Source of the DNA: Spirochaetales bacterium Spiro_02
Lineage (GTDB): Bacteria; Spirochaetota; Spirochaetia; Sphaerochaetales; Sphaerochaetaceae
Assembly (NCBI GenBank): GCA_001604275.1
Contig: LVBD01000069.1
Location: 1 to 64,000, forward strand
Length of the DNA: 64,000 nucleotides
Reading direction: 5' to 3'
The position numbers and the translations under genes were made by a program. Numbering within the stretch: the stretch's first letter is position 1; each line of letters opens with the position of its first letter. The notes beneath the pieces were generated by a model. It ran no database searches, was not told where the DNA came from, and worked only from the letters and a program-made list of their open reading frames with translations. This document shows, one piece after another, positions 1-64,000 of this stretch.

Positions 1-3000
1 GGGGGTAGAGGCAATATATTTCTGTTCAAACTGATCAAGCGGCATCGGCTTGTCGAAATAATACCCCTGCGCATAGTCGCAGTTCATCTCGCGAAGGATC
101 GACAGCTGTCCGCTCGTCTCGACACCCTCGGCTACGCAAGCCACTTCCAGCGCTCCGCACATATCGATGATATGGCGTACCAGAATCTTCGTACGTTCGT
201 TGACCTCCAGATCGTTGACAAGGCTTCGATCCAGCTTCAGCGTATGGAACGGTACGGCTGACAGAATCGACATGCTCGTATATTTCGACCCGAAATCGTC
301 AAGAGAAATGGGGAATCCCTGTTCCTGGATCCTGGCGCCGATTTCCGCGACAAGCTCCCGCTCCATTTCTCCGATGCTCTCTGTGATCTCGATTTCGATC
401 AATTCCCTCGGAACGCAATACTTGCTCTGTATGGACACCATTTCGTCGACCAACCCCGCCTCCAGCAATGTGATCCGGGAGAAATTCAGCGAAACAGGGA
501 TGACTTCTCTTCCCGTCTTGATCCAGCGTTCAAGCGACCTGCACACCTGCTCGAAGATATACAAATCCACATATTTGATCACCTTCGCTTTTTCCAGCAC
601 AGGGATGAACATGCTTGGCGGAATCAATCCGTGTTCCTCGGACCAGTAGCGGCATAGCGCCTCGGCCCCATACAGTTTTCCTGTATCGATGGTATACTTG
701 GGCTGCAGATACATCAGGAAGGAACCTGACTCGATACTTTTTTGCAGCCGTTCCAATCGTACGGGATCGAAATGCTTTCCGGAAGTCGCAACAGCAGTGT
801 AGTACTGCTGCTTCTCCATGTTCATCAGCTCATCGGCATGGGAAATCAGCGTCTCGACATCGGGCGAAACATCCGACCAAGTATGTCCGATCGAAACCGA
901 TAGAGCTTCCATATCCTTGCGAAGCTTCTGGATCAAATCGATGAACACCCCCTGATCGATTCCCTCGCAGATGACGACGAACTCGTCGCCATCGCGACGG
1001 AACACGTCATACCCCGAGAAACGATTGCGCAACGCACGGCCTACTCCAGTGACCCGGCTATCGCCCAGCGAATGCCCGTAGTCGAGATTCGTCTGCTTCA
1101 GTCCGTTGATATCCGCGATCAGCACGCCGACCGTCTTCGGTTCGATCCGCCCAAGCTCCGCGAGCCGCCGGACATAGCTGCTCCGATTGGGCAGTCCGGT
1201 CAGGGTGTCATGATACCCCATCGTCGCCAATTCCACCTGCATCCGACGCTTGATGATCTCCTCTATGATGAAATACGAAAGGGAATCGAGCGTAGAAAGA
1301 TCGTTGCGATGGAAGGTAGGATCGTCCATGCCGAGGAACCCGACCAGCTTATCCTTGATATACAGCGGCGTCGCATACAGGGAATCCACGCCGTTCCGCT
1401 TCAGGACCTCGTATTCCTCAGGATCTTCGTCATCCTTCAGGCTGTCGACATCGTCGATGACCAACGATTCCTTCTTGCTGAACTTGATCAGCCAGCGCCG
1501 GAGCATCGTCGGAGGAATCGTCTGGATGGGACGGGACGCCACCATCTCGGCATGCCATTCATACGTGTTCCTAGCCGAAGTGGCCGATGCGTCGAGCTCG
1601 AAGATGTATGCTCGCTTGGCGGCATAGAACGTTCCGAGTTTCTCCAGCACCAGATTCACCGCCGTATCGAGATTCTCCGCGGAGACAAGCGCTCCGATGC
1701 TCTCGATGATCACCTGAGACCTGTCCAGCCGATCCCGGAGCGACTGGCTCACACTCTCCTTCTCAGTGATATCAAGCGCAAACTCGATCCTCGCCGTTCT
1801 TCCTCCCCAGTCGATCAACTTGTCCTTGAGCAGGAAATGCCGACCGACCAGTGCATTGGTGAATTCCCAGGCATAGAATTCATCGTAGCGTAGCCTGTCA
1901 TTCGTACAATACGGACATGGCGAAGACCGCCCCTGTAGCAATGCGAAGCAGGGCTTTCCGATATAGTCGTCATCATGCAGATGGAAATAGTTCCTTCCCG
2001 ATCGATTCACATACAGCAGTTCGTATGTCACGGGATCGCTGACATAGATGATCTCATCCATCACATCGACCAGATGCGTGCATTCGCTTCGAGAATCCTC
2101 CTCGAAGCGAAGACTGACCAGGCACGACCGTCGATCCCATAGCGTGAATCGCGAGAATGTCGCGCTTGCAAGCGACCCATCATGGAGGGAAAGAACGGTA
2201 CTTCCTCCATTCTTGAACCGGTCGGACAGGAGCGGACAGTCGGCGCAAGGTTCGGGGTTGCCACGGATGGCCTGATGACAGAAAGATCCGACGGAAGCCG
2301 CAGGAAACCGACGCGCGACCTTGTCATTGCAGAAAGTCAGACGATAGTCCGTCGCGTCGATGACGAACGACGCTGCGTCGACATGGTTGGACAATATGGA
2401 AAACAGCCGTTGGTTCTCCTGGTCGTGGATCAGCAGCAATCCCGTCAGTTTCGCAAACTGGGACAGCCCGACCATTTCATCGTACGACGGAAGCACGCCC
2501 GATTCGAATTGCTCGAATCCCAGCAGCGCCTTGCGGCGTCCCCGCTCCATGATCATGAAGAACAGTACTGACAGCGATCCCCTGCTCTTGACGAATTCTT
2601 CGAACGCATTCCTACCCGGCAGTTTCCTGACATCGGGACAGAAGAAGATATCGTTGTCGTCGAAATAATTCTTTAGTTCGGAATAGTCCATTGACGCAAT
2701 TCTCCGCCCCCATTCACGGGCGGAGGGAACCCCATCATCACACCATTCGAACGTATTGGAGAAAAAGGCGTCGTCTCCACTGTATTCATAGATGATGCCC
2801 CGACCTGCCCCGATCAAATGCCCCGCCGTCCCCAACAGGGAGTGAAGCGCCTGATTCAAATCGGAAAATTCATTGGATGCCTTGAAAAAACAGTCCGCCA
2901 GACGATCGCGGAACAGTTTCTGACGCATCACGGAGTCATCGATCAGCAGCGGAGCCGGAGGGCCATCGACATGAGGGTTCATAGCCTGTTCGACCATCGC

Positions 3001-5214
3001 CGAGTAGATCACGTAGCAGTTCTTGCCCAGCCGCTTCGCAAAATAGAGCGCGGTATCAGCCTTCTGGAAAAGTCCCTCGAACGTCGCGACAGGGTCCTCC
3101 TCCGACTTGATCACGATTCCGATACTGGCGGAAAGTTCGTAACGCGGCGTATTGCTCCTTCCGACGTCGAACAACGTGGCGAGGATATTCGATGCACGGC
3201 GCCGCACCGACCATTCGTCTATCGCATCGGAGAAGAACACACAGAACTCGTCTCCCCCGATCCTTCCCACGATATCGTCAGGTCCGGTGTTCTCCAACAG
3301 CACCCGAACCATCTGGTTCAGCACGAAATCCCCGTACAGGTGCCCCATCGAATCGTTCACAAGCTTGAAGTCGTCGATATCGATCACAGCCAGGCTTCCC
3401 GTCACGGTCTGTTCCGACAGACGAGCGTCAATCAGTCGGGCGGTCATCCTGCGGTTGTACAGTTGCGTCAGGGAATCGCGATTCGCAGAATCGGCCGCTT
3501 CCAGCAACGTCCGTTTCTGGGTGTCGATGTCCTGCAGAGTCCCCACGGCACGGATCGGTTCTCCGGTACCGCCGAAAACAGTGGTGGCGATCATCCGGAA
3601 CCAGATCGACTCTTCTTCGGCTTTTTTCAGCCGCAACTCGAGTTCAAACGACGACTTGCCTTTCTCCAGGCCATGGAAGCTGTCGAGGAAATTCTGGGCG
3701 TCCCGCTGGTCGACGATTCCAGACTGTACGGCGTTCTCAGGGAAATTTCCTGTGACCGGTTCCCTTCCCAGTTTCCTTGTGAACGTATGGGAGAAATAGA
3801 CCGACCGATCGCGGATGTTCCAATCGAAGATGATATCCTCCGTCTGATCGAGGATCAGGTCATACCGCCGCTTGGTCAACTGGAGCTGTTCCTCGACCTG
3901 CTTGAGCGACGAGATATTGACGAACGTGGAATGGACGCATTCGCCTTCGTCATCATCCCCACCGAGTTCCGCATTGAACAGCACCCACTTCAAGGAACTG
4001 TCGGCGCAGACCAGGCGCAGATACTCGGTCGATGTCCGGATGCCGTCGGCAAGCGAACCGACCACATCGCCCATGCGGACGAGATCGGCTGGATAGATCA
4101 GCGACGCAAGCTTGTCGCCGACACGGGCTTTCAGCTCCTCGGCGCTGTATCCGACCAACTGCAGGAACCCCGGGTTCATGAAAATGATCGGCCATCCGTC
4201 CTGTCGCAGAAACCTGCAGATTCCTCCCGGCAGAATATCGGAGATACGGTTCATGTCATGGTTTGCCTGATCGAGCCGCTTCCGATCCTTACTATGGAGC
4301 CACAGAACATAGGATACCAATATGATGAACAGGATCGCGAATACTCCGAACGCCTCCAGCACATGCTTGAAAATTTCCCACGTCCTGGCGCTCATGATAT
4401 CCTGCGGCATGATGGTCATGAGATACCACCCGCCGACTCCGATCGGAAGATATTCCATCAGCACGTCATGCCCGTCCAGACGGAACGGAATGGAACCGTT
4501 TCCGTTACGGTCCTGGATAGCATGTATCCGCTCGGCGATGTCCGTCGATGCATGAGCGCTCAGGAACTCGCCAAAGTTCGAACCTGCTTCCACCGCATTC
4601 GGGGAGTCCAGCAATATCGTGCCGTCACGACCGATAAGATAGCTGTATCCACGACCGTCGAATTCCTGAGCGGGAAGCAACGGAAGCAACTGTTCGACCG
4701 GATAGGATCCGACGACCACTCCCGCCTGCAGGTCATCCTTGAACACCGATGTCGCCACGACGACAGAACCGGTATCCGCGTCAAAGGAGAGAACTGCCTG
4801 CGGATCATCCGCCCGAGCGACGAGCGCCTGCTGGAAATACTGTTTTTCGGAAAGGCTCCTGTCCGTAGGCCCCGAAGCGTCCCAGACAGTACCGGAAATA
4901 TCTGCGAACACGATGTTCTGGAAATGGGTGAACCGCGCCTCTGCCGCATAGGATGCCGATTTGGGTCGTAGAACGCCGGTCTCGAACGCCTTGCCAAGGA
5001 AGTCCGAAATGTTCAGCAGAGCACGAAGATCATCGTCCAAACGCGAAGAGAGCTGTCCGACGCCATGGGAAGAAACATCCTCCAGCGACTGGTTCACATC
5101 AGCGCGGATCGCGACGCTCAGCCGTGTCCGGTAGAACACCAGCGTAGTGACTATCACCACTATGGCGAGAACGATGAGTGTAACAATGATATTCCTGACG
5201 ACCTTTCCCCTCAT
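1..5214 (-). CDS. Giant membrane-bound c-di-GMP protein with two GGDEF domains and one EAL domain (3' end cut by window edge)
   Basis: A single frame runs unbroken for 1738 codons from the ATG at 5214 to the window edge. Order: TM helix (residues 8-28), dCache-like periplasmic sensor (about 30-280), TM helix (285-308), two PAS domains (320-560), GGDEF with intact GGDEF at 653-657, GAF (about 755-915), two PAS domains each with a C-x2-C (near 990 and 1100), a second GAF (1165-1310), a second GGDEF reading DGDEF at 1408-1412, and EAL with EALCR at 1518. The EAL signatures EITES, DDFGS, KLDRS and EGVET are present, so c-di-GMP hydrolysis is expected. The first GGDEF looks able to make c-di-GMP; the second carries a first-Gly substitution and may be weak or regulatory. 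No RxxD inhibitory site is seen five residues before GGDEF-1. Only the last few EAL residues should be missing. The ATG has no Shine-Dalgarno of its own (see leader ORF). Confidence 0.9.
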   Translation of the reverse strand, partial: MRGKVVRNIIVTLIVLAIVVIVTTLVFYRTRLSVAIRADVNQSLEDVSSHGVGQLSSRLDDDLRALLNISDFLGKAFETGVLRPKSASYAAEARFTHFQNIVFADISGTVWDASGPTDRSLSEKQYFQQALVARADDPQAVLSFDADTGSVVVATSVFKDDLQAGVVVGSYPVEQLLPLLPAQEFDGRGYSYLIGRDGTILLDSPNAVEAGSNFGEFLSAHASTDIAERIHAIQDRNGNGSIPFRLDGHDVLMEYLPIGVGGWYLMTIMPQDIMSARTWEIFKHVLEAFGVFAILFIILVSYVLWLHSKDRKRLDQANHDMNRISDILPGGICRFLRQDGWPIIFMNPGFLQLVGYSAEELKARVGDKLASLIYPADLVRMGDVVGSLADGIRTSTEYLRLVCADSSLKWVLFNAELGGDDDEGECVHSTFVNISSLKQVEEQLQLTKRRYDLILDQTEDIIFDWNIRDRSVYFSHTFTRKLGREPVTGNFPENAVQSGIVDQRDAQNFLDSFHGLEKGKSSFELELRLKKAEEESIWFRMIATTVFGGTGEPIRAVGTLQDIDTQKRTLLEAADSANRDSLTQLYNRRMTARLIDARLSEQTVTGSLAVIDIDDFKLVNDSMGHLYGDFVLNQMVRVLLENTGPDDIVGRIGGDEFCVFFSDAIDEWSVRRRASNILATLFDVGRSNTPRYELSASIGIVIKSEEDPVATFEGLFQKADTALYFAKRLGKNCYVIYSAMVEQAMNPHVDGPPAPLLIDDSVMRQKLFRDRLADCFFKASNEFSDLNQALHSLLGTAGHLIGAGRGIIYEYSGDDAFFSNTFEWCDDGVPSAREWGRRIASMDYSELKNYFDDNDIFFCPDVRKLPGRNAFEEFVKSRGSLSVLFFMIMERGRRKALLGFEQFESGVLPSYDEMVGLSQFAKLTGLLLIHDQENQRLFSILSNHVDAASFVIDATDYRLTFCNDKVARRFPAASVGSFCHQAIRGNPEPCADCPLLSDRFKNGGSTVLSLHDGSLASATFSRFTLWDRRSCLVSLRFEEDSRSECTHLVDVMDEIIYVSDPVTYELLYVNRSGRNYFHLHDDDYIGKPCFALLQGRSSPCPYCTNDRLRYDEFYAWEFTNALVGRHFLLKDKLIDWGGRTARIEFALDITEKESVSQSLRDRLDRSQVIIESIGALVSAENLDTAVNLVLEKLGTFYAAKRAYIFELDASATSARNTYEWHAEMVASRPIQTIPPTMLRRWLIKFSKKESLVIDDVDSLKDDEDPEEYEVLKRNGVDSLYATPLYIKDKLVGFLGMDDPTFHRNDLSTLDSLSYFIIEEIIKRRMQVELATMGYHDTLTGLPNRSSYVRRLAELGRIEPKTVGVLIADINGLKQTNLDYGHSLGDSRVTGVGRALRNRFSGYDVFRRDGDEFVVICEGIDQGVFIDLIQKLRKDMEALSVSIGHTWSDVSPDVETLISHADELMNMEKQQYYTAVATSGKHFDPVRLERLQKSIESGSFLMYLQPKYTIDTGKLYGAEALCRYWSEEHGLIPPSMFIPVLEKAKVIKYVDLYIFEQVCRSLERWIKTGREVIPVSLNFSRITLLEAGLVDEMVSIQSKYCVPRELIEIEITESIGEMERELVAEIGARIQEQGFPISLDDFGSKYTSMSILSAVPFHTLKLDRSLVNDLEVNERTKILVRHIIDMCGALEVACVAEGVETSGQLSILREMNCDYAQGYYFDKPMPLDQFEQKYIASTP

Positions 5215-5240
5215 ACGGCCGACATTCGGGACAACAACAT
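5211..5240 (-). CDS. Nine-codon leader ORF overlapping the start of the giant GGDEF/EAL gene
   Basis: ATG at 5240 encodes MLLSRMSAV and stops with a TGA that overlaps the giant gene's ATG (ATGA). It is preceded by a strong GGAGGGGG about 6 nt upstream, whereas the giant gene lacks a Shine-Dalgarno. This arrangement suggests translational coupling. A possible -10 (TATACT, 5281-5276) lies upstream, within the short inverted repeat AGTGC/GCACT. The function is inferred; the peptide itself may be irrelevant. Confidence 0.5.
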   Translation of the reverse strand: MLLSRMSAV

Positions 5241-5354
5241 GGGTTTCCCCCTCCAGGTGCAAATGGATTAGTGCAAGTATACACGCACTTGCGCACAAAT
5301 GCTAGGAAAACGGAGGAAATATCACGCTATCGGCGACTATTCAGAACCGTATAT

Positions 5355-5978
5355 TCATTTGTCGTCATCGAGCACTTCGGCCTCCCCTTCGATATAGGTA
5401 GGGGATGACGAGGAACGGCCGAACCGGCGCGCGACAGTTCTGAGCCGGAACGCCCAAACGATGAATCCTATTCCACCGGCCAGGACAAGGATGCCGACGA
5501 CCCGCACCACAAGACGTCCGACGCTTTGTGGAAACAGGAACATCAGCAATGCAAAAACCAGGGAAAGGACTCCTTCCGTGACCAGTCCGGACAACGACAG
5601 TCCGCTTCCACGGAGCGAGAAAGCATCCCAGAAGGCGATGATCGCCGACAGAACCAGCTGGATGCCGATGATGTACAGGAGCGCGACTACCGTCACCTTC
5701 GCGGACAGGACCGGTAGGAACAGCACCAAAAGACCGACTGCAATGCCGAGCACACCCTTGAAGATCGTCACGCGCTTGCTGCTGACGCCGAATGTATAGG
5801 AATTGAGCTCCACCAGCGTCAATGTTCCGGAAACGATGGCAAGGAGTCCCATGATGATGACGGCGACTTTCACGAAGCTCTCCGTAGCGAACAGCATGTA
5901 GCATCCGAGCGCGCAGACCAGTAATCCCACGAACAGCGCAAACCACCAATGAGCTTTCATCGCATTCGTCATTTTCAT
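5355..5978 (-). CDS. HdeD/DUF308-like integral membrane protein
   Basis: This 207-residue protein is mostly hydrophobic, with about six membrane segments and a charged C-terminal tail (residues 180-207), as in the HdeD/DUF308 family. HdeD in enterobacteria is linked to acid resistance, but most members have no assigned biochemical role and I infer none here. The ATG at 5978 is chosen because AAAGGAG lies about 7 nt upstream. It is monocistronic, divergent from the HAD phosphatase gene. Confidence 0.75.
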   Translation of the reverse strand: MKMTNAMKAHWWFALFVGLLVCALGCYMLFATESFVKVAVIIMGLLAIVSGTLTLVELNSYTFGVSSKRVTIFKGVLGIAVGLLVLFLPVLSAKVTVVALLYIIGIQLVLSAIIAFWDAFSLRGSGLSLSGLVTEGVLSLVFALLMFLFPQSVGRLVVRVVGILVLAGGIGFIVWAFRLRTVARRFGRSSSSPTYIEGEAEVLDDDK

Positions 5979-6001
5979 TCCGCATCTCCTTTCGCCCGCC
6001 C

Positions 6002-6030
6002 TTGTGCAGGGCTTCAGGTTCGTCTATAGT
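6002..6030 (+). promoter_or_regulatory. Candidate sigma-70 promoter for the HAD phosphatase gene
   Basis: TTGTGC at 6002-6007, a 17-bp spacer, then TATAGT at 6025-6030. This would give a leader of about 80 nt before the ATG at 6116. Assigned by sequence match only. Confidence 0.5.
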
Positions 6031-6115
6031 GTTATGCAAATCATCGCAGATGTCTCGGTCAAAGTAAAGCGGATACCGTCCGTCCGTCGCGAAGAAACCA
6101 CCCGGGAGGAAGCCA

Positions 6116-6814
6116 ATGTACCGTTATCTGTTGTTCGATGCCGACGGAACGCTGTTCGACTTCGATAGCGCTGAGACCTATGCGTTCGACGCTACATGCC
6201 GGGAATTCGACATACAGCCGACCGAACATGCGCTTCAGGCATACAAGGAAGCAAACCGACAGATATGGAGGGAGTTCGAGATCGGAACCATCGATATCGA
6301 CAATCTGCAGGTCGAACGGTTCGCCAGATTCTTCGTATCGCAATCGATCGATAGGAACCCCGTCGACGCGGGCAAGCGATTCACCGACCATCTTGCATCG
6401 GCGGGAACGCTCTATCCGGAAACGATTCCGTTGCTGGATGAACTGCGCGGACGCGGATACGTCCTCTCGCTGATCACGAACGGGATATCGCGGGTACAGC
6501 GAGGAAGGCTGAAACAGTCCGATACCTGCGGATATTTCGAAGTAGTGTGCATCAGCGAAGAAATCGGGGCACAGAAACCGCGGAAGGAATTCTTCGATAC
6601 ATTCTTCGAGCTCGCGCGTCTTTCCGAAGACGAACGCCGGAACTGTCTGGTAATCGGCGACAGTCTGACAAGCGACATCCAGGGAGGCAACGACGCCGGC
6701 ATCGATACCTGCTGGTATAATCCGCAGGGACGGATGGGGGATCCGGAGATCATCCCGACATACGAGATAGGTCTGCTTCAGGAATTGCTGACGCTGCTCC
6801 CGCCGCTACGATGA
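6116..6814 (+). CDS. HAD-family phosphatase, YjjG-like
   Basis: A 232-residue HAD-superfamily phosphohydrolase. Motif I is DADGT with the nucleophile Asp8 and acid Asp10, motif II is in LITNG, the motif III lysine lies in QKPRKEF, and motif IV is GDSLTSD. A helical cap sits between motifs I and II. The overall pattern resembles YjjG, a 5'-nucleotidase acting on non-canonical pyrimidine nucleotides, so house-cleaning nucleotide hydrolysis is the best guess; the substrate is not fixed by sequence. GGAGGAAGCC precedes the ATG. It is convergent with the FKBP lipoprotein gene, with a 7-bp gap. Confidence 0.85.
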   Translation: MYRYLLFDADGTLFDFDSAETYAFDATCREFDIQPTEHALQAYKEANRQIWREFEIGTIDIDNLQVERFARFFVSQSIDRNPVDAGKRFTDHLASAGTLYPETIPLLDELRGRGYVLSLITNGISRVQRGRLKQSDTCGYFEVVCISEEIGAQKPRKEFFDTFFELARLSEDERRNCLVIGDSLTSDIQGGNDAGIDTCWYNPQGRMGDPEIIPTYEIGLLQELLTLLPPLR

Positions 6815-6821
6815 CCGGCAG

Positions 6822-7709
6822 TCACTTCGTGTCCGTGATCGCCTGTAGCTCCGCGTCGACGATCAGCAACGTATTGGGCTCTATCACCGAACCACCGGAA
6901 ATACCGTATCCAAGCTCGGGAGATATCCAGAACCGGTACTTCGACCCGACGGGCATCAGCTGCAACCCCTCCTTGAACCCTTCGACCACAAGCCATGAGA
7001 TATTGAAGGTATCGGAGCTTCCCCGTACATACGTGCTATCGATGACCGTTCCGTTCAGCAGGGATATCTGATAGTCGACAGTAACGGTGTCGGTAGCCGA
7101 CGGTTTATCGCCGGATCCTTCGGACAGCACCTTGTACTGCAAACCCGATGCCGTATACCTGACACCGTCTGCGGTCATGTTCTTAGCAAGAAAATCCTGG
7201 GACATCTTCAGGTTGTTCGCAGCCAGTTCATTTACCTTGGCATGGAGCGTTTCCATGATCAGCGTCTGGAAACGGCTGAACAGTTCCCTCGTCTCCTCCT
7301 CGGTGAAATAGCTCGCCCTGCCGTTGCCGGCATCGAGGACACCTTTGAGCACGTACCCGATGTTGGTATCGACGCCGTTTCCCTGAGCGAGAATCCGGAG
7401 CGCGGAGGCCATCGTCGCATAGCCATAGACATAGCTCATCTGTTCGCTGAACTCCGTCGGTCGCGGAAGATCCTCGAAGTCGGAAAGCAGGCGTGTCCCG
7501 CCGGAAGAAGCATCGGCGGAATCAGCCGACACGGAAGCGGAAGCATCGGGAAGCGAGACCGAAATCTTGGCATTGACCGAAGTCCGCTGGGAGGCCGGGG
7601 TCGGGGTGATAGCGACGGCGCTCTCTTGTGCGTCCTTGGAGCAACCCACAAGCGATATGGTGCATGCGACGCACATGAATACCGCCGTAAGTACATGAAG
7701 TCTCTTCAT
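6822..7709 (-). CDS. FKBP-type peptidyl-prolyl isomerase lipoprotein
   Basis: 295 residues. The signal peptide ends in a lipobox (SLVGC), then comes a low-complexity Ser/Ala/Asp linker, a helical FKBP-N/dimerisation region (about 85-190) and a C-terminal FKBP domain (about 200-295) with typical VTVDYQISLLNG and PVGSKYRFWIS segments. This is the Mip/FkpA layout, so it probably acts as a folding catalyst or chaperone in the periplasm, membrane-anchored. The ATG at 7709 follows AAAGGAA by about 8 nt and places the signal peptide correctly. A longer in-frame start at 7829 would bury the signal sequence and is not used. Confidence 0.88.
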   Translation of the reverse strand: MKRLHVLTAVFMCVACTISLVGCSKDAQESAVAITPTPASQRTSVNAKISVSLPDASASVSADSADASSGGTRLLSDFEDLPRPTEFSEQMSYVYGYATMASALRILAQGNGVDTNIGYVLKGVLDAGNGRASYFTEEETRELFSRFQTLIMETLHAKVNELAANNLKMSQDFLAKNMTADGVRYTASGLQYKVLSEGSGDKPSATDTVTVDYQISLLNGTVIDSTYVRGSSDTFNISWLVVEGFKEGLQLMPVGSKYRFWISPELGYGISGGSVIEPNTLLIVDAELQAITDTK

Positions 7710-7868
7710 GGTTTCAGTTCCTTTATACTCACGGGCAATCGGTTCGAATGGCGTCCACCCTCCCTCACCCCGGATACGGATGTCCGTCATATGAGCCGAT
7801 ACTAGTGAAAATGTAACCCACAAACGCACAAACGTCCAGAAGAAAACCGTCCATGCGCACCGTTTCCA

Positions 7869-8399
7869 TCAGAACACGCTGTTCCCCTGGCTGTCGATCG
7901 CCACGAGGACCGGGAACGCCTCGACTTGGAGAAGCAACATCGCTTCCGGGCCGAGATCGGCGAACGCGACAGTCCTCGCACTTTTGACTTTCGAGGCGTA
8001 CAGCGCCCCGCACCCGCCGTACGCCTGCAGGTATACGGCCTTGTTGCGGATGATTGCATCGACGACAGATGCGGAACGGGGTCCCTTGCCCACCATGCCG
8101 GCCAGACCGAGATCAAGCAACGCAGGGGCGAACGGATCCATACGCGCGCTGGTGGTCGGTCCGCAAGACCCGATCGGGAATCCGTCGGGAGCGGGAGAAG
8201 GCCCCATATAGTAGATCATCCTTCCTTCCAGATCGACAGGCAGCGACTCGCCGGCATCCAGCATCGAGACCAGTCTGCGATGCGCCTGGTCCCGAGCGAC
8301 AAGCAATGTACCGTCAAGCGTCACAAGATCGAATGCATGCAGCTGCGCAAGAAGCGACTTGTCCGCCAGCGGTAGCAAAAGATGCGTTGCTGCAGACAT
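7869..8399 (-). CDS. Fumarate hydratase class I, beta subunit
   Basis: A 176-residue protein matching the beta/C-terminal domain of iron-sulfur hydro-lyases (fumarase or L-tartrate dehydratase beta). Features seen are IYYMGPSPAPDGFPIGSCGPTTS and GKGPRSASVVDAI-type segments (quoted only in part) and the conserved GGCGALYASKVK stretch. It pairs with the alpha subunit encoded directly upstream to interconvert fumarate and malate. The upstream stop and this start form TGATG, and GGAGG lies 6 nt before the ATG at 8399 (an adjacent ATG at 8402 is also possible). It is the last gene of the def operon. Confidence 0.85.
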   Translation of the reverse strand: MSAATHLLLPLADKSLLAQLHAFDLVTLDGTLLVARDQAHRRLVSMLDAGESLPVDLEGRMIYYMGPSPAPDGFPIGSCGPTTSARMDPFAPALLDLGLAGMVGKGPRSASVVDAIIRNKAVYLQAYGGCGALYASKVKSARTVAFADLGPEAMLLLQVEAFPVLVAIDSQGNSVF

Positions 8400-9910
8400 C
8401 ATCGACCTCCTTTCCCGCCATCGGAGGCATATAGATCGCGGACCGTCGGAACATTTTCCTCCCAGCCGGAGAATTCGAGCGACACCTTCCGATCCGCCCA
8501 ACAGTTGATCGAAACGGCCAGCGGCATACCCGCGATATGGGTCGGACCGAACTCCACTGCCACGGACAATGCCGTCACACATCCGCCGAGTCCACCGGCC
8601 CCGATGCCAAGGGAGTTGACCGCTTCGAGCATGTTTTCCTCCAACTGCGCATAGCGTGGATCTGGGTTGGAAGCTCCCGCCTCTCGCAGCAACGCCCGCT
8701 TCGACAGCATGGCGGCATGCTCCATCGTCCCTCCGATGCCGACTCCCAGGAACACCGGCGGACACGGCTTTCCTCCTGCGGCCCTCATGATATCGACCAC
8801 GGCATCCACCGCGGCAGTTTCACCGCCTGTCGGATTCAGCATCCTCACGGAGCAACAGTTTTCACTGCCGAAGCCTTTCAGGAGAACGGAAATACGAAGG
8901 ATATCCCCATCGACGGGCGTCCATGCCACGACCGGAGGAAGATTGTTCCCCGTATTGATTCTGCCGAATACCGGTTCGTCCACCACGGATCGACGAAACC
9001 AGCCGCGTCCGACGGCGTCGGCGCATGCAGTCCGAATCGCGGCTTCGATATCGGAGATCGCTACGGGGCAATCCTTTCCGATATCTACGAACACGACGAA
9101 CATGCCGGTATCCTGGCACATCGGCAAACCCGTCGAATGCGCCAGGCGCAGGTTCTCCTCGATCATTTCGAACACTCTCAGGCTCGCCTGACGTCGTCGC
9201 ACCGCATCAGACACATCCGCATCGCAGGTTCCCTGCGCACCGGAAACTGACAGCCGCTCCAATTCTCCAGCCTCCCGGGCTTTGGCTTCCCGCAAGGCGA
9301 AGAACGCATCAGGAGTAAGTTCCACAGCCGCTGTACAGAGCACATCGGCAAGCGCATCGGCAATCGTCGAGAACCATATCGACCGCAACGGAGCGACGGT
9401 TGCGGATCCCGAGGCTTCGCATCGCTTGCGCAAACGGGAAGTCAGACTCTCGGAAATGAAATGCAGCAACAGCAACGCCACGGCGATACCGACCAGCAGA
9501 CCGAGTAGATCGGCGCATAAATCGAGAAAATCCCGACTCCTACCAGTCAGCGGCTGCAACAGTTCCAGACCAAAGCCGACGACGACTCCGATGACAATCA
9601 CCAGCAGGACAGCTGGTCCGGAATTCGAAGTAAGCCGCAGACGTTCCGCACGATCCGAGCATACCAGACGATCATCCATCGCCAGCCGAGGAATCCTGAC
9701 GCATGCAAAGAACAGTCCGAAGCCCAGCGCAGCGTAGGCGATCGTATGGGCTCCTTTGTCCCCGAACGGAATCCACGAAGGAATCTTTCCGACCATTTCC
9801 GCCGGGGGAAGCAACGAGTAGATGCCGATGAACAGACCGAAGAGAATCGAAAAAACGATTCCGCATACCCTGATTACGATCTGTATCGACGATGTCCTGT
9901 CCATGTTCAT
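8399..9910 (-). CDS. Fusion of a VanZ-like membrane domain with fumarate hydratase class I alpha subunit
   Basis: One 503-codon frame. Residues 1-165 form a VanZ-like domain with about four hydrophobic segments and the hallmarks YAALGFGLFF and GFGLELLQPLTG. From about residue 180 to 503 it is a class I (4Fe-4S) fumarase alpha subunit: TGLPMCQDTGMF, EPVFGRINTGNN, VLLKGFGSEN and IGAGGLGG are recognisable, with conserved cysteines for the cluster. The beta subunit follows with TGATG overlap. The start ATG overlaps the YhcC stop (ATGA). No frameshift is needed to join the two parts. An in-frame TTG near 9392 could give a separate soluble alpha subunit but has only a weak Shine-Dalgarno. Confidence 0.85.
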   Translation of the reverse strand: MNMDRTSSIQIVIRVCGIVFSILFGLFIGIYSLLPPAEMVGKIPSWIPFGDKGAHTIAYAALGFGLFFACVRIPRLAMDDRLVCSDRAERLRLTSNSGPAVLLVIVIGVVVGFGLELLQPLTGRSRDFLDLCADLLGLLVGIAVALLLLHFISESLTSRLRKRCEASGSATVAPLRSIWFSTIADALADVLCTAAVELTPDAFFALREAKAREAGELERLSVSGAQGTCDADVSDAVRRRQASLRVFEMIEENLRLAHSTGLPMCQDTGMFVVFVDIGKDCPVAISDIEAAIRTACADAVGRGWFRRSVVDEPVFGRINTGNNLPPVVAWTPVDGDILRISVLLKGFGSENCCSVRMLNPTGGETAAVDAVVDIMRAAGGKPCPPVFLGVGIGGTMEHAAMLSKRALLREAGASNPDPRYAQLEENMLEAVNSLGIGAGGLGGCVTALSVAVEFGPTHIAGMPLAVSINCWADRKVSLEFSGWEENVPTVRDLYASDGGKGGR

Positions 9911-10920
9911 GCCATATCACCTTGCCTGACGTCCCGCTCGACCATCGTCCGGTGCAAAAGCGCGAGGAATCGGCTTTTGTCGGCGAAATCCCGAGGCGCT
10001 GCCAAACGATGGGCAGGGGTTTCGCAAACCAGCCGTTCAATCACGATATCAGAGCGAAGCCTTCGGAGCAAGTAGATCGTGTCCTCTATGTGCCGTCTGA
10101 CCGACGGGCAGGATACTTCTCCCTTGAGATACGAATCATACAGACGGGTTCCGCCCGGAATATGGAGATTATGGATCTTCACGGCTTCGCATCCGCTTGC
10201 GTTGATTGTCGAGGCAGTCAACGAAAATGCATCGTAGTCATCCCCGGGAAGACCGAGGATGACGTGGGCGCATACGCCGATCCCTCGCCGGCGCAATCGT
10301 TCCGCCGCATCATGAAAGCAGGAAACGTCATGTCCTCTACCGATCCGTTCGAGCGTCCGGTCCGAAGCGCTCTGCAATCCGAGTTCCACCCACACCCGGT
10401 CGACGACTCCTTGATATAACGCCAACAGGTCGACGACAGGTTCGGGCACGCAGTCAGGACGGGTTGATACGATGAATTCCTTCCAGCTTCCCATGGAAAG
10501 GGCGGCATCGTAGATCGTCCGTAGCTCCTCGATCGGAGCGAACGTGTTGGTCCATGCCTGGAGATAGAGGCTCATCAGACGTGCATCATAGCGACGCCGC
10601 AGAAATGCCCTGCCATGTTCCACCTGCCGGGAAATCGACTCGAGCCGTTCCGACAAAGCAGCCGGCGGCCCGCACGACGGCCCCGAGGCGATCCGTTCCA
10701 TGAACGGGCTGTCGTGGTACCAGGCGCTTTCCTTCGTCCGCTGATACGCCGCACTCGCTCCGGTTCCATCGCAATAGCAGCATCCTCCGCTCCGGTCGGG
10801 ATTCCGATTGGGGCAGGAAAAGCCTGCATCGACGCCGACCCTCCACACGGGCTCCCCGTATCCCGCAACCAGATAGTCGCGATACGAATTCCATCTCGTG
10901 TACGCACTGGCGGCCATCAT
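9907..10920 (-). CDS. Radical SAM protein, TIGR01212/YhcC family
   Basis: 337 residues with a radical SAM core. The cluster cysteines lie in FSCPNRNPDRSGGCCYC, giving the wide C-x9-C-x2-C spacing typical of the YhcC/TIGR01212 family rather than C-x3-C-x2-C. A GLPGDD segment and an EAVKIHNLHIPGGT segment, both typical of this family, follow. The physiological substrate of this family is not something I can state. It overlaps both neighbours by ATGA junctions, so it is translated as part of the def operon. Two adjacent ATGs (10920, 10917) are possible starts. Confidence 0.85.
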   Translation of the reverse strand: MMAASAYTRWNSYRDYLVAGYGEPVWRVGVDAGFSCPNRNPDRSGGCCYCDGTGASAAYQRTKESAWYHDSPFMERIASGPSCGPPAALSERLESISRQVEHGRAFLRRRYDARLMSLYLQAWTNTFAPIEELRTIYDAALSMGSWKEFIVSTRPDCVPEPVVDLLALYQGVVDRVWVELGLQSASDRTLERIGRGHDVSCFHDAAERLRRRGIGVCAHVILGLPGDDYDAFSLTASTINASGCEAVKIHNLHIPGGTRLYDSYLKGEVSCPSVRRHIEDTIYLLRRLRSDIVIERLVCETPAHRLAAPRDFADKSRFLALLHRTMVERDVRQGDMA

Positions 10921-13355
10921 CGCATTTCCACACAGAGCGACACGCCGCCAGTCATGTTGACGCCGACACCGAAGAGGATATCCCCGATCGGCGTCGTGAC
11001 GCCGAACCCGACTCCGAAGCCGGCATCGAAGCCATCAAGATTGGAAAACGGCGCATAGAGCGGCGCAGGGCCGCTGGGGATATCGGAAGCATCACTCAGC
11101 GGAGCGAACGGCTCATAGGCATCCTTGGCTCCGATTCTGGCCAGTACCTGCAGATGCAGAGGAAAGACCATGACGTTGAACGTATGCTGCCACCCGAAAC
11201 CGGCCAACAGGATATCGCGACGCAATATCGAGGTTCCATAGCCTGGCATGCCGTTCCAGGTTCCGTATTCGAAATAAGAGGATGTCAGTTCGCTCGGACC
11301 ACGGGAAATTCCAACCGCCGCGTCGTACCAGATATGATCGACAGAAGAAAGTTCCATCACATGCTTGACCGCACCATGGACATTGTATACCAGCGACCCG
11401 CGGCTGTCGTAGCCGATGTGTCCCAGCAGATCGGCCCGGATTCCGGACTCCGGAAAGATACCGGAACCGAGATTCGCCCATACGGCTCCGATCCTCACCA
11501 TAGGAAGCACGAAGAACGTTCCGTCCCACTGGGGATCGATCGATCCGCTCACGTTCGACGGCACGTTCATCGCACCGATCGTCACCAAAGAGAACACTCC
11601 GCCAAGCTCCGTCTTCCCGTAGGTATGGAAATCATTGTCAAGGGAGAAATCCAAATCCGCCCGAAAATCCCAGGATGAAATCGGATTGGGATTCGACCTA
11701 TGATTCACTACAGACAAGTCGCCGAACGAAATCCCGATTCCGGCGCCCACCAGCAGGTTGCTCGGGGATTTTGTCAGTACAGGATATTCCAATGATGTCG
11801 AAACATCCACCGCATTGTTGGTCAGCCGGGCAACGGCATCGACATTCAGCCGGTACTCAGTCAGATCAGCGAAGTGAACTCCCAGTTCCACCGTTGGCTG
11901 AATCCTCATGGCGAACGCCTGGGAAACTCCGAACGTCAGGGACGAAGAACCAGCCAGCCCTACATAGAGTCGGGACGCCTGCTCCTGGAACGAACGGGTC
12001 AGGACCAACAGCCGTACGCGGACGCTTTCGTCGTCGCCCGTCTCAAGAGGCTGCAATTCGAAACTCACAGAAGAAAACCGGTACTGCGTACGCAGTTTCG
12101 ACAATGCCGCGGCAAGATTGGAAAGACATTGTTCATCAGTTCGTCTTCCGATGAAAGACTCGAACGAAGACAGGTCTATCGGCTCGATGTCCTCCAGATT
12201 ATCTGAAATGTCGAGACGGTCGACCGCTACGATCAACGAATCCTTGAAATCATGGTACGGGCCGGGGGCATCGGAATCAATGAACTGCAACGGACGGGAT
12301 TGCGCGACTCGTGCGGCGACCATCTCGAATTCCGCCTCATGCGCCTCGCATTCCGCTCTTCCCGCAGCGATGATCGAGTCGCTGTTGAAGAAATCGAACG
12401 TACTGACCTTGGACAACTCCGGCCGAAGCAAGATATCGCACAACGAATACTGGATCTCCGTATTTCGCTGGGTGACTATGTTCAACGTCTGTGTCACGGC
12501 TCCGGAAAATGTATTCAGCTGTTCGATGCTCACTGTCTGGGTGGCGTTCACATCGACGGCGATCACGATATCCGCCCCAAGCGCCCGGGCAAGTGCGACC
12601 GGCATGTTGTTGACGATGCCCCCGTCCATGGCGAACCGCCCTTCGCCGACGGGATACGGAGCGAAAGCGACGGGGATAGAGATGCTGCTTCTGATAGCCG
12701 AGACCAAGGAGCCTCCCGTAAAGACCAGTTCCTCTCCGGTAAGCGCATCGGTTCCGATACATCGGAACGGAATCGGCAGATCGTCGAAATCCAGGATCGG
12801 CGAAACATTGGCCAACGCTGTATTGAGTAGCGCCAGTATCCGTTGGTCTCCGATCAATCCGGGCGCGCCACCGATACCGCTGCCGTCGAAACCGATCGAG
12901 AAGATATTGTCTGCAGGTAGTTCGAACGGAGCGGGGATCACCGGACGCGGTTCAAGCGGGCTGACGACAAACAACGACGGCATGTCGTTGCTTTCGATCA
13001 AGCGCCGGATGTCTCCTGGGGAGTATCCCGCCGCATACAATCCGCCGATCAGCGAGCCCATGCTCGTTCCAAGGATCATGTCCACAGGAATTCCATATTC
13101 TTCCAGGACCTCGATGACCCCGATATGGGCGAGACCCCTTCCGCCCCCGCCGGAAAGGACGAGCGCGACGCGAGGACGTGCATCGGTCAACGTATCGATC
13201 GGCTCTACCTGCGCTTTGATCTTCAGAAGATCGACGACTCCGAGCCTTTCGTCGGGAACGGAGAAAGAGACGAGACCGCTATGCGACGCAGTCAGGGCCA
13301 GTGGCAGAACAGCAAGCAGACAGAGCATAAGCCCCAGACGTCGCGCTACGATCAT
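10917..13355 (-). CDS. Patatin-like phospholipase with C-terminal outer-membrane barrel
   Basis: 812 residues: a signal peptide (1-23), a patatin domain (about 60-300) and a long beta-rich C-terminal half (about 430-812). The patatin oxyanion loop GGGGRG, the nucleophile elbow GTSMGS and the catalytic Asp in AMDGG are all present, so Ser-Asp lipase activity is expected. The middle contains a POTRA-like stretch (about 365-430). The layout matches type Vd secretion proteins (PlpD-like), in which the barrel anchors or exports the patatin. It is translated 1 bp after fmt, with AGGAGG upstream, so it is part of the def operon. Confidence 0.82.
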   Translation of the reverse strand: MIVARRLGLMLCLLAVLPLALTASHSGLVSFSVPDERLGVVDLLKIKAQVEPIDTLTDARPRVALVLSGGGGRGLAHIGVIEVLEEYGIPVDMILGTSMGSLIGGLYAAGYSPGDIRRLIESNDMPSLFVVSPLEPRPVIPAPFELPADNIFSIGFDGSGIGGAPGLIGDQRILALLNTALANVSPILDFDDLPIPFRCIGTDALTGEELVFTGGSLVSAIRSSISIPVAFAPYPVGEGRFAMDGGIVNNMPVALARALGADIVIAVDVNATQTVSIEQLNTFSGAVTQTLNIVTQRNTEIQYSLCDILLRPELSKVSTFDFFNSDSIIAAGRAECEAHEAEFEMVAARVAQSRPLQFIDSDAPGPYHDFKDSLIVAVDRLDISDNLEDIEPIDLSSFESFIGRRTDEQCLSNLAAALSKLRTQYRFSSVSFELQPLETGDDESVRVRLLVLTRSFQEQASRLYVGLAGSSSLTFGVSQAFAMRIQPTVELGVHFADLTEYRLNVDAVARLTNNAVDVSTSLEYPVLTKSPSNLLVGAGIGISFGDLSVVNHRSNPNPISSWDFRADLDFSLDNDFHTYGKTELGGVFSLVTIGAMNVPSNVSGSIDPQWDGTFFVLPMVRIGAVWANLGSGIFPESGIRADLLGHIGYDSRGSLVYNVHGAVKHVMELSSVDHIWYDAAVGISRGPSELTSSYFEYGTWNGMPGYGTSILRRDILLAGFGWQHTFNVMVFPLHLQVLARIGAKDAYEPFAPLSDASDIPSGPAPLYAPFSNLDGFDAGFGVGFGVTTPIGDILFGVGVNMTGGVSLCVEMR

Positions 13356-13356
13356 A

Positions 13357-14319
13357 TCATCCTCCTAGCACAGCTCCTATAAAAGCGGGATTCCCGTTGA
13401 GAAACGCCTGCCAGTCCATTTCCTTGCGCGCGGCAAGCTGCAACCTGGTGACCCAGAGCAATCCGTCGGCACATGCGACGGCGATTCCCTTTCCTTTCCG
13501 CATGCCGACGACCGTTCCCGCGACGACGTTATCGGGGACAGGATCCGCTCCGGCTTCGGAATAGGAACCGAACACCCCGGTGATCAGCAGCGGCACGCCG
13601 CCGAACGTAGTCGTCGCTTTCGGCCAAGGAAGCAGCGCCCTGACTTTCGCATGAATCTGCCTGGCTTCCGAATTCCAGTCGATCACCCCGTCTTCCTTGC
13701 ATACCATTCTGGTGTAGGTGGGTTCGCCTTGCTGGGGAACGGGAACGAGACTTCCCGTTTCGATACCATGGAGCACCTGGACGATATCCTTCGCCGCCCT
13801 GGCTGAAACGATATCCGTCAGCGACGGCGTCGTCTCCGTTCCGTCGAGGTTGAACCGATCCACATAATAGAGGTCGCCGCAATCCATCTGGTCGGCGATG
13901 CGCTGGATGCTGACGGCGGTCTCGCGATCTCCACGGAGGATCGTATTCTGTATCGGCGCGCATCCGCGACAGATAGGAAGCTTGGACGGATGGATGTTGA
14001 CCGCCCCCTTCTCGAACAAAGCGAGGAACTTCGGGCCGAACATTCTTCCATATGCGAACGAGACAAGAACGTCAGGACGATAGGAGGCGACTTCCTCCCT
14101 CGCCCGCCCGAGCAGTCGCTCTGGCTGAAGCACGGGAAGCCCGAGCGCCAACGCCGCCTGCTTGACTGGAGTCGGAACCAGATCGCGCCCCCTCGCCCCG
14201 GGCTTGTCAGGATTGGTCAGTACGGCGACCACACGGAACCGTGACGCTATCGCATGTAGCGATGGAACCGCTATCTGCGGGGTTCCTGCGAACAATATCT
14301 TCAGATTCCCCTCCTCCAC
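13357..14319 (-). CDS. fmt: Methionyl-tRNA formyltransferase
   Basis: 320 residues. It formylates Met-tRNA for initiation using 10-formyl-THF. The N-terminal formyltransferase fold begins KILFAGTPQ, the formyl-donor site region reads VNIHPSKLPICRG, and the C-terminal OB-like domain (about 205-320) is present. The GTG at 14319 is chosen: AAGGAG lies 9 nt upstream and it starts 1 bp after the def stop. Pairing with def is a common arrangement, because deformylase removes the same formyl group. Confidence 0.93.
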   Translation of the reverse strand: MEEGNLKILFAGTPQIAVPSLHAIASRFRVVAVLTNPDKPGARGRDLVPTPVKQAALALGLPVLQPERLLGRAREEVASYRPDVLVSFAYGRMFGPKFLALFEKGAVNIHPSKLPICRGCAPIQNTILRGDRETAVSIQRIADQMDCGDLYYVDRFNLDGTETTPSLTDIVSARAAKDIVQVLHGIETGSLVPVPQQGEPTYTRMVCKEDGVIDWNSEARQIHAKVRALLPWPKATTTFGGVPLLITGVFGSYSEAGADPVPDNVVAGTVVGMRKGKGIAVACADGLLWVTRLQLAARKEMDWQAFLNGNPAFIGAVLGG

Positions 14320-14320
14320 A

Positions 14321-14827
14321 CTATCGGAGTCTCCTTGTCTTGCCCTTGTTGCGGCGTTCGTAGGCCTTGATGACTTTTTCCCGTTCCTCTTCGGAAAGAT
14401 GGTCGATGAACAAGGTCCCGTTCAGATGGTCGTTCTCGTGCTGGATCGCTCGTGCAAGCAATCCTTCGGCGTGGACGACGAACGACTTGCCGTTCACATC
14501 CTGAGCCTGGACGGTGACCTTCGCAGGCCGGACTACGTCATGCCAGACTCCCGGAATACTGAGGCACCCCTCTTCGTAGGGCACCTGCTCCATGGAAGTC
14601 TCGATGATCTGCGGGTTGATGTACGCTCGCTTTTCCTCGCCGCGTATGTCGATGACGAACAGGCGTTTGTCCACTCCGACCTGCGGACCTGCGAGACCTA
14701 CCCCGTCGGCTTCGGCCAACGTCTCGAACATCGCGTCGACAAGCACCTTCAGCGCTGAATCAAATGTCTGTACGGGTTCACAAGATTCACGAAGAACCTC
14801 ATCCCCAAGTGTATATATATCCAACAT
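14321..14827 (-). CDS. def: Peptide deformylase
   Basis: A 168-residue metalloenzyme that removes the N-formyl group from nascent proteins. The three signatures are intact: GVGLAGPQVG, EGCLS and HENDH (the HExxH metal site). The ATG at 14827 gives the standard start MLDIYTLGDEVLR. It has no Shine-Dalgarno and sits 6 nt after a -10 box, so translation of a leaderless mRNA is predicted. First gene of the operon def-fmt-patatin-yhcC-VanZ::fumA-fumB. Confidence 0.95.
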   Translation of the reverse strand: MLDIYTLGDEVLRESCEPVQTFDSALKVLVDAMFETLAEADGVGLAGPQVGVDKRLFVIDIRGEEKRAYINPQIIETSMEQVPYEEGCLSIPGVWHDVVRPAKVTVQAQDVNGKSFVVHAEGLLARAIQHENDHLNGTLFIDHLSEEEREKVIKAYERRNKGKTRRLR

Positions 14828-14833
14828 ACATGT

Positions 14834-14863
14834 ATCATACTTGCAAATGGAGAGAATCGTCAA
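14834..14863 (-). promoter_or_regulatory. Promoter of the def operon, predicted leaderless
   Basis: Reading the minus strand: TTGACG (14863-14858), 18-bp spacer, TATGAT (14839-14834), six bases, then the def ATG at 14827. Transcription should start at or within a base of the A of ATG. The -35 lies only 6 bp after the priA stop codon. Confidence 0.7.
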
Positions 14864-14869
14864 CGCAAT

Positions 14870-16888
14870 CTACAGCAACTGCAACGGATCGACATCGACC
14901 TCGATATAGATACCGGACGGGACCTGGAATGATTCAAGTGCGCGACCGACCACCGCATGGACTCTTGCAGGGTCGCGCCCGAGCATCAGGATATGATGCC
15001 GCCAGTTCCCGGCAATCTTTTCCAACGGACATTCCGACCATCCAAAGACCTGGGGCGCATCCTGGGAGCTTGCGTCGGCTCCGGAGGAACGCCCGTCCAT
15101 CGCTTCGGACATACGGGAACAGAGATCTTCAAGCAGATTCGCAAGGCTCCGGGTCGTATCGGAGACCTTCCGTTCGTTCCGGCCCCGAAGCACCAGATTG
15201 ATCAGTCTGCTGTACGGGGGGAATCCCGTCTCCTTGCGGACCTGCAGCTCCTGTTCATAGAAACTGGCCACATCGCCGCTGCATGCATAGGTGATGGCGG
15301 GGTTATCGGGACGGAAGGTCTGGATCACCACCCTGCCCCTATCGTTGTATCTCCCCGCTCGTCCGCTGACCTGCACAAGCAAGGAGAAGGTCCGTTCCTG
15401 AGCGCGAAAATCGGGAATGTTCATGCCGCTGTCCGCCAGAACGATTCCCACCAACTCCACTCCGGGGAAGTTCAGACCTTTCGCGACCATCTGCGTTCCC
15501 AGCAGGATATCGATCCTTCCGGCCCGGAAATCATCCAGCACCTTCCCCATCACATCCTTGTCCTTGGCGCTGTCGGTATCCAGCCTGGCCACGGTGGCAT
15601 ACGGAAACAGGACACCCACCTCCTGCTCGACCATCTCCGTACCGAAGCCGGAATAGCCGACATCCAGCGACCCGCATTCGGGACACACGTTGATCGGCCG
15701 CCCCCGATAGCCGCAGTAGTGGCATACCATTTCCCCTCCCCGTTCCTTATGGTACGTCAGGGCCACCGAACAGTGGGGGCATTTCATTTCATAGCCGCAG
15801 GACCGACAGTGGAAGAAGTAAGAGAATCCTCGACGATTGAGGAACAGGATCACCTGTCGGTGGCGGTCGAGGACCCGCTGGATATCTGTCTGCAGCGCAC
15901 GGCTGATCGTACGGCTTTCGCCGAGCATGTTCACCACGGAAACCTTCGGAGGAACCCCGCCCGCGACGCGATACGGCAGATGGAGCCTGCGCATCCGCGT
16001 ATCATCTTCCATCAGCTTCCACGCCTCCAACGACGGAGTGGCGCTGCCCATTACCAGGGTCGCATTGCAATCCTGGCATCGTTTCTGCGCTACCTGACGG
16101 GCATGGTAGCGGGGTGAAGAACCCGATTTATAGGAGTTTTCATGCTCCTCGTCGATGATGACAAGCCCAAGATTCCCGAACGGGGCGAACACGGCGCTCC
16201 TTGCGCCGATAGCCATCATCACCTCCCCGCGCTTGATCTTTTTCCATTGGGCGAGCCGCTGGCTTGGCGTCAGGGCCGAATGCAGCACGGCGACCTTCCC
16301 TTCGAAACGGGAACTCACCTGTCTGGCAAGCTGATGGGTCAGCGTGATTTCCGGGACCAGATAGATCACCTGCCGTCCCTGGGCGATCACCGCTTCGGCG
16401 GCCTGCAGGAACACCTCGGTCTTTCCTGATCCTGTCACCCCGTACAGATAGTACATGGGGACTTCGCGTGCGATGATCGCCTCCACCGCCGCACGCTGTT
16501 CATCGGTGAGTGTCGTAACGATGGCATCGGGAGAATCATCGACATCGAGCGCGGGCATGCCGCTGTCGCGTCGCCCTCCGGGAATCATCGTGGCGATCGC
16601 CTCCCCTTGGCTGCAGAGATAGAACCTCGCCATCCATGCGGCCAGATCGACTTCCGCCAGACCATAGAGCGGCTCATGGTCGATGACCCGCTTGATCGGC
16701 TTGACGACGAACGAAGCGTCGGGATCCTCGTCGGTCGTCCCGATCACATAGCCGGTCAGTTCCCTCCGGCCGAAGGGCACGACGACCCGCACTCCGACCA
16801 TGACGGAATACGCCATGTTTTCGGGAATCCCATACGTAAACGCCTGCTTGAGCGGAATCGCCGCCACTACCAGCGCATATTTCGCCAC
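14870..16888 (-). CDS. priA: Primosomal protein N' (replication restart helicase)
   Basis: 672 residues. PriA recognises stalled forks and loads the replicative helicase. Seen: an N-terminal DNA-binding region, Walker A GVTGSGKTE, Walker B IIDEEH, and the zinc-binding cysteine pairs CRSC, CPHC, CHYC and CPEC at about 385-435 between the helicase lobes, followed by the C-terminal helicase motifs. It is somewhat shorter than the E. coli protein. The start is a GTG at 16888 just after the uracil-DNA glycosylase stop. Last gene of the glpK-cdaA operon. Confidence 0.93.
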   Translation of the reverse strand: MAKYALVVAAIPLKQAFTYGIPENMAYSVMVGVRVVVPFGRRELTGYVIGTTDEDPDASFVVKPIKRVIDHEPLYGLAEVDLAAWMARFYLCSQGEAIATMIPGGRRDSGMPALDVDDSPDAIVTTLTDEQRAAVEAIIAREVPMYYLYGVTGSGKTEVFLQAAEAVIAQGRQVIYLVPEITLTHQLARQVSSRFEGKVAVLHSALTPSQRLAQWKKIKRGEVMMAIGARSAVFAPFGNLGLVIIDEEHENSYKSGSSPRYHARQVAQKRCQDCNATLVMGSATPSLEAWKLMEDDTRMRRLHLPYRVAGGVPPKVSVVNMLGESRTISRALQTDIQRVLDRHRQVILFLNRRGFSYFFHCRSCGYEMKCPHCSVALTYHKERGGEMVCHYCGYRGRPINVCPECGSLDVGYSGFGTEMVEQEVGVLFPYATVARLDTDSAKDKDVMGKVLDDFRAGRIDILLGTQMVAKGLNFPGVELVGIVLADSGMNIPDFRAQERTFSLLVQVSGRAGRYNDRGRVVIQTFRPDNPAITYACSGDVASFYEQELQVRKETGFPPYSRLINLVLRGRNERKVSDTTRSLANLLEDLCSRMSEAMDGRSSGADASSQDAPQVFGWSECPLEKIAGNWRHHILMLGRDPARVHAVVGRALESFQVPSGIYIEVDVDPLQLL

Positions 16889-16893
16889 TTCGG

Positions 16894-17670
16894 CTACCCT
16901 CTCGAGGGAATCGGGATATTGAGAAACTTCGCCAGCCGTTGCAGATCATCCCAGACAGGACGGCGATACTCGGGATTCCGAAGAACCCCCGCCGGATGGT
17001 AGGTGACCAGAAGCGGAATCCCGTCATAGTTGTAGAACTTCCCCCGAAGCTTGCCGATGCCGTCCGTTGTTCCAAGCATCGCCTGAGAGGCGATTCTGCC
17101 GATACAGAGTATCGTCTGGGGCTTCACCAGCAGAATCTGGCGTTTCACATAGGCGATGCATGCCGTCATCTCGTCGGGAGACGGATCCCGGTTCTGAGGC
17201 GGCCTGCATTTGACGATGTTGGCGATATAGACATCCCGGTTGCGGGAAAGCTCGATCGATGCAAGCCATTTATCCAGATATTGTCCGGCACGGCCGACGA
17301 ACGGACGCCCCGTCGCATCCTCGTCAGCACCCGGGCCCTCGCCGATCACCATGACTTTCGGAAGCACCACCCCCTCGCCGAATACGGTGTGCTTTCTCGT
17401 GGAACATAGATCGCAGGCCATACAGGACGAAACCAAGGCCCCCAGCTGTTCAAGGGAGCAGCCATCGATCCGAGAACCCGACGGAGGCGTCGGCTCCGGT
17501 GCAAGCTCTTCGACCAAATGGGAGAAATCGGGGTATGTTTTCGGGGTATCCCTCTCAGGAAGAGAATCCCCCAGCAATACTTTTTCGGCCATGTCGAAAC
17601 ATCCCCACAGCTCATGGAACGCCTCGTCGAGCACCTTCCGTCTGGCCTGGACTTCATTCGCATCATTCAT
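16894..17670 (-). CDS. Uracil-DNA glycosylase, family 4 (iron-sulfur)
   Basis: 258 residues. It excises uracil from DNA. The family 4 signature GEGPGADEDATGRPFVG is present, as is the catalytic TYHPAGVLR region near the C-terminus. Cysteines in SCMACDLC and VKCRPP fit the [4Fe-4S] ligands of this family. An N-terminal extension of about 85 residues (acidic, then Pro-rich) precedes the domain. Start: the ATG at 17670, which has GGGGAGG 6 nt upstream; an ATG two codons earlier directly abuts the Shine-Dalgarno and is unlikely. It overlaps the end of truA by 8 bp. Confidence 0.9.
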   Translation of the reverse strand: MNDANEVQARRKVLDEAFHELWGCFDMAEKVLLGDSLPERDTPKTYPDFSHLVEELAPEPTPPSGSRIDGCSLEQLGALVSSCMACDLCSTRKHTVFGEGVVLPKVMVIGEGPGADEDATGRPFVGRAGQYLDKWLASIELSRNRDVYIANIVKCRPPQNRDPSPDEMTACIAYVKRQILLVKPQTILCIGRIASQAMLGTTDGIGKLRGKFYNYDGIPLLVTYHPAGVLRNPEYRRPVWDDLQRLAKFLNIPIPSRG

Positions 17671-18520
17671 GTGCATCCTCCCCTGCCGACGGTTCGAACC
17701 ATGCATATTCTTGAGGATCATAGCTGACTCGCGCAAGATACAGACCTCCCGCGGGGGCCGTCTTTCCGGTCTCGGAACGATCCCGCGCTTCCAGACGCCT
17801 TCGGAACTCATCCACCGGAATCTCCGAATCGCCCAACTGCAGCATGGTGCCGACGAGGGAACGGACCATCCGGTACAGGAACGCATTGCCGCAGATCGTA
17901 TACACCAGCACTCGGTCGCCCCAGAAATCCCGTTCAAAAGAGAATCGCGACACGTAGATGTCACGCCATTTGCTCGGACACAGATCTCCCGAACCGGTGA
18001 ACGTGGTGAAATCATGCGTTCCTTCAAGACATGAAGCATAGTCGTTGAGCAGATCGAGATCAGGGAACCGACGGACTTTCGCCGCCCGATCCCGATCGAA
18101 TGGCTTGAACGACAGCTCCTCCTTCGCAAGATACCGGTATTCCCTGGCCATCGTCGAGAACCTGGCATGGAACGATCCGTCGACTTCCTCGCTGTCCAAG
18201 ACTCTCACATCGGCAGGAAGCAACTTGTTCAACGCCCTGACGAACACCCCTGCCCCGATGCGGTGATTCGAGATATCGAAGTGGCAGACCTGCCCGAGGG
18301 CATGGACGCCGGAATCGGTGCGCCCGCTGCCCGACACCTCCACGGGTTCCTTGAGCATCGCAAGCAAAGCCGTTTCCAGCTCCTCTTGTACGGAACGCCC
18401 GTTCCGCTGCCGCTGCCACCCGTTGAACGACGACCCGTCATAGGCGACCGTCATCCGGATCCGCCGTTTACCCGCTTCCAGCGGCCATTGCAGAGGTCTT
18501 CTCCAATCCGCACGAGCCAT
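17663..18520 (-). CDS. truA: tRNA pseudouridine(38-40) synthase
   Basis: 285 residues. It converts U38-U40 of tRNA anticodon arms to pseudouridine. The catalytic Asp is in GSGRTDSGVHA, and the second half carries NAFLYRMVRSLVG, both diagnostic of TruA. The N-terminus has about 20 extra basic residues before RIRMTVAYDG. The ATG at 18520 shares its A with the acpS stop (TGATG), and AAGGGG lies 8 nt upstream. Confidence 0.93.
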   Translation of the reverse strand: MARADWRRPLQWPLEAGKRRIRMTVAYDGSSFNGWQRQRNGRSVQEELETALLAMLKEPVEVSGSGRTDSGVHALGQVCHFDISNHRIGAGVFVRALNKLLPADVRVLDSEEVDGSFHARFSTMAREYRYLAKEELSFKPFDRDRAAKVRRFPDLDLLNDYASCLEGTHDFTTFTGSGDLCPSKWRDIYVSRFSFERDFWGDRVLVYTICGNAFLYRMVRSLVGTMLQLGDSEIPVDEFRRRLEARDRSETGKTAPAGGLYLARVSYDPQEYAWFEPSAGEDAHE

Positions 18521-18930
18521 CAGGAATCCCCTTCCCGAGACGGCACGGCATCGTCGGTGGTGATCACCACCTGTGCCAGCGCCAGCGGTGGTTCATGGGT
18601 AAGCGACAGGAGGATCCTGCACCGTGGGGCGATGGTTTCGATCTGCCTGGCCGTAGAGCCATCAAGATGGAACGTGGGGCGCCCGTTTTCATCGGACACG
18701 ACGGCGATCTCGGAAAGAACAAGATTGCGAAGCCCGCATCCGAGCGCCTTGCCCAGAGCTTCCTTCGCCGCAAATCGGGAAGCGAGGAACTGCGCACGAA
18801 CGCCCCCATGCAACGTACCGGCGGTTGCGACTTCCGATGGGTGGAACATGCGGAGCACCGCATGCTCCTTGATCGCCCCTTCAGCCATTCGTTCTATGGA
18901 AACAGCATCGATTCCGATTCCAAAGACCAT
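18520..18930 (-). CDS. acpS: Holo-[acyl-carrier-protein] synthase
   Basis: 136 residues. It transfers phosphopantetheine from CoA to ACP. GIGIDAVSIERM supplies the magnesium-binding Asp, and RFAAKEALGKALG the second acidic site. LSLTHE is the family's C-terminal motif. The ATG at 18930 overlaps the stop of the YbbR-like gene (TGATG), with GGAGGG 5 nt before it. Confidence 0.92.
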   Translation of the reverse strand: MVFGIGIDAVSIERMAEGAIKEHAVLRMFHPSEVATAGTLHGGVRAQFLASRFAAKEALGKALGCGLRNLVLSEIAVVSDENGRPTFHLDGSTARQIETIAPRCRILLSLTHEPPLALAQVVITTDDAVPSREGDS

Positions 18931-19346
18931 CAATTCCCTCCGCCTTGCGTATCAGACCGTTCGAAAAGAATCCTATAGAGCGAAGGATTCGCAGAAATCG
19001 AAACTCCGTCCGCCTTGTACAGCGTCTCCACATAAGAAAGCATCACCGGAGCCTTGGCGATTCCCGTATCATCGACGAAAGAGAAATCAAGAGAAGCGGT
19101 GATGTATGTCGGATCGATCAGATAGATCAGGTCATCGTCCCCCTTGATGGAAATCTCCACGGAATCGGGGACCAGACTGGCAGCCTCATACCCGGAAGGC
19201 AACGTCACGGCCATGGGAATGGTGACCCGGCGCTCCCCCAGCGTCGTATTATGGATGAATAGATACACCGCGATGGCGAACACGATGGACAGGACCTTTA
19301 CCGGCCAGTTGTAGAACATGCTTTGAATCAATTTACTCCGCTTCAT
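18930..19346 (-). CDS. YbbR/CdaR-like membrane-anchored protein (short)
   Basis: 138 residues: an N-terminal membrane anchor (about 14-31) followed by a single YbbR-type beta domain (about 38-125). CdaR proteins bind and regulate the diadenylate cyclase CdaA, and the genes are normally adjacent, as here. It is much shorter than typical CdaR, which has several YbbR repeats. It overlaps cdaA by 14 bp; GGAGG in the end of cdaA serves its ATG. Confidence 0.8.
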   Translation of the reverse strand: MKRSKLIQSMFYNWPVKVLSIVFAIAVYLFIHNTTLGERRVTIPMAVTLPSGYEAASLVPDSVEISIKGDDDLIYLIDPTYITASLDFSFVDDTGIAKAPVMLSYVETLYKADGVSISANPSLYRILFERSDTQGGGN

Positions 19347-20148
19347 CGCTCGCAGCCTCCATCAGTTCTTCCGGCGTGACGTCATGGTAGCTGAACAACG
19401 CCAGCAGCATCCGTTTTACCGTCGGTGGATCCAGATCGTAGTACAGGTTCGCATTGTACGTTAGCGAAATAGCCCCCGTCTCCTCTGAAACCACCAGCAC
19501 GACCGCATCGGACTCTTCGGCAAGACCGAGCGCGGCGCGATGGCGGGTACCGAAACTCTTCTTGATATCGGTCTGTTCGCTCAACGGCAGATAGCAGCCT
19601 GCGGCGATGATCTTGCTTCCCTGGATCACCATGGCCCCATCATGCAGCGGGGTGTCATGGTCGAACACCGTCAGGATCAGCGACGACGAAAGATCGGCGT
19701 TCAGCCTCGTGCCGCTGTCGATGATGTTCTTGATTCCCAGATGTCGGGGAAAGACGATCAGCGCCCCTCGACGTTGAGATGTCAGCACCATGCATGCGTT
19801 GAGAATCGTATCGATCTGATCTCCTGAAGTCTGCGCCCCCATGCGGAAGAATCTGCTGCGCCCGCTCCACAACTGGGTGAAGGCACGACGAAGTTCCGGC
19901 TGATAGATGATACAGATGAACATGCTGATCGGAACCAGCATGAAGCGGTAAATCCAGAGGAACGTCTGCAAACCCGCGATATAGCTGATCGCATACACAG
20001 CGAACAGGATGAACACCACCCTGACGATCTGCATGGCCTTGGTCTGCGCCACCGCTTCATAGAACTGGTAGAAAAGCCACGCCAACACACCTATCTCTAT
20101 GATAGGTCTGATGATAGATAGAACGGTGCTCAGAATCTCAAAGCCCAT
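19333..20148 (-). CDS. cdaA: Diadenylate cyclase CdaA
   Basis: 271 residues. It makes c-di-AMP from two ATP. Three N-terminal membrane helices (about 10-95) precede a DAC domain whose catalytic DGA (in LHDGAMVI) and RHR (in GTRHRAALG) motifs are intact. The short YbbR-like partner gene follows. AGGAG in the last codons of glpK lies upstream of the ATG, so it is co-transcribed with glpK. An enzyme for c-di-AMP breakdown is not seen in the window. Confidence 0.94.
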   Translation of the reverse strand: MGFEILSTVLSIIRPIIEIGVLAWLFYQFYEAVAQTKAMQIVRVVFILFAVYAISYIAGLQTFLWIYRFMLVPISMFICIIYQPELRRAFTQLWSGRSRFFRMGAQTSGDQIDTILNACMVLTSQRRGALIVFPRHLGIKNIIDSGTRLNADLSSSLILTVFDHDTPLHDGAMVIQGSKIIAAGCYLPLSEQTDIKKSFGTRHRAALGLAEESDAVVLVVSEETGAISLTYNANLYYDLDPPTVKRMLLALFSYHDVTPEELMEAASDEAE

Positions 20149-20154
20149 ACGGCG

Positions 20155-21687
20155 CTATCTCCTCACAGCTTCCTCGGTGTCTTCAGGGTCAACGGAAATC
20201 CAGTTGAGGGTCCTGCTCACCGCTTTTCTCCAGAACCGGACCTTCCGATCCCGGGTCGTCTCGTCCATCGTCGGCGTCCAGCGATCCTGCTCCCGCCAAT
20301 ACGAGGACAGTTCATCGAAATCCTTCCACATGCCGACCGACAGCCCGGCGGCGTACGCCGCTCCAAGGGCGGTCGTCTCCACAACCTGCGGCCTGATCAC
20401 GGGAATGCCCAACAGATCCGCCTGGAATTCCATCAGCGGCCGACTGTTGGTCAGTCCGCCATCGACCTTCAGCGCGGAAATCTTGATGCCGCTGTCCGCC
20501 TCCATCGCTTCGAATATATCGTTGGCCTGGAAAGCCGTCGCCTCCAGAACCGCCCTGCAGATATGTGCTCTGTTGACAAAACCGGTCAGTCCTGCGATCA
20601 CGCCGCGAGCGTCGGCCCTCCAGTACGGGGCGAACAATCCGCTGAAAGCAGGCACGATATAGACACCACCACAGTCTGGCACCGATTCGGCCAGTTTGTC
20701 CAGCTCCTGGGCATTCTCCACCAGCTTCATGTTGTCCCGTACCCACTGTACCAGCGATCCGGCTACCGCGATGGAACCTTCCAGCGCATAACACGGTTCC
20801 TGCCCGGCGATCTGGTAGGCGACGGTCGTCAGCAGCCCCTTGCCGGATGTGCAGAACTTCGTACCGGTATTTACCAGCAGGAAGCAGCCGGTTCCATAGG
20901 TACTCTTCCCCAGCCCTTCGGAAAAACAGGCCTGACCGAACAGGGCGGCCTGCTGGTCGCCGAGGATTCCGCAGACCGGGAGCGCCCGCCGGAACGGTCC
21001 GCTGGCCGATGTCAGACCGTACACCATTCCGGATGACGGCACGATCTGCGGAAGCGCACAACGGGGAATCCCGAACAGCTTCAGCAAATCATCGTCCCAT
21101 TGCAACGTCCTGATGTTCATCAACATGTACCGGGATGCGTTGGTCACGTCGGTCACGACCTTCGTACCGCCGGTCAGATTCCACACGAGCCATGTATCGA
21201 TGGTTCCGAACACGACATCTCCGTTCTCCGCCGCCTCCCTCAACCCATCGATGTTGTCGAGCAGCCAGACGATTTTGCTCGCAGCGAAATACGGACTCAT
21301 GATCAAGCCCGTCTTCTCCTGGATCCAGTTTCCGTCCACCTCGTTCTTCAGTCGGTCGATCAGCTCGCTTCCACGCAGATCCTGCCACACGATCGCGTTG
21401 TACCAGACCTTGCCGGTCTTCGGATTCCAAGCGATGACGGTCTCCCGCTGATTGGTGATTCCCACCCCCAGGACATCGGAACCGGATATCCCTGCTTTCC
21501 GGATCGTCTTGATGATCACTTCCGCGCTGTTGTCCCATATTTCCCACGGATCGTGCTCTACCCAGCCGGGCTGGGCGAATATCTGCTGATGTTCAAGCTG
21601 ATGCGACGCGCAAGGCTTGCCTTCCCCATCGAATAATATGAACCGGGTACTGGTCGTCCCCTGGTCGAGCGCTCCGATATACTTCAC
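20155..21687 (-). CDS. glpK: Glycerol kinase
   Basis: 510 residues. It phosphorylates glycerol to glycerol-3-phosphate. The FGGY fold starts ALDQGTTSTR, and GITNQRET, WQDLRG, GILGDQQAALFGQ and KVDGGLTNS follow as in GlpK. The start is probably the GTG at 21687 (giving MKYIGALDQG) about 10 nt after AAAAGGAG; a GTG two codons earlier is also possible. No glycerol facilitator or glycerol-3-phosphate dehydrogenase is in the window. First gene of a seven-gene operon through cdaA to priA. Confidence 0.94.
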   Translation of the reverse strand: MKYIGALDQGTTSTRFILFDGEGKPCASHQLEHQQIFAQPGWVEHDPWEIWDNSAEVIIKTIRKAGISGSDVLGVGITNQRETVIAWNPKTGKVWYNAIVWQDLRGSELIDRLKNEVDGNWIQEKTGLIMSPYFAASKIVWLLDNIDGLREAAENGDVVFGTIDTWLVWNLTGGTKVVTDVTNASRYMLMNIRTLQWDDDLLKLFGIPRCALPQIVPSSGMVYGLTSASGPFRRALPVCGILGDQQAALFGQACFSEGLGKSTYGTGCFLLVNTGTKFCTSGKGLLTTVAYQIAGQEPCYALEGSIAVAGSLVQWVRDNMKLVENAQELDKLAESVPDCGGVYIVPAFSGLFAPYWRADARGVIAGLTGFVNRAHICRAVLEATAFQANDIFEAMEADSGIKISALKVDGGLTNSRPLMEFQADLLGIPVIRPQVVETTALGAAYAAGLSVGMWKDFDELSSYWREQDRWTPTMDETTRDRKVRFWRKAVSRTLNWISVDPEDTEEAVRR

Positions 21688-21713
21688 GTCCACGAATCTC
21701 CTTTTCTGCATGT

Positions 21714-21742
21714 AGTATAGCCAGTAACCGCTCCCTTTTCAA
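21714..21742 (-). promoter_or_regulatory. Promoter of the glpK-cdaA-priA operon
   Basis: On the minus strand: TTGAAA (21742-21737), 17-bp spacer, TATACT (21719-21714). Transcription would begin about 20 nt before the GTG start of glpK. It is divergent from the Crp/Fnr gene promoter. Confidence 0.65.
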
Positions 21743-21797
21743 ACCGAAACAGCATCTTTCTTCCAAGTCTTTCATCGCGGCCGTCCATCTTGACGAA

Positions 21798-21826
21798 TTG
21801 ACAACAAGAAGAACCCTATCTATCAT
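21798..21826 (+). promoter_or_regulatory. Strong promoter of the Crp/Fnr regulator gene
   Basis: TTGACA (21798-21803), 17-bp spacer, TATCAT (21821-21826): a consensus -35 and a five-of-six -10. The predicted 5' leader is about 65 nt. Confidence 0.7.
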
Positions 21827-21899
21827 GAACCGGTATTCTCTCGGCATGCTGCGAAGTCCGTCGAGAGCCACGGCGAAGACGCAACAGGAATAGGTACGC

Positions 21900-22604
21900 A
21901 TGACAGAATCCACGATGGATAGCAAGCGCCAGCGAGCGCTCATGGAACAGACGTTCCGGGAGCAACTTCCTTTCTGGCTGGATCTTTCCGACGAGCAACG
22001 GAAAAGGATCGTGTCCGGTTCTACGCTCCACCAGTTCCGCCCGAACGAAGTGGTCTATGACGCACACGGGGTCTGCCCGAGCCTGATCCTGCTGATCTCA
22101 GGCAGGTTGCGGACCACGTTCGCCCATGACACGACGAAAAAGATCACCTTGTATTGGCTGTATGAATCGGAGGTATGCGTCCTCAGCGCATGTCCGGTGC
22201 TTCATAACGTGCCGTTCGACATCACGATCATCGCCGAGGACCCTTCGCTGTTGATTCTGCTCCCTGCCGAGATATATCTTTCGATCCAGGATGAGAACAG
22301 GAAGATGCGGATGTTCGTCCGCCAGCAGATGAACGCCAGATTCTCCGACGTGATGTGGCTGGTCCAGCAAGTGGTCTTTCAGCCGTTCTCCAAAAACCTC
22401 GCTACCTATCTGATCGAACGAAGCGCCCGGGAAGGCGCTCCGATGATCCATGCGACCCAAGCACAGATCGCCCAGGAACTGGGAACGGGACGGAACGTCG
22501 TAGGTCGCGCGCTTCGGCAATTCGAGAAGTCGGGATCTATCAGAATCGTCCGGGGAGGCGTCTTCATCAGGAATCTTTCCGCATTGATGAAAGCCAGCGA
22601 CTGA
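21900..22604 (+). CDS. Crp/Fnr-family transcriptional regulator
   Basis: 234 residues: a cyclic-nucleotide-type beta barrel (about 25-140), dimer helix (145-170) and a C-terminal winged helix (about 180-230), in which TQAQIAQELGTGRNVVGRAL is the recognition unit. There is no Fnr-type N-terminal Cys cluster; three cysteines lie in the sensor barrel (59, 93, 98), two of them in EVCVLSACPV. Redox or sulfide sensing through these is an inference. The next operon handles sulfur, and a perfect palindrome lies between the two. Confidence 0.88.
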   Translation: MTESTMDSKRQRALMEQTFREQLPFWLDLSDEQRKRIVSGSTLHQFRPNEVVYDAHGVCPSLILLISGRLRTTFAHDTTKKITLYWLYESEVCVLSACPVLHNVPFDITIIAEDPSLLILLPAEIYLSIQDENRKMRMFVRQQMNARFSDVMWLVQQVVFQPFSKNLATYLIERSAREGAPMIHATQAQIAQELGTGRNVVGRALRQFEKSGSIRIVRGGVFIRNLSALMKASD

Positions 22605-22690
22605 GACCGCCAGACTGCTCCATATCATCGAACGCTTAATTGGATAATCATTTATTTACATAATAACTTTTTTATTAAAAACAAGATACA

Positions 22691-22712
22691 TGTGATATGA
22701 ACCATTATCACA
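22691..22712. promoter_or_regulatory. 22-bp perfect palindrome upstream of tusA, candidate Crp/Fnr-family operator
   Basis: TGTGATA-N8-TATCACA, with both 7-bp arms exact, in an AT-rich intergenic stretch 85 bp before the tusA-like ATG and 87 bp after the regulator gene. TGTGA/TCACA half-sites are Crp-like, although the spacing is longer than that of E. coli CRP. A possible -10 (TATACT, near 22746) lies downstream, so binding here would be in an activator position. Confidence 0.55.
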
Positions 22713-22796
22713 CATTTTTTTGTGGCAAGAAAGAAATCACTCATCTATACTACTGCTCAAACGCTAAAAAAATACCGATTAGGAAGGAGAACCACT

Positions 22797-23021
22797 ATGG
22801 CGGAACGGTATCTCGACTGTCTGGGGGAGGCTTGTCCCGTACCCCTCGTAAAAACACAGAATGAACTGGCGACCATGGCGCCCGGCGATGTCCTCGTGGT
22901 GGGGATCGATCACACCTGCGCCATGAAGAACGTCCCCGACTGGGCGCGGAGCCAAGGCTACAACGTCGACATCGATGAAGTCGGCGAGGGCGAATGGGAA
23001 GTCGTAATCGAAAAAGCATGA
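22797..23021 (+). CDS. TusA-like sulfurtransferase/sulfur carrier
   Basis: A 74-residue TusA/SirA-fold protein. The persulfide-carrying Cys is in the signature CLGEACPVPL (C-P-x-P). In this family the protein shuttles sulfur (or selenium) as a persulfide. The ATG at 22797 has AGGAAGGAG 7 nt upstream. It is followed after 10 bp by the YeeE/YedE transporter and then a thioredoxin-reductase-like gene, so it probably receives imported sulfur. Confidence 0.88.
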   Translation: MAERYLDCLGEACPVPLVKTQNELATMAPGDVLVVGIDHTCAMKNVPDWARSQGYNVDIDEVGEGEWEVVIEKA

Positions 23022-23031
23022 GGAGCGGATC

Positions 23032-24261
23032 ATGGATGTGAAGAAAGAACCCGAGGTCAAGCTGTCGTACTACGACACGCTGCTGAAGAAAGAATGGAGC
23101 TATGTCACCGGTGCGGTGCTCATTTCCGCCTTCGCCATGGCGCTGAACGCCTTTTCAGGAATCTGGGGGGTCTCCGGACCGCTGGCTACCTGGGGCGGGA
23201 AGTTCCTGACGCTGATCGGAGTCAACGCCGATTCATGGTCGATCTACAACGGTTCCCTTGCAAAGTATCAGTTCTTCGGCAACAAGCCGTCGATCACCGA
23301 TATCGGTCTGCTGATGGGCGCCTTGATCGCCTGTCTGCTCGCCGCTCAATGGAAGATCCGCAACATCAAGCACTGGAAGCAGGCGGCGGCCGCCGCAATC
23401 GGCGGTCTGCTGATGGGAATCGGAGCCAAGATGGCCAATGGATGTAATATCGGCGGCCTGTTCTCCCAGTTGCCCCAGTTTTCCGGAGCCGGCTGGGTGT
23501 TCCTGCTGTTCGTATTCCTCGGCGCGACTGTCGGTGGCAAGCTGCTGAAGTTCTTCATGCCACCCGCTTCCAACAAGCGCCCGAACCGAAAACGGTTGAC
23601 CGAAGAACAGCGCAAGCGCAATAGGACCATCCAGATCGCCGTCGGTGCGGCGCTGCTCGTGCTGTGCGCGATCGTAGCGGCGGTCGTCGCCCCGAAGTAT
23701 CCATCGGCCCCTGCGTTCATCCTCATCGGACTGGGTCTGGGATACAGCATGCAGCGTTCGCGATTCTGTTTCACCGCAGCCTATCGCGACCCCACCCTCA
23801 CCGGGGAGACGAAACTGACCAAGGCCGTGATCATCGCCTTCGCCCTGTGCACCGTGGCGTTCTTCGGATTCCATATCAGCAGCTACGGCGCGGACATGTC
23901 GAAGCTCGATCCGACCAAGCTGCCCGGCAATCCGATCAACCTCTCGCTGCTCGTCGGAGCTTTCATCTTTGGTATCGGAGCGGTCCTCGCCGGAGGTTGC
24001 GCATCCGGAACGTTCATCCGCATGGGTGAAGGATACGTGCAGAACTATATTTCGTTCGTCTTCTTCGTTACCGGATCCACGCTCGGAGGATTCATCACCG
24101 GAGGTCTGAAGAATACATTCATGGTCGCTGGCCCGAAAGTATACCTCCCTGCGGTATTCGGCGGCTACGTTCCCGCACTGATCATCCAACTGGCGGCTCT
24201 TCTGGGGCTGTGGGTTCTGGCGGACTGGTGGGAACGGCGAAAGCACGCGATGACGCACTGA
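23032..24261 (+). CDS. YeeE/YedE-family sulfur-compound transporter
   Basis: 409 residues with about 10-11 membrane segments. Conserved cysteine-containing loops characteristic of the YeeE/YedE fold are present: MANGCNIGG, QRSRFCFTAA and LAGGCASGTF. The family includes the thiosulfate importer TsuA and proteins tied to selenium metabolism; the substrate here is not settled. A charged loop at about 178-200 separates the two halves. Flanked by TusA and a thioredoxin-reductase-like gene in one operon. Confidence 0.88.
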   Translation: MDVKKEPEVKLSYYDTLLKKEWSYVTGAVLISAFAMALNAFSGIWGVSGPLATWGGKFLTLIGVNADSWSIYNGSLAKYQFFGNKPSITDIGLLMGALIACLLAAQWKIRNIKHWKQAAAAAIGGLLMGIGAKMANGCNIGGLFSQLPQFSGAGWVFLLFVFLGATVGGKLLKFFMPPASNKRPNRKRLTEEQRKRNRTIQIAVGAALLVLCAIVAAVVAPKYPSAPAFILIGLGLGYSMQRSRFCFTAAYRDPTLTGETKLTKAVIIAFALCTVAFFGFHISSYGADMSKLDPTKLPGNPINLSLLVGAFIFGIGAVLAGGCASGTFIRMGEGYVQNYISFVFFVTGSTLGGFITGGLKNTFMVAGPKVYLPAVFGGYVPALIIQLAALLGLWVLADWWERRKHAMTH

Positions 24262-24272
24262 GGAAGATCGGA

Positions 24273-25499
24273 ATGGAAAAAAGAATCGAAAACTACGATG
24301 TAGTGGTGATCGGTGGCGGAGCGGCGGGAATGACCGCCGCTCTGTATGCCGGCCGGGCGCGGCTGAAGACGCTCCTGATCGAAAAATCGCTGATCGGCGG
24401 CCTGGCCACCTACACCAGCGAAGTGGAGAACTATCCGGGCTTCCCCGAAGGCATCGACGGAACGGAACTGATGAAGCTGTTCGACAAGCAGTTTCGTAGA
24501 TTCGGCGTCGATGTCAAGCTGACCGATGTCAAAAGCGTGGAAGACCGGCAGAAGTACAAGGTGGTCAGCACGTTCCGCGTCGACTACCATGCGAAAGCGG
24601 TGGTCGTGGCCACCGGCGGCCGTCCGAGGATGACTGGAGCACGAAACGAAGCGCAGTTCTGCGACAAAGGCATTTCTTTCTGCGCTACATGCGATGCGGC
24701 TCGCTATACCGGGAAGAAAGTCCTGGTGATCGGTAGCGGCGACGCCGCTATCGAAGAAGGAATGTTCCTCACCCGTTTCTGCCGCGAAGTCTGGGTGTCG
24801 GTGATCCACGATACCGGTATCATGGACGCCAACGAGGTGGCGAAGGAGAAAGCCCTGGCGAATCCCAAGATGCACTTCCTGTGGAACACGGTGGTCGATT
24901 CGTTCGAGGGCGACGACATGCTCGGGCAGGTGGTCCTGAAGAACCTGAAGACCGGGGATCTCGAACCGATCGATGTGGACGGATGCTTCCTGTTCATCGG
25001 ATATCTGCCGAACACGAAGGTCTTCGAAGGATTGCTGGAACTCGACAAGCGCGGCTACATCATGACGAATGAGGATATGGAGACGTCGGTTCCCGGCATC
25101 TTCGCAGCGGGCGACGTACGGCACAAGACGCTGCGTCAGGTAGCGACTTCCGTCGGAGACGGTGCGATCGCCGGCTACATGGCAGAAAAATATGTCGACG
25201 AGATCGAAACCCTTGAAAAGGATATCCTCAAGGAGGGCAAAGTCCTTGTCTACATCTACAACGCCGTCGACGAACAGGACCGGGCGTTGCTGACGAAAGT
25301 CGAAGCGCTTCACAAGGAATTCGAATGTGGCTGCGACTTGAAGGTGATCGATGTCTACAAGGGCGACCGCATGGCGAAGATCCTTCAGGCGCCGGCAATC
25401 CCGTCTCTGATGGTGTTCAAGAACGGAGAAGTGATCAGATCGCTTCCCTGCGCCGACGCATCATCGATCGAGGAGATCCGCAAGGCGCTTTCCTGCTGA
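24273..25499 (+). CDS. Thioredoxin-reductase-like flavoprotein with C-terminal thioredoxin-fold domain
   Basis: 408 residues. FAD-binding VVVIGGGAAGMTAA at the N-terminus, the redox pair CATC at about 135-138, the NAD(P)H-binding VLVIGSGDAA and the FAD motif GIFAAGDV are all present, as in low-molecular-weight thioredoxin reductase. From about residue 320 a thioredoxin-like extension follows that lacks a CxxC (only ECGC near 350). The position after TusA and YedE suggests it reduces imported sulfane or persulfide sulfur. Start ATG 24273, after GGAAGATCGG. A terminator follows at 25525. Confidence 0.85.
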   Translation: MEKRIENYDVVVIGGGAAGMTAALYAGRARLKTLLIEKSLIGGLATYTSEVENYPGFPEGIDGTELMKLFDKQFRRFGVDVKLTDVKSVEDRQKYKVVSTFRVDYHAKAVVVATGGRPRMTGARNEAQFCDKGISFCATCDAARYTGKKVLVIGSGDAAIEEGMFLTRFCREVWVSVIHDTGIMDANEVAKEKALANPKMHFLWNTVVDSFEGDDMLGQVVLKNLKTGDLEPIDVDGCFLFIGYLPNTKVFEGLLELDKRGYIMTNEDMETSVPGIFAAGDVRHKTLRQVATSVGDGAIAGYMAEKYVDEIETLEKDILKEGKVLVYIYNAVDEQDRALLTKVEALHKEFECGCDLKVIDVYKGDRMAKILQAPAIPSLMVFKNGEVIRSLPCADASSIEEIRKALSC

Positions 25500-25524
25500 C
25501 GAAGCCTCGTCGCGCTAGCATTGG

Positions 25525-25559
25525 ACGGGGCCGTCCCGCACGCGGAACGGCTCCGTTTC
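25525..25559 (+). terminator. Terminator after the TusA-YedE-reductase operon
   Basis: Arms ACGGGGCCGT and ACGGCTCCGT (10 bp with one G-U) enclose an inner CCGC/GCGG stem and are followed by a short TTT tract. It lies 25 bp past the stop codon. Confidence 0.65.
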
Positions 25560-25616
25560 ATGTCCGCCTCTCCCGATCTTCCCATCCGCTTTCCCCTATG
25601 AGAATCCTGAACCTCG

Positions 25617-25625
25617 TGGTATACT
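25617..25625 (+). promoter_or_regulatory. Extended -10 promoter of the DRTGG gene, predicted leaderless
   Basis: TGGTATACT fits an extended -10 (TGnTATAAT-like); the -35 region is poor. Seven bases separate it from the ATG at 25633, which has no Shine-Dalgarno. Confidence 0.55.
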
Positions 25626-25632
25626 TTCCGTC

Positions 25633-25980
25633 ATGATGAAATTGCGAGAAATTGTGGAAATAGTGCAAGGCAAAGTAGTGTGCGGGGAAAGTCATCTGGA
25701 TCAGGATGTCAAGATGGGGTTCGCGAGCGATCTCATGAGCGATGTCCTTACGTTGCTGGAAGACGACATCCTCCTGATCACTGGATTGTCGAACAACCAG
25801 GCGGTACGCACGGCCGAGATGAGCGACATCTCCAATATCCTCATCGTACGGAACAAACAGCCAAGTCAGGCGATGGTCGATATGGCCAACGAACTGGACA
25901 TCGCATTGATCACGACACCGTATTCGCTATTCCGGGTAAGCGGACTGCTGTACACCCATGGACTGGAATCAGTCTACTAG
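25633..25980 (+). CDS. DRTGG-domain protein of the sensory-hydrogenase operon
   Basis: 115 residues, a stand-alone DRTGG-type domain. Such proteins are often encoded beside HATPase and hydrogenase-like genes in anaerobes, exactly as here; the molecular role is unknown. Alternative ATGs at 25633 and 25636. The two following genes are close downstream (16 bp, then a TGATG overlap), so the three form one operon. Confidence 0.8.
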   Translation: MMKLREIVEIVQGKVVCGESHLDQDVKMGFASDLMSDVLTLLEDDILLITGLSNNQAVRTAEMSDISNILIVRNKQPSQAMVDMANELDIALITTPYSLFRVSGLLYTHGLESVY

Positions 25981-25996
25981 GGAGGCAAGGGATCCG

Positions 25997-26416
25997 ATGC
26001 ATGCCTCCTACCCCGTCATGGCCGGGGACTTCACCATAGCGGGAAACGCTTCCAGTCAGATCAAACGGACACTCAAGCAGCTCGACGTGCCGCCATTGAC
26101 GATCAAGCGGATCGTTGTAGCCACCTTCGAAGCGGAGGTGAACGTCATAGCCCATTCATACGGCGGAGAAGTCATCTGCGACATCGAACCGGACAAGGTG
26201 GTCGTCCAGGTAGTCGACACAGGTCCGGGAATCCCCGACCTCGAGCTCGCCATGACCGAAGGATATTCGACGGCCAGCGACGAATTGCGGGAAATGGGGT
26301 ACGGAGCCGGAATGGGATTGCCGAACATCAAGAAGAACTCCGATAAGCTGGACATCTACACCGCGGCCGGAGATCATACCCATATCACGATGACATTCAT
26401 GCTGGGAGGCGCCTGA
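25997..26416 (+). CDS. Anti-sigma-like HATPase protein (RsbW/SpoIIAB type)
   Basis: 139 residues, a free-standing GHKL ATP-binding domain. The N-box region reads FEAEVNVIAHSYGG, the G1 box VDTGPGIPD, and the G2 box GYGAGMGLPNIKK. This resembles serine-kinase anti-sigma factors, so it may phosphorylate or bind a partner such as the DRTGG or HydS-like protein. The ATG at 25997 follows AAGGGA by 5 nt; an earlier in-frame ATG at 25958 overlaps the preceding gene and is less likely. Confidence 0.85.
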   Translation: MHASYPVMAGDFTIAGNASSQIKRTLKQLDVPPLTIKRIVVATFEAEVNVIAHSYGGEVICDIEPDKVVVQVVDTGPGIPDLELAMTEGYSTASDELREMGYGAGMGLPNIKKNSDKLDIYTAAGDHTHITMTFMLGGA

Positions 26417-27780
26417 TGGCAGAGACTTTGTTCCACCACACGTTGGCCGTTCGGCAGGATCGCTGCAAGAGCTGCACGCACTGCATGAAGCGCTGTCCTA
26501 CCGGAGCCATCAGGATAGAAGGAGGCTACGCCCGCATCGACGGGCAGCGATGCATCGACTGCGGGCAATGCATGTCGGTATGTCCCCATGATGCGATGGT
26601 CGTCGAGCAGAGTACGTTCGATCAGCTACTGACATACACATGGCGCGTCGCAATCATTCCGGCGGTGCTGTTCGCCCAGTTCGACGACCAGGTGACGGAA
26701 CGTCAGGTCTGCCGGGCTCTGACCGACTGCGGCTTCACCCATCTGTATCTATCGGAAACCGGCGTGGATATCCTCCGAACGCTGGAAGCGGACGAACCGG
26801 AACATGATACTCCGCTGATCAGCGATTTCTGCCCTGCTGTGGTACGTCTGATTCAGCTCAGGTATCCCGTATTGCTGAACAACCTGAGCGTTCTGCGGAC
26901 TCCTGCCCAGATGACGGCTCTCCTGGCTAGGGCGGAACTGGAAGCGGAAGGATGCCTGCCCGAAGAGACGGGGGTGTTCTACATCACGCCTTGCGCTGCG
27001 AAGATGGCGCAGATCAAGACGGAAGGATCGGACGACCATGCGATCTTCCAAGGGGTTCTGAACCTCGATTCGGTCTACAACATGGTACAGGCGCTTCTGG
27101 CGAAGAACAAGAGACGGTACGGACAGGAAACCGATGGCGCATGGTTCCATTTTCCCGTCTTTACCAGGACTGCTGTCCAATGGAGCCTGGTCAAGGGAGA
27201 ATGTCCGACGAACGGGGCTCGGTCGTTGGCTGTAGATGAGATGCACAATGTCATCGATTTCCTGGAACAACTGGAAAACGAAGACGAGGTGAACATCGAT
27301 TTCCTCGAACTGGACGCATGCGCGCAAGGTTGCGTCGGGGGGATATTGACTGTCCGGAATCGATTCCTCGCCGCGGAACGTGTAAGACATTGGTCGAACC
27401 AGCTGCCGCAAGAGCTTCCGGAGGAGCTGAGACAACGGATCCTCACATATCGGGGAGTACTGCTCCCGCAAATCCATACGGAACGGGCTCAGCCGAAGTC
27501 GGCGCTCCGGCTCGACGAAGACATGGGCAAAGCCCTCCACAAGCTGGAGAAAGTCAGGGAGATCGTCAAGGTGCTGCCGGGAATCGACTGCGGACTCTGC
27601 GGAGCTCCGACATGCAAAGCGCTTGCCGAAGACATCGCGCAAAGCAACGCAAGCATCCGGCAATGCGTCGTTCTGAAGCTCAAGAATCCGAAGGAACTCA
27701 ATTCGCTGTCACGGATATGGGGCGAACGGACTCCGGCGACGAAAGCACTGGATCCCGCCGCCACCGAACGGCACGAATAG
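26416..27780 (+). CDS. HydS-like sensory [FeFe]-hydrogenase homologue
   Basis: 454 residues. Two 4Fe-4S ferredoxin motifs (CKSCTHCMKRC and CIDCGQCMSVC, residues 17-57), a hydrogenase-type H-cluster domain (about 70-350) and a C-terminal 4Fe-4S domain (CGLCGAPTC, about 395). The H-cluster loops are altered. TSCCPxW reads SDFCPAV, losing the proton-transfer Cys but keeping the cluster ligand. The second loop TPCAAKMAQ loses the usual Glu, and the third is ACAQGCVGG. All four cubane-ligand cysteines are kept. This fits putative sensory hydrogenases rather than a turnover enzyme. TGATG overlap with the HATPase gene. Confidence 0.87.
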   Translation: MAETLFHHTLAVRQDRCKSCTHCMKRCPTGAIRIEGGYARIDGQRCIDCGQCMSVCPHDAMVVEQSTFDQLLTYTWRVAIIPAVLFAQFDDQVTERQVCRALTDCGFTHLYLSETGVDILRTLEADEPEHDTPLISDFCPAVVRLIQLRYPVLLNNLSVLRTPAQMTALLARAELEAEGCLPEETGVFYITPCAAKMAQIKTEGSDDHAIFQGVLNLDSVYNMVQALLAKNKRRYGQETDGAWFHFPVFTRTAVQWSLVKGECPTNGARSLAVDEMHNVIDFLEQLENEDEVNIDFLELDACAQGCVGGILTVRNRFLAAERVRHWSNQLPQELPEELRQRILTYRGVLLPQIHTERAQPKSALRLDEDMGKALHKLEKVREIVKVLPGIDCGLCGAPTCKALAEDIAQSNASIRQCVVLKLKNPKELNSLSRIWGERTPATKALDPAATERHE

Positions 27781-27815
27781 CCGCGAGAAACGAAACATGT
27801 CCGCAGGCAAGGCGT

Positions 27816-30800
27816 CTACAGGGGCAGCCGAACCGCGTCCCTGACGAGGGCCGGCATGAACCGGGCTTCTTTCGTCAACAGCTCCTGCCCCGCAAGCACG
27901 ACCCTCGCCTGTTTGGCATCGAAGGCTTCGACCAATGTTTTGGCGGCCTGCGCTAAATCTTCCGGTCCTATTCCAAGCACCTGCTCCCGGCGCATGGCGC
28001 GGAACTCATCGCTGATGCCGTACAGAAGCCGGCGGAATCCGAGGATGGCCCGTTCCTGTGGCGCAACGGGACGCAGATCCTGTCCGATCAAGGAAATGAG
28101 CGCGTTGTCTATCGTCTTCTTGTCAAACATGTCGGATACCGCTTTCTCCAGGACGATCCGATAGTCGGCGAAGGTTCCAGCGATACGAGGATCCCGATAT
28201 GACGAGAAGCAGAAAATCTGCTCCATGATGTCCGCATGGCATTCCACCCCGTAGGCACCGCCCTTGCCCCTGACCCGCTCCCATAGTCCGTTGCCGGACA
28301 ATATGGTGCCGAGCACCATCTGAGCGGTCTGCAACGGAGTTCCCGGTGGCGCGGACAATGTAGCGAGCGCTGTGTAACTGACCGTGGACGGGATTCGGAA
28401 CAGTTCCGTGCTATCGGCGAACGTAGCGTCCATGACCGCGAAATCGCGGGAACGCGGAACCAGCCGCCCGACAGGCACTGGGAACTGATCAAGGAACGAC
28501 GAGCACCGTTCGGCCGCCGGATCCGCATAGTCGATGTCTGCGGTGACATGCATCGTGTATCGCCGTCGATCGGTCAGCAATCGCTGCAACTCCAGCAACC
28601 GGACTGTCAGATCATCCAGCACCGCAGGATTTTCACTGTCGAATTTTTCCAGGAACAACCATTGGTAGAGACCGCCGAGCGCCTCACCTTGCTGGAGCAT
28701 CGGACTGAAACCGCTCGTAGCCCGCAACGAAGCGAAGCTACTGCCCGAGTACAGAATATTGCCGGCATACTCAGTCTTCAGATCGACCAATGCGGCGACA
28801 AGCCGTTCCTTGTCGTCGACACGAGCGGTACGGAGCAACGTGGCGACAAGCGACAGCGCATCGTCGAAATCACGTTCAAGCGCCTTGATGCGGACCAGCA
28901 GCATCGTAGCGCCCTCCCGTCCTCCGTCACCCATGCGGAGCGTCGTGCCCGATTCGAGATACACGGCGAACCCGCCGGTAAGATTGCGGATCTGCATCGC
29001 GACTTGGGAATAGTCCATATCCCCCATACCGGTCATCTGGATCAATCGGGAATACAATGACATCAACAACAGCTGACGTTCGTCAAGATCATCGAGGGAG
29101 ATCGCGATATCTGCATAGAGAATACCGTTGGTGAACTGCGGCTGGACCCAGACAGGCCTGCCGGAGATCGTCGCCACATGCTGCTCGATGGTCCGTATAT
29201 CACGCGGCAAGTCGTCGAGATCGAGGAACGGGACGGTCGCCTCCGCTTGCGGGGAATCCCCTTCGTTCTCAAAATCGACGAATCTGCGGTATTGTTCCTG
29301 CAACGTTTTGAATTGCTTCTTGTCCATCGAGGCCCGAATCTGGTCAAGCTGTTTTTCGATCGCCGCCTTCTGCTTCGCGTCGTGATCCGTATCGGGGGCG
29401 ACGGTCAACAGGCAACGATGCGGATTCTCGACGATATGAGTGGAGATCCATTTCTCGAAATACCCTTTCGAAGGATCAGACGACGCATCGGCTTTCTTGT
29501 ATGCGCTCTCCACCAGATTCCGAAGCTGAACAAGCGGCGCTCCTGTGGAGATGGTCGTTGAGGGAACCTTGCCCTGGACCCAGCCGCGCATCGCTCTGCT
29601 CATGGCGCGAAAACCGTTGGGAAGGCCGCCGGCTATCTCCTGCTGGCGGAACTCCTGCCGCTTCAATGCGGCTTCGACTTCTCCCCGGGAGATTCCTTTC
29701 GTCGCGATCGTCTTGAGCGTCTTGAGCAGGAAGAGCTCGGCTTCCTGCGCCCGTTCGGGAGAGATGCCCCTGAAGCCGACAACGAACGGCATCTGCCTGA
29801 AATCGGCGCTCATGCCGCTTTCCGGAGAAAGATCGAGCCCGATATGGGATTCGATGATCGCCTTATACAGCGGAGCTCCCGGATTTCCGAGCAGAATATC
29901 CACCAATGTGGAAAGAGTCGTCAATTCCAAGGGATCATCGCTGCAAGTGGTCGCCCAACTCAATGTCACGGAAGCCTGGAAGTTCGCGTCACCGGTATCC
30001 GAAGCTTCGCAGGGACTGGTCACGACTTTCTGTCGGGGAGCCTTCCACGCTTCGGCAAGCGGAGATGGACCTACCCCGCCCAGATTCGCATATCGACCAA
30101 GGTATTCGTTGTCGAGGAACTCAAGTCTGATTCCCGGCTCCAGATTTCCGTAGATGAACAGACGGCAGTTCGACGGATGATAGTACTTCGCATAAAATGA
30201 CTTGAACTGCGGATACGTCAGCTTCGTAATCTGGAAAGGGTCGCCTCCGGACTCGTAGGTATACGGAGTGTCGGGGAACAGGGAACGGACGGAATATCTT
30301 CCGACGATGGAATCATGGTCGGCGCTATCGCCGAGCATTTCGTTGTAGACGACCCCTTCGTAATGCAGCGAACCGTCGTCATCGGGAACGAGTCTGATGC
30401 CTTCCTGCCAGAAAGTTTCTTCACGAAGCAACGGATCGAAGACCGCGTCGGTATACACATCGAAAAGATTGTCGAAATCCTTGCGTAGCGGGCTGGCGGC
30501 GGGAAACACAGTCCTGTCGGCATAGGTCATCGCATTCATGAATGTATTGGTGCTACCTTTGAGCAACGACATGAACGGATCTCGTACCGGATATTTTCGG
30601 GATCCCGCAAGAACGCTGTGTTCCATGATATGCGCCACGCCGTTGTCGCTATACGGTGGAGTCCGGAACGCATAGGCGAAGAAGAGCTCGCTGTCGTCGT
30701 TCACGACCTGGTATACTTCCATCCCGGTCAATTCATGCCTGAACAAGTAGCCGGTCCCGTTATAATCGGGAAGATCATCGATCGATTCCAGAACAAATCC

Positions 30801-30851
30801 GAAAAGGACATCCCCGCTCCGAAGTTCGGAGATTCCCGCCTTTTCACTCAT
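27816..30851 (-). CDS. M16-family metalloprotease, presequence-protease (PreP) type
   Basis: 1011 residues, the full two-half clamshell length of M16C proteases. The inverted zinc motif is HIMEH (residues about 71-75), with the downstream Glu in the YEGVVYNEM region. It probably degrades short unstructured peptides in the cytoplasm; no signal peptide is seen. The ATG at 30851 has GGAGG 7 nt upstream. It is convergent with the HydS-like gene. Confidence 0.9.
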   Translation of the reverse strand: MSEKAGISELRSGDVLFGFVLESIDDLPDYNGTGYLFRHELTGMEVYQVVNDDSELFFAYAFRTPPYSDNGVAHIMEHSVLAGSRKYPVRDPFMSLLKGSTNTFMNAMTYADRTVFPAASPLRKDFDNLFDVYTDAVFDPLLREETFWQEGIRLVPDDDGSLHYEGVVYNEMLGDSADHDSIVGRYSVRSLFPDTPYTYESGGDPFQITKLTYPQFKSFYAKYYHPSNCRLFIYGNLEPGIRLEFLDNEYLGRYANLGGVGPSPLAEAWKAPRQKVVTSPCEASDTGDANFQASVTLSWATTCSDDPLELTTLSTLVDILLGNPGAPLYKAIIESHIGLDLSPESGMSADFRQMPFVVGFRGISPERAQEAELFLLKTLKTIATKGISRGEVEAALKRQEFRQQEIAGGLPNGFRAMSRAMRGWVQGKVPSTTISTGAPLVQLRNLVESAYKKADASSDPSKGYFEKWISTHIVENPHRCLLTVAPDTDHDAKQKAAIEKQLDQIRASMDKKQFKTLQEQYRRFVDFENEGDSPQAEATVPFLDLDDLPRDIRTIEQHVATISGRPVWVQPQFTNGILYADIAISLDDLDERQLLLMSLYSRLIQMTGMGDMDYSQVAMQIRNLTGGFAVYLESGTTLRMGDGGREGATMLLVRIKALERDFDDALSLVATLLRTARVDDKERLVAALVDLKTEYAGNILYSGSSFASLRATSGFSPMLQQGEALGGLYQWLFLEKFDSENPAVLDDLTVRLLELQRLLTDRRRYTMHVTADIDYADPAAERCSSFLDQFPVPVGRLVPRSRDFAVMDATFADSTELFRIPSTVSYTALATLSAPPGTPLQTAQMVLGTILSGNGLWERVRGKGGAYGVECHADIMEQIFCFSSYRDPRIAGTFADYRIVLEKAVSDMFDKKTIDNALISLIGQDLRPVAPQERAILGFRRLLYGISDEFRAMRREQVLGIGPEDLAQAAKTLVEAFDAKQARVVLAGQELLTKEARFMPALVRDAVRLPL

Positions 30852-30981
30852 GGTGTTTCCTCCATGCACGCCGTACGAAAAACGACGCACGGATACAGAA
30901 CCTTAGCATGCAAGGCATCGAATGGCAACCCCGCTGGTTTTTCGATCGCCGATGCAGTAAGATATGGAGGAAGGAGCGCAT

Positions 30982-31833
30982 GTGTCGTACTATATCGGAG
31001 CCCATGTCAGCGCAGCGGGAGGTCCTGCAAACGCCGTCGAGAACGCGCAGGCCATCGGCGCGACAGCATTCGCACTGTTCACCAAGAATCAGAAAGTCTG
31101 GACGACTGCCCCGCTCTCGGACGAGGCGGCTCGGTCGTTCCACGAAGCGTGCGGCAAAGCCGGGTATGCGCCTGTCCAGATTCTTCCTCACGACAGCTAT
31201 CTCATCAATCTGGCGAACCCGGATCCCGAAAAGCGCAGGAAGAGCATCGAGGCTTTTGTCGACGAGATGCAGCGGGCGGCGCAGCTTGGCCTGGACAGAC
31301 TCAACTTCCATCCGGGGGCGCATCTCGGACAGATACCTACGCAAACGGCGCTGTCGCTTGTGGCCCAGGCGCTGGACGAAGCCATTGAGCGAACGCCGGG
31401 CGTCAGACCAGTGATCGAAACCACCGCAGGACAGGGTTCAAGTCTCGGATCGACGTTCGAAGAAATCGCAACGATCATCGATGCGTCGGACCATGCGGAC
31501 CGGATCGGCGTGTGCATCGATACCTGCCACATCTTCGCCGCTGGATACGATATCAGAACTGAAGATACGTTCTGCCGGACGATGGAACGTTTCGAATCGG
31601 TCATCGGGTTCGACCGGTTGATGGGCATGCACCTGAACGATGCGAAAAGCGCTTTCGGTAGCCATGTGGACCGACATGACAGTCTGGGCAGGGGAACCAT
31701 CGGATGGGAACCGTTCCGACAGATCATGCGCAATGCTCGGTTCGAAGGAATCCCGCTGATCCTGGAAACCACCGACCCTACGCTCTGGCCACAGGAAATC
31801 GAGACGCTCAAGGGATTCATTATCTCTCGATAG
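30982..31833 (+). CDS. nfo: Endonuclease IV (AP endonuclease)
   Basis: 283 residues. It incises DNA 5' to abasic sites. The zinc-site segments IGAHVSAAGG, NFHPGAHLG, IETTAGQG, CIDTCHIFAAGYD, HLNDAK and DRHDSLG are all present. The start is probably the GTG at 30982, 5 nt after AAGGAG; an ATG at 30964 lies upstream of that Shine-Dalgarno. The GDPD gene follows after 17 bp. Confidence 0.94.
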   Translation: MSYYIGAHVSAAGGPANAVENAQAIGATAFALFTKNQKVWTTAPLSDEAARSFHEACGKAGYAPVQILPHDSYLINLANPDPEKRRKSIEAFVDEMQRAAQLGLDRLNFHPGAHLGQIPTQTALSLVAQALDEAIERTPGVRPVIETTAGQGSSLGSTFEEIATIIDASDHADRIGVCIDTCHIFAAGYDIRTEDTFCRTMERFESVIGFDRLMGMHLNDAKSAFGSHVDRHDSLGRGTIGWEPFRQIMRNARFEGIPLILETTDPTLWPQEIETLKGFIISR

Positions 31834-31850
31834 GAACAGGGAACAATAGT

Positions 31851-32633
31851 ATGAAATTTCATGACATATTGAAAGAACAGCGGCATCCGCTTCTTTTCGG
31901 ACATCGTGGATATTCCGCGATCGCTCCGGAAAACACCTTGGCAGCATTCAGGATGTGCATCGACAAGGGCATTCCCGGAGTGGAGCTCGACGTACATCTC
32001 TGTAAAACAGGGGAATTGGTCGTCGTCCATGATTCAAACCTCAAGCGGGTCGGTGGTGTCGATCTGGTGGTCGAAGAACTGCCGTTCGATCAATTGAGAA
32101 CTATAGACGTAGGAAGCCACAAAGGACCGGAATATGCAGGAGCCCGGATACCGACGCTCGAAGAACTGTTCGAACTGTGCGGGGCGAGCCTCTACTATGA
32201 CATTGAACTGAAGACCAATGCGATCAACGATACCGGTCTGGCGGAGAAAACGTGGAAGACGATCGAGCGATTCGGCCTGCGGGGCAGATGCATGGTCAGC
32301 TCCTTCAACCCGTTCGCCGTCAGACGGTTCGGCTCGGTCAGCAAGCAGGCGCTTCCGACAGCCGTGATCTTTTCCGACGACGAGGGGGTTCCGAAGATAT
32401 TCCGCAAAGGGTGGGGGCGACATATCGCACGCTGCACCTATCTCAAGCCCGACTACCATCTGGTCGATGGAGCGATGTTCGACAAATTCCATCGCAAGAG
32501 GGGATACCCGATCATGGTCTGGACGGTCGACACGATCGAAGCCTGCGAACGGATGCTCGACCTCGGCGTGGACGGGATCATCAGCAACAATCCCGGGGAT
32601 TTTCTCGATATGATCGGCAAAGCGCGCCGCTGA
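31851..32633 (+). CDS. Glycerophosphodiester phosphodiesterase
   Basis: 260 residues. It releases glycerol-3-phosphate from deacylated phospholipids. FGHRGYSAIAPENT holds the catalytic His and metal-binding Glu; VELDVHL and HDSNLKRV follow as in the GDPD family. No signal peptide, so it is cytoplasmic. Its product would feed the same glycerol-phosphate pool as GlpK. Probably co-transcribed with nfo; convergent with the LPP20 lipoprotein gene. Confidence 0.92.
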   Translation: MKFHDILKEQRHPLLFGHRGYSAIAPENTLAAFRMCIDKGIPGVELDVHLCKTGELVVVHDSNLKRVGGVDLVVEELPFDQLRTIDVGSHKGPEYAGARIPTLEELFELCGASLYYDIELKTNAINDTGLAEKTWKTIERFGLRGRCMVSSFNPFAVRRFGSVSKQALPTAVIFSDDEGVPKIFRKGWGRHIARCTYLKPDYHLVDGAMFDKFHRKRGYPIMVWTVDTIEACERMLDLGVDGIISNNPGDFLDMIGKARR

Positions 32634-32651
32634 ACGCCGGACAGGATTCCG

Positions 32652-34061
32652 TCAATACAGTTTGTCGTCGAGCAGACTTGAGGCGATGAGCCCGAATCTA
32701 CGGAACGCCTCGTCGACCGCAGCCTCCGTATCGACGTTCCATGTGACGATGCGGATATCCCCCGTATCCTTGACGACCGACCCGTCGGTCAGATCGAACA
32801 GGGCGACCGAACCGTTGACGAGCGCCGTATGTCCCCCACCCATGGAAAGCACATCGGACACCCCCGCCCTGCCATAGATGAGGAATCGATACCCTGGATA
32901 GTCCCTCTTCAGTTCGGAGAAGAAGTCCTCCTCTTCCTGTTCCTGAGAGAATACCTGCGTCAGAGACAAACCGTCATAGCCGTATTCGACTACAAGCCTA
33001 TCGCTGGCTATCGAAGAATCGCGCAACGCCCCCTGGAGCGTGAACTCCATGATATCGACGAGCGTTCCGGCCGATGCGACCGGGGAAACCCTGCGATAGG
33101 CGAATCTTTCGCCCGATTCCTCCACCAGAGCCTTCAATGCCGACACGGAATCGGAACCAGCCGCATGCTCCAGTCGGGCGATGGCGTCTTCGACATCCAC
33201 CGTGAACAGTATCTCTCCGTTGCCCGCCATTCCGGGATTGGTCGGACGGAACTGGAAAGAACCGTTGGAAGCGGTATTGAACTTCACGCGGTCGACATAC
33301 GCCTCGCCCATTCCGTTCCGAGCATCGAAACTGGCCAGAATCGAAGCTCCCATCACTTTCGGAGGCAAAAGACGGCTCGTCCGCCTAACGGTGACAGTAG
33401 CCGTCGGAACCGTTCCATCGACCTTCGATACGGAAATCTTCAACGCTGAGACGAAAGACTCGATCTTCCCTACCAGCACATCGAATCGATAGTCCTTCCG
33501 TTCCACGTTTCCTTCACTGGCGATGACCGCGGCATCGGCATATAGGGAAATCGCCTCAAAATCACGATTGTGCCGATAGGCGGCATCAGCTTGCGCAAGG
33601 ATTGCGGAAATCCGTTCCTGTCGGTCAAGCATGGCGTTGTACGCTTCGGTCCTAGCCTGTGCAAGCAAATTCGCGTCGCCGGCGGCAAGCAGGTGCACGA
33701 TGTTCCTGCCGCCGTCGGTCTTCACATGTTCCTGGGTGATACGGAGCCGTAACGAAGCGATCGCCTCGGTCGTACTCAATTCCCGATAATACCGTTCCGA
33801 TACATCTTCTCCGATATAGGAGGACAGCTGGGAAAGAATATCTTCGAAAGCGAGCAGTCTTGCGTTGAACACACCGGCATCCACACCTTGACCAACGAAC
33901 GCCAGCTGAGAATTCGACACCTGGGGTTCATAGACCCAAGCGGGAACCCCCTCCATCCCTGATCGGACCAACGTCGTGAAAGAAGAGCATCCGGCAAGCG
34001 TCAGGATGGCTGCGAGCAGGAGCAATGATAGCGATCTTCGGACAACTGTACTTCTTTTCAT
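32652..34061 (-). CDS. LPP20-family lipoprotein
   Basis: 469 residues. The signal peptide ends in a lipobox (LTLAGC); an LPP20-like domain (about 35-190, starting with VPAWVYEPQ) is followed by a long uncharacterised beta-rich region. LPP20 lipoproteins are outer-membrane associated in several phyla; I assign no function. GGAGG lies 7 nt before the ATG. Downstream of a probable barrel protein and peptidase T in the same orientation. Confidence 0.8.
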   Translation of the reverse strand: MKRSTVVRRSLSLLLLAAILTLAGCSSFTTLVRSGMEGVPAWVYEPQVSNSQLAFVGQGVDAGVFNARLLAFEDILSQLSSYIGEDVSERYYRELSTTEAIASLRLRITQEHVKTDGGRNIVHLLAAGDANLLAQARTEAYNAMLDRQERISAILAQADAAYRHNRDFEAISLYADAAVIASEGNVERKDYRFDVLVGKIESFVSALKISVSKVDGTVPTATVTVRRTSRLLPPKVMGASILASFDARNGMGEAYVDRVKFNTASNGSFQFRPTNPGMAGNGEILFTVDVEDAIARLEHAAGSDSVSALKALVEESGERFAYRRVSPVASAGTLVDIMEFTLQGALRDSSIASDRLVVEYGYDGLSLTQVFSQEQEEEDFFSELKRDYPGYRFLIYGRAGVSDVLSMGGGHTALVNGSVALFDLTDGSVVKDTGDIRIVTWNVDTEAAVDEAFRRFGLIASSLLDDKLY

Positions 34062-34092
34062 ATCGATCCTCCGACCGAAACCATGATTCCAG

Positions 34093-35247
34093 TCACCAAT
34101 TGAACACGACCGACGGTGTAATCGTCAAGGGAGTGGAACGCAGCGTTTCGACACCGGAAGCACCGACCTGCGCCCAATACCAGCTACCGATTCCAAGCTT
34201 CCAGCTCCAGAACGGCGAGAGATACATGCGGTACCCGACCTCCCATTCCCCACCGAAGATGAACGCTTCGGAACTTCCGTCCACGGCGAGCCGGAACCCC
34301 GCCCCGAGCAGACAGGAAGCCTCGACTGAAGCATCCTCGACGAACATCCAACGAGTTTCGAACAGCGGACCCAGCGGCACGTCAACTTGCAGTCCCCCCA
34401 TGGCATATGCTTCGAACCCCGTCATGGAAAACGAAGCGGAGGAATCGATCTCGCCCCAAACCCCGACCTTCAGCAATGGCGACCAAGGATACCAGGAGGA
34501 AGCCTTGGATACGGAAAAATCAAGTCCGAATCCCGACAGATCCGAAGCGATGGAGACTCCGACGGCACCGCTCCAAGCCGGCCCGGAAACAATCGGCAAC
34601 CCAGGTTGCGGTGCCCGTCGGTACAGAGGATCGAACACCGCGGTCGTCCTGCCGTCGGTCACGACGAGATCCGATACCGCGACCAACGCTTCGGCTTGTC
34701 CGGAAGAACCGACGACCAACAGTCTGTCACCGACTCGTATCTGATTTTTCGAGGTATCGACCCACGAGGAAAGGCTATTGCGCCACAAATACTCGAGCGA
34801 CAGATCCGCTTCAAACTGCGGCAGGATATCCAGCACATCGTAGCGAAGCGACTGTTCGATCCTCCTAGGAAGGCTACGGAGAATATCCTCAAGGTCCTTC
34901 CCGATGACAAATATGCCGGTCGTCAGACTTTGTCCGCCATAGGAAATGCGCAGCCATGCCGTGAATCGGACAGAAGGCGCGAAGACAACATCATCCACCA
35001 CCGGATCTCCGAGGGTCGCTTCGACGAGATCCCCCCCCTCGGAACCAAACTGGATGCGGCTCTCCAGACTTGTCCTGACACCTCTTTCGGCAGCTTCGAG
35101 CAGCAAGGAATCGACATCCGTCGCTCCTGTCGATCCTGAAAGCGTCATCTGCAGAGAAGACGCCTGCGGGAACGTTCCGGCAGAAAGCGAACCCGCAAGG
35201 AACAGGAGAGAAACTACCAGAATGGACGACAGGAACCGCCGGTACAT
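34093..35247 (-). CDS. Exported protein of unknown family, probable outer-membrane barrel domain
   Basis: 384 residues. A signal peptide (1-23, ending SLSA) and an N-terminal soluble domain (about 24-190), with an SH3-like stretch containing VGDRLLVVG. The C-terminal half has alternating amphipathic strands and ends in Trp (VVFNW), as outer-membrane barrels do. I do not recognise the family. The ATG at 35247 shares its A with the pepT stop (TGATG) and has AAGGGG upstream. It is translated between pepT and the LPP20 lipoprotein gene. Confidence 0.72.
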   Translation of the reverse strand: MYRRFLSSILVVSLLFLAGSLSAGTFPQASSLQMTLSGSTGATDVDSLLLEAAERGVRTSLESRIQFGSEGGDLVEATLGDPVVDDVVFAPSVRFTAWLRISYGGQSLTTGIFVIGKDLEDILRSLPRRIEQSLRYDVLDILPQFEADLSLEYLWRNSLSSWVDTSKNQIRVGDRLLVVGSSGQAEALVAVSDLVVTDGRTTAVFDPLYRRAPQPGLPIVSGPAWSGAVGVSIASDLSGFGLDFSVSKASSWYPWSPLLKVGVWGEIDSSASFSMTGFEAYAMGGLQVDVPLGPLFETRWMFVEDASVEASCLLGAGFRLAVDGSSEAFIFGGEWEVGYRMYLSPFWSWKLGIGSWYWAQVGASGVETLRSTPLTITPSVVFNW

Positions 35248-36491
35248 CAACGCCCCTTCGCCCACTGCCCGACGATTCCTAGAACCAGTCGCACGGAATC
35301 GACCATGGCGGGCAGCGCCGCCCATTCACGAAGACTATGGAGATTATGCCCTCCGGTAAAGAGGTTCGGACAGGGGATCCCTTTCTCGGCAAGACGGGCG
35401 CCGTCGGTACCTCCGCGGATGATCGACTCGAACAGCGGCATACCCAGTTCCTCGCCCGCCTCGTAGATCGCGGACACCACCTGCGGGTGCTCTTTCGCGG
35501 AACCGGCCATGTTGTAGTAGACGATCTTCGAGTCTACGGAGCATTTCCCGCCGGGAAACAGCTCCTCGATCACACGTCCGAGCGACAGAAGCGCATTGAT
35601 GCGCCGGTTGAGATTATCCAAATCGAAATCCCGAAGATACAGCGTCAGGTCGATATCGGTTGCGTTCCCGTTGATCTCCTGCGCGCAGTAGTACCCGTAT
35701 CTTCCATCCGTCGCCTCGGGGCTTTCAGCCTGCGGCAACGAATGGATGAACGTGGTAGCCATCGTCAGCGCATTGACCATCTTTCCTCGAGCGGCCCCAA
35801 GATGCGCCGCAATCCCCGAGAAATGCACCCGTACCGTAGCAGCGTTGAAGCACTCGGTCTCGATTTCGTACCGACGGCCTCCGTCGACTGTGTAACAGGC
35901 CTCCGACCGTAGCGAAGCAAACGGAAAATGATCTATTCCTGCGCCGGTCTCCTCGTCGGGGGTGAAGATGATCTCGACCGGGCCATGCGGAACCGACGGA
36001 TTGTCCAACAGGTACTTGACCGCGGTCATGATCTCAGCGACTCCTGCCTTGTCGTCGCTTCCCAGCAACGTGTATCCGTCGGTGACGATAATCGTCTGTC
36101 CGACATAGTGGGAAAGTTCGGGATCATCGGCACGAAGAACCACCTGATCATTGAGAGAGATGTCCCCTCCATCATAGGCTCGTATGACCCGCGGCCGCAC
36201 GCCATTTCCCATGACATCGTCCGCAGTATCGACATGAGCCATGAATCCGATGGGGGGAACCCCTTCGGTGTTCGCCGGCAACAAGGCAAGCAGAAAGCCC
36301 TTGTCATCCAAGGACACATCCTGCACGCCGAAATCCTTCAGTTCGCGTTCCAGCATCCGCAGCAGATCCCACTGTCCCGGCGTGGAGGGATGATTCTCCT
36401 CCAACTCATGGGGATCGCTCATGGTATCGACTTGCGCATACCGCAGGAACCGTTGTAGAAGCGCTTCGCCATCTATCCGATACTCATTCAT
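35247..36491 (-). CDS. pepT: Peptidase T (tripeptide aminopeptidase)
   Basis: 414 residues, an M20-family zinc aminopeptidase acting on tripeptides. Metal and catalytic segments are AHVDTADD, GSDDKAG, TPDEETGAG and GGHNLHS. The dimerisation lid domain is present. The ATG at 36491 has GAGGAG about 6 nt upstream; earlier in-frame codons lie in a non-coding-looking leader. Confidence 0.93.
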   Translation of the reverse strand: MNEYRIDGEALLQRFLRYAQVDTMSDPHELEENHPSTPGQWDLLRMLERELKDFGVQDVSLDDKGFLLALLPANTEGVPPIGFMAHVDTADDVMGNGVRPRVIRAYDGGDISLNDQVVLRADDPELSHYVGQTIIVTDGYTLLGSDDKAGVAEIMTAVKYLLDNPSVPHGPVEIIFTPDEETGAGIDHFPFASLRSEACYTVDGGRRYEIETECFNAATVRVHFSGIAAHLGAARGKMVNALTMATTFIHSLPQAESPEATDGRYGYYCAQEINGNATDIDLTLYLRDFDLDNLNRRINALLSLGRVIEELFPGGKCSVDSKIVYYNMAGSAKEHPQVVSAIYEAGEELGMPLFESIIRGGTDGARLAEKGIPCPNLFTGGHNLHSLREWAALPAMVDSVRLVLGIVGQWAKGR

Positions 36492-36607
36492 GAAAAACTC
36501 CTCATCGTAGCTAGACGGCGAAAAAACGACCGACCGTCCGCACAAACCATTATTCCACAAACGAAGACAGTCGACAAGGAGCAGAATCACGAAGTGATCG
36601 CATAGCT

Positions 36608-37477
36608 TCAAGCGTTGAAGTTGTACAGTTTCAGCATCGGTCGGACCATGTCGATGACATTGTAGATCGCGAATACTCCAAGAACGATACCGGTAACGAC
36701 AGGCCCTCGCTTGAGAGTCGTCCCCATCGCAATCACTGAAGCGGCCAACGCATACGCCGTCTCAGGTTCGATAGTCACGGACTTCAGCCAGTCCTCGAAC
36801 GCCTGGTCTACGTCCATATCGAACTCATAGTAGCGCCAGATGGACATGATCGTCGTGGACACGACACCCGCTGCCACAGCGATGGCCGAAGCTGCCGTCA
36901 CCTTCCCCCAGAACACCGCCGAAGGAATGCAGGCGTACACGATGCCGGCCGTCATGAGAACGACCGTCCGAGTCACCAGCTTCTGCAAGTCTTTCATGAA
37001 TGCCTCCCGCTGGGACGGAGGAAGCCTTCTGGCCACTTGTCCGCCTTCCGATACGATCGAGGATTCAGCGTCCCGTAGTCGATCCTGAAGCTGCGCAAAT
37101 TCCTGCGCCGGGAGCAGACGTTCCGCATAGTCCACCACAGTATCCGCATCGTCGCCGACTGCGACCGCATAACCGAATTCGAGATACTCCCGGCCAAGGT
37201 CTTCCGCAAGCGTCAGCTCAACGACTTCGGAACCCTCGATATCGCCTCGTCGAACCGTTTCCCGACACGTCGCGGGAAAATCATCCTCCAGATACGGAAG
37301 CACGATATCCAGCTGCTCGTCGATGATCGTCGCCATGAGGGGTTTCAGATCCCGGTCCGATATTTTTGGAAGGGAAGACCTATCCCATCCAAGATCGCAG
37401 CCGGACAAGGAAACGATCAGGATCAGGCAAGTCAGTTTTTCCATCGTCGATTTCACAGTCTTCATGGTTTTTCGCAT
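36608..37477 (-). CDS. Lipoprotein of unknown function with hydrophobic C-terminal half
   Basis: 289 residues. The lipobox is VSLSGC (Cys about residue 27), followed by an acidic soluble region (30-150) and then three or four hydrophobic stretches (about 165-185, 190-210, 240-252 and 255-275). That combination is odd for a lipoprotein and could be amphipathic helices or a membrane-inserted tail. No family recognised. The ATG at 37477 has GGGAGG 5 nt upstream. Confidence 0.7.
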   Translation of the reverse strand: MRKTMKTVKSTMEKLTCLILIVSLSGCDLGWDRSSLPKISDRDLKPLMATIIDEQLDIVLPYLEDDFPATCRETVRRGDIEGSEVVELTLAEDLGREYLEFGYAVAVGDDADTVVDYAERLLPAQEFAQLQDRLRDAESSIVSEGGQVARRLPPSQREAFMKDLQKLVTRTVVLMTAGIVYACIPSAVFWGKVTAASAIAVAAGVVSTTIMSIWRYYEFDMDVDQAFEDWLKSVTIEPETAYALAASVIAMGTTLKRGPVVTGIVLGVFAIYNVIDMVRPMLKLYNFNA

Positions 37478-37515
37478 AGACACCTCCCTTGTGCATTGAA
37501 ATCAATGATCCGACG

Positions 37516-38088
37516 TCATGACACGCCGAGTTTCGGATGGAACTCCCATCCGACAGTCAGTGAAAATCGTATTGCGTTGCATGCGGGGAGTTGGTCGCGG
37601 ATCGCAACATATTCATCCTCGAATCCCCCCGAAGGATCCCTGATGATCAGAGTCGGCTCGATCCGAGCTCCGGCCCCGATCCTCCATGTCCACCCCAACA
37701 GGACTTCATTGAGAAAATACAGGGATCGCTCCGGCCGGTTCCTGCCCACGAAGCCGCCGCATTGGGCAAGGGCGACCGATATGAACGGACCGTCGCCCCA
37801 CGGATGATGATCGAGGAAGATGCCGGTGTCAAAAAACCAGAGCGAGGGGTCGCTACGATCCATGCAACAGGTCAGCGGGATCCGTACGCCGAACTGGGAC
37901 GAGATGTCCACGGTGACGGATATACGGGCCTGTAAGGTTCCCGTCCAGATTGCATCGACTACCGAAACGTCGGCTCCAATCCCGATGGAAGTCGGAAACT
38001 CAGGAGAAACCGGCTGCGCCGAGACGACGCCATCAGGAACCACGGCGGACAGAATGAGACAGACGATGTAGATGGATCGATGCTTCAT
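37516..38088 (-). CDS. Small secreted or outer-membrane protein, unknown
   Basis: 190 residues. A signal peptide (1-24, ending VVSA) followed by alternating hydrophobic strands (for example IRFSLTVGWEF near the end), suggesting a small eight-stranded barrel or periplasmic beta protein. Four cysteines (two adjacent at about 74-75) are unusual in this setting. AAGGAG lies 7 nt before the ATG. Family not recognised. Confidence 0.68.
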   Translation of the reverse strand: MKHRSIYIVCLILSAVVPDGVVSAQPVSPEFPTSIGIGADVSVVDAIWTGTLQARISVTVDISSQFGVRIPLTCCMDRSDPSLWFFDTGIFLDHHPWGDGPFISVALAQCGGFVGRNRPERSLYFLNEVLLGWTWRIGAGARIEPTLIIRDPSGGFEDEYVAIRDQLPACNAIRFSLTVGWEFHPKLGVS

Positions 38089-38163
38089 GACGACACTCCT
38101 TCCGATACGGCTTCGACCATATCACCCCGGAGGTGCCGATGCTATTCACAGATGAGTATATGC

Positions 38164-38183
38164 CGGATACGGTATCGTATCCG
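38164..38183. other. Perfect hairpin between two unknown envelope genes
   Basis: CGGATACG-GTAT-CGTATCCG, an 8-bp exact stem. It lies after the stop of the 38207-38893 gene and before a possible -10 (TATACT) of the next gene. It has no T tract, so it may be an operator or a weak terminator. Confidence 0.4.
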
Positions 38184-38206
38184 CGAATGAGCGTCGTCCG
38201 GTCGCC

Positions 38207-38893
38207 TCAGCGCTTCCCGGACCCTTTTTCGTTCCGCTCCGCTTGCGTCGACGGGGCCGCGTCGGCCGGAGCGTCCTCCGAAACTGAGGAATCCCCCGAG
38301 CCTGCGGAAAGTGCTTCGGAGAACGATTTCCGTTGTGTCGCGGAACCTTCCACATCCACCGTGGCGCCGAATCCGGGAGAAAGCTCAGGAGCGTCGTCCC
38401 AGCCAAGGGCCTTGATGATGTCCTGCTTGCGCTTGATCGCCGCCCTGCAGGCGAACTTTACTTCTCCGCCGTCTTCCAGATACAGGATCAACCCCTTTCT
38501 GGCCGGAAGCACTGCTCCTGTGCCGATACTTGCCAGAGCATCGACGGAAAGGGACCAGACTTCCTTGCAATGATGGCCTTTCGTCCGTTCCTTCCCATCG
38601 GTCCGCTGATAGAGAACCAGATTCGTGCGATCGATCACCAGGCGCCCCCGGATCAAATCATCCTCTGTGATGACAGGCAGTTTACCAACGAACAGGGAGA
38701 AACCCACAGGACCGGAACGCACGGCCTTCACGTCGTCCGTCGAAACCCAATACGAGGAGAAATAGAACGCCACGACGAGCAAACCCAGAACGCCGAACAG
38801 GCTCCAGTAGAGCACGAGACCGATCTGATTCTGCGGAAAGAAAATGACGACGGCGAATGTCGCGACGATAAGAAATTTGATCAGCGCTTTCAT
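38207..38893 (-). CDS. Two-TM membrane protein with PH-like domain and disordered tail
   Basis: 228 residues. Two N-terminal membrane helices (about 3-20 and 27-47), a beta-rich domain resembling bacterial PH domains (about 70-165), then a Ser/Ala/Glu-rich tail (170-228). The function is unknown; a cytoplasmic membrane location is inferred. Confidence 0.65.
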   Translation of the reverse strand: MKALIKFLIVATFAVVIFFPQNQIGLVLYWSLFGVLGLLVVAFYFSSYWVSTDDVKAVRSGPVGFSLFVGKLPVITEDDLIRGRLVIDRTNLVLYQRTDGKERTKGHHCKEVWSLSVDALASIGTGAVLPARKGLILYLEDGGEVKFACRAAIKRKQDIIKALGWDDAPELSPGFGATVDVEGSATQRKSFSEALSAGSGDSSVSEDAPADAAPSTQAERNEKGSGKR

Positions 38894-38967
38894 ATGGAAA
38901 CACTATACCAGAACGCCCTCGGATTGTCATCCGGGGGCGATTCGGGCAGCGACGGGAGGAAAGCCAA

Positions 38968-39438
38968 TCAGCGCCGCTTGCAAGAAAAGGAGGAAACGGT
39001 GATCCGAAACACGGCAACCCCGTTGGTCATGGACGAATCAAGCGTGAAATCCATCCCCGTCTGGTGTTTCATCAGCAATCGAAGCGCTTCAACCTTATCC
39101 GCGGGATCTTCGAGCAGTTCCGCAATCCCGAACCCGACCAAAGACGCATAGCGAAACCCGTATCGGCAAGGGACGTCCCCGCCGGACACCAGTTCGTGGT
39201 CGCAGTCCATTTCGACGCCGACCTGCGGACAGGCGCGCATCAGGTCAAGTTTCTTTCCTTCCGTGGCGCAATGGAAATAGAGGACCAACTCCCCACCGTC
39301 TCCAAAGCTGTATCCAAAATTCAGTGGGAGCACATAGATACGGTCGCCATCCCGCATCCCGATCCTGCAGACCTTGCAAGCGTCGATGATCGCACCGATT
39401 TCCGAATGCTCGACAATTTCTCGATCGCTCCTGCGCAT
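38968..39438 (-). CDS. Pyridoxamine 5'-phosphate oxidase-like flavin protein (NimA type)
   Basis: 156 residues with the split-barrel flavin-binding fold. IGMRDGDRIYVLPLNFGYS and YFHCATEGKKLDLM are typical of the NimA/5-nitroimidazole-reductase-like group. A flavin- or F420-type redox role is inferred. It lies 12 bp downstream of the antiporter stop and is probably co-transcribed. Confidence 0.82.
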   Translation of the reverse strand: MRRSDREIVEHSEIGAIIDACKVCRIGMRDGDRIYVLPLNFGYSFGDGGELVLYFHCATEGKKLDLMRACPQVGVEMDCDHELVSGGDVPCRYGFRYASLVGFGIAELLEDPADKVEALRLLMKHQTGMDFTLDSSMTNGVAVFRITVSSFSCKRR

Positions 39439-39450
39439 CCAGTCCTCCGC

Positions 39451-41121
39451 CTATCGTTTTTTCGTCCGCGGCGAAGATCCCGCACCCGACGATCGTGATT
39501 CCTGCTGATCCTCGTCGCTGAACATGTTGATCAGCAGTCGCGCCCCCATCATGTCAGGGCTTTCCATCGTCTTGATGCTGTCGGTGAACTGCTGGAATTC
39601 AGCCAATGTCTCGGTGAGCATCAGACGGACGAACTGCTCGTCCTGGCGCTTTGCGGTCAGGGAGAACTTCGTACCATCGACAATGGACATCGTGATCACC
39701 TTCTCATCCTCACGAATCTGCCAGGAAGGGTTCACCCCCTCCAGCGAAGAAATGAAATATCCTTCCCCGCGAAATCCGTCGGCCAATGATCTTCTGACGA
39801 AGTCGACCGCTGTATAGTTGGGGAAATCGAGCTCAATCGTAACAATATCCGGCTCTTCCTTGGCGGCAAGGGACTTCTTGTAACCGCTTCCTCCCTTGAA
39901 TGTCGCCACCAGCAACGGAGGGGCGGCGAGACTGGCGAGCAGCATCGTCATGACAGCCACTCCGAACATCTCCGGTCCGATGGCCCCGGAAGCGAGACCA
40001 AGTCCGGCGACGATCAGCGTCACCTCACCGCGCGGCAACATACCGGCTCCGATGCGCAATGCCCCATGCAAGTTGAATCCGACCAGCAACGACGGAGCGC
40101 CGCATCCGACGAGCTTTCCGATGAAAGCGAAGACCGCGAAGAGGATACCGAAACCAAGCACCGACTTCATCGCGCCGAAATCCACCATCATGCCCATGAC
40201 TGCGAAGAACACTGGTACGAAGTATTCGCCCACAGCCTTCGTCCGTTCGCTGATCATGTGGGCCACATCGGTCTGAGAAAGCGCCAGGCCAGTGATATAG
40301 GCGCCGATGATCATCGCCAGCCCGGCAAGTTCGGACAACCCGGCGAGCAGCAACGCGATGCCGAACGACACTTCGGCGATGATTCCGAGCGAATGGACAC
40401 GCTTCATTCCTTTCGTGAATTTCGGAGCCAGCAGAATACCGACCACCATGCACAACGCCCAGAACCCGACGGCCTTCAATGCGACCAGCCCGATGCCGCT
40501 CCATGCGATGGAACCGCCCTTCATCTCCACGGTTGAAATACCTACGACGACCGACAGCAAGACGATGCTGATTACGTCGTCCAATACCGCGGCAGCAAGG
40601 ATCGTCACCCCTTCAGGAGTTGATATTTTCTTGTTTTCACTCAAAATACGGGCAGTAATCCCGATGGAAGTCGCCGTGCATACCGTACCAAGGAACAACG
40701 CTTCAGGATCCATGATCGAATGAACTTCAGGATGCAGCAGGACGGTGATGCCGGCCCCCAGCAGGAATGAAACGATCACGCCGCCGAAACCGACGACCGT
40801 CGCTTTGCCGCTGAATCGTAGAAATGTCGGCAAATCGGTTTCGAGTCCTGAATTGAACAGGAGGAAAATCGACCCCAACGACGAAATTCCGTACAGCTGT
40901 ACAGATACAGGCACCGACGATCCCGCTATGACAGGAAACAACGGCCCGATCCCCGGTAACGGGATCGCGCCGAGCACATACGGACCGACCAGCATTCCGG
41001 CGACCAATTCGCCAAGCACTTTCGGCTGTTTCAGTTTTCTTGAAAAGAACGTGCCCAAGAACTTCGTGGCGATGAGGATCACCCCGAGTTGCAGCACAAG
41101 AACCATCATTTGATGCGACAT
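39451..41121 (-). CDS. Kef-type (CPA2) cation:proton antiporter
   Basis: 556 residues: about 12 membrane helices (1-395), then a soluble C-terminal domain (about 410-530) and a basic Ser-rich tail. The helices include the long CPA2 pattern (GELVAGMLVGPYVLGAI). The soluble part is not a recognisable TrkA-N domain. The ATG at 41121 has GAGGAGG 5 nt upstream; an ATG six codons earlier lies before that Shine-Dalgarno. The EIIA-like gene upstream, in the same orientation, may regulate it. Confidence 0.87.
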   Translation of the reverse strand: MSHQMMVLVLQLGVILIATKFLGTFFSRKLKQPKVLGELVAGMLVGPYVLGAIPLPGIGPLFPVIAGSSVPVSVQLYGISSLGSIFLLFNSGLETDLPTFLRFSGKATVVGFGGVIVSFLLGAGITVLLHPEVHSIMDPEALFLGTVCTATSIGITARILSENKKISTPEGVTILAAAVLDDVISIVLLSVVVGISTVEMKGGSIAWSGIGLVALKAVGFWALCMVVGILLAPKFTKGMKRVHSLGIIAEVSFGIALLLAGLSELAGLAMIIGAYITGLALSQTDVAHMISERTKAVGEYFVPVFFAVMGMMVDFGAMKSVLGFGILFAVFAFIGKLVGCGAPSLLVGFNLHGALRIGAGMLPRGEVTLIVAGLGLASGAIGPEMFGVAVMTMLLASLAAPPLLVATFKGGSGYKKSLAAKEEPDIVTIELDFPNYTAVDFVRRSLADGFRGEGYFISSLEGVNPSWQIREDEKVITMSIVDGTKFSLTAKRQDEQFVRLMLTETLAEFQQFTDSIKTMESPDMMGARLLINMFSDEDQQESRSSGAGSSPRTKKR

Positions 41122-41241
41122 AATGTCCTCCTCGGACATATCCCATATGGAAACCGCAATTTGCGTCGCATTCCATGGTTTCCGAAGGAACAGACGAGCC
41201 GTCCGGCATACAGGGGAATCCGGAGCAGCGAATCATCCGGC

Positions 41242-41688
41242 CTACAAGCCGAATACCGACAGCACTTCCTCGACGCTCTTGGCGTTGATCAACCGAGCTC
41301 TCGCATGCGGTGTCTTGATCACCATGCTGATCTCGGCGAGAAACTGCACATGGGGCCCTACCCTGTCATACGGGGAGAGCGTCATGATGAATATCTTGCT
41401 CGGTTCGCCATCGAGGGATTGAAAATCGACACCTTCCGGCTTGATGCCGATGCAGGCGACCAGATCCTTCACGGCTTTCGTCTTCGCATGGGGAATCGCC
41501 ACGCCATGCTGGATACCGGTGGACATTGTCTTTTCCCGTTCCATCATGTCATGGAACGCAAGATCAGCGTCCAGAACTTTGCCATCCGCGACAAGGAGAT
41601 CAAGCAGTTCCTTGATGATCTCCTGTTTCGTATTTCCCGCCAGATGGACTTTCACTAATGTCGGAGAGAGTATGTTTTTGAGTTTCAT
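41242..41688 (-). CDS. PTS EIIA-like protein (fructose/PtsN type)
   Basis: 148 residues. The phosphorylatable His is in GVAIPHAKT, as in type-2 EIIA. No EIIB, EIIC, HPr or EI is in the window, and the neighbour is a Kef-type antiporter, so a regulatory role in ion transport (as EIIA-Ntr has) is more likely than sugar uptake. The ATG at 41688 lacks a Shine-Dalgarno and lies 7 nt after a -10 box. Confidence 0.87.
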   Translation of the reverse strand: MKLKNILSPTLVKVHLAGNTKQEIIKELLDLLVADGKVLDADLAFHDMMEREKTMSTGIQHGVAIPHAKTKAVKDLVACIGIKPEGVDFQSLDGEPSKIFIMTLSPYDRVGPHVQFLAEISMVIKTPHARARLINAKSVEEVLSVFGL

Positions 41689-41695
41689 ACCCAGA

Positions 41696-41724
41696 AATAT
41701 AGCCCTTTTTCCCATCGGGCTCAA
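41696..41724 (-). promoter_or_regulatory. Promoter of the EIIA-like gene, predicted leaderless
   Basis: Minus strand: TTGAGC (41724-41719), exactly 17 bp, TATATT (41701-41696), seven bases, then the ATG at 41688. The mRNA would begin at or one base before the start codon. Confidence 0.65.
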
Positions 41725-41836
41725 TGCATGGCGCCGCCAACGCGCTCATTTTTTTCAGGTGGTGATAGATCAGTCGTCCTATCCAGCTGAATCGCCGGGA
41801 CGGGTTCCTCGCATGGAACACGGCGGAGGCAAAACC

Positions 41837-43888
41837 ATGACAAAGAAAACCAGAATCCTCACGACGATCATCGCCCTTTCGATGATTGTGACGATGATCT
41901 TCTCCGTCTCTTGTACGGGGGATCCTACGACCGCAACAATGCATCTGCGGCTCTCGACTTCCGACGTACTTGGAAAATCGATCGTTCCATCCGGCGTTCC
42001 GCTGGATGTAACGCAGTACGTAGTCCGTGGAGAAGGTCCGCAGGGCAGTTCGTTCACAGTGGAAAGCAAGAATGCGATGCTTTCCGTCGATGGGCTGCAG
42101 ATCGGTTCCTGGAAGCTCAGCGCCGTGGGAAGGAACAGCAACGGAATCGATCTGGTGACCGGTGACACAGATTTCCAGCTGACACAAAATCCCACCACGG
42201 CGACCATCACGCTGAACCAGTTGGTCGGCTCAGGCACGATGCGCATCTATTTTTCCTGGGACCCGGGACGCATCCAGAATCCGAGCCTCGAACTGGAACT
42301 GACGGAACAGGGCGGGCAGCGGACGACGGTTACCCCGACAAGCAGCGACTTGACCGCGGGTACAGCCATCTATGAAGCCCAATATCCAGCAGGCTCCTAT
42401 ACGATCCAGGCAAGATTGCGTAGCGATGAAATAGTGGCGGCGGGATGTGCGGAAGCGATCAGGATCATCGGCAACAAAGTGACCGAAGGAACGGTAACGC
42501 TGGATCTCGACGAATACCCGGACAGCCCGGGGACTCTCAGGCTGATCAACAAGCTCGGAACTCCCATCGATTGCACGATCACCGGACTTTCCGCGCAACT
42601 GCCGGCGCTGCAGGATACGACCGCGACATTGCTGATTCCCGACCAGCCCGACAGTTCCGAGCTTTCCGTCACCTGGTATCTAGATGGAATAAAGCAAGAA
42701 TCCGGAACAACGTTTCGATTCTCACCGAAAGCGGGAGAACATCGGGTCGATGTCGTAGTCGAAGGATCGATGCTCGCCTCAGCAGGATCGGCCAGCTACC
42801 CTTTTCGAGCTGAAATCACAGGGACAGCAGGGGTCCCGATCCCTGTGGCAGAGATCGAGGACGGAACGGGAGGACTTCATCTCTCAGGCTCTACCAAGGT
42901 CGCGTTCTTGCCGGACGGCAGGATCCTACTCGGAAACAGCGGAGCCGACACCTTGCAAATCGCCCGACTTGTCCGAGACAATGTCCAGTTGCTCGAAACC
43001 TTCACGGACAGTTCCTCGTACCACACCGTCGATATTTCCGACATCCTCGTAGTGCCGGAATCGGATCTCGTCGTAACTGCGGAGGCAAAGGAACCAGGAG
43101 TCACGCTCTATCGGTACGATGAAGCGACGACTTCGCTGACCAAGAAATTCCACCGCAACGGAACACTCAGTTCTTCGAAATCTTTTTCGTCCACCGGAAA
43201 CCTGTTTCTGGACAGGGAAAAAAACATCGTGTTCGCCATCGACCCGAAAGGCTGCTATGCGGCAGGAAACAACCTTGGAGCCGTGAGCGAGAGCGAATGG
43301 CCGTACGGTTGGAAAAAATGGGTCGGCTCATCCGAGGTCCCATTCACCAGAGGAACAGCGGCGGTGACTTCACCCGGCAACCAACACCTTGCGGTGATCA
43401 GTACGACTGAAAATGCTTTGCAGATCATGCATCGCAATTCTCTCGGAGATTTCGGCAACTCCTGCCATCTCAACTATGCAAGCGGGAAAGTGACGGGATT
43501 GTCGGAAGTACGCGCGGTAGCGTTCTCGGACGATCTGGACGTCGTTACCGGTTCCGAACATCTGGTCACCCGCTTCACATTCATCGGCGACAAACGATGG
43601 GAACAAGCCCAGACGATCAAGACAGGAACCCCATCCTCAGTCAGGGCGATCGAGGATGTGGAACAGATTCTACTACATCCCAACGGTACATACCTGTATG
43701 TCATCGCCAGCGGATCGAAAAACGTGAACTGCTTCACCATGAGCTCCGACGGTACGCTCAACCATATCGGGGAAATGGATTGCGGAACGTTCGCTCCGAC
43801 TTGCGGAGCGATATCCCTCAACGGCGAATATCTGGTTCTGACATCGCAAACGAATTCGAAGCTGCTTCTCTGCAGGATTCCCAGATAA
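41837..43888 (+). CDS. Lipoprotein with Ig-like N-terminal repeats and beta-propeller-like C-terminus
   Basis: 683 residues. The signal peptide has a lipobox (FSVSC). Residues about 30-330 look like three or four beta-sandwich repeats (for example RIYFSWDP and IDCTITGLSAQ strands). About 350-683 has repeated strands like a lactonase-type propeller (VAFLPDGRILLGN, LLHPNGTYLYVIA, ISLNGEYLVLTS). The ligand is unknown; it would be exposed on the outer or periplasmic face. The ATG at 41837 has GGAGG 7 nt upstream. It stands alone, convergent with hydA. Confidence 0.78.
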   Translation: MTKKTRILTTIIALSMIVTMIFSVSCTGDPTTATMHLRLSTSDVLGKSIVPSGVPLDVTQYVVRGEGPQGSSFTVESKNAMLSVDGLQIGSWKLSAVGRNSNGIDLVTGDTDFQLTQNPTTATITLNQLVGSGTMRIYFSWDPGRIQNPSLELELTEQGGQRTTVTPTSSDLTAGTAIYEAQYPAGSYTIQARLRSDEIVAAGCAEAIRIIGNKVTEGTVTLDLDEYPDSPGTLRLINKLGTPIDCTITGLSAQLPALQDTTATLLIPDQPDSSELSVTWYLDGIKQESGTTFRFSPKAGEHRVDVVVEGSMLASAGSASYPFRAEITGTAGVPIPVAEIEDGTGGLHLSGSTKVAFLPDGRILLGNSGADTLQIARLVRDNVQLLETFTDSSSYHTVDISDILVVPESDLVVTAEAKEPGVTLYRYDEATTSLTKKFHRNGTLSSSKSFSSTGNLFLDREKNIVFAIDPKGCYAAGNNLGAVSESEWPYGWKKWVGSSEVPFTRGTAAVTSPGNQHLAVISTTENALQIMHRNSLGDFGNSCHLNYASGKVTGLSEVRAVAFSDDLDVVTGSEHLVTRFTFIGDKRWEQAQTIKTGTPSSVRAIEDVEQILLHPNGTYLYVIASGSKNVNCFTMSSDGTLNHIGEMDCGTFAPTCGAISLNGEYLVLTSQTNSKLLLCRIPR

Positions 43889-43896
43889 CGCACGAC

Positions 43897-43934
43897 AAAA
43901 AGCGTCGCCCGGAGCCTTTCGGACCGGGCGACGC
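43897..43934 (-). terminator. Rho-independent terminator of the hydrogenase operon
   Basis: An 11-bp perfect stem (GCGTCGCCCGG with CCGGGCGACGC) with an 11-nt loop, followed on the minus strand by TTTTT (43901-43897). It is 32 bp past the hydA stop. The same stem has no T tract in the plus direction. Confidence 0.88.
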
Positions 43935-43965
43935 CACTTCGCATGCGAAAATCAACTGCTCAACA

Positions 43966-45711
43966 TCAATGCTTGTAGACCTTCCGTTCCTGATACGAGG
44001 TATGCAGCAGATGATGCGCTTTCTCGCTCAACGGAGCTCCGAGATACTCGGCGTAGATCTTCTGAATCGACGGATTCTGATAGGAACAGCGGAACTCGCT
44101 CTCGCGGTCGTCTTCGTACAGACCGGCAATGCGCTTGGAGCGCACATCATCGGTGCTTGCGTACGGCTGTCCGCCACCGGAAATGCATCCGCCGCGGCAT
44201 GCCATGACTTCGATGAACTCATACGGAGGTTCCGCCCCCGCATCCCTTGCGGCGCGGATCTCCTCCATCAGGCTCTTGACGTTCGCCATGCCGTGAGCCA
44301 CAGCGACACGGACCTTCCTGCCATCGACATCGACAATACCCTTCCTGATGCCATCCATGCCGCGGACGGCATCGATCTCGACATTCTTCAGATCCTTGCC
44401 GGTGATCGAATGATAGGCGGTCCTCAGCGCCGCTTCCATGACCCCTCCGGTGTTGCCGAAAATCGTACCGGCGCCGGCGTATTCTCCGATCGGACTGTCG
44501 GCAGGTTCACCGGGCAGATCGACAAAATCGACACCGGCCGACTTGATCAATCGGGCAAGTTCCCTGGTTGTGAGCACCAGATCGACATCGTTGAACCCTG
44601 AGGCCTGCATGTTGTCGTCGCGGGAAATCTCGAACTTTTTCGCGGTACAGGGCATGATCGCAACCGAATAGATCTTCGCAGGATCGATACCCGCGGTCTC
44701 GGCATAGTAGGTCTTGGTCATCGCCCCCTGCATCATCATCGGGGACTTCGCGGTAGAGAAGTTGGGGATCATATCCGGATAGTACTTCTCCATATAGTCC
44801 GTCCAAGCCGGGCAGCAACTGGTGATCTGCGGCAACACGCTGTCCTTCTTGGAAAGACGCTCCACGAGTTCGGTCCCTTCCTCCATGATCGTCAGATCGG
44901 CGGAGAAGTTGGTATCGAACACCTTGTCCGCGCCCAGACGGCGAAGCGCCGCATAGATCTTGCCGGTAGTGATCGTTCCCGCCGGCAGATTGAACGATTC
45001 GCCCAATGCCACACGGACAGCCGGAGCTATCTGTACCACCACGTGCTTATCCGGGTCGGCAACCGCTTTACGGAACGATTCGGTCTCGTCCCGTTCGAAA
45101 ATCGCACCGACCGGACAGTGGGCGGCGCACTGACCGCACTTGATGCACGGACTGTCATCCAGCTTGAGCATCGCGGCAGGAGCCATCACGGTATTGTCGC
45201 CGCGACCGATGAACTCAAGGGCGAACACACCCTGCATGTCCTGGCAGACCTGCACGCACCGACCGCACTTGATGCACTTGGTGGGATCAAGAACGATCGA
45301 ACAGGTGGACGTATCGCGGGACAGTTTCTTGACGCGAACTTCATACGGCTGCTCCCTGATTCCGAACTCGGCGGCAAGGCGCTGAAGTTCGCACATTCCG
45401 TTCCTTCCGCACGTCAGGCAGGTGGACGGATGGGTGCTGAGCATCAGTTCGAGAATCGTCTTACGAACCTTGAACAGCTCTTCGTCGTTGGTGATGAAGC
45501 TCTGCCCTTCACCGACGGGAGTCGCGCAGGCGCGGACGATCTTGGCGGACCCTTCCTGCTTGACGACACACAGTCCGCAGGAAGCCCAAGGCTTCAGGTC
45601 CGGGTGGTAGCACAAGGTGGGGATCGTCACGTTCGCCTTCTTAGCGGCATAGAGAACGGTCGACCCCTCTTCAACCTCGACGGGGATTCCATTTATCTTT
45701 ACATGTACCAT
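43966..45711 (-). CDS. hydA: NADH-type [FeFe]-hydrogenase catalytic subunit
   Basis: 581 residues. An N-terminal 2Fe-2S domain (Cys about 34-62), His-Cys 4Fe-4S region (about 95-110), two 4Fe-4S motifs (CIKCGRCVQVC and CIKCGQCAAHC) and an H-cluster domain with intact TSCCPAW, MPCTAKKFE and EVMACRGGCISGGG. With HydB and the NuoE-like subunit it forms a trimeric enzyme of the electron-bifurcating type that makes H2 from NADH and reduced ferredoxin; bifurcation is inferred from subunit make-up. The ATG at 45711 gives the usual MVHVKINGIPV. A TTG two codons upstream has better Shine-Dalgarno spacing. Confidence 0.95.
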   Translation of the reverse strand: MVHVKINGIPVEVEEGSTVLYAAKKANVTIPTLCYHPDLKPWASCGLCVVKQEGSAKIVRACATPVGEGQSFITNDEELFKVRKTILELMLSTHPSTCLTCGRNGMCELQRLAAEFGIREQPYEVRVKKLSRDTSTCSIVLDPTKCIKCGRCVQVCQDMQGVFALEFIGRGDNTVMAPAAMLKLDDSPCIKCGQCAAHCPVGAIFERDETESFRKAVADPDKHVVVQIAPAVRVALGESFNLPAGTITTGKIYAALRRLGADKVFDTNFSADLTIMEEGTELVERLSKKDSVLPQITSCCPAWTDYMEKYYPDMIPNFSTAKSPMMMQGAMTKTYYAETAGIDPAKIYSVAIMPCTAKKFEISRDDNMQASGFNDVDLVLTTRELARLIKSAGVDFVDLPGEPADSPIGEYAGAGTIFGNTGGVMEAALRTAYHSITGKDLKNVEIDAVRGMDGIRKGIVDVDGRKVRVAVAHGMANVKSLMEEIRAARDAGAEPPYEFIEVMACRGGCISGGGQPYASTDDVRSKRIAGLYEDDRESEFRCSYQNPSIQKIYAEYLGAPLSEKAHHLLHTSYQERKVYKH

Positions 45712-45739
45712 ACTCAATTGATTCCTCCTCAGCCTGGTC

Positions 45740-47527
45740 CTAGTGGATTTCGACGGCTCCGAACTTACAGGTCTCCTTACAGACACCACACTTGATACAC
45801 ACAGCGGGGTTGATCGTATGTGGCTGCTTCTTTTCCCCAGTGATCGCGCCGACCGGACACTTGCGGGCGCAGGCCGTACAACCGATGCACTTGGCGGGGT
45901 TGATTTCGAACGAAATCAATTTCTTGCATTTACCAGAGGGACATTTCTTGTCCACGATGTGGGCCATGTACTCTTCCGGGAAATACTTCAGCGTAGACAG
46001 CACCGGGTTCGGAGACGTCTGCCCCAGAGCACAGAGGGAACCTTTCTTCATCGCAAGGCCGATCTCATTGATCCGATCGATGTCCTCCAGCGTGCCGCTT
46101 CCCCTAGTGATCTTCTCCAGGATATTGCATAGCGAGCGACCGCCGATCCGACACGGAGCGCACTTGCCGCAGGATTCGTCGACAGTAAAGTTCAGATAGA
46201 ACTTGGCGACGTCCACGATGCAGTCGTCTTCGTCCATGACGATCATGCCGCCGCTGCCCATCATCGACCCGATCCGCTGCAACGAAGCGTAGTCGATCGG
46301 AGTGTCGAGATCCCGTTCGGTGATCACGCCGCCCGACGGACCGCCGGTCTGCACAGCCTTGAACTTCTTGCCATGGGCGATGCCGCCGCCGATATCGAAG
46401 ACGATCTCGCGCAGCGTGGTACCCATCGGCACTTCGACCAGACCGGAGTTGCACACCTTGCCTGTCAGAGCGAAGACTTTGGTTCCCTTGCTGTCAGCGG
46501 TACCGATCTGGGAGAACCACTTGCCTCCCTTGGTGATGATCACCGGGACGTTCGCCCAGGTCTCGACGTTGTTGATGACCGTCGGCTTGCCCCACAGTCC
46601 CTTGACTGCCGGGAACGGCGGGCGTGGGGTCGGCATGCCCCGATGTCCTTCGATGGACTGCAGCAGCGCCGTCTCTTCTCCGCAGACGAACGCACCGGCT
46701 CCGAGACGGATCTCGATGTCGAAATCGAAGCCGCTTCCCAGGATATCCTTGCCAAGCAGCCCGTATTCGCGAGCTTGCTTCATGGCGACCTCAAGACGAT
46801 GGATCGCCAGCGGATATTCGGCGCGGATGTAGATGTAGCCCTGGTGGGCGCCGATCGTATAGCCGCAGATCGTCATCGCCTCCAGCACGGAATGCGGGTC
46901 GCCTTCCAGCGTGGAGCGGTCCATATACGCACCCGGATCGCCTTCGTCGGCGTTACAGACGACATACTTCACGTCGCCCTCCGCCTGCTTGGTGAAGTTC
47001 CATTTCATCCATGTGGGGAAGCCCGCCCCGCCACGGCCGCGAAGCCCGGCGGTCTTCATTTCTTCGATGACATCGTCCGGCGTCATTTCGAACAGGACTT
47101 TCTCCAGCGCTTCATACCCTTCGCGGGCGATATATTCGTCGATGTTCTCGGGATCGATGAAACCGCAGTTCCGTAAGACGATACGAAATTGCTTCTGGTA
47201 GAACTTGATGTCCTCGACCTGGGCATGTTTCGCGCTCTTTTCCTTATCATAGAGCAGGCGCTTGACTTCACGTCCCTTGACAATATGCTCTGCGACGAGT
47301 TCTTTCGCATCCTCAGGCTTGACCTGCACGTAGAAGGAATCTTCAGGAAGGATCTTGACGATCGGCCCCTGCTCACAAAAGCCGAAACAGCCGGTCTTTA
47401 CGATCTGCACTTCATCCGCGACCCCCTGGGCCTCGCACTCAGCGATAAGATTTTTGAAGATCTGGTCGGCGCGGCTCGATTCACAACCGGTTCCGCCGCA
47501 GACCAGGATATAGTTTCTGAACGCCAT
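45740..47527 (-). CDS. hydB: NADH-dependent hydrogenase subunit, NuoF-like
   Basis: 595 residues: a thioredoxin-like 2Fe-2S domain (1-100), a NuoF core with Gly-rich FMN/NADH sites (GLRGRGGAGFPTWMKW and ADEGDPGAYMDR), an SLBB region, CGKCAPCRIGGRSL for a 4Fe-4S cluster, and a C-terminal ferredoxin domain with CIGCTACARKC and CIKCGVCKETC. It takes electrons from NADH and passes them to HydA. Stop and start overlap with the upstream gene (TAATG). Confidence 0.94.
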   Translation of the reverse strand: MAFRNYILVCGGTGCESSRADQIFKNLIAECEAQGVADEVQIVKTGCFGFCEQGPIVKILPEDSFYVQVKPEDAKELVAEHIVKGREVKRLLYDKEKSAKHAQVEDIKFYQKQFRIVLRNCGFIDPENIDEYIAREGYEALEKVLFEMTPDDVIEEMKTAGLRGRGGAGFPTWMKWNFTKQAEGDVKYVVCNADEGDPGAYMDRSTLEGDPHSVLEAMTICGYTIGAHQGYIYIRAEYPLAIHRLEVAMKQAREYGLLGKDILGSGFDFDIEIRLGAGAFVCGEETALLQSIEGHRGMPTPRPPFPAVKGLWGKPTVINNVETWANVPVIITKGGKWFSQIGTADSKGTKVFALTGKVCNSGLVEVPMGTTLREIVFDIGGGIAHGKKFKAVQTGGPSGGVITERDLDTPIDYASLQRIGSMMGSGGMIVMDEDDCIVDVAKFYLNFTVDESCGKCAPCRIGGRSLCNILEKITRGSGTLEDIDRINEIGLAMKKGSLCALGQTSPNPVLSTLKYFPEEYMAHIVDKKCPSGKCKKLISFEINPAKCIGCTACARKCPVGAITGEKKQPHTINPAVCIKCGVCKETCKFGAVEIH

Positions 47528-47928
47528 TATCTGCCCCCGTTCTTGATGATGTCAGCGGAAGGCCGGTCATAGACATGGTCGGCCACAAGCTTCTTGTCGA
47601 TGATATGCTGGACGACGATCTTGCGGACCGTATCCGCATCGACCTTCCCATAGATGGTGTCGGGCATTCCGGGAACCAACACTTCCACAGTCGGCTCCAC
47701 ATAACACAGCCCCATGCATCCGGTCTGCGTGACGGCGACGTTGGTGATCTTGTGTTCATCGAGCACCTTGAGGAACGTGTCCAGCACCACTTTCGCCCCG
47801 GCGGCTATTCCGCAGGTCCCCATTCCGATGATAACCTGGCAGTCCTTGCCATTGATATCACGCTTATTCAATTCGTTCTGTTTCTTCTCTCTCAGTTTCC
47901 TGAGATCCTCAACCGTCATCTTCGCCAT
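47527..47928 (-). CDS. 2Fe-2S thioredoxin-fold ferredoxin-like hydrogenase subunit
   Basis: 133 residues: a basic coiled N-terminus (1-27) and a thioredoxin-like 2Fe-2S domain with cysteines in GMGTCGIAAG and QTGCMGLCYVEP. Proteins of this kind accompany HydA and HydB in many anaerobes. Probably an accessory electron carrier. Confidence 0.88.
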   Translation of the reverse strand: MAKMTVEDLRKLREKKQNELNKRDINGKDCQVIIGMGTCGIAAGAKVVLDTFLKVLDEHKITNVAVTQTGCMGLCYVEPTVEVLVPGMPDTIYGKVDADTVRKIVVQHIIDKKLVADHVYDRPSADIIKNGGR

Positions 47929-47961
47929 TGTATCCTCGCCTCCTCAGGCATGTACTTCTGT

Positions 47962-48546
47962 TCATCGTATTTCGGGATCGTGCGAGATCCGAATCGCATC
48001 AAGATCGTCCTCCTGCGACCGCAGATACTGCTCGAGCAGCACCAGCGACCCGCTGGAACGAAGATCTCCGAGGGCATCAAGCAACAGGGAACGACGTACC
48101 TCCCACTTTCCGCTTCCAAGTGAAGTGGAAAGGCTCCGCTTCGCTACGATCTCGCAGGAAGCCGGATAGCTGAACACCGCCACCAGCGTGGATGGAAGAT
48201 CTCCGAACGGCGGGGTGTCGACATGCATCATATCGAACCCGAAACGCACCGTCGTTCCCTTCCCTTCGGCGGATGTGAGGGAGAACTCTCCTCCAGTTTC
48301 ATCCACCGTCTGCTTGAGAAACGGAATGCCGAGCCCGACCTTCCGCTTCGCATGCTTGATCCCGTCCGTATAGAACGGATCCTGCGCCTTGGCTTGCGTT
48401 TCCTCGCTCATGCCCTTGCCGTCGTCGGCTACCGTGAAACGGATCATCCTGCGGTCCTCCTCTATGAGGATCGAGACCGTCCCGCTATCCGCCTCCAGGG
48501 AGTTCTGGACGATGTCCAACAGGAAGTCGCACAGGAAAACATGCAT
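47962..48546 (-). CDS. HATPase-domain protein in the hydrogenase operon
   Basis: 194 residues. The GHKL ATPase domain (about 1-110) has VQNSLEA (N box), VADDGKGM (G1) and KVGLGIPFLKQ (G2), and no histidine-kinase phosphoacceptor domain. A C-terminal extension (about 115-194) is unassigned. Such ATPases commonly lie between nuoE-like and hydB-like genes, with unknown role. The ATG at 48546 follows AGGTGGG. Confidence 0.82.
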   Translation of the reverse strand: MHVFLCDFLLDIVQNSLEADSGTVSILIEEDRRMIRFTVADDGKGMSEETQAKAQDPFYTDGIKHAKRKVGLGIPFLKQTVDETGGEFSLTSAEGKGTTVRFGFDMMHVDTPPFGDLPSTLVAVFSYPASCEIVAKRSLSTSLGSGKWEVRRSLLLDALGDLRSSGSLVLLEQYLRSQEDDLDAIRISHDPEIR

Positions 48547-48577
48547 GCCGCGTCCCACCTACGCTTTCGCGTACACC

Positions 48578-49051
48578 CTAGTTGAACTTATCGATGATCC
48601 CAGGGACCTGATCCTTGGTAACCTTTCCGAACACCTCGCCGCTCACCGTCATGACTGGGGCGAGACCGCAGCAACCGATGCAGCGGACGGCCTCGAGCGA
48701 GAACTTCCCGTCATCGGTGACCGCGCCGACATCCAGACCCAAATGCTTGTGCAACGCTTCGATGATGGCGTCGCCGCCTTTCAGATAGCAGGCGGTTCCA
48801 AGGCAGACCTGGATATTGTGCTCACCAGGCTTGGTAAGCTTGAAGAAATGATAGAACGTGACGACACCCCAGATCTTCGCAAGGGGGACATCGAGCAGTT
48901 CCGACACCTTGTCCGCCGCTTCGCGGGGAATGTATCCGAACTCTTCCTGTACCTTGTGGAGTATCATGATGAGATTGCCCTGCTTCTCCTTCCATTCACT
49001 GATGTATGCCATCAACTCAGGGGAGAACTCGACTTCATTTTGTACAGACAT
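48578..49051 (-). CDS. NuoE-like 2Fe-2S subunit of the hydrogenase
   Basis: 157 residues, NuoE/24-kDa fold. 2Fe-2S ligands are in CLGTACYLKGG and RCIGCCGLAP. An N-terminal helical region with GYIPREAADKVSELL precedes the domain. First gene of the operon nuoE-HATPase-2Fe2S-hydB-hydA; GGAGG lies 4 nt before the ATG at 49051. Confidence 0.92.
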   Translation of the reverse strand: MSVQNEVEFSPELMAYISEWKEKQGNLIMILHKVQEEFGYIPREAADKVSELLDVPLAKIWGVVTFYHFFKLTKPGEHNIQVCLGTACYLKGGDAIIEALHKHLGLDVGAVTDDGKFSLEAVRCIGCCGLAPVMTVSGEVFGKVTKDQVPGIIDKFN

Positions 49052-49382
49052 GGAACCTCCAAATTCCAGAAATTTCACACCAGACCATAGTATCGCAATT
49101 TTATAGAAAAGTACACACTATTTACTGCTTGCAAAAGAGATAAAACCGTAATACGAGATATTATTCATCAACTATATTCCGCAATATGACAAGTTTATGT
49201 TACAGCAATCACAACAACTATCGGAACAGTGTCATCAGAACATAAAACCACTTCATCATCCAAGACATACGGGATACTATATGTCATTGAAAGAACATTC
49301 CGGGAATAAACTTCTCATATATGAGGGCATCCGCACAGGTGGCAAGATCATGGGAAACCGGCGAAAACCAACGGCCACGGCG

Positions 49383-49400
49383 TGTGCACGTTGATGCACA
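49383..49400. promoter_or_regulatory. 18-bp palindrome in the hyd-rex intergenic region
   Basis: TGTGCA-N6-TGCACA, both arms exact, a Crp/Fnr-like geometry. It lies about 100 bp upstream of the rex promoter. Confidence 0.4.
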
Positions 49401-49498
49401 TATGTTGTGAAATATCTCAGCTTTCGGCGGATCATGGCAAATAACATACAACAAAATCTGTTATTTGCATGATTTATCTCAGAGTGAAGCAAAACTTA

Positions 49499-49527
49499 TT
49501 GCACGTCATGCTCAAGTGATGTATCAT
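49499..49527 (+). promoter_or_regulatory. Promoter of rex
   Basis: TTGCAC (49499-49504), 17-bp spacer, TATCAT (49522-49527). Transcription would start about 20 nt before the rex ATG, leaving room for AAGGAG. Confidence 0.62.
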
Positions 49528-49552
49528 TCTTCACATAAACAAGGAGTTTGCC

Positions 49553-50191
49553 ATGAACAGTGACATGCTGATCCGTATCACACGATATTTCCGAGCGCTC
49601 AATCGTCTAAAATCGGTCGGGCTGGAAAAAGTTTTCGCCCACAACCTCGCGGACGCGGCGGGTGTCTCCGCGGCGGTAGTCCGAAAGGATTTCTCGCAGC
49701 TTGAGATCCATGGGCAGAAGCGCGGCGGCTATGAGATCGGAGAACTCGTGACCCGTCTGGGGGAAATCCTCGGCAAGGGGGATCCGCAGAACACCATCAT
49801 CGTCGGGTGCGGGCGAATCGGCAAGGCGTTGATGCATTACAACGGGTTCGAGCCGGACGGGATCAAGATCGTCGCGGGATTCGATTCCGATCCGCTGGTC
49901 TACAGCGATGCCTCATACCCCGTGCCCGTCTATTCCATCAGCAGGATCGAGGAGGTTGTCCACGCCATGGATGTCAAGGTCGGCATCATCACCGTGCCGG
50001 AATCGGCGGCCGCAGACAGCTATGAACGGTTGCTGGACGCAGGCGTGATGGGCATCCTCAATTTCAGCCCGGTAACGCTCAAGCCTCAGATTCAGCCGGA
50101 CGGCACGGTTCCCGTAGTGCACAACATCAACATCGCGCTGGAACTTGAGCAAATCTTCTACGAACTGAAATTCCCTCGCAAACAAGAATAA
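49553..50191 (+). CDS. rex: Redox-sensing transcriptional repressor Rex
   Basis: 212 residues. An N-terminal winged helix (about 1-80; VVRKDFSQLEIHGQKRGGYE is the Rex recognition region) and a Rossmann NAD(H)-binding domain (IIVGCGRIGKAL, about 85-195), ending in the domain-swapped helix IALELEQIFYELKF. Rex releases DNA when NADH rises, so control of the divergent NADH-hydrogenase operon is expected. AAGGAG lies 7 nt before the ATG. Confidence 0.95.
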   Translation: MNSDMLIRITRYFRALNRLKSVGLEKVFAHNLADAAGVSAAVVRKDFSQLEIHGQKRGGYEIGELVTRLGEILGKGDPQNTIIVGCGRIGKALMHYNGFEPDGIKIVAGFDSDPLVYSDASYPVPVYSISRIEEVVHAMDVKVGIITVPESAAADSYERLLDAGVMGILNFSPVTLKPQIQPDGTVPVVHNINIALELEQIFYELKFPRKQE

Positions 50192-50331
50192 GGGTCATTG
50201 CAGGGTCATTGCAGGGTCATTGCGGTATGTACGGCAGAGGTGCGATAAACGCCCCTGCATGTGCCTCGTATGCGTCCTGCACGCCCCTGCCGCCCCTGCA
50301 CGCCAATGCAATAACCCTACACGTACCCTCA
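50191..50331. repeat. Stop-codon-abutting repeat cluster between rex and thrC
   Basis: AGGGTCATTGC occurs three times head-to-tail with an exact 11-bp period (50191-50223), its first A being the last base of the rex stop. Facing it, the strand that follows the thrC stop reads TGAGGGT, six bases, AGGGTTATTGC (50331-50307), so the region has an inverted-repeat frame. The centre carries several CCCCTGC units. It may act as a transcription end in both directions. Confidence 0.8.
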
Positions 50332-51417
50332 CTTTTCACTTTTTAGTCCGGCGCCGCACAGCGATATGAGCGAATCTCCTTCCAATACATGCGACATCGT
50401 ATACGAAATGTACGCCGCATAGGTCGCGGCGGTAGTATGCTCCACGAAGAACCCGCGACGGGAAAGTAGGTTCCGCGCAGGCAGAATACCGTCTTCCGGT
50501 GCAAGAATCACTTCTTGCCCACCCGGGTAGCTTCCAGTCAGAATCTCCGCGGCGCGCATCGGACGACCGATAGCGATACCCTCGGCATAGGTAGGCTCAG
50601 GAACGATTTTTCGAGCATTCTCACCGACAGATCCGAACAGTGGAGCACAACGCTCGCTCTGCACCAAAAACAGCTTCGGAAGACGATCGATGCAACCGCT
50701 GTGGAACAACTCCATCAACGCAAGCCGGCAACCGAGGAACAACGTTCCGTTTCCTACAGGAATGAACAAGTTGTCGGGGATACGACCGAGTTGCTCGAAG
50801 ACCTCGTAGACGAACGTCTTCGTCCCCTGGTAGAACAATGGATTGTACACATGGTTCGCATAGTAGATGCCTTCGTCGGCGGCCTTTGCGCGACATGCGT
50901 CGGCTGTCTCGTCGCGAGTGCCGTCGAAAACAGTCACAGTCGCCCCATGCGACTCGATCATCTTGATCTTCTTGGGCGATGTACCCTTCGGCACATAGAT
51001 TTCACAGGAGATTCCCGCCCTAGCGCAATATGCCGCCACGGAATTTCCGGCATTGCCGCTGCTATCCTGCAGCACCTTGTCGACACCGATATTCCGACAA
51101 TGCCAGACAAGAAGCGAAGCCCCACGGTCCTTGAACGAAAGCGTCGGCATCGCATAGTCGAGCTTTACGAACAGATGCTCGTCGAACGGTATCGTCGCAG
51201 TCGCCCCCTCGCCAAGCGTCACATCCCGCCAGCTATTCCCCTCGAGCGGCAGAAAAGCCCGATAACGATACAGATCGAAACGGGAACCGTCGATCAAGGA
51301 ACGATTGAACGCGGGGGGAACATAGGCAAGACGGAACAAGCCGCCGCATGAACAGCGGTACTCCCTGGTATCAAGCGGATACTCCTTGCCACAGGAGACG
51401 CAGATGAAATGAGCCAT
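50329..51417 (-). CDS. thrC: Threonine synthase-like PLP enzyme
   Basis: 362 residues. An N-terminal zinc-ribbon-like part (CVSCGKEY and CSCGG), the PLP lysine in LSFKDRGA, the phosphate-binding SSGNAGNS, and GNGTLFLG match the short threonine synthase class, which converts O-phosphohomoserine to threonine. A related PLP ammonia-lyase or cysteate-type function cannot be excluded. The ATG at 51417 has GGAGG 6 nt upstream. Confidence 0.87.
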   Translation of the reverse strand: MAHFICVSCGKEYPLDTREYRCSCGGLFRLAYVPPAFNRSLIDGSRFDLYRYRAFLPLEGNSWRDVTLGEGATATIPFDEHLFVKLDYAMPTLSFKDRGASLLVWHCRNIGVDKVLQDSSGNAGNSVAAYCARAGISCEIYVPKGTSPKKIKMIESHGATVTVFDGTRDETADACRAKAADEGIYYANHVYNPLFYQGTKTFVYEVFEQLGRIPDNLFIPVGNGTLFLGCRLALMELFHSGCIDRLPKLFLVQSERCAPLFGSVGENARKIVPEPTYAEGIAIGRPMRAAEILTGSYPGGQEVILAPEDGILPARNLLSRRGFFVEHTTAATYAAYISYTMSHVLEGDSLISLCGAGLKSEK

Positions 51418-51539
51418 GATGGACCTCCGGGAAAATTGAGTCGGACGACTTCCGCTCGAAAAGGCCGCCACTGTTCGCAGTCGTCAAAAACAAACGTATT
51501 CTCCATCCGATGCCACCATACGTCAAGTCCCGGTCCAGA

Positions 51540-52583
51540 TCATTTTCTGATCAACCGGACCCACACGGGAAAATGATCGCTGACTCCGGTATGCGTACCG
51601 ATGTTCCAGCCGTACGGAGTTCCATCCGGAGAACACTGCATCGGCACGACGGCGACATCGAAGGAATCGAATTCCCAACCCGTACCATCGAACAGCGAAC
51701 CGGTGCAGAGAATCTGATCATATCGATGCCATCCACCGACGAACCAGCAAGAACCGGAACGGGAAAAATGCAGCCGGTCGTCCAGCCAGGGACAATACAA
51801 CAGCTCTGGATCCGCCATGACGTCGGAGCCGTCCCCGCTGACTACCAACGAGCCATGCAATCGGAACTCGACGGCTCGCGGATGCGTCGCCTCCACAATC
51901 GCCGTCTGAGACCCGCCGCCGGACGCAGCCGAGCCATCAGGCCCCTCGTTGAAATCGCCGGCGACGAGCACGACCGCAGAACCTTCGGCGGTATGCCGCT
52001 CTCGGAGAATCGTACGGATCGTCCGGGAAAGAAGGATTCTCCGCGCCTCGGTCTCCGATTCCCCGTCCTTGCGCGATTTGCCGTGGACCGCAAGCAATAC
52101 GACCGATCCCGAAGACGTGGATATCTCGCATTCAAGGACCGGACGGCAATCCGGCACGGCATGCACCTGCGCCGTGACGATCGGCAACCGGGAAATGACG
52201 CCGATCTGGATGGGGCTGCCGCATTGAGCGGTGGATGCATACCAGCGGTATCCCAGCCGTGCAAGTTTCATGGACAGGAGATCGCACAGCACCCGTTCGT
52301 TCTCGATCTCCTGCAGAACGATGACATGCGGCAAAGGGACATGTCCATCAGTCAGGACGGAAAGACACTGTTTGAGCCGGGCGCGATACGCCGACTCGGT
52401 CCATCCCGAGGCAGGAAGATATTCCTCGTACTCTGTCCCGTCCACCACCCCGTCCATCAGATTCTGGACGTTCCACGTCATGACGACCAGCTCGTCGACA
52501 TCCGCCCCGTCTTCGGCAAGCGGACACCCTCCTAGAAGAACCAGCAAGAAAAGCATGGCCACGACCAAAAAATATCGTCGCAT
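51540..52583 (-). CDS. Endonuclease/exonuclease/phosphatase-fold lipoprotein
   Basis: 347 residues. The lipobox is VLLGGC. The EEP fold is marked by MTWNVQN, VLQEIEN, VAGDFNEG and the C-terminal GVSDHFPVW, which carry the expected Asn, Glu, Asp-x-Asn and Asp-His residues. The substrate could be nucleic acid, a phosphoinositide-like lipid or another phosphodiester; it acts outside the cytoplasm. GGAGG precedes the ATG. Confidence 0.82.
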   Translation of the reverse strand: MRRYFLVVAMLFLLVLLGGCPLAEDGADVDELVVMTWNVQNLMDGVVDGTEYEEYLPASGWTESAYRARLKQCLSVLTDGHVPLPHVIVLQEIENERVLCDLLSMKLARLGYRWYASTAQCGSPIQIGVISRLPIVTAQVHAVPDCRPVLECEISTSSGSVVLLAVHGKSRKDGESETEARRILLSRTIRTILRERHTAEGSAVVLVAGDFNEGPDGSAASGGGSQTAIVEATHPRAVEFRLHGSLVVSGDGSDVMADPELLYCPWLDDRLHFSRSGSCWFVGGWHRYDQILCTGSLFDGTGWEFDSFDVAVVPMQCSPDGTPYGWNIGTHTGVSDHFPVWVRLIRK

Positions 52584-52645
52584 CGGATCCTCCGCCTGTG
52601 CTATATCGTGACAGCCCCGCGGTGATTCAAGACGAAAGAAACAGC

Positions 52646-54871
52646 TCAGCTACGGGAATTCTTCTTGAGGCTGTAGCAGAAATAGAGTTCGGCAAGAGCA
52701 TCCTGAACATCGAACATCGACAGGTCCATCGAAGCCGCCGCGAGGATTCCCTGCCGCAGGTTCTCGAATCGAGGATCATATGAGACATCGGCGCTATACG
52801 CCATACCCAGACAGATATCCCGGACCTTGCGCCAGTCCTCGGTATTGAACGCAGCGAAAATCTCGTCATAATGCTCATCGATATCAGAAATATCCCGCGC
52901 CTCGGTGAGAAAATCGGTCAGGAAATCGCTGACATCGCCGTTGTTCATCAGCTCGAACAGCTTCGCCAGACGCGGGGATCCGAAATGGAGGAAACTGGCG
53001 AGCACAGCATAGCGGGTCTGGCGGAATGTGGCGCTGCGCCCCTGTCGTACAGAAAGGAAGAAGTCACGATAGAACTTGCCCTCGTGATCCATGTAGCGTT
53101 TCGCGATCAAGTAGTCGATCTCTTCATCGATATGCCGTGCGTTCATGGAAAGGATGTTGATCGTATCGAGATACTCAGGCCCCTCCATAATACGTGCGAG
53201 GGACTTGCTCGCAACGGAACGGACCGACGACCACTTGCCGTCCAACAGGCCGACCAGAGCCCGCTTCGCCTTTTCGTTCTTCCCGTACGCCCCCAATGTC
53301 GCGATCGCATCGAGCTGTACGAACGAATCGTCGTCGCAGGCAAGCCGGATCAGATCGTCGACCAATGCCTGCCGTGGCCGATAGCCAAGAGCCTGGACGA
53401 CTTCCTGCTTGTCTTCGGAAAAAGGTGAAGCGAGCTTCGCCCGCAGTTCGCTGGTCGCCACGCCGGTCAGGTTCGATCCGAGGGCGAGCAGCAGCGCTTT
53501 GCGCTTGGCAGGATCCTCGGTATGGTTCAGTTTTTCGATCATCGACACAGCCTGGATGCCGTGCACGGAGAATACCACATGTGCGGCGTCGTTGGTGGAA
53601 TAACTGCCGCGCTCTCGGAAGCGGAACGCGACGGCGAGCCCGATCGCGGCAATGACGAACGCGAAGATGAACATGAACGAATAGTCGTTGCCGAACTTGA
53701 ACGTGCCGATGAGGAACATCCCGTCGATCGAATCTCCCGCATCGACCAGGATGCCCGAAACGACACCGACGACCAGCGCCAGCACCGCTATGACGAAGTT
53801 GGTCATCGATGTGAAGCTTACCGCGTCATCGTCAGGAATGACGAAAGCGACCAGACGGACACTGAGAATGTTGATCAACCCGAGCGCGAAGTTCGCCAGG
53901 AATCCGAAGATGAAGAACGGAACGGGCCCCAGATGGGAAGGTGCGAAGACCCAGCACACCAACGATACAAGCAATAGCCAGCTCGACCAGATGATCAGCG
54001 GCCGGGAGCCGAGACGATCGGCGAAATGACGGCTCACGATTCCGGAAAGCACCACCGACAGGCCTATGGCGACTGAGTAGAGGATGACGAGGCTGGATTC
54101 GAGATGCAGTTCGGTGCTCATGAACGGCACCGACATCCCCAGCACCACCGACAGCGATAGGAATGTCCACCGAAGGAACAGGCGCATCCGCACATCGATG
54201 TTGCCCATCGCTTCATGGAAGACCGTGGAGATCGTCCTCCCTTTTTTGTATTCGACGTTCGCGCGGCATGGGATCTTGCGGATGCACATGGCCGCTCCGA
54301 CATAGGCGAGGACTCCGATCATCTGCAGACCGATCAAGCCGACAAGCCCAGAGAGGCGCTGCACGCTGGTGATGATCGAACTGATGAACTTTACGAAAAT
54401 CGAAGATCCTTGGTACGCTACGTTGAGATTCGCTACGACACGTCCCCGGTTCGTTGCGGAACTGACGCTTTTCTGGGTGAAATCGTTGAGAATGATGCCC
54501 AGCATCCGAAAGATGCAGAATACGGTGTAGGTCCCCAGCAGGACGGCGATCGCATATCCCCCCTGGAGGTAGAAAAGAGCCAGATATGCGACGCAGAACA
54601 AACCGCGCAATATCCACATCAGGGCCTGAACCTTGATCATGTTGCGCCCCTGGATGAACATCGGCGCGAACGGAAGAATCAGTCCGGCTATATACGTGGC
54701 GGAAGAGATATAGCCCAGCGCTATATTACCTGCGCCGAAATGGACGGCGAGAAGATAGATGATGGTATCTCCCAACAGGCTGAATCCAATCCCGTTGAAG
54801 ATTTCCGACCAATACAGCAGATGCCGCCCGTAGCGTTTTTCCGCTTCGCTGAGATACTTGGTCTTCGGCAC
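52646..54871 (-). CDS. MFS transporter-like protein with C-terminal HEAT-repeat domain
   Basis: 741 residues. About 12 membrane helices (20-445) in an MFS-like arrangement, then a soluble helical region (about 455-741) with HEAT-like repeats (SFVQLDAIATLGAYGK and WSSVRSVASKSLARI are typical units). Fusion of the two is unusual; the HEAT part may bind a cytoplasmic partner. The substrate is unknown. The start is a GTG at 54871 with a weak Shine-Dalgarno (TAGGA). Confidence 0.8.
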   Translation of the reverse strand: MPKTKYLSEAEKRYGRHLLYWSEIFNGIGFSLLGDTIIYLLAVHFGAGNIALGYISSATYIAGLILPFAPMFIQGRNMIKVQALMWILRGLFCVAYLALFYLQGGYAIAVLLGTYTVFCIFRMLGIILNDFTQKSVSSATNRGRVVANLNVAYQGSSIFVKFISSIITSVQRLSGLVGLIGLQMIGVLAYVGAAMCIRKIPCRANVEYKKGRTISTVFHEAMGNIDVRMRLFLRWTFLSLSVVLGMSVPFMSTELHLESSLVILYSVAIGLSVVLSGIVSRHFADRLGSRPLIIWSSWLLLVSLVCWVFAPSHLGPVPFFIFGFLANFALGLINILSVRLVAFVIPDDDAVSFTSMTNFVIAVLALVVGVVSGILVDAGDSIDGMFLIGTFKFGNDYSFMFIFAFVIAAIGLAVAFRFRERGSYSTNDAAHVVFSVHGIQAVSMIEKLNHTEDPAKRKALLLALGSNLTGVATSELRAKLASPFSEDKQEVVQALGYRPRQALVDDLIRLACDDDSFVQLDAIATLGAYGKNEKAKRALVGLLDGKWSSVRSVASKSLARIMEGPEYLDTINILSMNARHIDEEIDYLIAKRYMDHEGKFYRDFFLSVRQGRSATFRQTRYAVLASFLHFGSPRLAKLFELMNNGDVSDFLTDFLTEARDISDIDEHYDEIFAAFNTEDWRKVRDICLGMAYSADVSYDPRFENLRQGILAAASMDLSMFDVQDALAELYFCYSLKKNSRS

Positions 54872-54927
54872 GTTCCTACCCGCCCCGCAGGGCCCCCGCC
54901 TGACGTCCGGAAGGGGGAAAGCCTATG

Positions 54928-55509
54928 CTACAGTTCGCTCCTCGAAGTAACGATCCTGCTGACAAGACCATAGCGCTTCGCTTCCTCCGCGTCGAGCCAA
55001 TGGTCGCGTTCGGTATCCTTGGAGACCTCCTCCACGCTTTTTCCGGTCTGTTCGGCGATCACATGATCGAGCTTCGCCCTGAGTTTCTCAATCTGTCTGG
55101 CATGGATCTCGATATCCGTGGCCACGCCGCGCATGCCGCTCATCGGCTGATGGATCAGGTAGGTGGAGTTGGGCAGTGCAAGCCTCCGTTCGGCGGGCAC
55201 GGCGAGATACAGCAACGTTGCCGCGCTTGCGACAAGCCCCATGCCGATCATGACGACATCGCAGGAAATGAAGCGAACCATGTCGTACATCGCGTAGCCC
55301 GCATCCACGTCGCCTCCGGGAGAATTGATATATATGCGGATCGGATTTCCGCTTTCCGCTTCCAGGACGAGCAGCTGCCGGATCACGCGGTCGGCCAGTT
55401 CCTTGTCGATCTCCCCTGATACGAGGATCGAGCGGGTCTTCAGCAGTTTTTCATTCAACACAGGATCCTGCGGAACCTGGGGTTTCTGGGCCTCGTCATT
55501 GTCTGGCAT
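54928..55509 (-). CDS. clpP: ATP-dependent Clp protease proteolytic subunit
   Basis: 193 residues. The catalytic triad is in place: Ser in GLVASAAT (normally GQAASMAA), His in LIHQPMSG and Asp in ERDHWLDAEEA. The altered residues around Ser suggest a ClpP2-type paralogue. No Clp ATPase gene is adjacent, so it must pair with one encoded elsewhere. Confidence 0.92.
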   Translation of the reverse strand: MPDNDEAQKPQVPQDPVLNEKLLKTRSILVSGEIDKELADRVIRQLLVLEAESGNPIRIYINSPGGDVDAGYAMYDMVRFISCDVVMIGMGLVASAATLLYLAVPAERRLALPNSTYLIHQPMSGMRGVATDIEIHARQIEKLRAKLDHVIAEQTGKSVEEVSKDTERDHWLDAEEAKRYGLVSRIVTSRSEL

Positions 55510-55634
55510 CTGTTTCCACGCCTCTTCTTATGAAATCCGGCGCAAAAAAGCCCCGGTAGTAGGGACAGTATAAGATGAATCGGTTCGATTGAAAACCCCT
55601 CCGTTCACGGCAAGACCAGTAAGAGGATCCGCCG

Positions 55635-56528
55635 TCAAGCTTCCCCGCCGAAGACTTCCCGAGCATAGGGGATCGACTCCATCGCGCCTTTCCTGGACAC
55701 TGTGAAAGCGGAAGCCAACGTGGCTTTCTCCAAACTAGCGGCGGCATCGAGATCCCGTAGCCGGGACGCAAGGAAGTATCCAAGGAACGTATCTCCGGCT
55801 CCGGTAGTATCTACGACGGGCCTGTCGATAATCGGCTGATACCGCCGTTCCGTTCCGCACGCATAGAACGCCCCCTCCCTACCGACAGTCAGTATGATTT
55901 CGGAAGACGGGAAGTCCTGGTTCAGTTTTTCCAGGACTAGCTCGGGATCCGTTTCAAAATCCGATCCCGAAAGCATCGCTCCTTCGATCTCGTTCACGAC
56001 GAACAGATCGACGTACGATAGCGGCAACCCGACGACATACGCCTCGAACGGCGCGGGGTTGAAGCAGATGCGCATGCCTATCTGATGCGCCTGTTCGATC
56101 AGATATCCGATTTCGTTGATCTCGTTCTGCAGCACCAGCCAGTCGCCGGCTTCGAAAAACGCAAGGGTTTCATCGATTTCATTCCGCCCGATACGCTTGT
56201 TTTCTCCGGGCAGCAGGATGATCGCGTTCTGCGAAGCGTCGTCCAGCTGGATGATCGCCTGTCCCGACGGCTCGTCGGTGATCCGGATGAACCGGGTGTC
56301 GACGCCATAGGACCTCAACAGATCCACGATGAAAGCGCCGTCCTTGCCGATCTTGCCGGCATGGAACACGCGGCACCCAGCCTTTCCCAACGCCGCCGAT
56401 TGATTCGCGCCTTTCCCTCCGGCGTTCTTCATGAGTGAAGAAGAGGCCAAGGTCTCCCCATCCCTGACAATGTGGGGAACCGTGAACACCATATCGATAT
56501 TCAACGAACCATAGTTGAGAATCTTCAT
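55635..56528 (-). CDS. Ribokinase-family sugar kinase
   Basis: 297 residues, PfkB fold. The substrate motif NAGGKGANQSAALGKAG and the ATP/anion-hole motif DTTGAGDTFLGYFLA with the catalytic Asp are intact; the pattern is closest to ribokinase. No ribose transporter is nearby, so the substrate (ribose, deoxyribose or a nucleoside) is open. The Shine-Dalgarno is weak. Its 5' side borders a decayed region. Confidence 0.88.
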   Translation of the reverse strand: MKILNYGSLNIDMVFTVPHIVRDGETLASSSLMKNAGGKGANQSAALGKAGCRVFHAGKIGKDGAFIVDLLRSYGVDTRFIRITDEPSGQAIIQLDDASQNAIILLPGENKRIGRNEIDETLAFFEAGDWLVLQNEINEIGYLIEQAHQIGMRICFNPAPFEAYVVGLPLSYVDLFVVNEIEGAMLSGSDFETDPELVLEKLNQDFPSSEIILTVGREGAFYACGTERRYQPIIDRPVVDTTGAGDTFLGYFLASRLRDLDAAASLEKATLASAFTVSRKGAMESIPYAREVFGGEA

Positions 56529-56987
56529 TTCGAATCACCGCCTATATGATGAGTTTGCATGCTTTCCGCTACAAATACCGATGCGAACATAGCGAATACA
56601 TAATATACGATAATCAGCACGGATACGTTCGCCGCCGCTTCAATAGTATCGTAATCGCAGGAAATAGCGTATCGCAAAATGTCGCCGCATTCCAAGTAGG
56701 GGATGGACTCGATCATTCTTTCGGAAACCCAGATAGAGACCGACAGGTCGTTTCTCGTCGAACGGCTTCCCTCCTCGCCCGTCCTCGTCGCTTCGACGAA
56801 GATGCCGTTGGAGACCAAGAACAGGTGAATACCGAAGCCTGATTTCCTCCATCTTCCCGCCAGAAGTGCAGGAACCTACCCAAGAAGACATTTTCGCAAG
56901 GTACACTGTAACTTTCATTACATCGTAACAAGGGATGTTTCAAGCCTCGCAAAAGCCGTTTCCTGCAGCGAAGAAAGAAGAAAACAC
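56529..56987. other. Decayed AT-richer spacer carrying an era fragment
   Basis: About 460 bp with visibly lower GC than the flanks. The only recognisable content is the 85-bp era copy (56718-56802). Short frames exist on both strands but none has a Shine-Dalgarno and a recognisable family. Confidence 0.6.
56718..56802 (+). pseudogene. Truncated duplicate of an internal segment of era
   Basis: These 85 bp match era 58606-58690 at 82 positions, in the same orientation, with identity ending abruptly at the right end. The three differences each change an Ala codon of era (to Thr, Asp and Thr). An ATG-initiated frame of 41 codons (56703-56828) reads through it but ends in unrelated sequence, so it is regarded as a remnant. 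Confidence 0.85.
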
Positions 56988-57945
56988 CTAATAATGTCTT
57001 GATGAAGAACAAATTAGGCAGAAAAAGACATTCCCACAAGAACTCAGGAAATGTAGGGCATCATAACGTTTTTTTGTCAGATTGCTCATGTTTCTGAGTT
57101 TTTGCTTCGTGTAGAACACTTTGGACATGTCCAAACCTGTAAAGTATCCGATTTTCTGCAGATGCTCATCGAAGTACAGGTTCTTGAATAGATTGTCCTT
57201 TATTTCCGCCAACGGGGCGGACCGCAAGCACTCAAACATCCTGGTGTGTGGAATCGTGGAACCGAGTTTTTTCTTCTCCAGAATGCGCAACAGGTACATG
57301 CGACAAAGCATGAGAGCACATGAACCCAGATGCCGTCCGGCTTATGTACGTACATGAGTCTTGCCTTGAGATAGAACTTGGTAATGCGAAAGTTTTGTTC
57401 GATCTCCCAAAGCTGTCTGTACATATCAATGATATCCTAGTCCGTCACCGTCCGGTTGAGTTCGAACAGCATGTCGCGGTTCCGGAACCTCGCGGACCTT
57501 CCCAGGGCTTCTCATCGGCGGAAGTGCCGATGACGTTTATCTCAATCAGAATTGATTCGGACCTGTCTATCCGCGTCCGCATCTGGTATTTCCTGCTCCA
57601 GAATACGATCTGACGCTTGTTGACACGTACCTCGACCTTCCTGGAACCGTCGATGATCCATGCCTTCTCCTTGGCGGGGATCAGCCTCGGCTTGTACTTG
57701 AACAGAACGACCTCGGTTTCTCCGGATTCCTTCGTATCCGAACTTTTTCTCGTCGTGTCATGGTAGCTGAGCAGTCGTTCTTCTTCTTGGATCCGGCAGT
57801 TTGGGATCATCCCACTCGTGCAATGATAGCCGAAGCCGTCCATGATGAAGTCGATCGTCTCCCTGTCCTGCTTCCTGACACGTTTCAGATAGTACAGGGC
57901 GTTGCCTTTGGAATTGGAAAAGGCTGCTACATGGTGGACTCATTG
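56988..57945 (-). pseudogene. Degenerate IS1634-type transposase
   Basis: A C-terminal transposase part is scattered over several frames on the minus strand. The pieces read ETIDFIMDGFGYH (about 57860), KEKAWIIDGSRK (about 57650), MYRQLWEIEQNFRITK (about 57420, an IS4/IS1634-type YREK-like block) and LEKKKLGSTIPHTRMFECLRS (about 57260; only part given here). A TAG lies in frame at about 57438, and at least two frameshifts separate the parts. The N-terminal half is gone, and no terminal inverted repeats were identified. The element is dead. Confidence 0.75.
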
Positions 57946-57965
57946 CATAATACCTACACGGTCCT

Positions 57966-58233
57966 ACAATAAAAAGTAAATCGAACGTAATGGGAAAAGG
58001 ATCTATTTTCAGCCATTCTTTGATTTGATTTCTCTATTTGTTTAATTCTCACTGCGGGACCATGGATGTTCGGCCTTCCTTGCGGCTTCCTTCGCCCGAA
58101 GTATCCGCAAGTCCCGGAGTCGGGAAGGAAATTTGGAGGCCCCACTAGCGATATCACGCCCATTCCGATATGATGGATCCGAAAACCCGCCGGCGTCCCA
58201 TGGCCGGTCACGGGTAGCCGGAGGAGACCGACC
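57966..58233. other. Intergenic stretch before era
   Basis: About 270 bp. The first part is AT-rich and continues the decayed patch; the last 150 bp regain high GC and contain GGAGGAG just before the era start. No gene or clear promoter seen. Confidence 0.4.
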
Positions 58234-59118
58234 ATGAAGTGCGCCACCGTAGCGATCATCGGAAGACCGTCGGCGGGGAAATCGACCCTGCTCAACACCA
58301 TCTGCGAAATGAAAGTGTCCATCACCGCCGCCACGCCGCAGACCACCCGCAATGCGATCAGGGGCATCTATACCGACGGACGAGGCCAGCTGATCTTCAC
58401 CGACACACCGGGCTATCATCTTTCTGAGCAGACGCTGAACAAGCGGCTCCAGGATATCGCCAGGGGCTCGCTGAACGATTCCGACGCGGTACTCTATCTG
58501 ATCGATGCGACACGGGCTCCGGGACAGGAAGAGGAAGCGATCGCGGCGATGCTCGCCACACTGAAGAAGACTCCGGTGATCTGCTGCATCAACAAAAGCG
58601 ACATCCTTTCGGAAGCCCAGATAGAGACCGCCAGGTCGTTTCTCGTCGAACGGCTTCCCTCCTCGCCCGTCCTCGTCGCTTCGGCGAAGAACGACGAGGG
58701 TGTCGATGAAATCCTGATCGAACTGTTCAAGGTGGCTCCGGAAGGGGATCTGCTGTACGGCGAGGACGCCTACACCGACCAGCCGATCGAGTTCCGCATT
58801 TCCGAAATCATCCGGGAGAAGGCGATATCGATCGTCACCGACGAAATCCCCCATGCGATCTATGTGGAGGTGGCGGACCTGGAATACCGGGAAGCGGACA
58901 ACACCGTGTGGGTGCGGGCGTTCATCATCGTGGAACGGGAAACCCAGAAAGGCATCATCGTGGGACGAGGCGGAGAAGGGATCAAGAAGATCCGCATCGC
59001 GTCGTTCAAGGAAGTCAAGCGTCTGTTCCCCGGTCGGAAAGTCAACCTCGACCTGCGGGTGAAAGCGCAACCGAAATGGAGGACCAACAGCATCGTGCTG
59101 GATAGGATCCTGCGCTGA
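58234..59118 (+). CDS. era: GTPase Era (ribosome assembly)
   Basis: 294 residues. The GTPase domain has G1 GRPSAGKST, G3 DTPG and G4 NKSD, and the C-terminal KH domain carries VGRGGEGIKKIR. It acts on 16S rRNA 3'-end maturation and small-subunit assembly. GGAGGAG lies 7 nt before the ATG. An 85-bp copy of its middle lies 1.9 kb upstream. Confidence 0.95.
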   Translation: MKCATVAIIGRPSAGKSTLLNTICEMKVSITAATPQTTRNAIRGIYTDGRGQLIFTDTPGYHLSEQTLNKRLQDIARGSLNDSDAVLYLIDATRAPGQEEEAIAAMLATLKKTPVICCINKSDILSEAQIETARSFLVERLPSSPVLVASAKNDEGVDEILIELFKVAPEGDLLYGEDAYTDQPIEFRISEIIREKAISIVTDEIPHAIYVEVADLEYREADNTVWVRAFIIVERETQKGIIVGRGGEGIKKIRIASFKEVKRLFPGRKVNLDLRVKAQPKWRTNSIVLDRILR

Positions 59119-59144
59119 CCGTCCGTCGCCTATGGGCGGACGGT
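59118..59144 (+). terminator. Hairpin at the era stop codon
   Basis: ACCGTCCG and CGGACGGT (8-bp perfect stem, inner GCC/GGC) begin with the last base of the era TGA. There is no T tract, so termination strength is uncertain; it separates two convergent genes. Confidence 0.5.
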
Positions 59145-59160
59145 ATAAAGGAACATGGAA

Positions 59161-59781
59161 CTACCGAATGAAATTCGTCTTGACCGGAGTTTCCCGTTCC
59201 GGCTTGGAAACGATATCCTTGGCGGCGTCGATGCATTGCAGCAGCCATGCAAGATTATCGCCCAGAACCCGCATCACCTGCATCCCCTCCAGATCCTGCC
59301 GGACCTCGTCCGGAGTATTGCCGTGGACGCTGTTCCAGTACTTGGAGGAGACGACCGGCATCTGGGAGATGGTGAAATATTTGTTCAGCTGATCGAACGT
59401 GGCGCTGGCCCCTCCCCGTCGGCAACTGACGACGGCGGCTCCCGGCTTGAGAGCGAAGGCGCCGTTGGAGGCCATGAACAGGCGGTCGAAGAATGCTGTT
59501 GCGGCGCCTGCGGCGCTGGCGTAGTGGACCGGGGAGCCAAGGACGATGGCATCGGCCCGGAGGGCCAGCGCAAGGCCTTCGTTCAACGAATCGTCGTCGA
59601 ACACGCAGTGGCCGAGCGACTTGCATCTGCCGCATCCGATGCACCCGCGCATCGGTCCTGAACCGATATGGAATATCGACGACTCGATCCTATGTGTCTT
59701 CAACTGGAACGCCACCTCGTGCAAGGCGGTATAGGTGCAACCCTCCTTATGGGGACTGCCGTTGATCAGAAGAACCTGCAT
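59161..59781 (-). CDS. NADPH-dependent FMN reductase/iron-sulfur flavoprotein-like
   Basis: 206 residues with a flavodoxin-like fold. The FMN phosphate loop is INGSPHKEGCT. A Cys-rich stretch (RGCIGCGRCKSLGHC) follows at about 45-60, and GSPVHYAS marks the isoalloxazine loop. The cysteine spacing resembles iron-sulfur flavoproteins of anaerobes, so electron transfer or a protective reductase role is likely. Confidence 0.85.
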   Translation of the reverse strand: MQVLLINGSPHKEGCTYTALHEVAFQLKTHRIESSIFHIGSGPMRGCIGCGRCKSLGHCVFDDDSLNEGLALALRADAIVLGSPVHYASAAGAATAFFDRLFMASNGAFALKPGAAVVSCRRGGASATFDQLNKYFTISQMPVVSSKYWNSVHGNTPDEVRQDLEGMQVMRVLGDNLAWLLQCIDAAKDIVSKPERETPVKTNFIR

Positions 59782-59821
59782 GCAAACACCTCCGGAACCA
59801 ATTCAATGAGAGTATATCATG

Positions 59822-59861
59822 AAAAATGCCGTCGTTGCGCAAAACAGCGCGAAGACGGCAT
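59822..59861 (-). terminator. Rho-independent terminator after lysS
   Basis: Minus strand: an ATGCCGTC/GACGGCAT stem with an inner GCGC/GCGC pair and TGTTTT loop, then TTTTT (59826-59822). It lies 61 bp past the lysS stop. Confidence 0.82.
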
Positions 59862-59921
59862 CGATCATCGTCCGAAACCATATGCTCCCCGACGGATCCG
59901 AAAACCGCCGGAGGGATGCGG

Positions 59922-61496
59922 CTAGTACCGCCTGAGAATCGGCAGGATCTTCTCCTTGCCGCAGGTCTTGATGAATCCTGCCAGCTTGGGACCGCGTTCC
60001 TTGCCGATCAGCACCAGATAGACCGTTTTGAAGAACTCCGGCCCCTCGAGCCCCGCCTCGGCTGCGACTGCGTACAGACGCTCGGCGAACGCCTTCTCAT
60101 CGTATTCATCAAGCTTCTCTACTTCAGGAACCAAGGCTCTGACGCTCGCCAAAGAAGCCCCTTCCAGTGCGAGCGGCTTATCGGAAGCGGTGGCGAGATG
60201 CCATTTGAAATCCTCCGGGGCGAACGTGGAAATCCAAGTCCATGCGCACTGACACCGGACCTTCAGCCTGTCCATTTGGCCGGGAGTCACACCGTCCAAC
60301 GTTGCGATCGCCGCATCGATGTCGCCCCCGTGGACCTGAAGCAGGTTGCACAGATGTCTGAACGGAATCTGATAAGATGGCTCGGTCGGAACCTCGCCGA
60401 CCTGGCTCAGTTCGTAGATTCTTTTTTCCTTGGCCCGCCGCTTCTCGTTGACCGGCAGCAGACCGAAGTAGATTCGTTCGCAGTTGTCGTAGTCCTCGTA
60501 GATCTTCAGTACGTCAAGATCGAACGAAATGGCGAACTCCGTGTTCGGCCGGGTTCCGACGAACAGATATCGGGTGATCTCCGGAGTATAGACTTCCAGG
60601 ACATCGTACAGACTGATCACCTCGCCGGACGACGAAGATATCTTGCCGCCCCGCCCCTTGATGCTGATGAAGTCGTACTGGAACGATACGGGAGGCTTCC
60701 CGCCGAAAACCTCTACGACCTTCTTGCTCGTATCGAAGCTACCGCCCTCGCTGTGGTGGTCCTTGCCGGCCGGCTCGAAGTCGACCCCTTCGCGCGCCCA
60801 ACGCATCGGCCAGTCGATCCGCCACGGCAACTTGGCGTACGGAGTGGTCCGCAAGTCGATCGTTTCGGTCTGCCCCGTTTCATCGTCGCGGTAGGTCACG
60901 CCCCACTGTCCGTCCCAGCCAAGGATCGTCGTCGTATCCTTGTCGGTGAAGCTACTGAACACGGAAATCGGCCACCAGTCGTCGGGTAGCGGCGTGGTGC
61001 GGTACTCGTCGAGGATCGCCTTGATTTCGGCGCGATGCTCCAACGCCGTGCGCATCCCCTCGGCGTATATCGAGGAACGGTACCGCTCGGCCTGGTACAG
61101 GTATTCGGGATGGATGCCGACGACCGGCAGTATCTTCTCCACGTCCAGCTCATTGGCTCGTGCATAGTTCTCCGCACGACCGGTGGTATCGGGAACCAGT
61201 GTTATCGGCTTGCGCAGGTAGGTCTCCAGCAACGTGGGGTTCGGCATGTTCTTGGGAACCTTGCGGAATACGTCGTAGTCGTCCCACGAATAGATGAACC
61301 GCACGTCGCACCCTTTATCCTTCAGCGCCCGCGCAACCAACTCGACGGAGATGATCTCCCGGAAATTTCCGATATGCACAGTCCCCGACGGCGTAATGCC
61401 GGATGCGCATGTATAGCGCGCCTTGGGACCTTTCTCCCTGATGATCTTGTCGGCGTAGATATCCGCCCAATGTGTAGCTTGCATTTGTTCGCTCAT
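59922..61496 (-). CDS. lysS: Lysyl-tRNA synthetase, class I
   Basis: 524 residues. A class I LysRS (archaeal/spirochaete type), not the class II enzyme of most bacteria. The Rossmann signatures are VHIGN and KISSS (in GGKISSSSGE), with a C-terminal helical anticodon-binding region from about 360. The ATG at 61496 is favoured; it has only a weak Shine-Dalgarno but an upstream ATG at 61559 would add a basic tail and also lacks one. A GC-rich hairpin lies just upstream. Confidence 0.94.
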   Translation of the reverse strand: MSEQMQATHWADIYADKIIREKGPKARYTCASGITPSGTVHIGNFREIISVELVARALKDKGCDVRFIYSWDDYDVFRKVPKNMPNPTLLETYLRKPITLVPDTTGRAENYARANELDVEKILPVVGIHPEYLYQAERYRSSIYAEGMRTALEHRAEIKAILDEYRTTPLPDDWWPISVFSSFTDKDTTTILGWDGQWGVTYRDDETGQTETIDLRTTPYAKLPWRIDWPMRWAREGVDFEPAGKDHHSEGGSFDTSKKVVEVFGGKPPVSFQYDFISIKGRGGKISSSSGEVISLYDVLEVYTPEITRYLFVGTRPNTEFAISFDLDVLKIYEDYDNCERIYFGLLPVNEKRRAKEKRIYELSQVGEVPTEPSYQIPFRHLCNLLQVHGGDIDAAIATLDGVTPGQMDRLKVRCQCAWTWISTFAPEDFKWHLATASDKPLALEGASLASVRALVPEVEKLDEYDEKAFAERLYAVAAEAGLEGPEFFKTVYLVLIGKERGPKLAGFIKTCGKEKILPILRRY

Positions 61497-61507
61497 GTCT
61501 TTACTGC

Positions 61508-61524
61508 GCGGGCGATGCGCCCGC
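61508..61524 (-). promoter_or_regulatory. GC-rich hairpin in the lysS leader
   Basis: GCGGGCG-ATG-CGCCCGC, a 7-bp perfect stem 11 bases before the lysS ATG. A second inverted repeat (CCCATG/CATGGG, 61607-61621) and a TATAAT (61627-61622) lie farther upstream. It may affect ribosome access; no T-box features were seen. Confidence 0.4.
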
Positions 61525-61650
61525 TTTCCTTCCTCTCTATGGAGATACCGAGTACCCATGGTAAAAGAAAGCCCGCGTTATTTCAATACCGCCTGGGTCG
61601 CAGCGTCCCATGCATCATGGGATTATAGGCCGGCAGGAGTATCTGCCCGA

Positions 61651-61756
61651 TCAGTTTTCCATCCTGTCTGGTCCACAGATACCGGAGGCTTCGAAATGAT
61701 TCGCGACCAGATCGCCCTCCTCATCCTGGGCGATGCCGAAAGACTTGTTATCGGGT
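61651..61756 (-). pseudogene. Out-of-frame C-terminal remnant of the transglutaminase-like gene
   Basis: After the stop of the 61757-63154 gene, an open frame of about 35 codons with protein-like composition continues to a TGA at 61651. It becomes contiguous with the gene if one copy of a GGAT duplication (61760-61767) is removed. Confidence 0.6.
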
Positions 61757-63154
61757 TCAATCCATCCACTCGAACGATATCGTACGATGGAGAAAGTCGA
61801 TCTGGCTATGGCTCAGCCCGGCATCCTCGTACTCCATCTCGCCGCGCTGGTTGTCGATCGGATCGCCTCTCCAGTGCCGTTTTGGAGGATCGAACGGAGT
61901 CTGGATCGCGCCGCTGGCGGGCAACCGCAACACGTCGAGGTTGCCGAAATAGTGGTTCCATCGGTCGGTTTTGCCGCCCCTCCACGCCCCGCCTCCGAAT
62001 GAACAGTCGCAGAACAGCCATCCGTACGGAGCGATGAAGAACTCGGCCCAATCGTGGCAGCCGATCTCCTCGGGGGTAACGTACAGACCGGACTGCCATC
62101 TGGCGGGGATACCGCAGATCCGGCAGAGAGTGATGAACAACAGCGCCTGGATGCCGCAGTCCCCTTTCAGATTCACGGCGGCGTACTCGCTCAGGTCGTC
62201 GATCGTGTCGTACCGACGGACATAGGAGTACATCACGTTCGTGGTGATGAAATCATAGATGCGGCGCGCTTTGACCAACGGGTTTGTTTCGTCACCGACG
62301 ATTTCGGCGGCCAGCGCGCGGAGGTACGGGGTAAAAACGATGTGGGGGGCCTGTTCGACCAAGTATTCGGAATGAGCCCCCTCCGCTGGTCTGCAAGTCG
62401 CAGCTTCGGCGGCCACCGCAGGGTCGAGGACGAGATAGTCTACATGGTTCACATAGCTGAACTCGACCCAGAATTCCTGTTCGCACTGAAGGTTCTTCGA
62501 GAATGCGATCGTCCGTTGCAAGGCATCGGCCGGAGCGATGGTCATTTCCCCTGGACCGTGGGCGAGAATATGGATTTCGGAGATCTGGCGGCATTCCCGC
62601 GGCAACGGCAGGTGGACGAGAACCGGAACGCCAGGTCGTTCGAACGGTTTCTTTACCCGTAGTCCCAGATGGACGGTGATACGGGCGGTCCGGCCGCCAT
62701 GCAACGCCATCAGGCGGACTTGTTCGTCGCGCAACGCCTTGTCCCGGATCGATTCTTCCACGTTCGTACGGACCAGAAGCCTGGTTTCCAGTTCCGGACG
62801 CGTAGAGGCGAGGTTGGCGAAGAATCGTCGGTTGAACCGCACGTGTCCATCGATGAAGATCCAGTCGGCCGCTCCGCATTCGCGATATCGTTCCAATTCA
62901 TCTTCCCGATAGTCGGCCAGCCCGTCCTTCATGATCTGTTGCGCCTCGTCGATCGAATACGGGTACTGGTCGTCGCACAGCGCCTCGATCACATGCTGTT
63001 CCAGCTCGAGTCGCCGCCGCAATGGTTCCGGCGTCCTGTCCCGCTCGAGCAAATACGCTATCTTGCGCAACGCTCCTGAAAAATCCCCCGCATGCTTCAG
63101 TTTCAGGACATCTTCGGGTAATGGAAACTGCTGATTGGAAATATCGTTGACCAT
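61757..63154 (-). CDS. Transglutaminase-like cysteine-protease-fold protein
   Basis: 465 residues. An N-terminal helical region (1-190), a beta domain (about 150-270) and a transglutaminase core with Cys in KGDCGIQA, His in CHDWAEFF and Asp in FCDCSFGG. It probably has peptidase or transamidase activity in the cytoplasm, as no signal peptide is seen. The ATG at 63154 has AAGGAG 8 nt upstream. The C-terminus ends abruptly in EWMD, apparently through a 4-bp duplication. Confidence 0.82.
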   Translation of the reverse strand: MVNDISNQQFPLPEDVLKLKHAGDFSGALRKIAYLLERDRTPEPLRRRLELEQHVIEALCDDQYPYSIDEAQQIMKDGLADYREDELERYRECGAADWIFIDGHVRFNRRFFANLASTRPELETRLLVRTNVEESIRDKALRDEQVRLMALHGGRTARITVHLGLRVKKPFERPGVPVLVHLPLPRECRQISEIHILAHGPGEMTIAPADALQRTIAFSKNLQCEQEFWVEFSYVNHVDYLVLDPAVAAEAATCRPAEGAHSEYLVEQAPHIVFTPYLRALAAEIVGDETNPLVKARRIYDFITTNVMYSYVRRYDTIDDLSEYAAVNLKGDCGIQALLFITLCRICGIPARWQSGLYVTPEEIGCHDWAEFFIAPYGWLFCDCSFGGGAWRGGKTDRWNHYFGNLDVLRLPASGAIQTPFDPPKRHWRGDPIDNQRGEMEYEDAGLSHSQIDFLHRTISFEWMD

Positions 63155-63249
63155 GTTCCGACTCCTTCGAGGCCGTTTTCGACCATACGGGCACAGGATA
63201 TCGCAAAATGGTCGACAAACCAATAGTGGATTTTTTCATCCGGTACGTT

Positions 63250-63255
63250 TATAAT
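63250..63255 (+). promoter_or_regulatory. -10 box of rlpA, predicted leaderless
   Basis: A consensus TATAAT with seven bases to the ATG at 63263; the -35 is poor (TGGATT at 17 bp). No Shine-Dalgarno sequence is present. Confidence 0.6.
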
Positions 63256-63262
63256 CCCAACC

Positions 63263-63943
63263 ATGAAGAAAATCGCGATCTGCATGATGATGATCATCGC
63301 CTCGTTGACGAATCTCTGGGCGGCCGACGCCGTCGCGGAGCCTGCGGCGGCTCCCGACGAGACCGTTGTCGTCGAGAAGGGAGTCGCCTCATGGTACACC
63401 AGTGACAAGCCGGAGAGTCTTACTGCGAACGGGGAAGTCTTCGATCCGACGAAGATCGCCGCCGCGCACAAAACGATGAAGTTCGGTACTATCGTACGCT
63501 TGACGAACCTGAACAACGGCAAGACGGTGGATGTCAGGATCAATGACCGCGGACCGTATGTCGATGGACGGATCATCGACTTGACCCCGGCGGCGGCGAA
63601 GGCTGTGGATATGGTCGAAAGCGGTATCGCCCCTGTCACGTTGCAGGTCATCTACGAGCCGGAGGTGCCGGAATCGAAGTACAAGCGGGCGGGAGACACC
63701 GGCTGGTATCTGCTCCAGCTCGGAGCCTACTCCTCGACCGCCACCGCCTATACCCAGTATGAACGGTTGCTCAATGCGGGTCTCAGGCCGGCGGTGGAGA
63801 TCGTCAATGATTCCTTGGTTCGCTTGTCGGTGCGTTGGGTTCCTGCGTACCAACTGGATCGAACCCTCAAGACTCTCAGCGCCCTCGGCTTCAGGGAAAA
63901 GGACATTCTCAAAAAAAGCGAAGACAACCCGTATATAGGATGA
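63263..63943 (+). CDS. rlpA: RlpA-like septal/lytic transglycosylase-type protein with SPOR domain
   Basis: 226 residues: a signal peptide (1-20, ending WAA), an RlpA double-psi barrel (about 38-130; GVASWYTSDKPESLTANGE and VRINDRGPYVDGRIIDL hold the catalytic-type Glu/Asp region, quoted in part), then a C-terminal SPOR domain (about 145-215) that would bind denuded glycan at division sites. No lipobox is obvious. The signal peptide and ATG fix the start despite the missing Shine-Dalgarno. Confidence 0.88.
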   Translation: MKKIAICMMMIIASLTNLWAADAVAEPAAAPDETVVVEKGVASWYTSDKPESLTANGEVFDPTKIAAAHKTMKFGTIVRLTNLNNGKTVDVRINDRGPYVDGRIIDLTPAAAKAVDMVESGIAPVTLQVIYEPEVPESKYKRAGDTGWYLLQLGAYSSTATAYTQYERLLNAGLRPAVEIVNDSLVRLSVRWVPAYQLDRTLKTLSALGFREKDILKKSEDNPYIG

Positions 63944-63987
63944 GGGTCATTCCAGGGTTAGGGTCATTCCAGAGTTAGGGTCATTGC
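63943..63987 (+). repeat. Stop-codon-abutting repeat after rlpA
   Basis: AGGGTCATTCC begins with the last base of the rlpA TGA and recurs at 63960 and, as AGGGTCATTGC, at 63977, separated by AGGGTT and AGAGTT, giving a 17-bp period. Same core as the repeat after rex. It may continue past the window. Confidence 0.78.
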
Positions 63988-64000
63988 GAGGTAGGGCGCT

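Follow-up and report, generated by a model that had tools for sequence, protein, structure and literature searches.

Tandem 11-nt repeats at stop codons in one spirochaete genome and their association with RAYT-like transposase genes

Tandem arrays of a short repeat, written AGGGTCATTGC, have been added precisely 3' of T(A/G/T)A at stop codons of a single spirochaete genome, where they share an orientation relative to the genes, are dispersed over many loci and occur together with RAYT-like genes. Such an enzyme may have mobilised them, and we give about even weight to the reading that they are genome-specific, short, non-autonomous REP-like elements, linked to RAYT, that were inserted at stop codons and then expanded in tandem.

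Arrays at stop codons

The window (the whole stretch of DNA that was analysed, 64 kb) carries arrays behind three genes. Two of these genes are convergent: rex (212 aa; 49553-50191, plus strand) and thrC (threonine synthase, 380 aa from a GTG start; 50329-51471, minus strand). The first-pass annotation had described three exact AGGGTCATTGC units starting at the last base of the rex TAA and, behind the opposing thrC stop, TGAGGGT with a diverged unit, and both descriptions are borne out. The rex-side array lies at 50191-50223 on the plus strand (units 50191-50201, 50202-50212 and 50213-50223), position 50191 being the last A of the TAA, and is continued in register by the 11-nt unit GGTATGTACGG (50224-50234, plus strand), a variant of the central unit AGTAGGTACGC of other arrays. 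The thrC-side array (50308-50331, minus strand) is flush with the thrC TGA at 50329-50331 and consists of A(of TGA)GGGTACGTGT and AGGGTTATTGC (50318-50308), which makes two 11-nt units when counting starts at the A of the TGA. A C-rich imperfect tandem repeat (CCTGCACGCC x3; 50276-50304, plus strand) is the partner of the G-rich arms and is predicted to form a hairpin with the left arm. The third gene, of the rlpA family (226 aa; 63263-63943, plus strand), is followed by an array absent from the first-pass list (63943-63996, plus strand, flush with the TGA at 63941-63943); its period is 17 bp, AGGGTCATTSC plus AGGGTT or AGAGTT, and it reads AGGGTCATTCC-AGGGTT-AGGGTCATTCC-AGAGTT-AGGGTCATTGC (63943-63987). 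With at most one mismatch, the 11-mer is found 7 times in the window versus 1.16 expected, a count reached in none of 100 shuffles; no Rfam families were found within the window.

The genome scanned comprises 2,611,409 bases in 74 contigs. Array positions come from pattern searches and from stretches of at least 3 kb fetched around every site, and genes were called with a home-made codon-usage script (one array sits at a gene end that this script miscalled). A genome-wide count had been proposed from the outset, few or randomly placed copies being the outcome that would speak against the repeat; the repeat passed this test, with 72 exact copies of AGGGTCATTGC as against 0 for the reversed control and 0-4 copies in each of 60 relatives. 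The pattern AGGGTCATT was found at 93 places (reversed control, 2), four of which were discarded, being lone matches that lie by chance within genes or in sequence without repeats. Copies of the AGGGTCATTGC type group into 53 arrays, mostly tandem, and a later search with GGGTDATTGC (40 places; control, 1) adds approximately 12 arrays of T/G/A variants, for a total of about 65 array loci with 1 to 6 units each, 1-4 in most. For the 11-periodic pattern GTCATTGCNNNGNNATTGC the genome has 48 matches, against a single match in each of two genomes among 100 family relatives. A dimer search across genome contigs, in which the window's own genome was possibly outside the search set, returned five unrelated single matches.

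Most arrays (43 of 53) follow a gene that is read on their own strand, and in 32 of 52 the first base falls between -2 and +5 nt relative to the end of a same-strand stop codon. Were the arrays placed uniformly within their spacers, 2.2 of them would be flush in this sense (maximum 7 in 500 randomisations), and were they placed only at T(A/G/T)A (TDA) sites, 9.3 (maximum 20), so that the suspicion that the position at the two stops was unlikely to be due to chance is supported genome-wide. Since targeting of TDA sites alone falls short of the excess at stops, selection or another factor is needed as well. The trinucleotide preceding GGGTC is TAA, TGA or TTA in 37 of 52 arrays (background 2.8%) and TCA in none of the 52; TTA gives a TAG with the G that opens the repeat, and because the left end abuts T(A/G/T)A on its 3' side, a TAA or TGA is retained. 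Among the roughly 12 T/G-variant arrays found later, which form an independent set, at least six are flush (L200, L233, L238, L242, L243 and L245). Two arrays, one from the later set (L239) and one from the first (L054), directly follow the T-run of an intrinsic terminator. Convergent gene pairs are enriched for arrays (26 of 40, versus 37 of 161 control ends; Fisher p 9e-7), and overall the arrays sit between genes, as REPs do, most of them on the 3' side and in convergent spacers; like the repeats of Xanthomonas and Nostoc, they have tandem G-tract units in sense orientation at stops or close to them. No general post-stop consensus was found over all genes, in a sample that was chosen away from AGGGTCATT sites and so gives no estimate of array frequency.

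The same gene ends can be seen without arrays in relatives, and the proteins are unchanged here. The rex C-terminus is placed as in relatives, within a few residues, and the rex loci of relatives, where they were readable, have no array. Enolase ends in ...YAGRDAFRVL* here and in most relatives; in the relatives a terminator follows a few tens of bases after the stop, with no array, and here AGGGTCATTGC x3 stands between the stop and a terminator further downstream, behind an unchanged C-terminus. EF-P, GdhA and AsnB, each upstream of an array, are full length by NCBIfam. Stops made by gene truncation are therefore ruled out for rex, enolase, EF-P, GdhA and AsnB, and the arrays were added behind intact genes. 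At a few loci the reading frame continues into the array.

Element anatomy and RAYT-like genes

The repeat unit is GTYATTGC plus 3 nt, 11 nt in all, repeated head-to-tail. In the fullest copies, (AGGGTNATTGC)n is followed by AGTAGGTACGC or a variant and by a C-rich arm (CACCC...CACCCTA), and in many spacers G-rich units point inward from both ends. The C-rich right arm and the central unit AGTAGGTACGC, which contains GTAG, are found in only a subset of the arrays; the AGGGTCATTGC unit itself has no GTAG. A 68-bp element at C45:~1690 and C72:~17860 is 98.5% identical between two loci with different flanks, which shows dispersal beyond slippage. The central motif GTAGGTACGC was rejected as an abundant dispersed repeat (7 exact copies versus 22 for the reversed control).

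Many array spacers (e.g., L047, L052, L066, L074, L085 and L093) also contain other tandem arrays, perfect or nearly so and independent of the 11-mer, with units of 9-19 bp, as if these spacers were prone to tandem duplication. In L063 and L093 the arrays lie upstream of what appear by eye to be candidate cobalamin riboswitch leaders (GGTGAGAATCC...GCGGTCCCGCCACTGTAA). A large CRISPR array with the repeat GTTTCAATCCACGCACCCGCGGGGGGTGCGAC and a period of about 66-67 bp is present on C3 (L103, 10917-19388).

Two RAYT-like genes are present in the genome. RAYT1, a RAYT/IS200-type gene of 259 aa (C33; L101, 1048-1827, minus strand), lies between inverted copies of a sister repeat, GTCATTGCTTT-GCCATTGCTGC-ATGCCTGCTCG-GTGATTGC, that has the same 8-nt core, GTCATTGC, and the same 11-nt period as the AGGGTCATTGC arrays. 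The sister repeat (GTCATTGCTTTGCCATTGCTGCATGCCTGCTCGGTGATTGC) has 9 exact core copies in the genome, and the copies inspected are not flush with stops. RAYT2 (C45:35423-36145) is 37% identical to RAYT1 (E 2e-48) and starts some 125-150 nt downstream of an array that follows a TAG and reads GGGTTATTGC-AGGGTTATTGC-AGGGTTATTGC-AGGGTTATTGT-AGTAGGTACGT (approximately AGGGTTATTGC x4-AGTAGGTACGT), flush with the stop of a gene that by inspection is nicotinate-phosphoribosyltransferase-like. The HUH motif reads HIH in RAYT1 and HFH in RAYT2, and Y167, N171 and P172 are conserved, as expected from the HUH motif, catalytic tyrosine and YxxxNP-type motif of RAYT transposases. RAYT1 matches Pfam Y1_Tnp above the cut-off (31.7 bits); RAYT2 scores best against the NCBIfam family of REP-associated tyrosine transposases (E 7e-6, below the curated cut-off), and its predicted model, of low confidence (mean pLDDT 51), best matches PDB 4er8 and the IS608/ISDra2 (IS200/IS605) transposases.

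The 3' end of RAYT2 is cut by IS-like sequence at the contig end (L199/L200, C45:35423-36342); no inverted right copy of the repeat was seen there, the right flank having been lost to the IS-like sequence and the contig end. On the minus strand this IS-like stretch gives a short translation that by eye resembles the C-terminus of an ISAzo13-type transposase. Elsewhere (L102, C60:14377-14487) a fragment matches an IS200-like transposase profile and looks like a degraded IS200 copy. RAYT homologs were found neither in 392 other genomes of the phylum (E<=1e-10) nor on plasmids.

Origin of the arrays

The suggestion that the repeat is a mobile element gains from its dispersal, from the array-free gene ends in relatives and from the linkage to RAYT-like genes; the mobilisation itself we infer. 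RAYT2, a RAYT/IS200-IS605-type HUH tyrosine transposase, would insert the elements as single-stranded DNA, cutting beside a short target and leaving no target duplication, with single-stranded AGGGTYATTGC / AGTAGGTACG as candidate substrates. Insertions would be retained mainly where they regenerate a stop: at a stop codon they would be harmless and restore it, and most of those at other sites would be purged. The arrays would then grow and diverge by slippage, and any effects on mRNA 3' ends would be secondary. To judge from the known TnpA-REP enzymes, the main difficulty for RAYT mobilisation lies in the substrate: characterised enzymes need a hairpin and GTAG and cleave at CT/CA (PMC8266576), whereas single units here and the sister repeat form no hairpin, and the arrays stand at TDA. 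The scores of RAYT2 below the curated cut-offs, its truncated 3' end and the inverted right copy that was not seen there also count against this reading. A distinct RAYT-like lineage that handles hairpin-less tandem 11-nt repeats and inserts them exactly behind stop codons, 3' of T(A/G/T)A, is a possibility that we put forward only tentatively; if it is real, translation stops are safe harbours for a bacterial mobile element.

Selection on the transcript offers another account, in which sense G-rich repeats act in RNA (by 3'-end protection, pausing, Rho-dependent termination or a weak G-quadruplex) and are kept as helpful 3'-UTR elements. The strict sense orientation of the arrays and their enrichment between convergent genes would fit, as would the G-rich heptamers of Xanthomonas, which are placed likewise and at which transcripts start or stop more often (PMC4692102). 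Folding gives a divided picture: convergent spacers with arrays are more structured than controls (median z -2.46 versus -1.08, p 0.005), and the whole rex-thrC spacer folds better than its shuffles (z -2.6), but codirectional array spacers give no structure signal relative to controls. The three-unit array itself has an MFE of -2 kcal/mol (z -0.47), without the hairpin of a REP, and the sister repeat likewise forms no hairpin (z +1.75). Intrinsic terminators (a GC hairpin plus a T-run) are equally frequent with and without arrays (3 of 26 and 2 of 14 array ends versus 6 of 37 and 19 of 124 controls, or 12-14% versus 15-16%), and at enolase the terminator is still there, downstream of the array. 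The arrays are thus unsupported as replacement terminators, and the idea that they form a transcription-ending element found no positive support. With just some 65 sites in the genome and a repeat nearly absent from relatives, we regard a selected 3'-UTR element as unlikely. A neutral minisatellite, in which TAAGGGT-like post-stop sequences grew in place through replication slippage and selection ends at the stop, seems to us a little less likely again. Slippage is active, given the many unrelated 9-19-bp tandem arrays in neighbouring spacers, and unit number does vary; however, such tandem arrays are rare elsewhere in the genome, and copying between loci is needed to explain why one 11-mer stands at about 65 unlinked places and a 68-bp copy is dispersed.

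Two kinds of established element remain to be weighed against RAYT-linked insertion. The arrays might be MITEs of a cut-and-paste (DDE) insertion sequence that duplicates a TNA target (IS1031-like), the inverted G-rich and C-rich ends being its terminal repeats; left ends are indeed preceded by TNA, and in several elements repeats point inward from either end. In the codirectional cases read by eye, however, no direct TNA to match is evident at the right ends, TCA never occurs, and no insertion sequence with such ends was found, all of which make this origin improbable. That they are ordinary palindromic REPs (GTAG- or CGTC-tagged), of the kind to which the first-pass annotation likened the core, is the least probable reading. 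The GTCATTGCGAG-type repeats named there correspond best, we presume, to CGTC REPs, and an exact-text match of GTCATTGCGAG in the literature gave irrelevant matches only. The likeness to these is limited to the GTCATTGC core. In favour of REPs in general, some central units contain GTAG and the 3'-side and convergent location is typical of them; but the unit has no 20-40-bp palindrome, and known REPs are rarely head-to-tail, being mostly inverted dimers (PMC3733652).

Comparison with known repeat systems

GTAG-tagged REPs occur with RAYT genes (Nunvar et al., 2010, PMC2817692; Di Nocera et al., 2013, PMC3733652), and their ends often supply a TAG stop (PMC3733652). Our arrays resemble them in being intergenic with a 3'-side and convergent bias, in the inverted sister-repeat copies that flank RAYT1 and in the GTAG of some central units; they differ in that GTAG REPs are hairpins of 20-40 bp, whereas these are hairpin-less head-to-tail 11-mers that abut TAA and TGA stops besides TAG. 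CGTC REPs, reported also from Spirochaetes, have a CGTC/TGTC tag, an 8-9-bp stem, a 4-5-nt loop and a CCA tail (Di Nocera et al., 2013, PMC3733652). The arrays share with them an NGTC followed by AT, but CGTC REPs need their stem (and have no dedicated transposase known), and membership fails because the unit here has none. BrickBuilt of Porphyromonas gingivalis (PMC4596501) is likewise a tandem minisatellite within a dispersed miniature element; unlike the arrays, it has a 23-nt unit, lies 49-591 nt from genes and has 19 copies with small inverted-repeat ends.

Similar in placement are the G-rich heptamers GGGAATC of Xanthomonas and GGGGA(C/T)T of Nostoc (Rehm et al., 2015, PMC4692102), which, like the arrays, are short G-rich tandem units on the sense strand, at most 50 bp from a stop or overlapping it, with inverted pairs and in few genomes. 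Those are 7-nt units that form short-loop G-quadruplexes and have no reported link to a transposase, whereas the arrays have 11-nt units, an exact T(A/G/T)A boundary and a linked RAYT; with one GGG per unit, 8-nt loops and mostly 1-4 units, they lack the four or more G-tracts with short loops of the heptamer type.

Why several unrelated repeat families (GTAG REPs, the Xanthomonas heptamers and now this 11-mer) should abut stop codons has had no explanation so far. Here the boundary between T(A/G/T)A and GGG is exact, relatives show two of the gene ends as they are without an array, and the genome also encodes a candidate enzyme that the relatives lack, as they lack the repeat, so that target choice versus selection becomes testable with one protein and short oligonucleotides. 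Placement at stop codons was already known from the GTAG REPs and from the GGGAATC repeats of Xanthomonas; what is new is a non-palindromic 11-mer that is found at all three stops and is linked to a RAYT.
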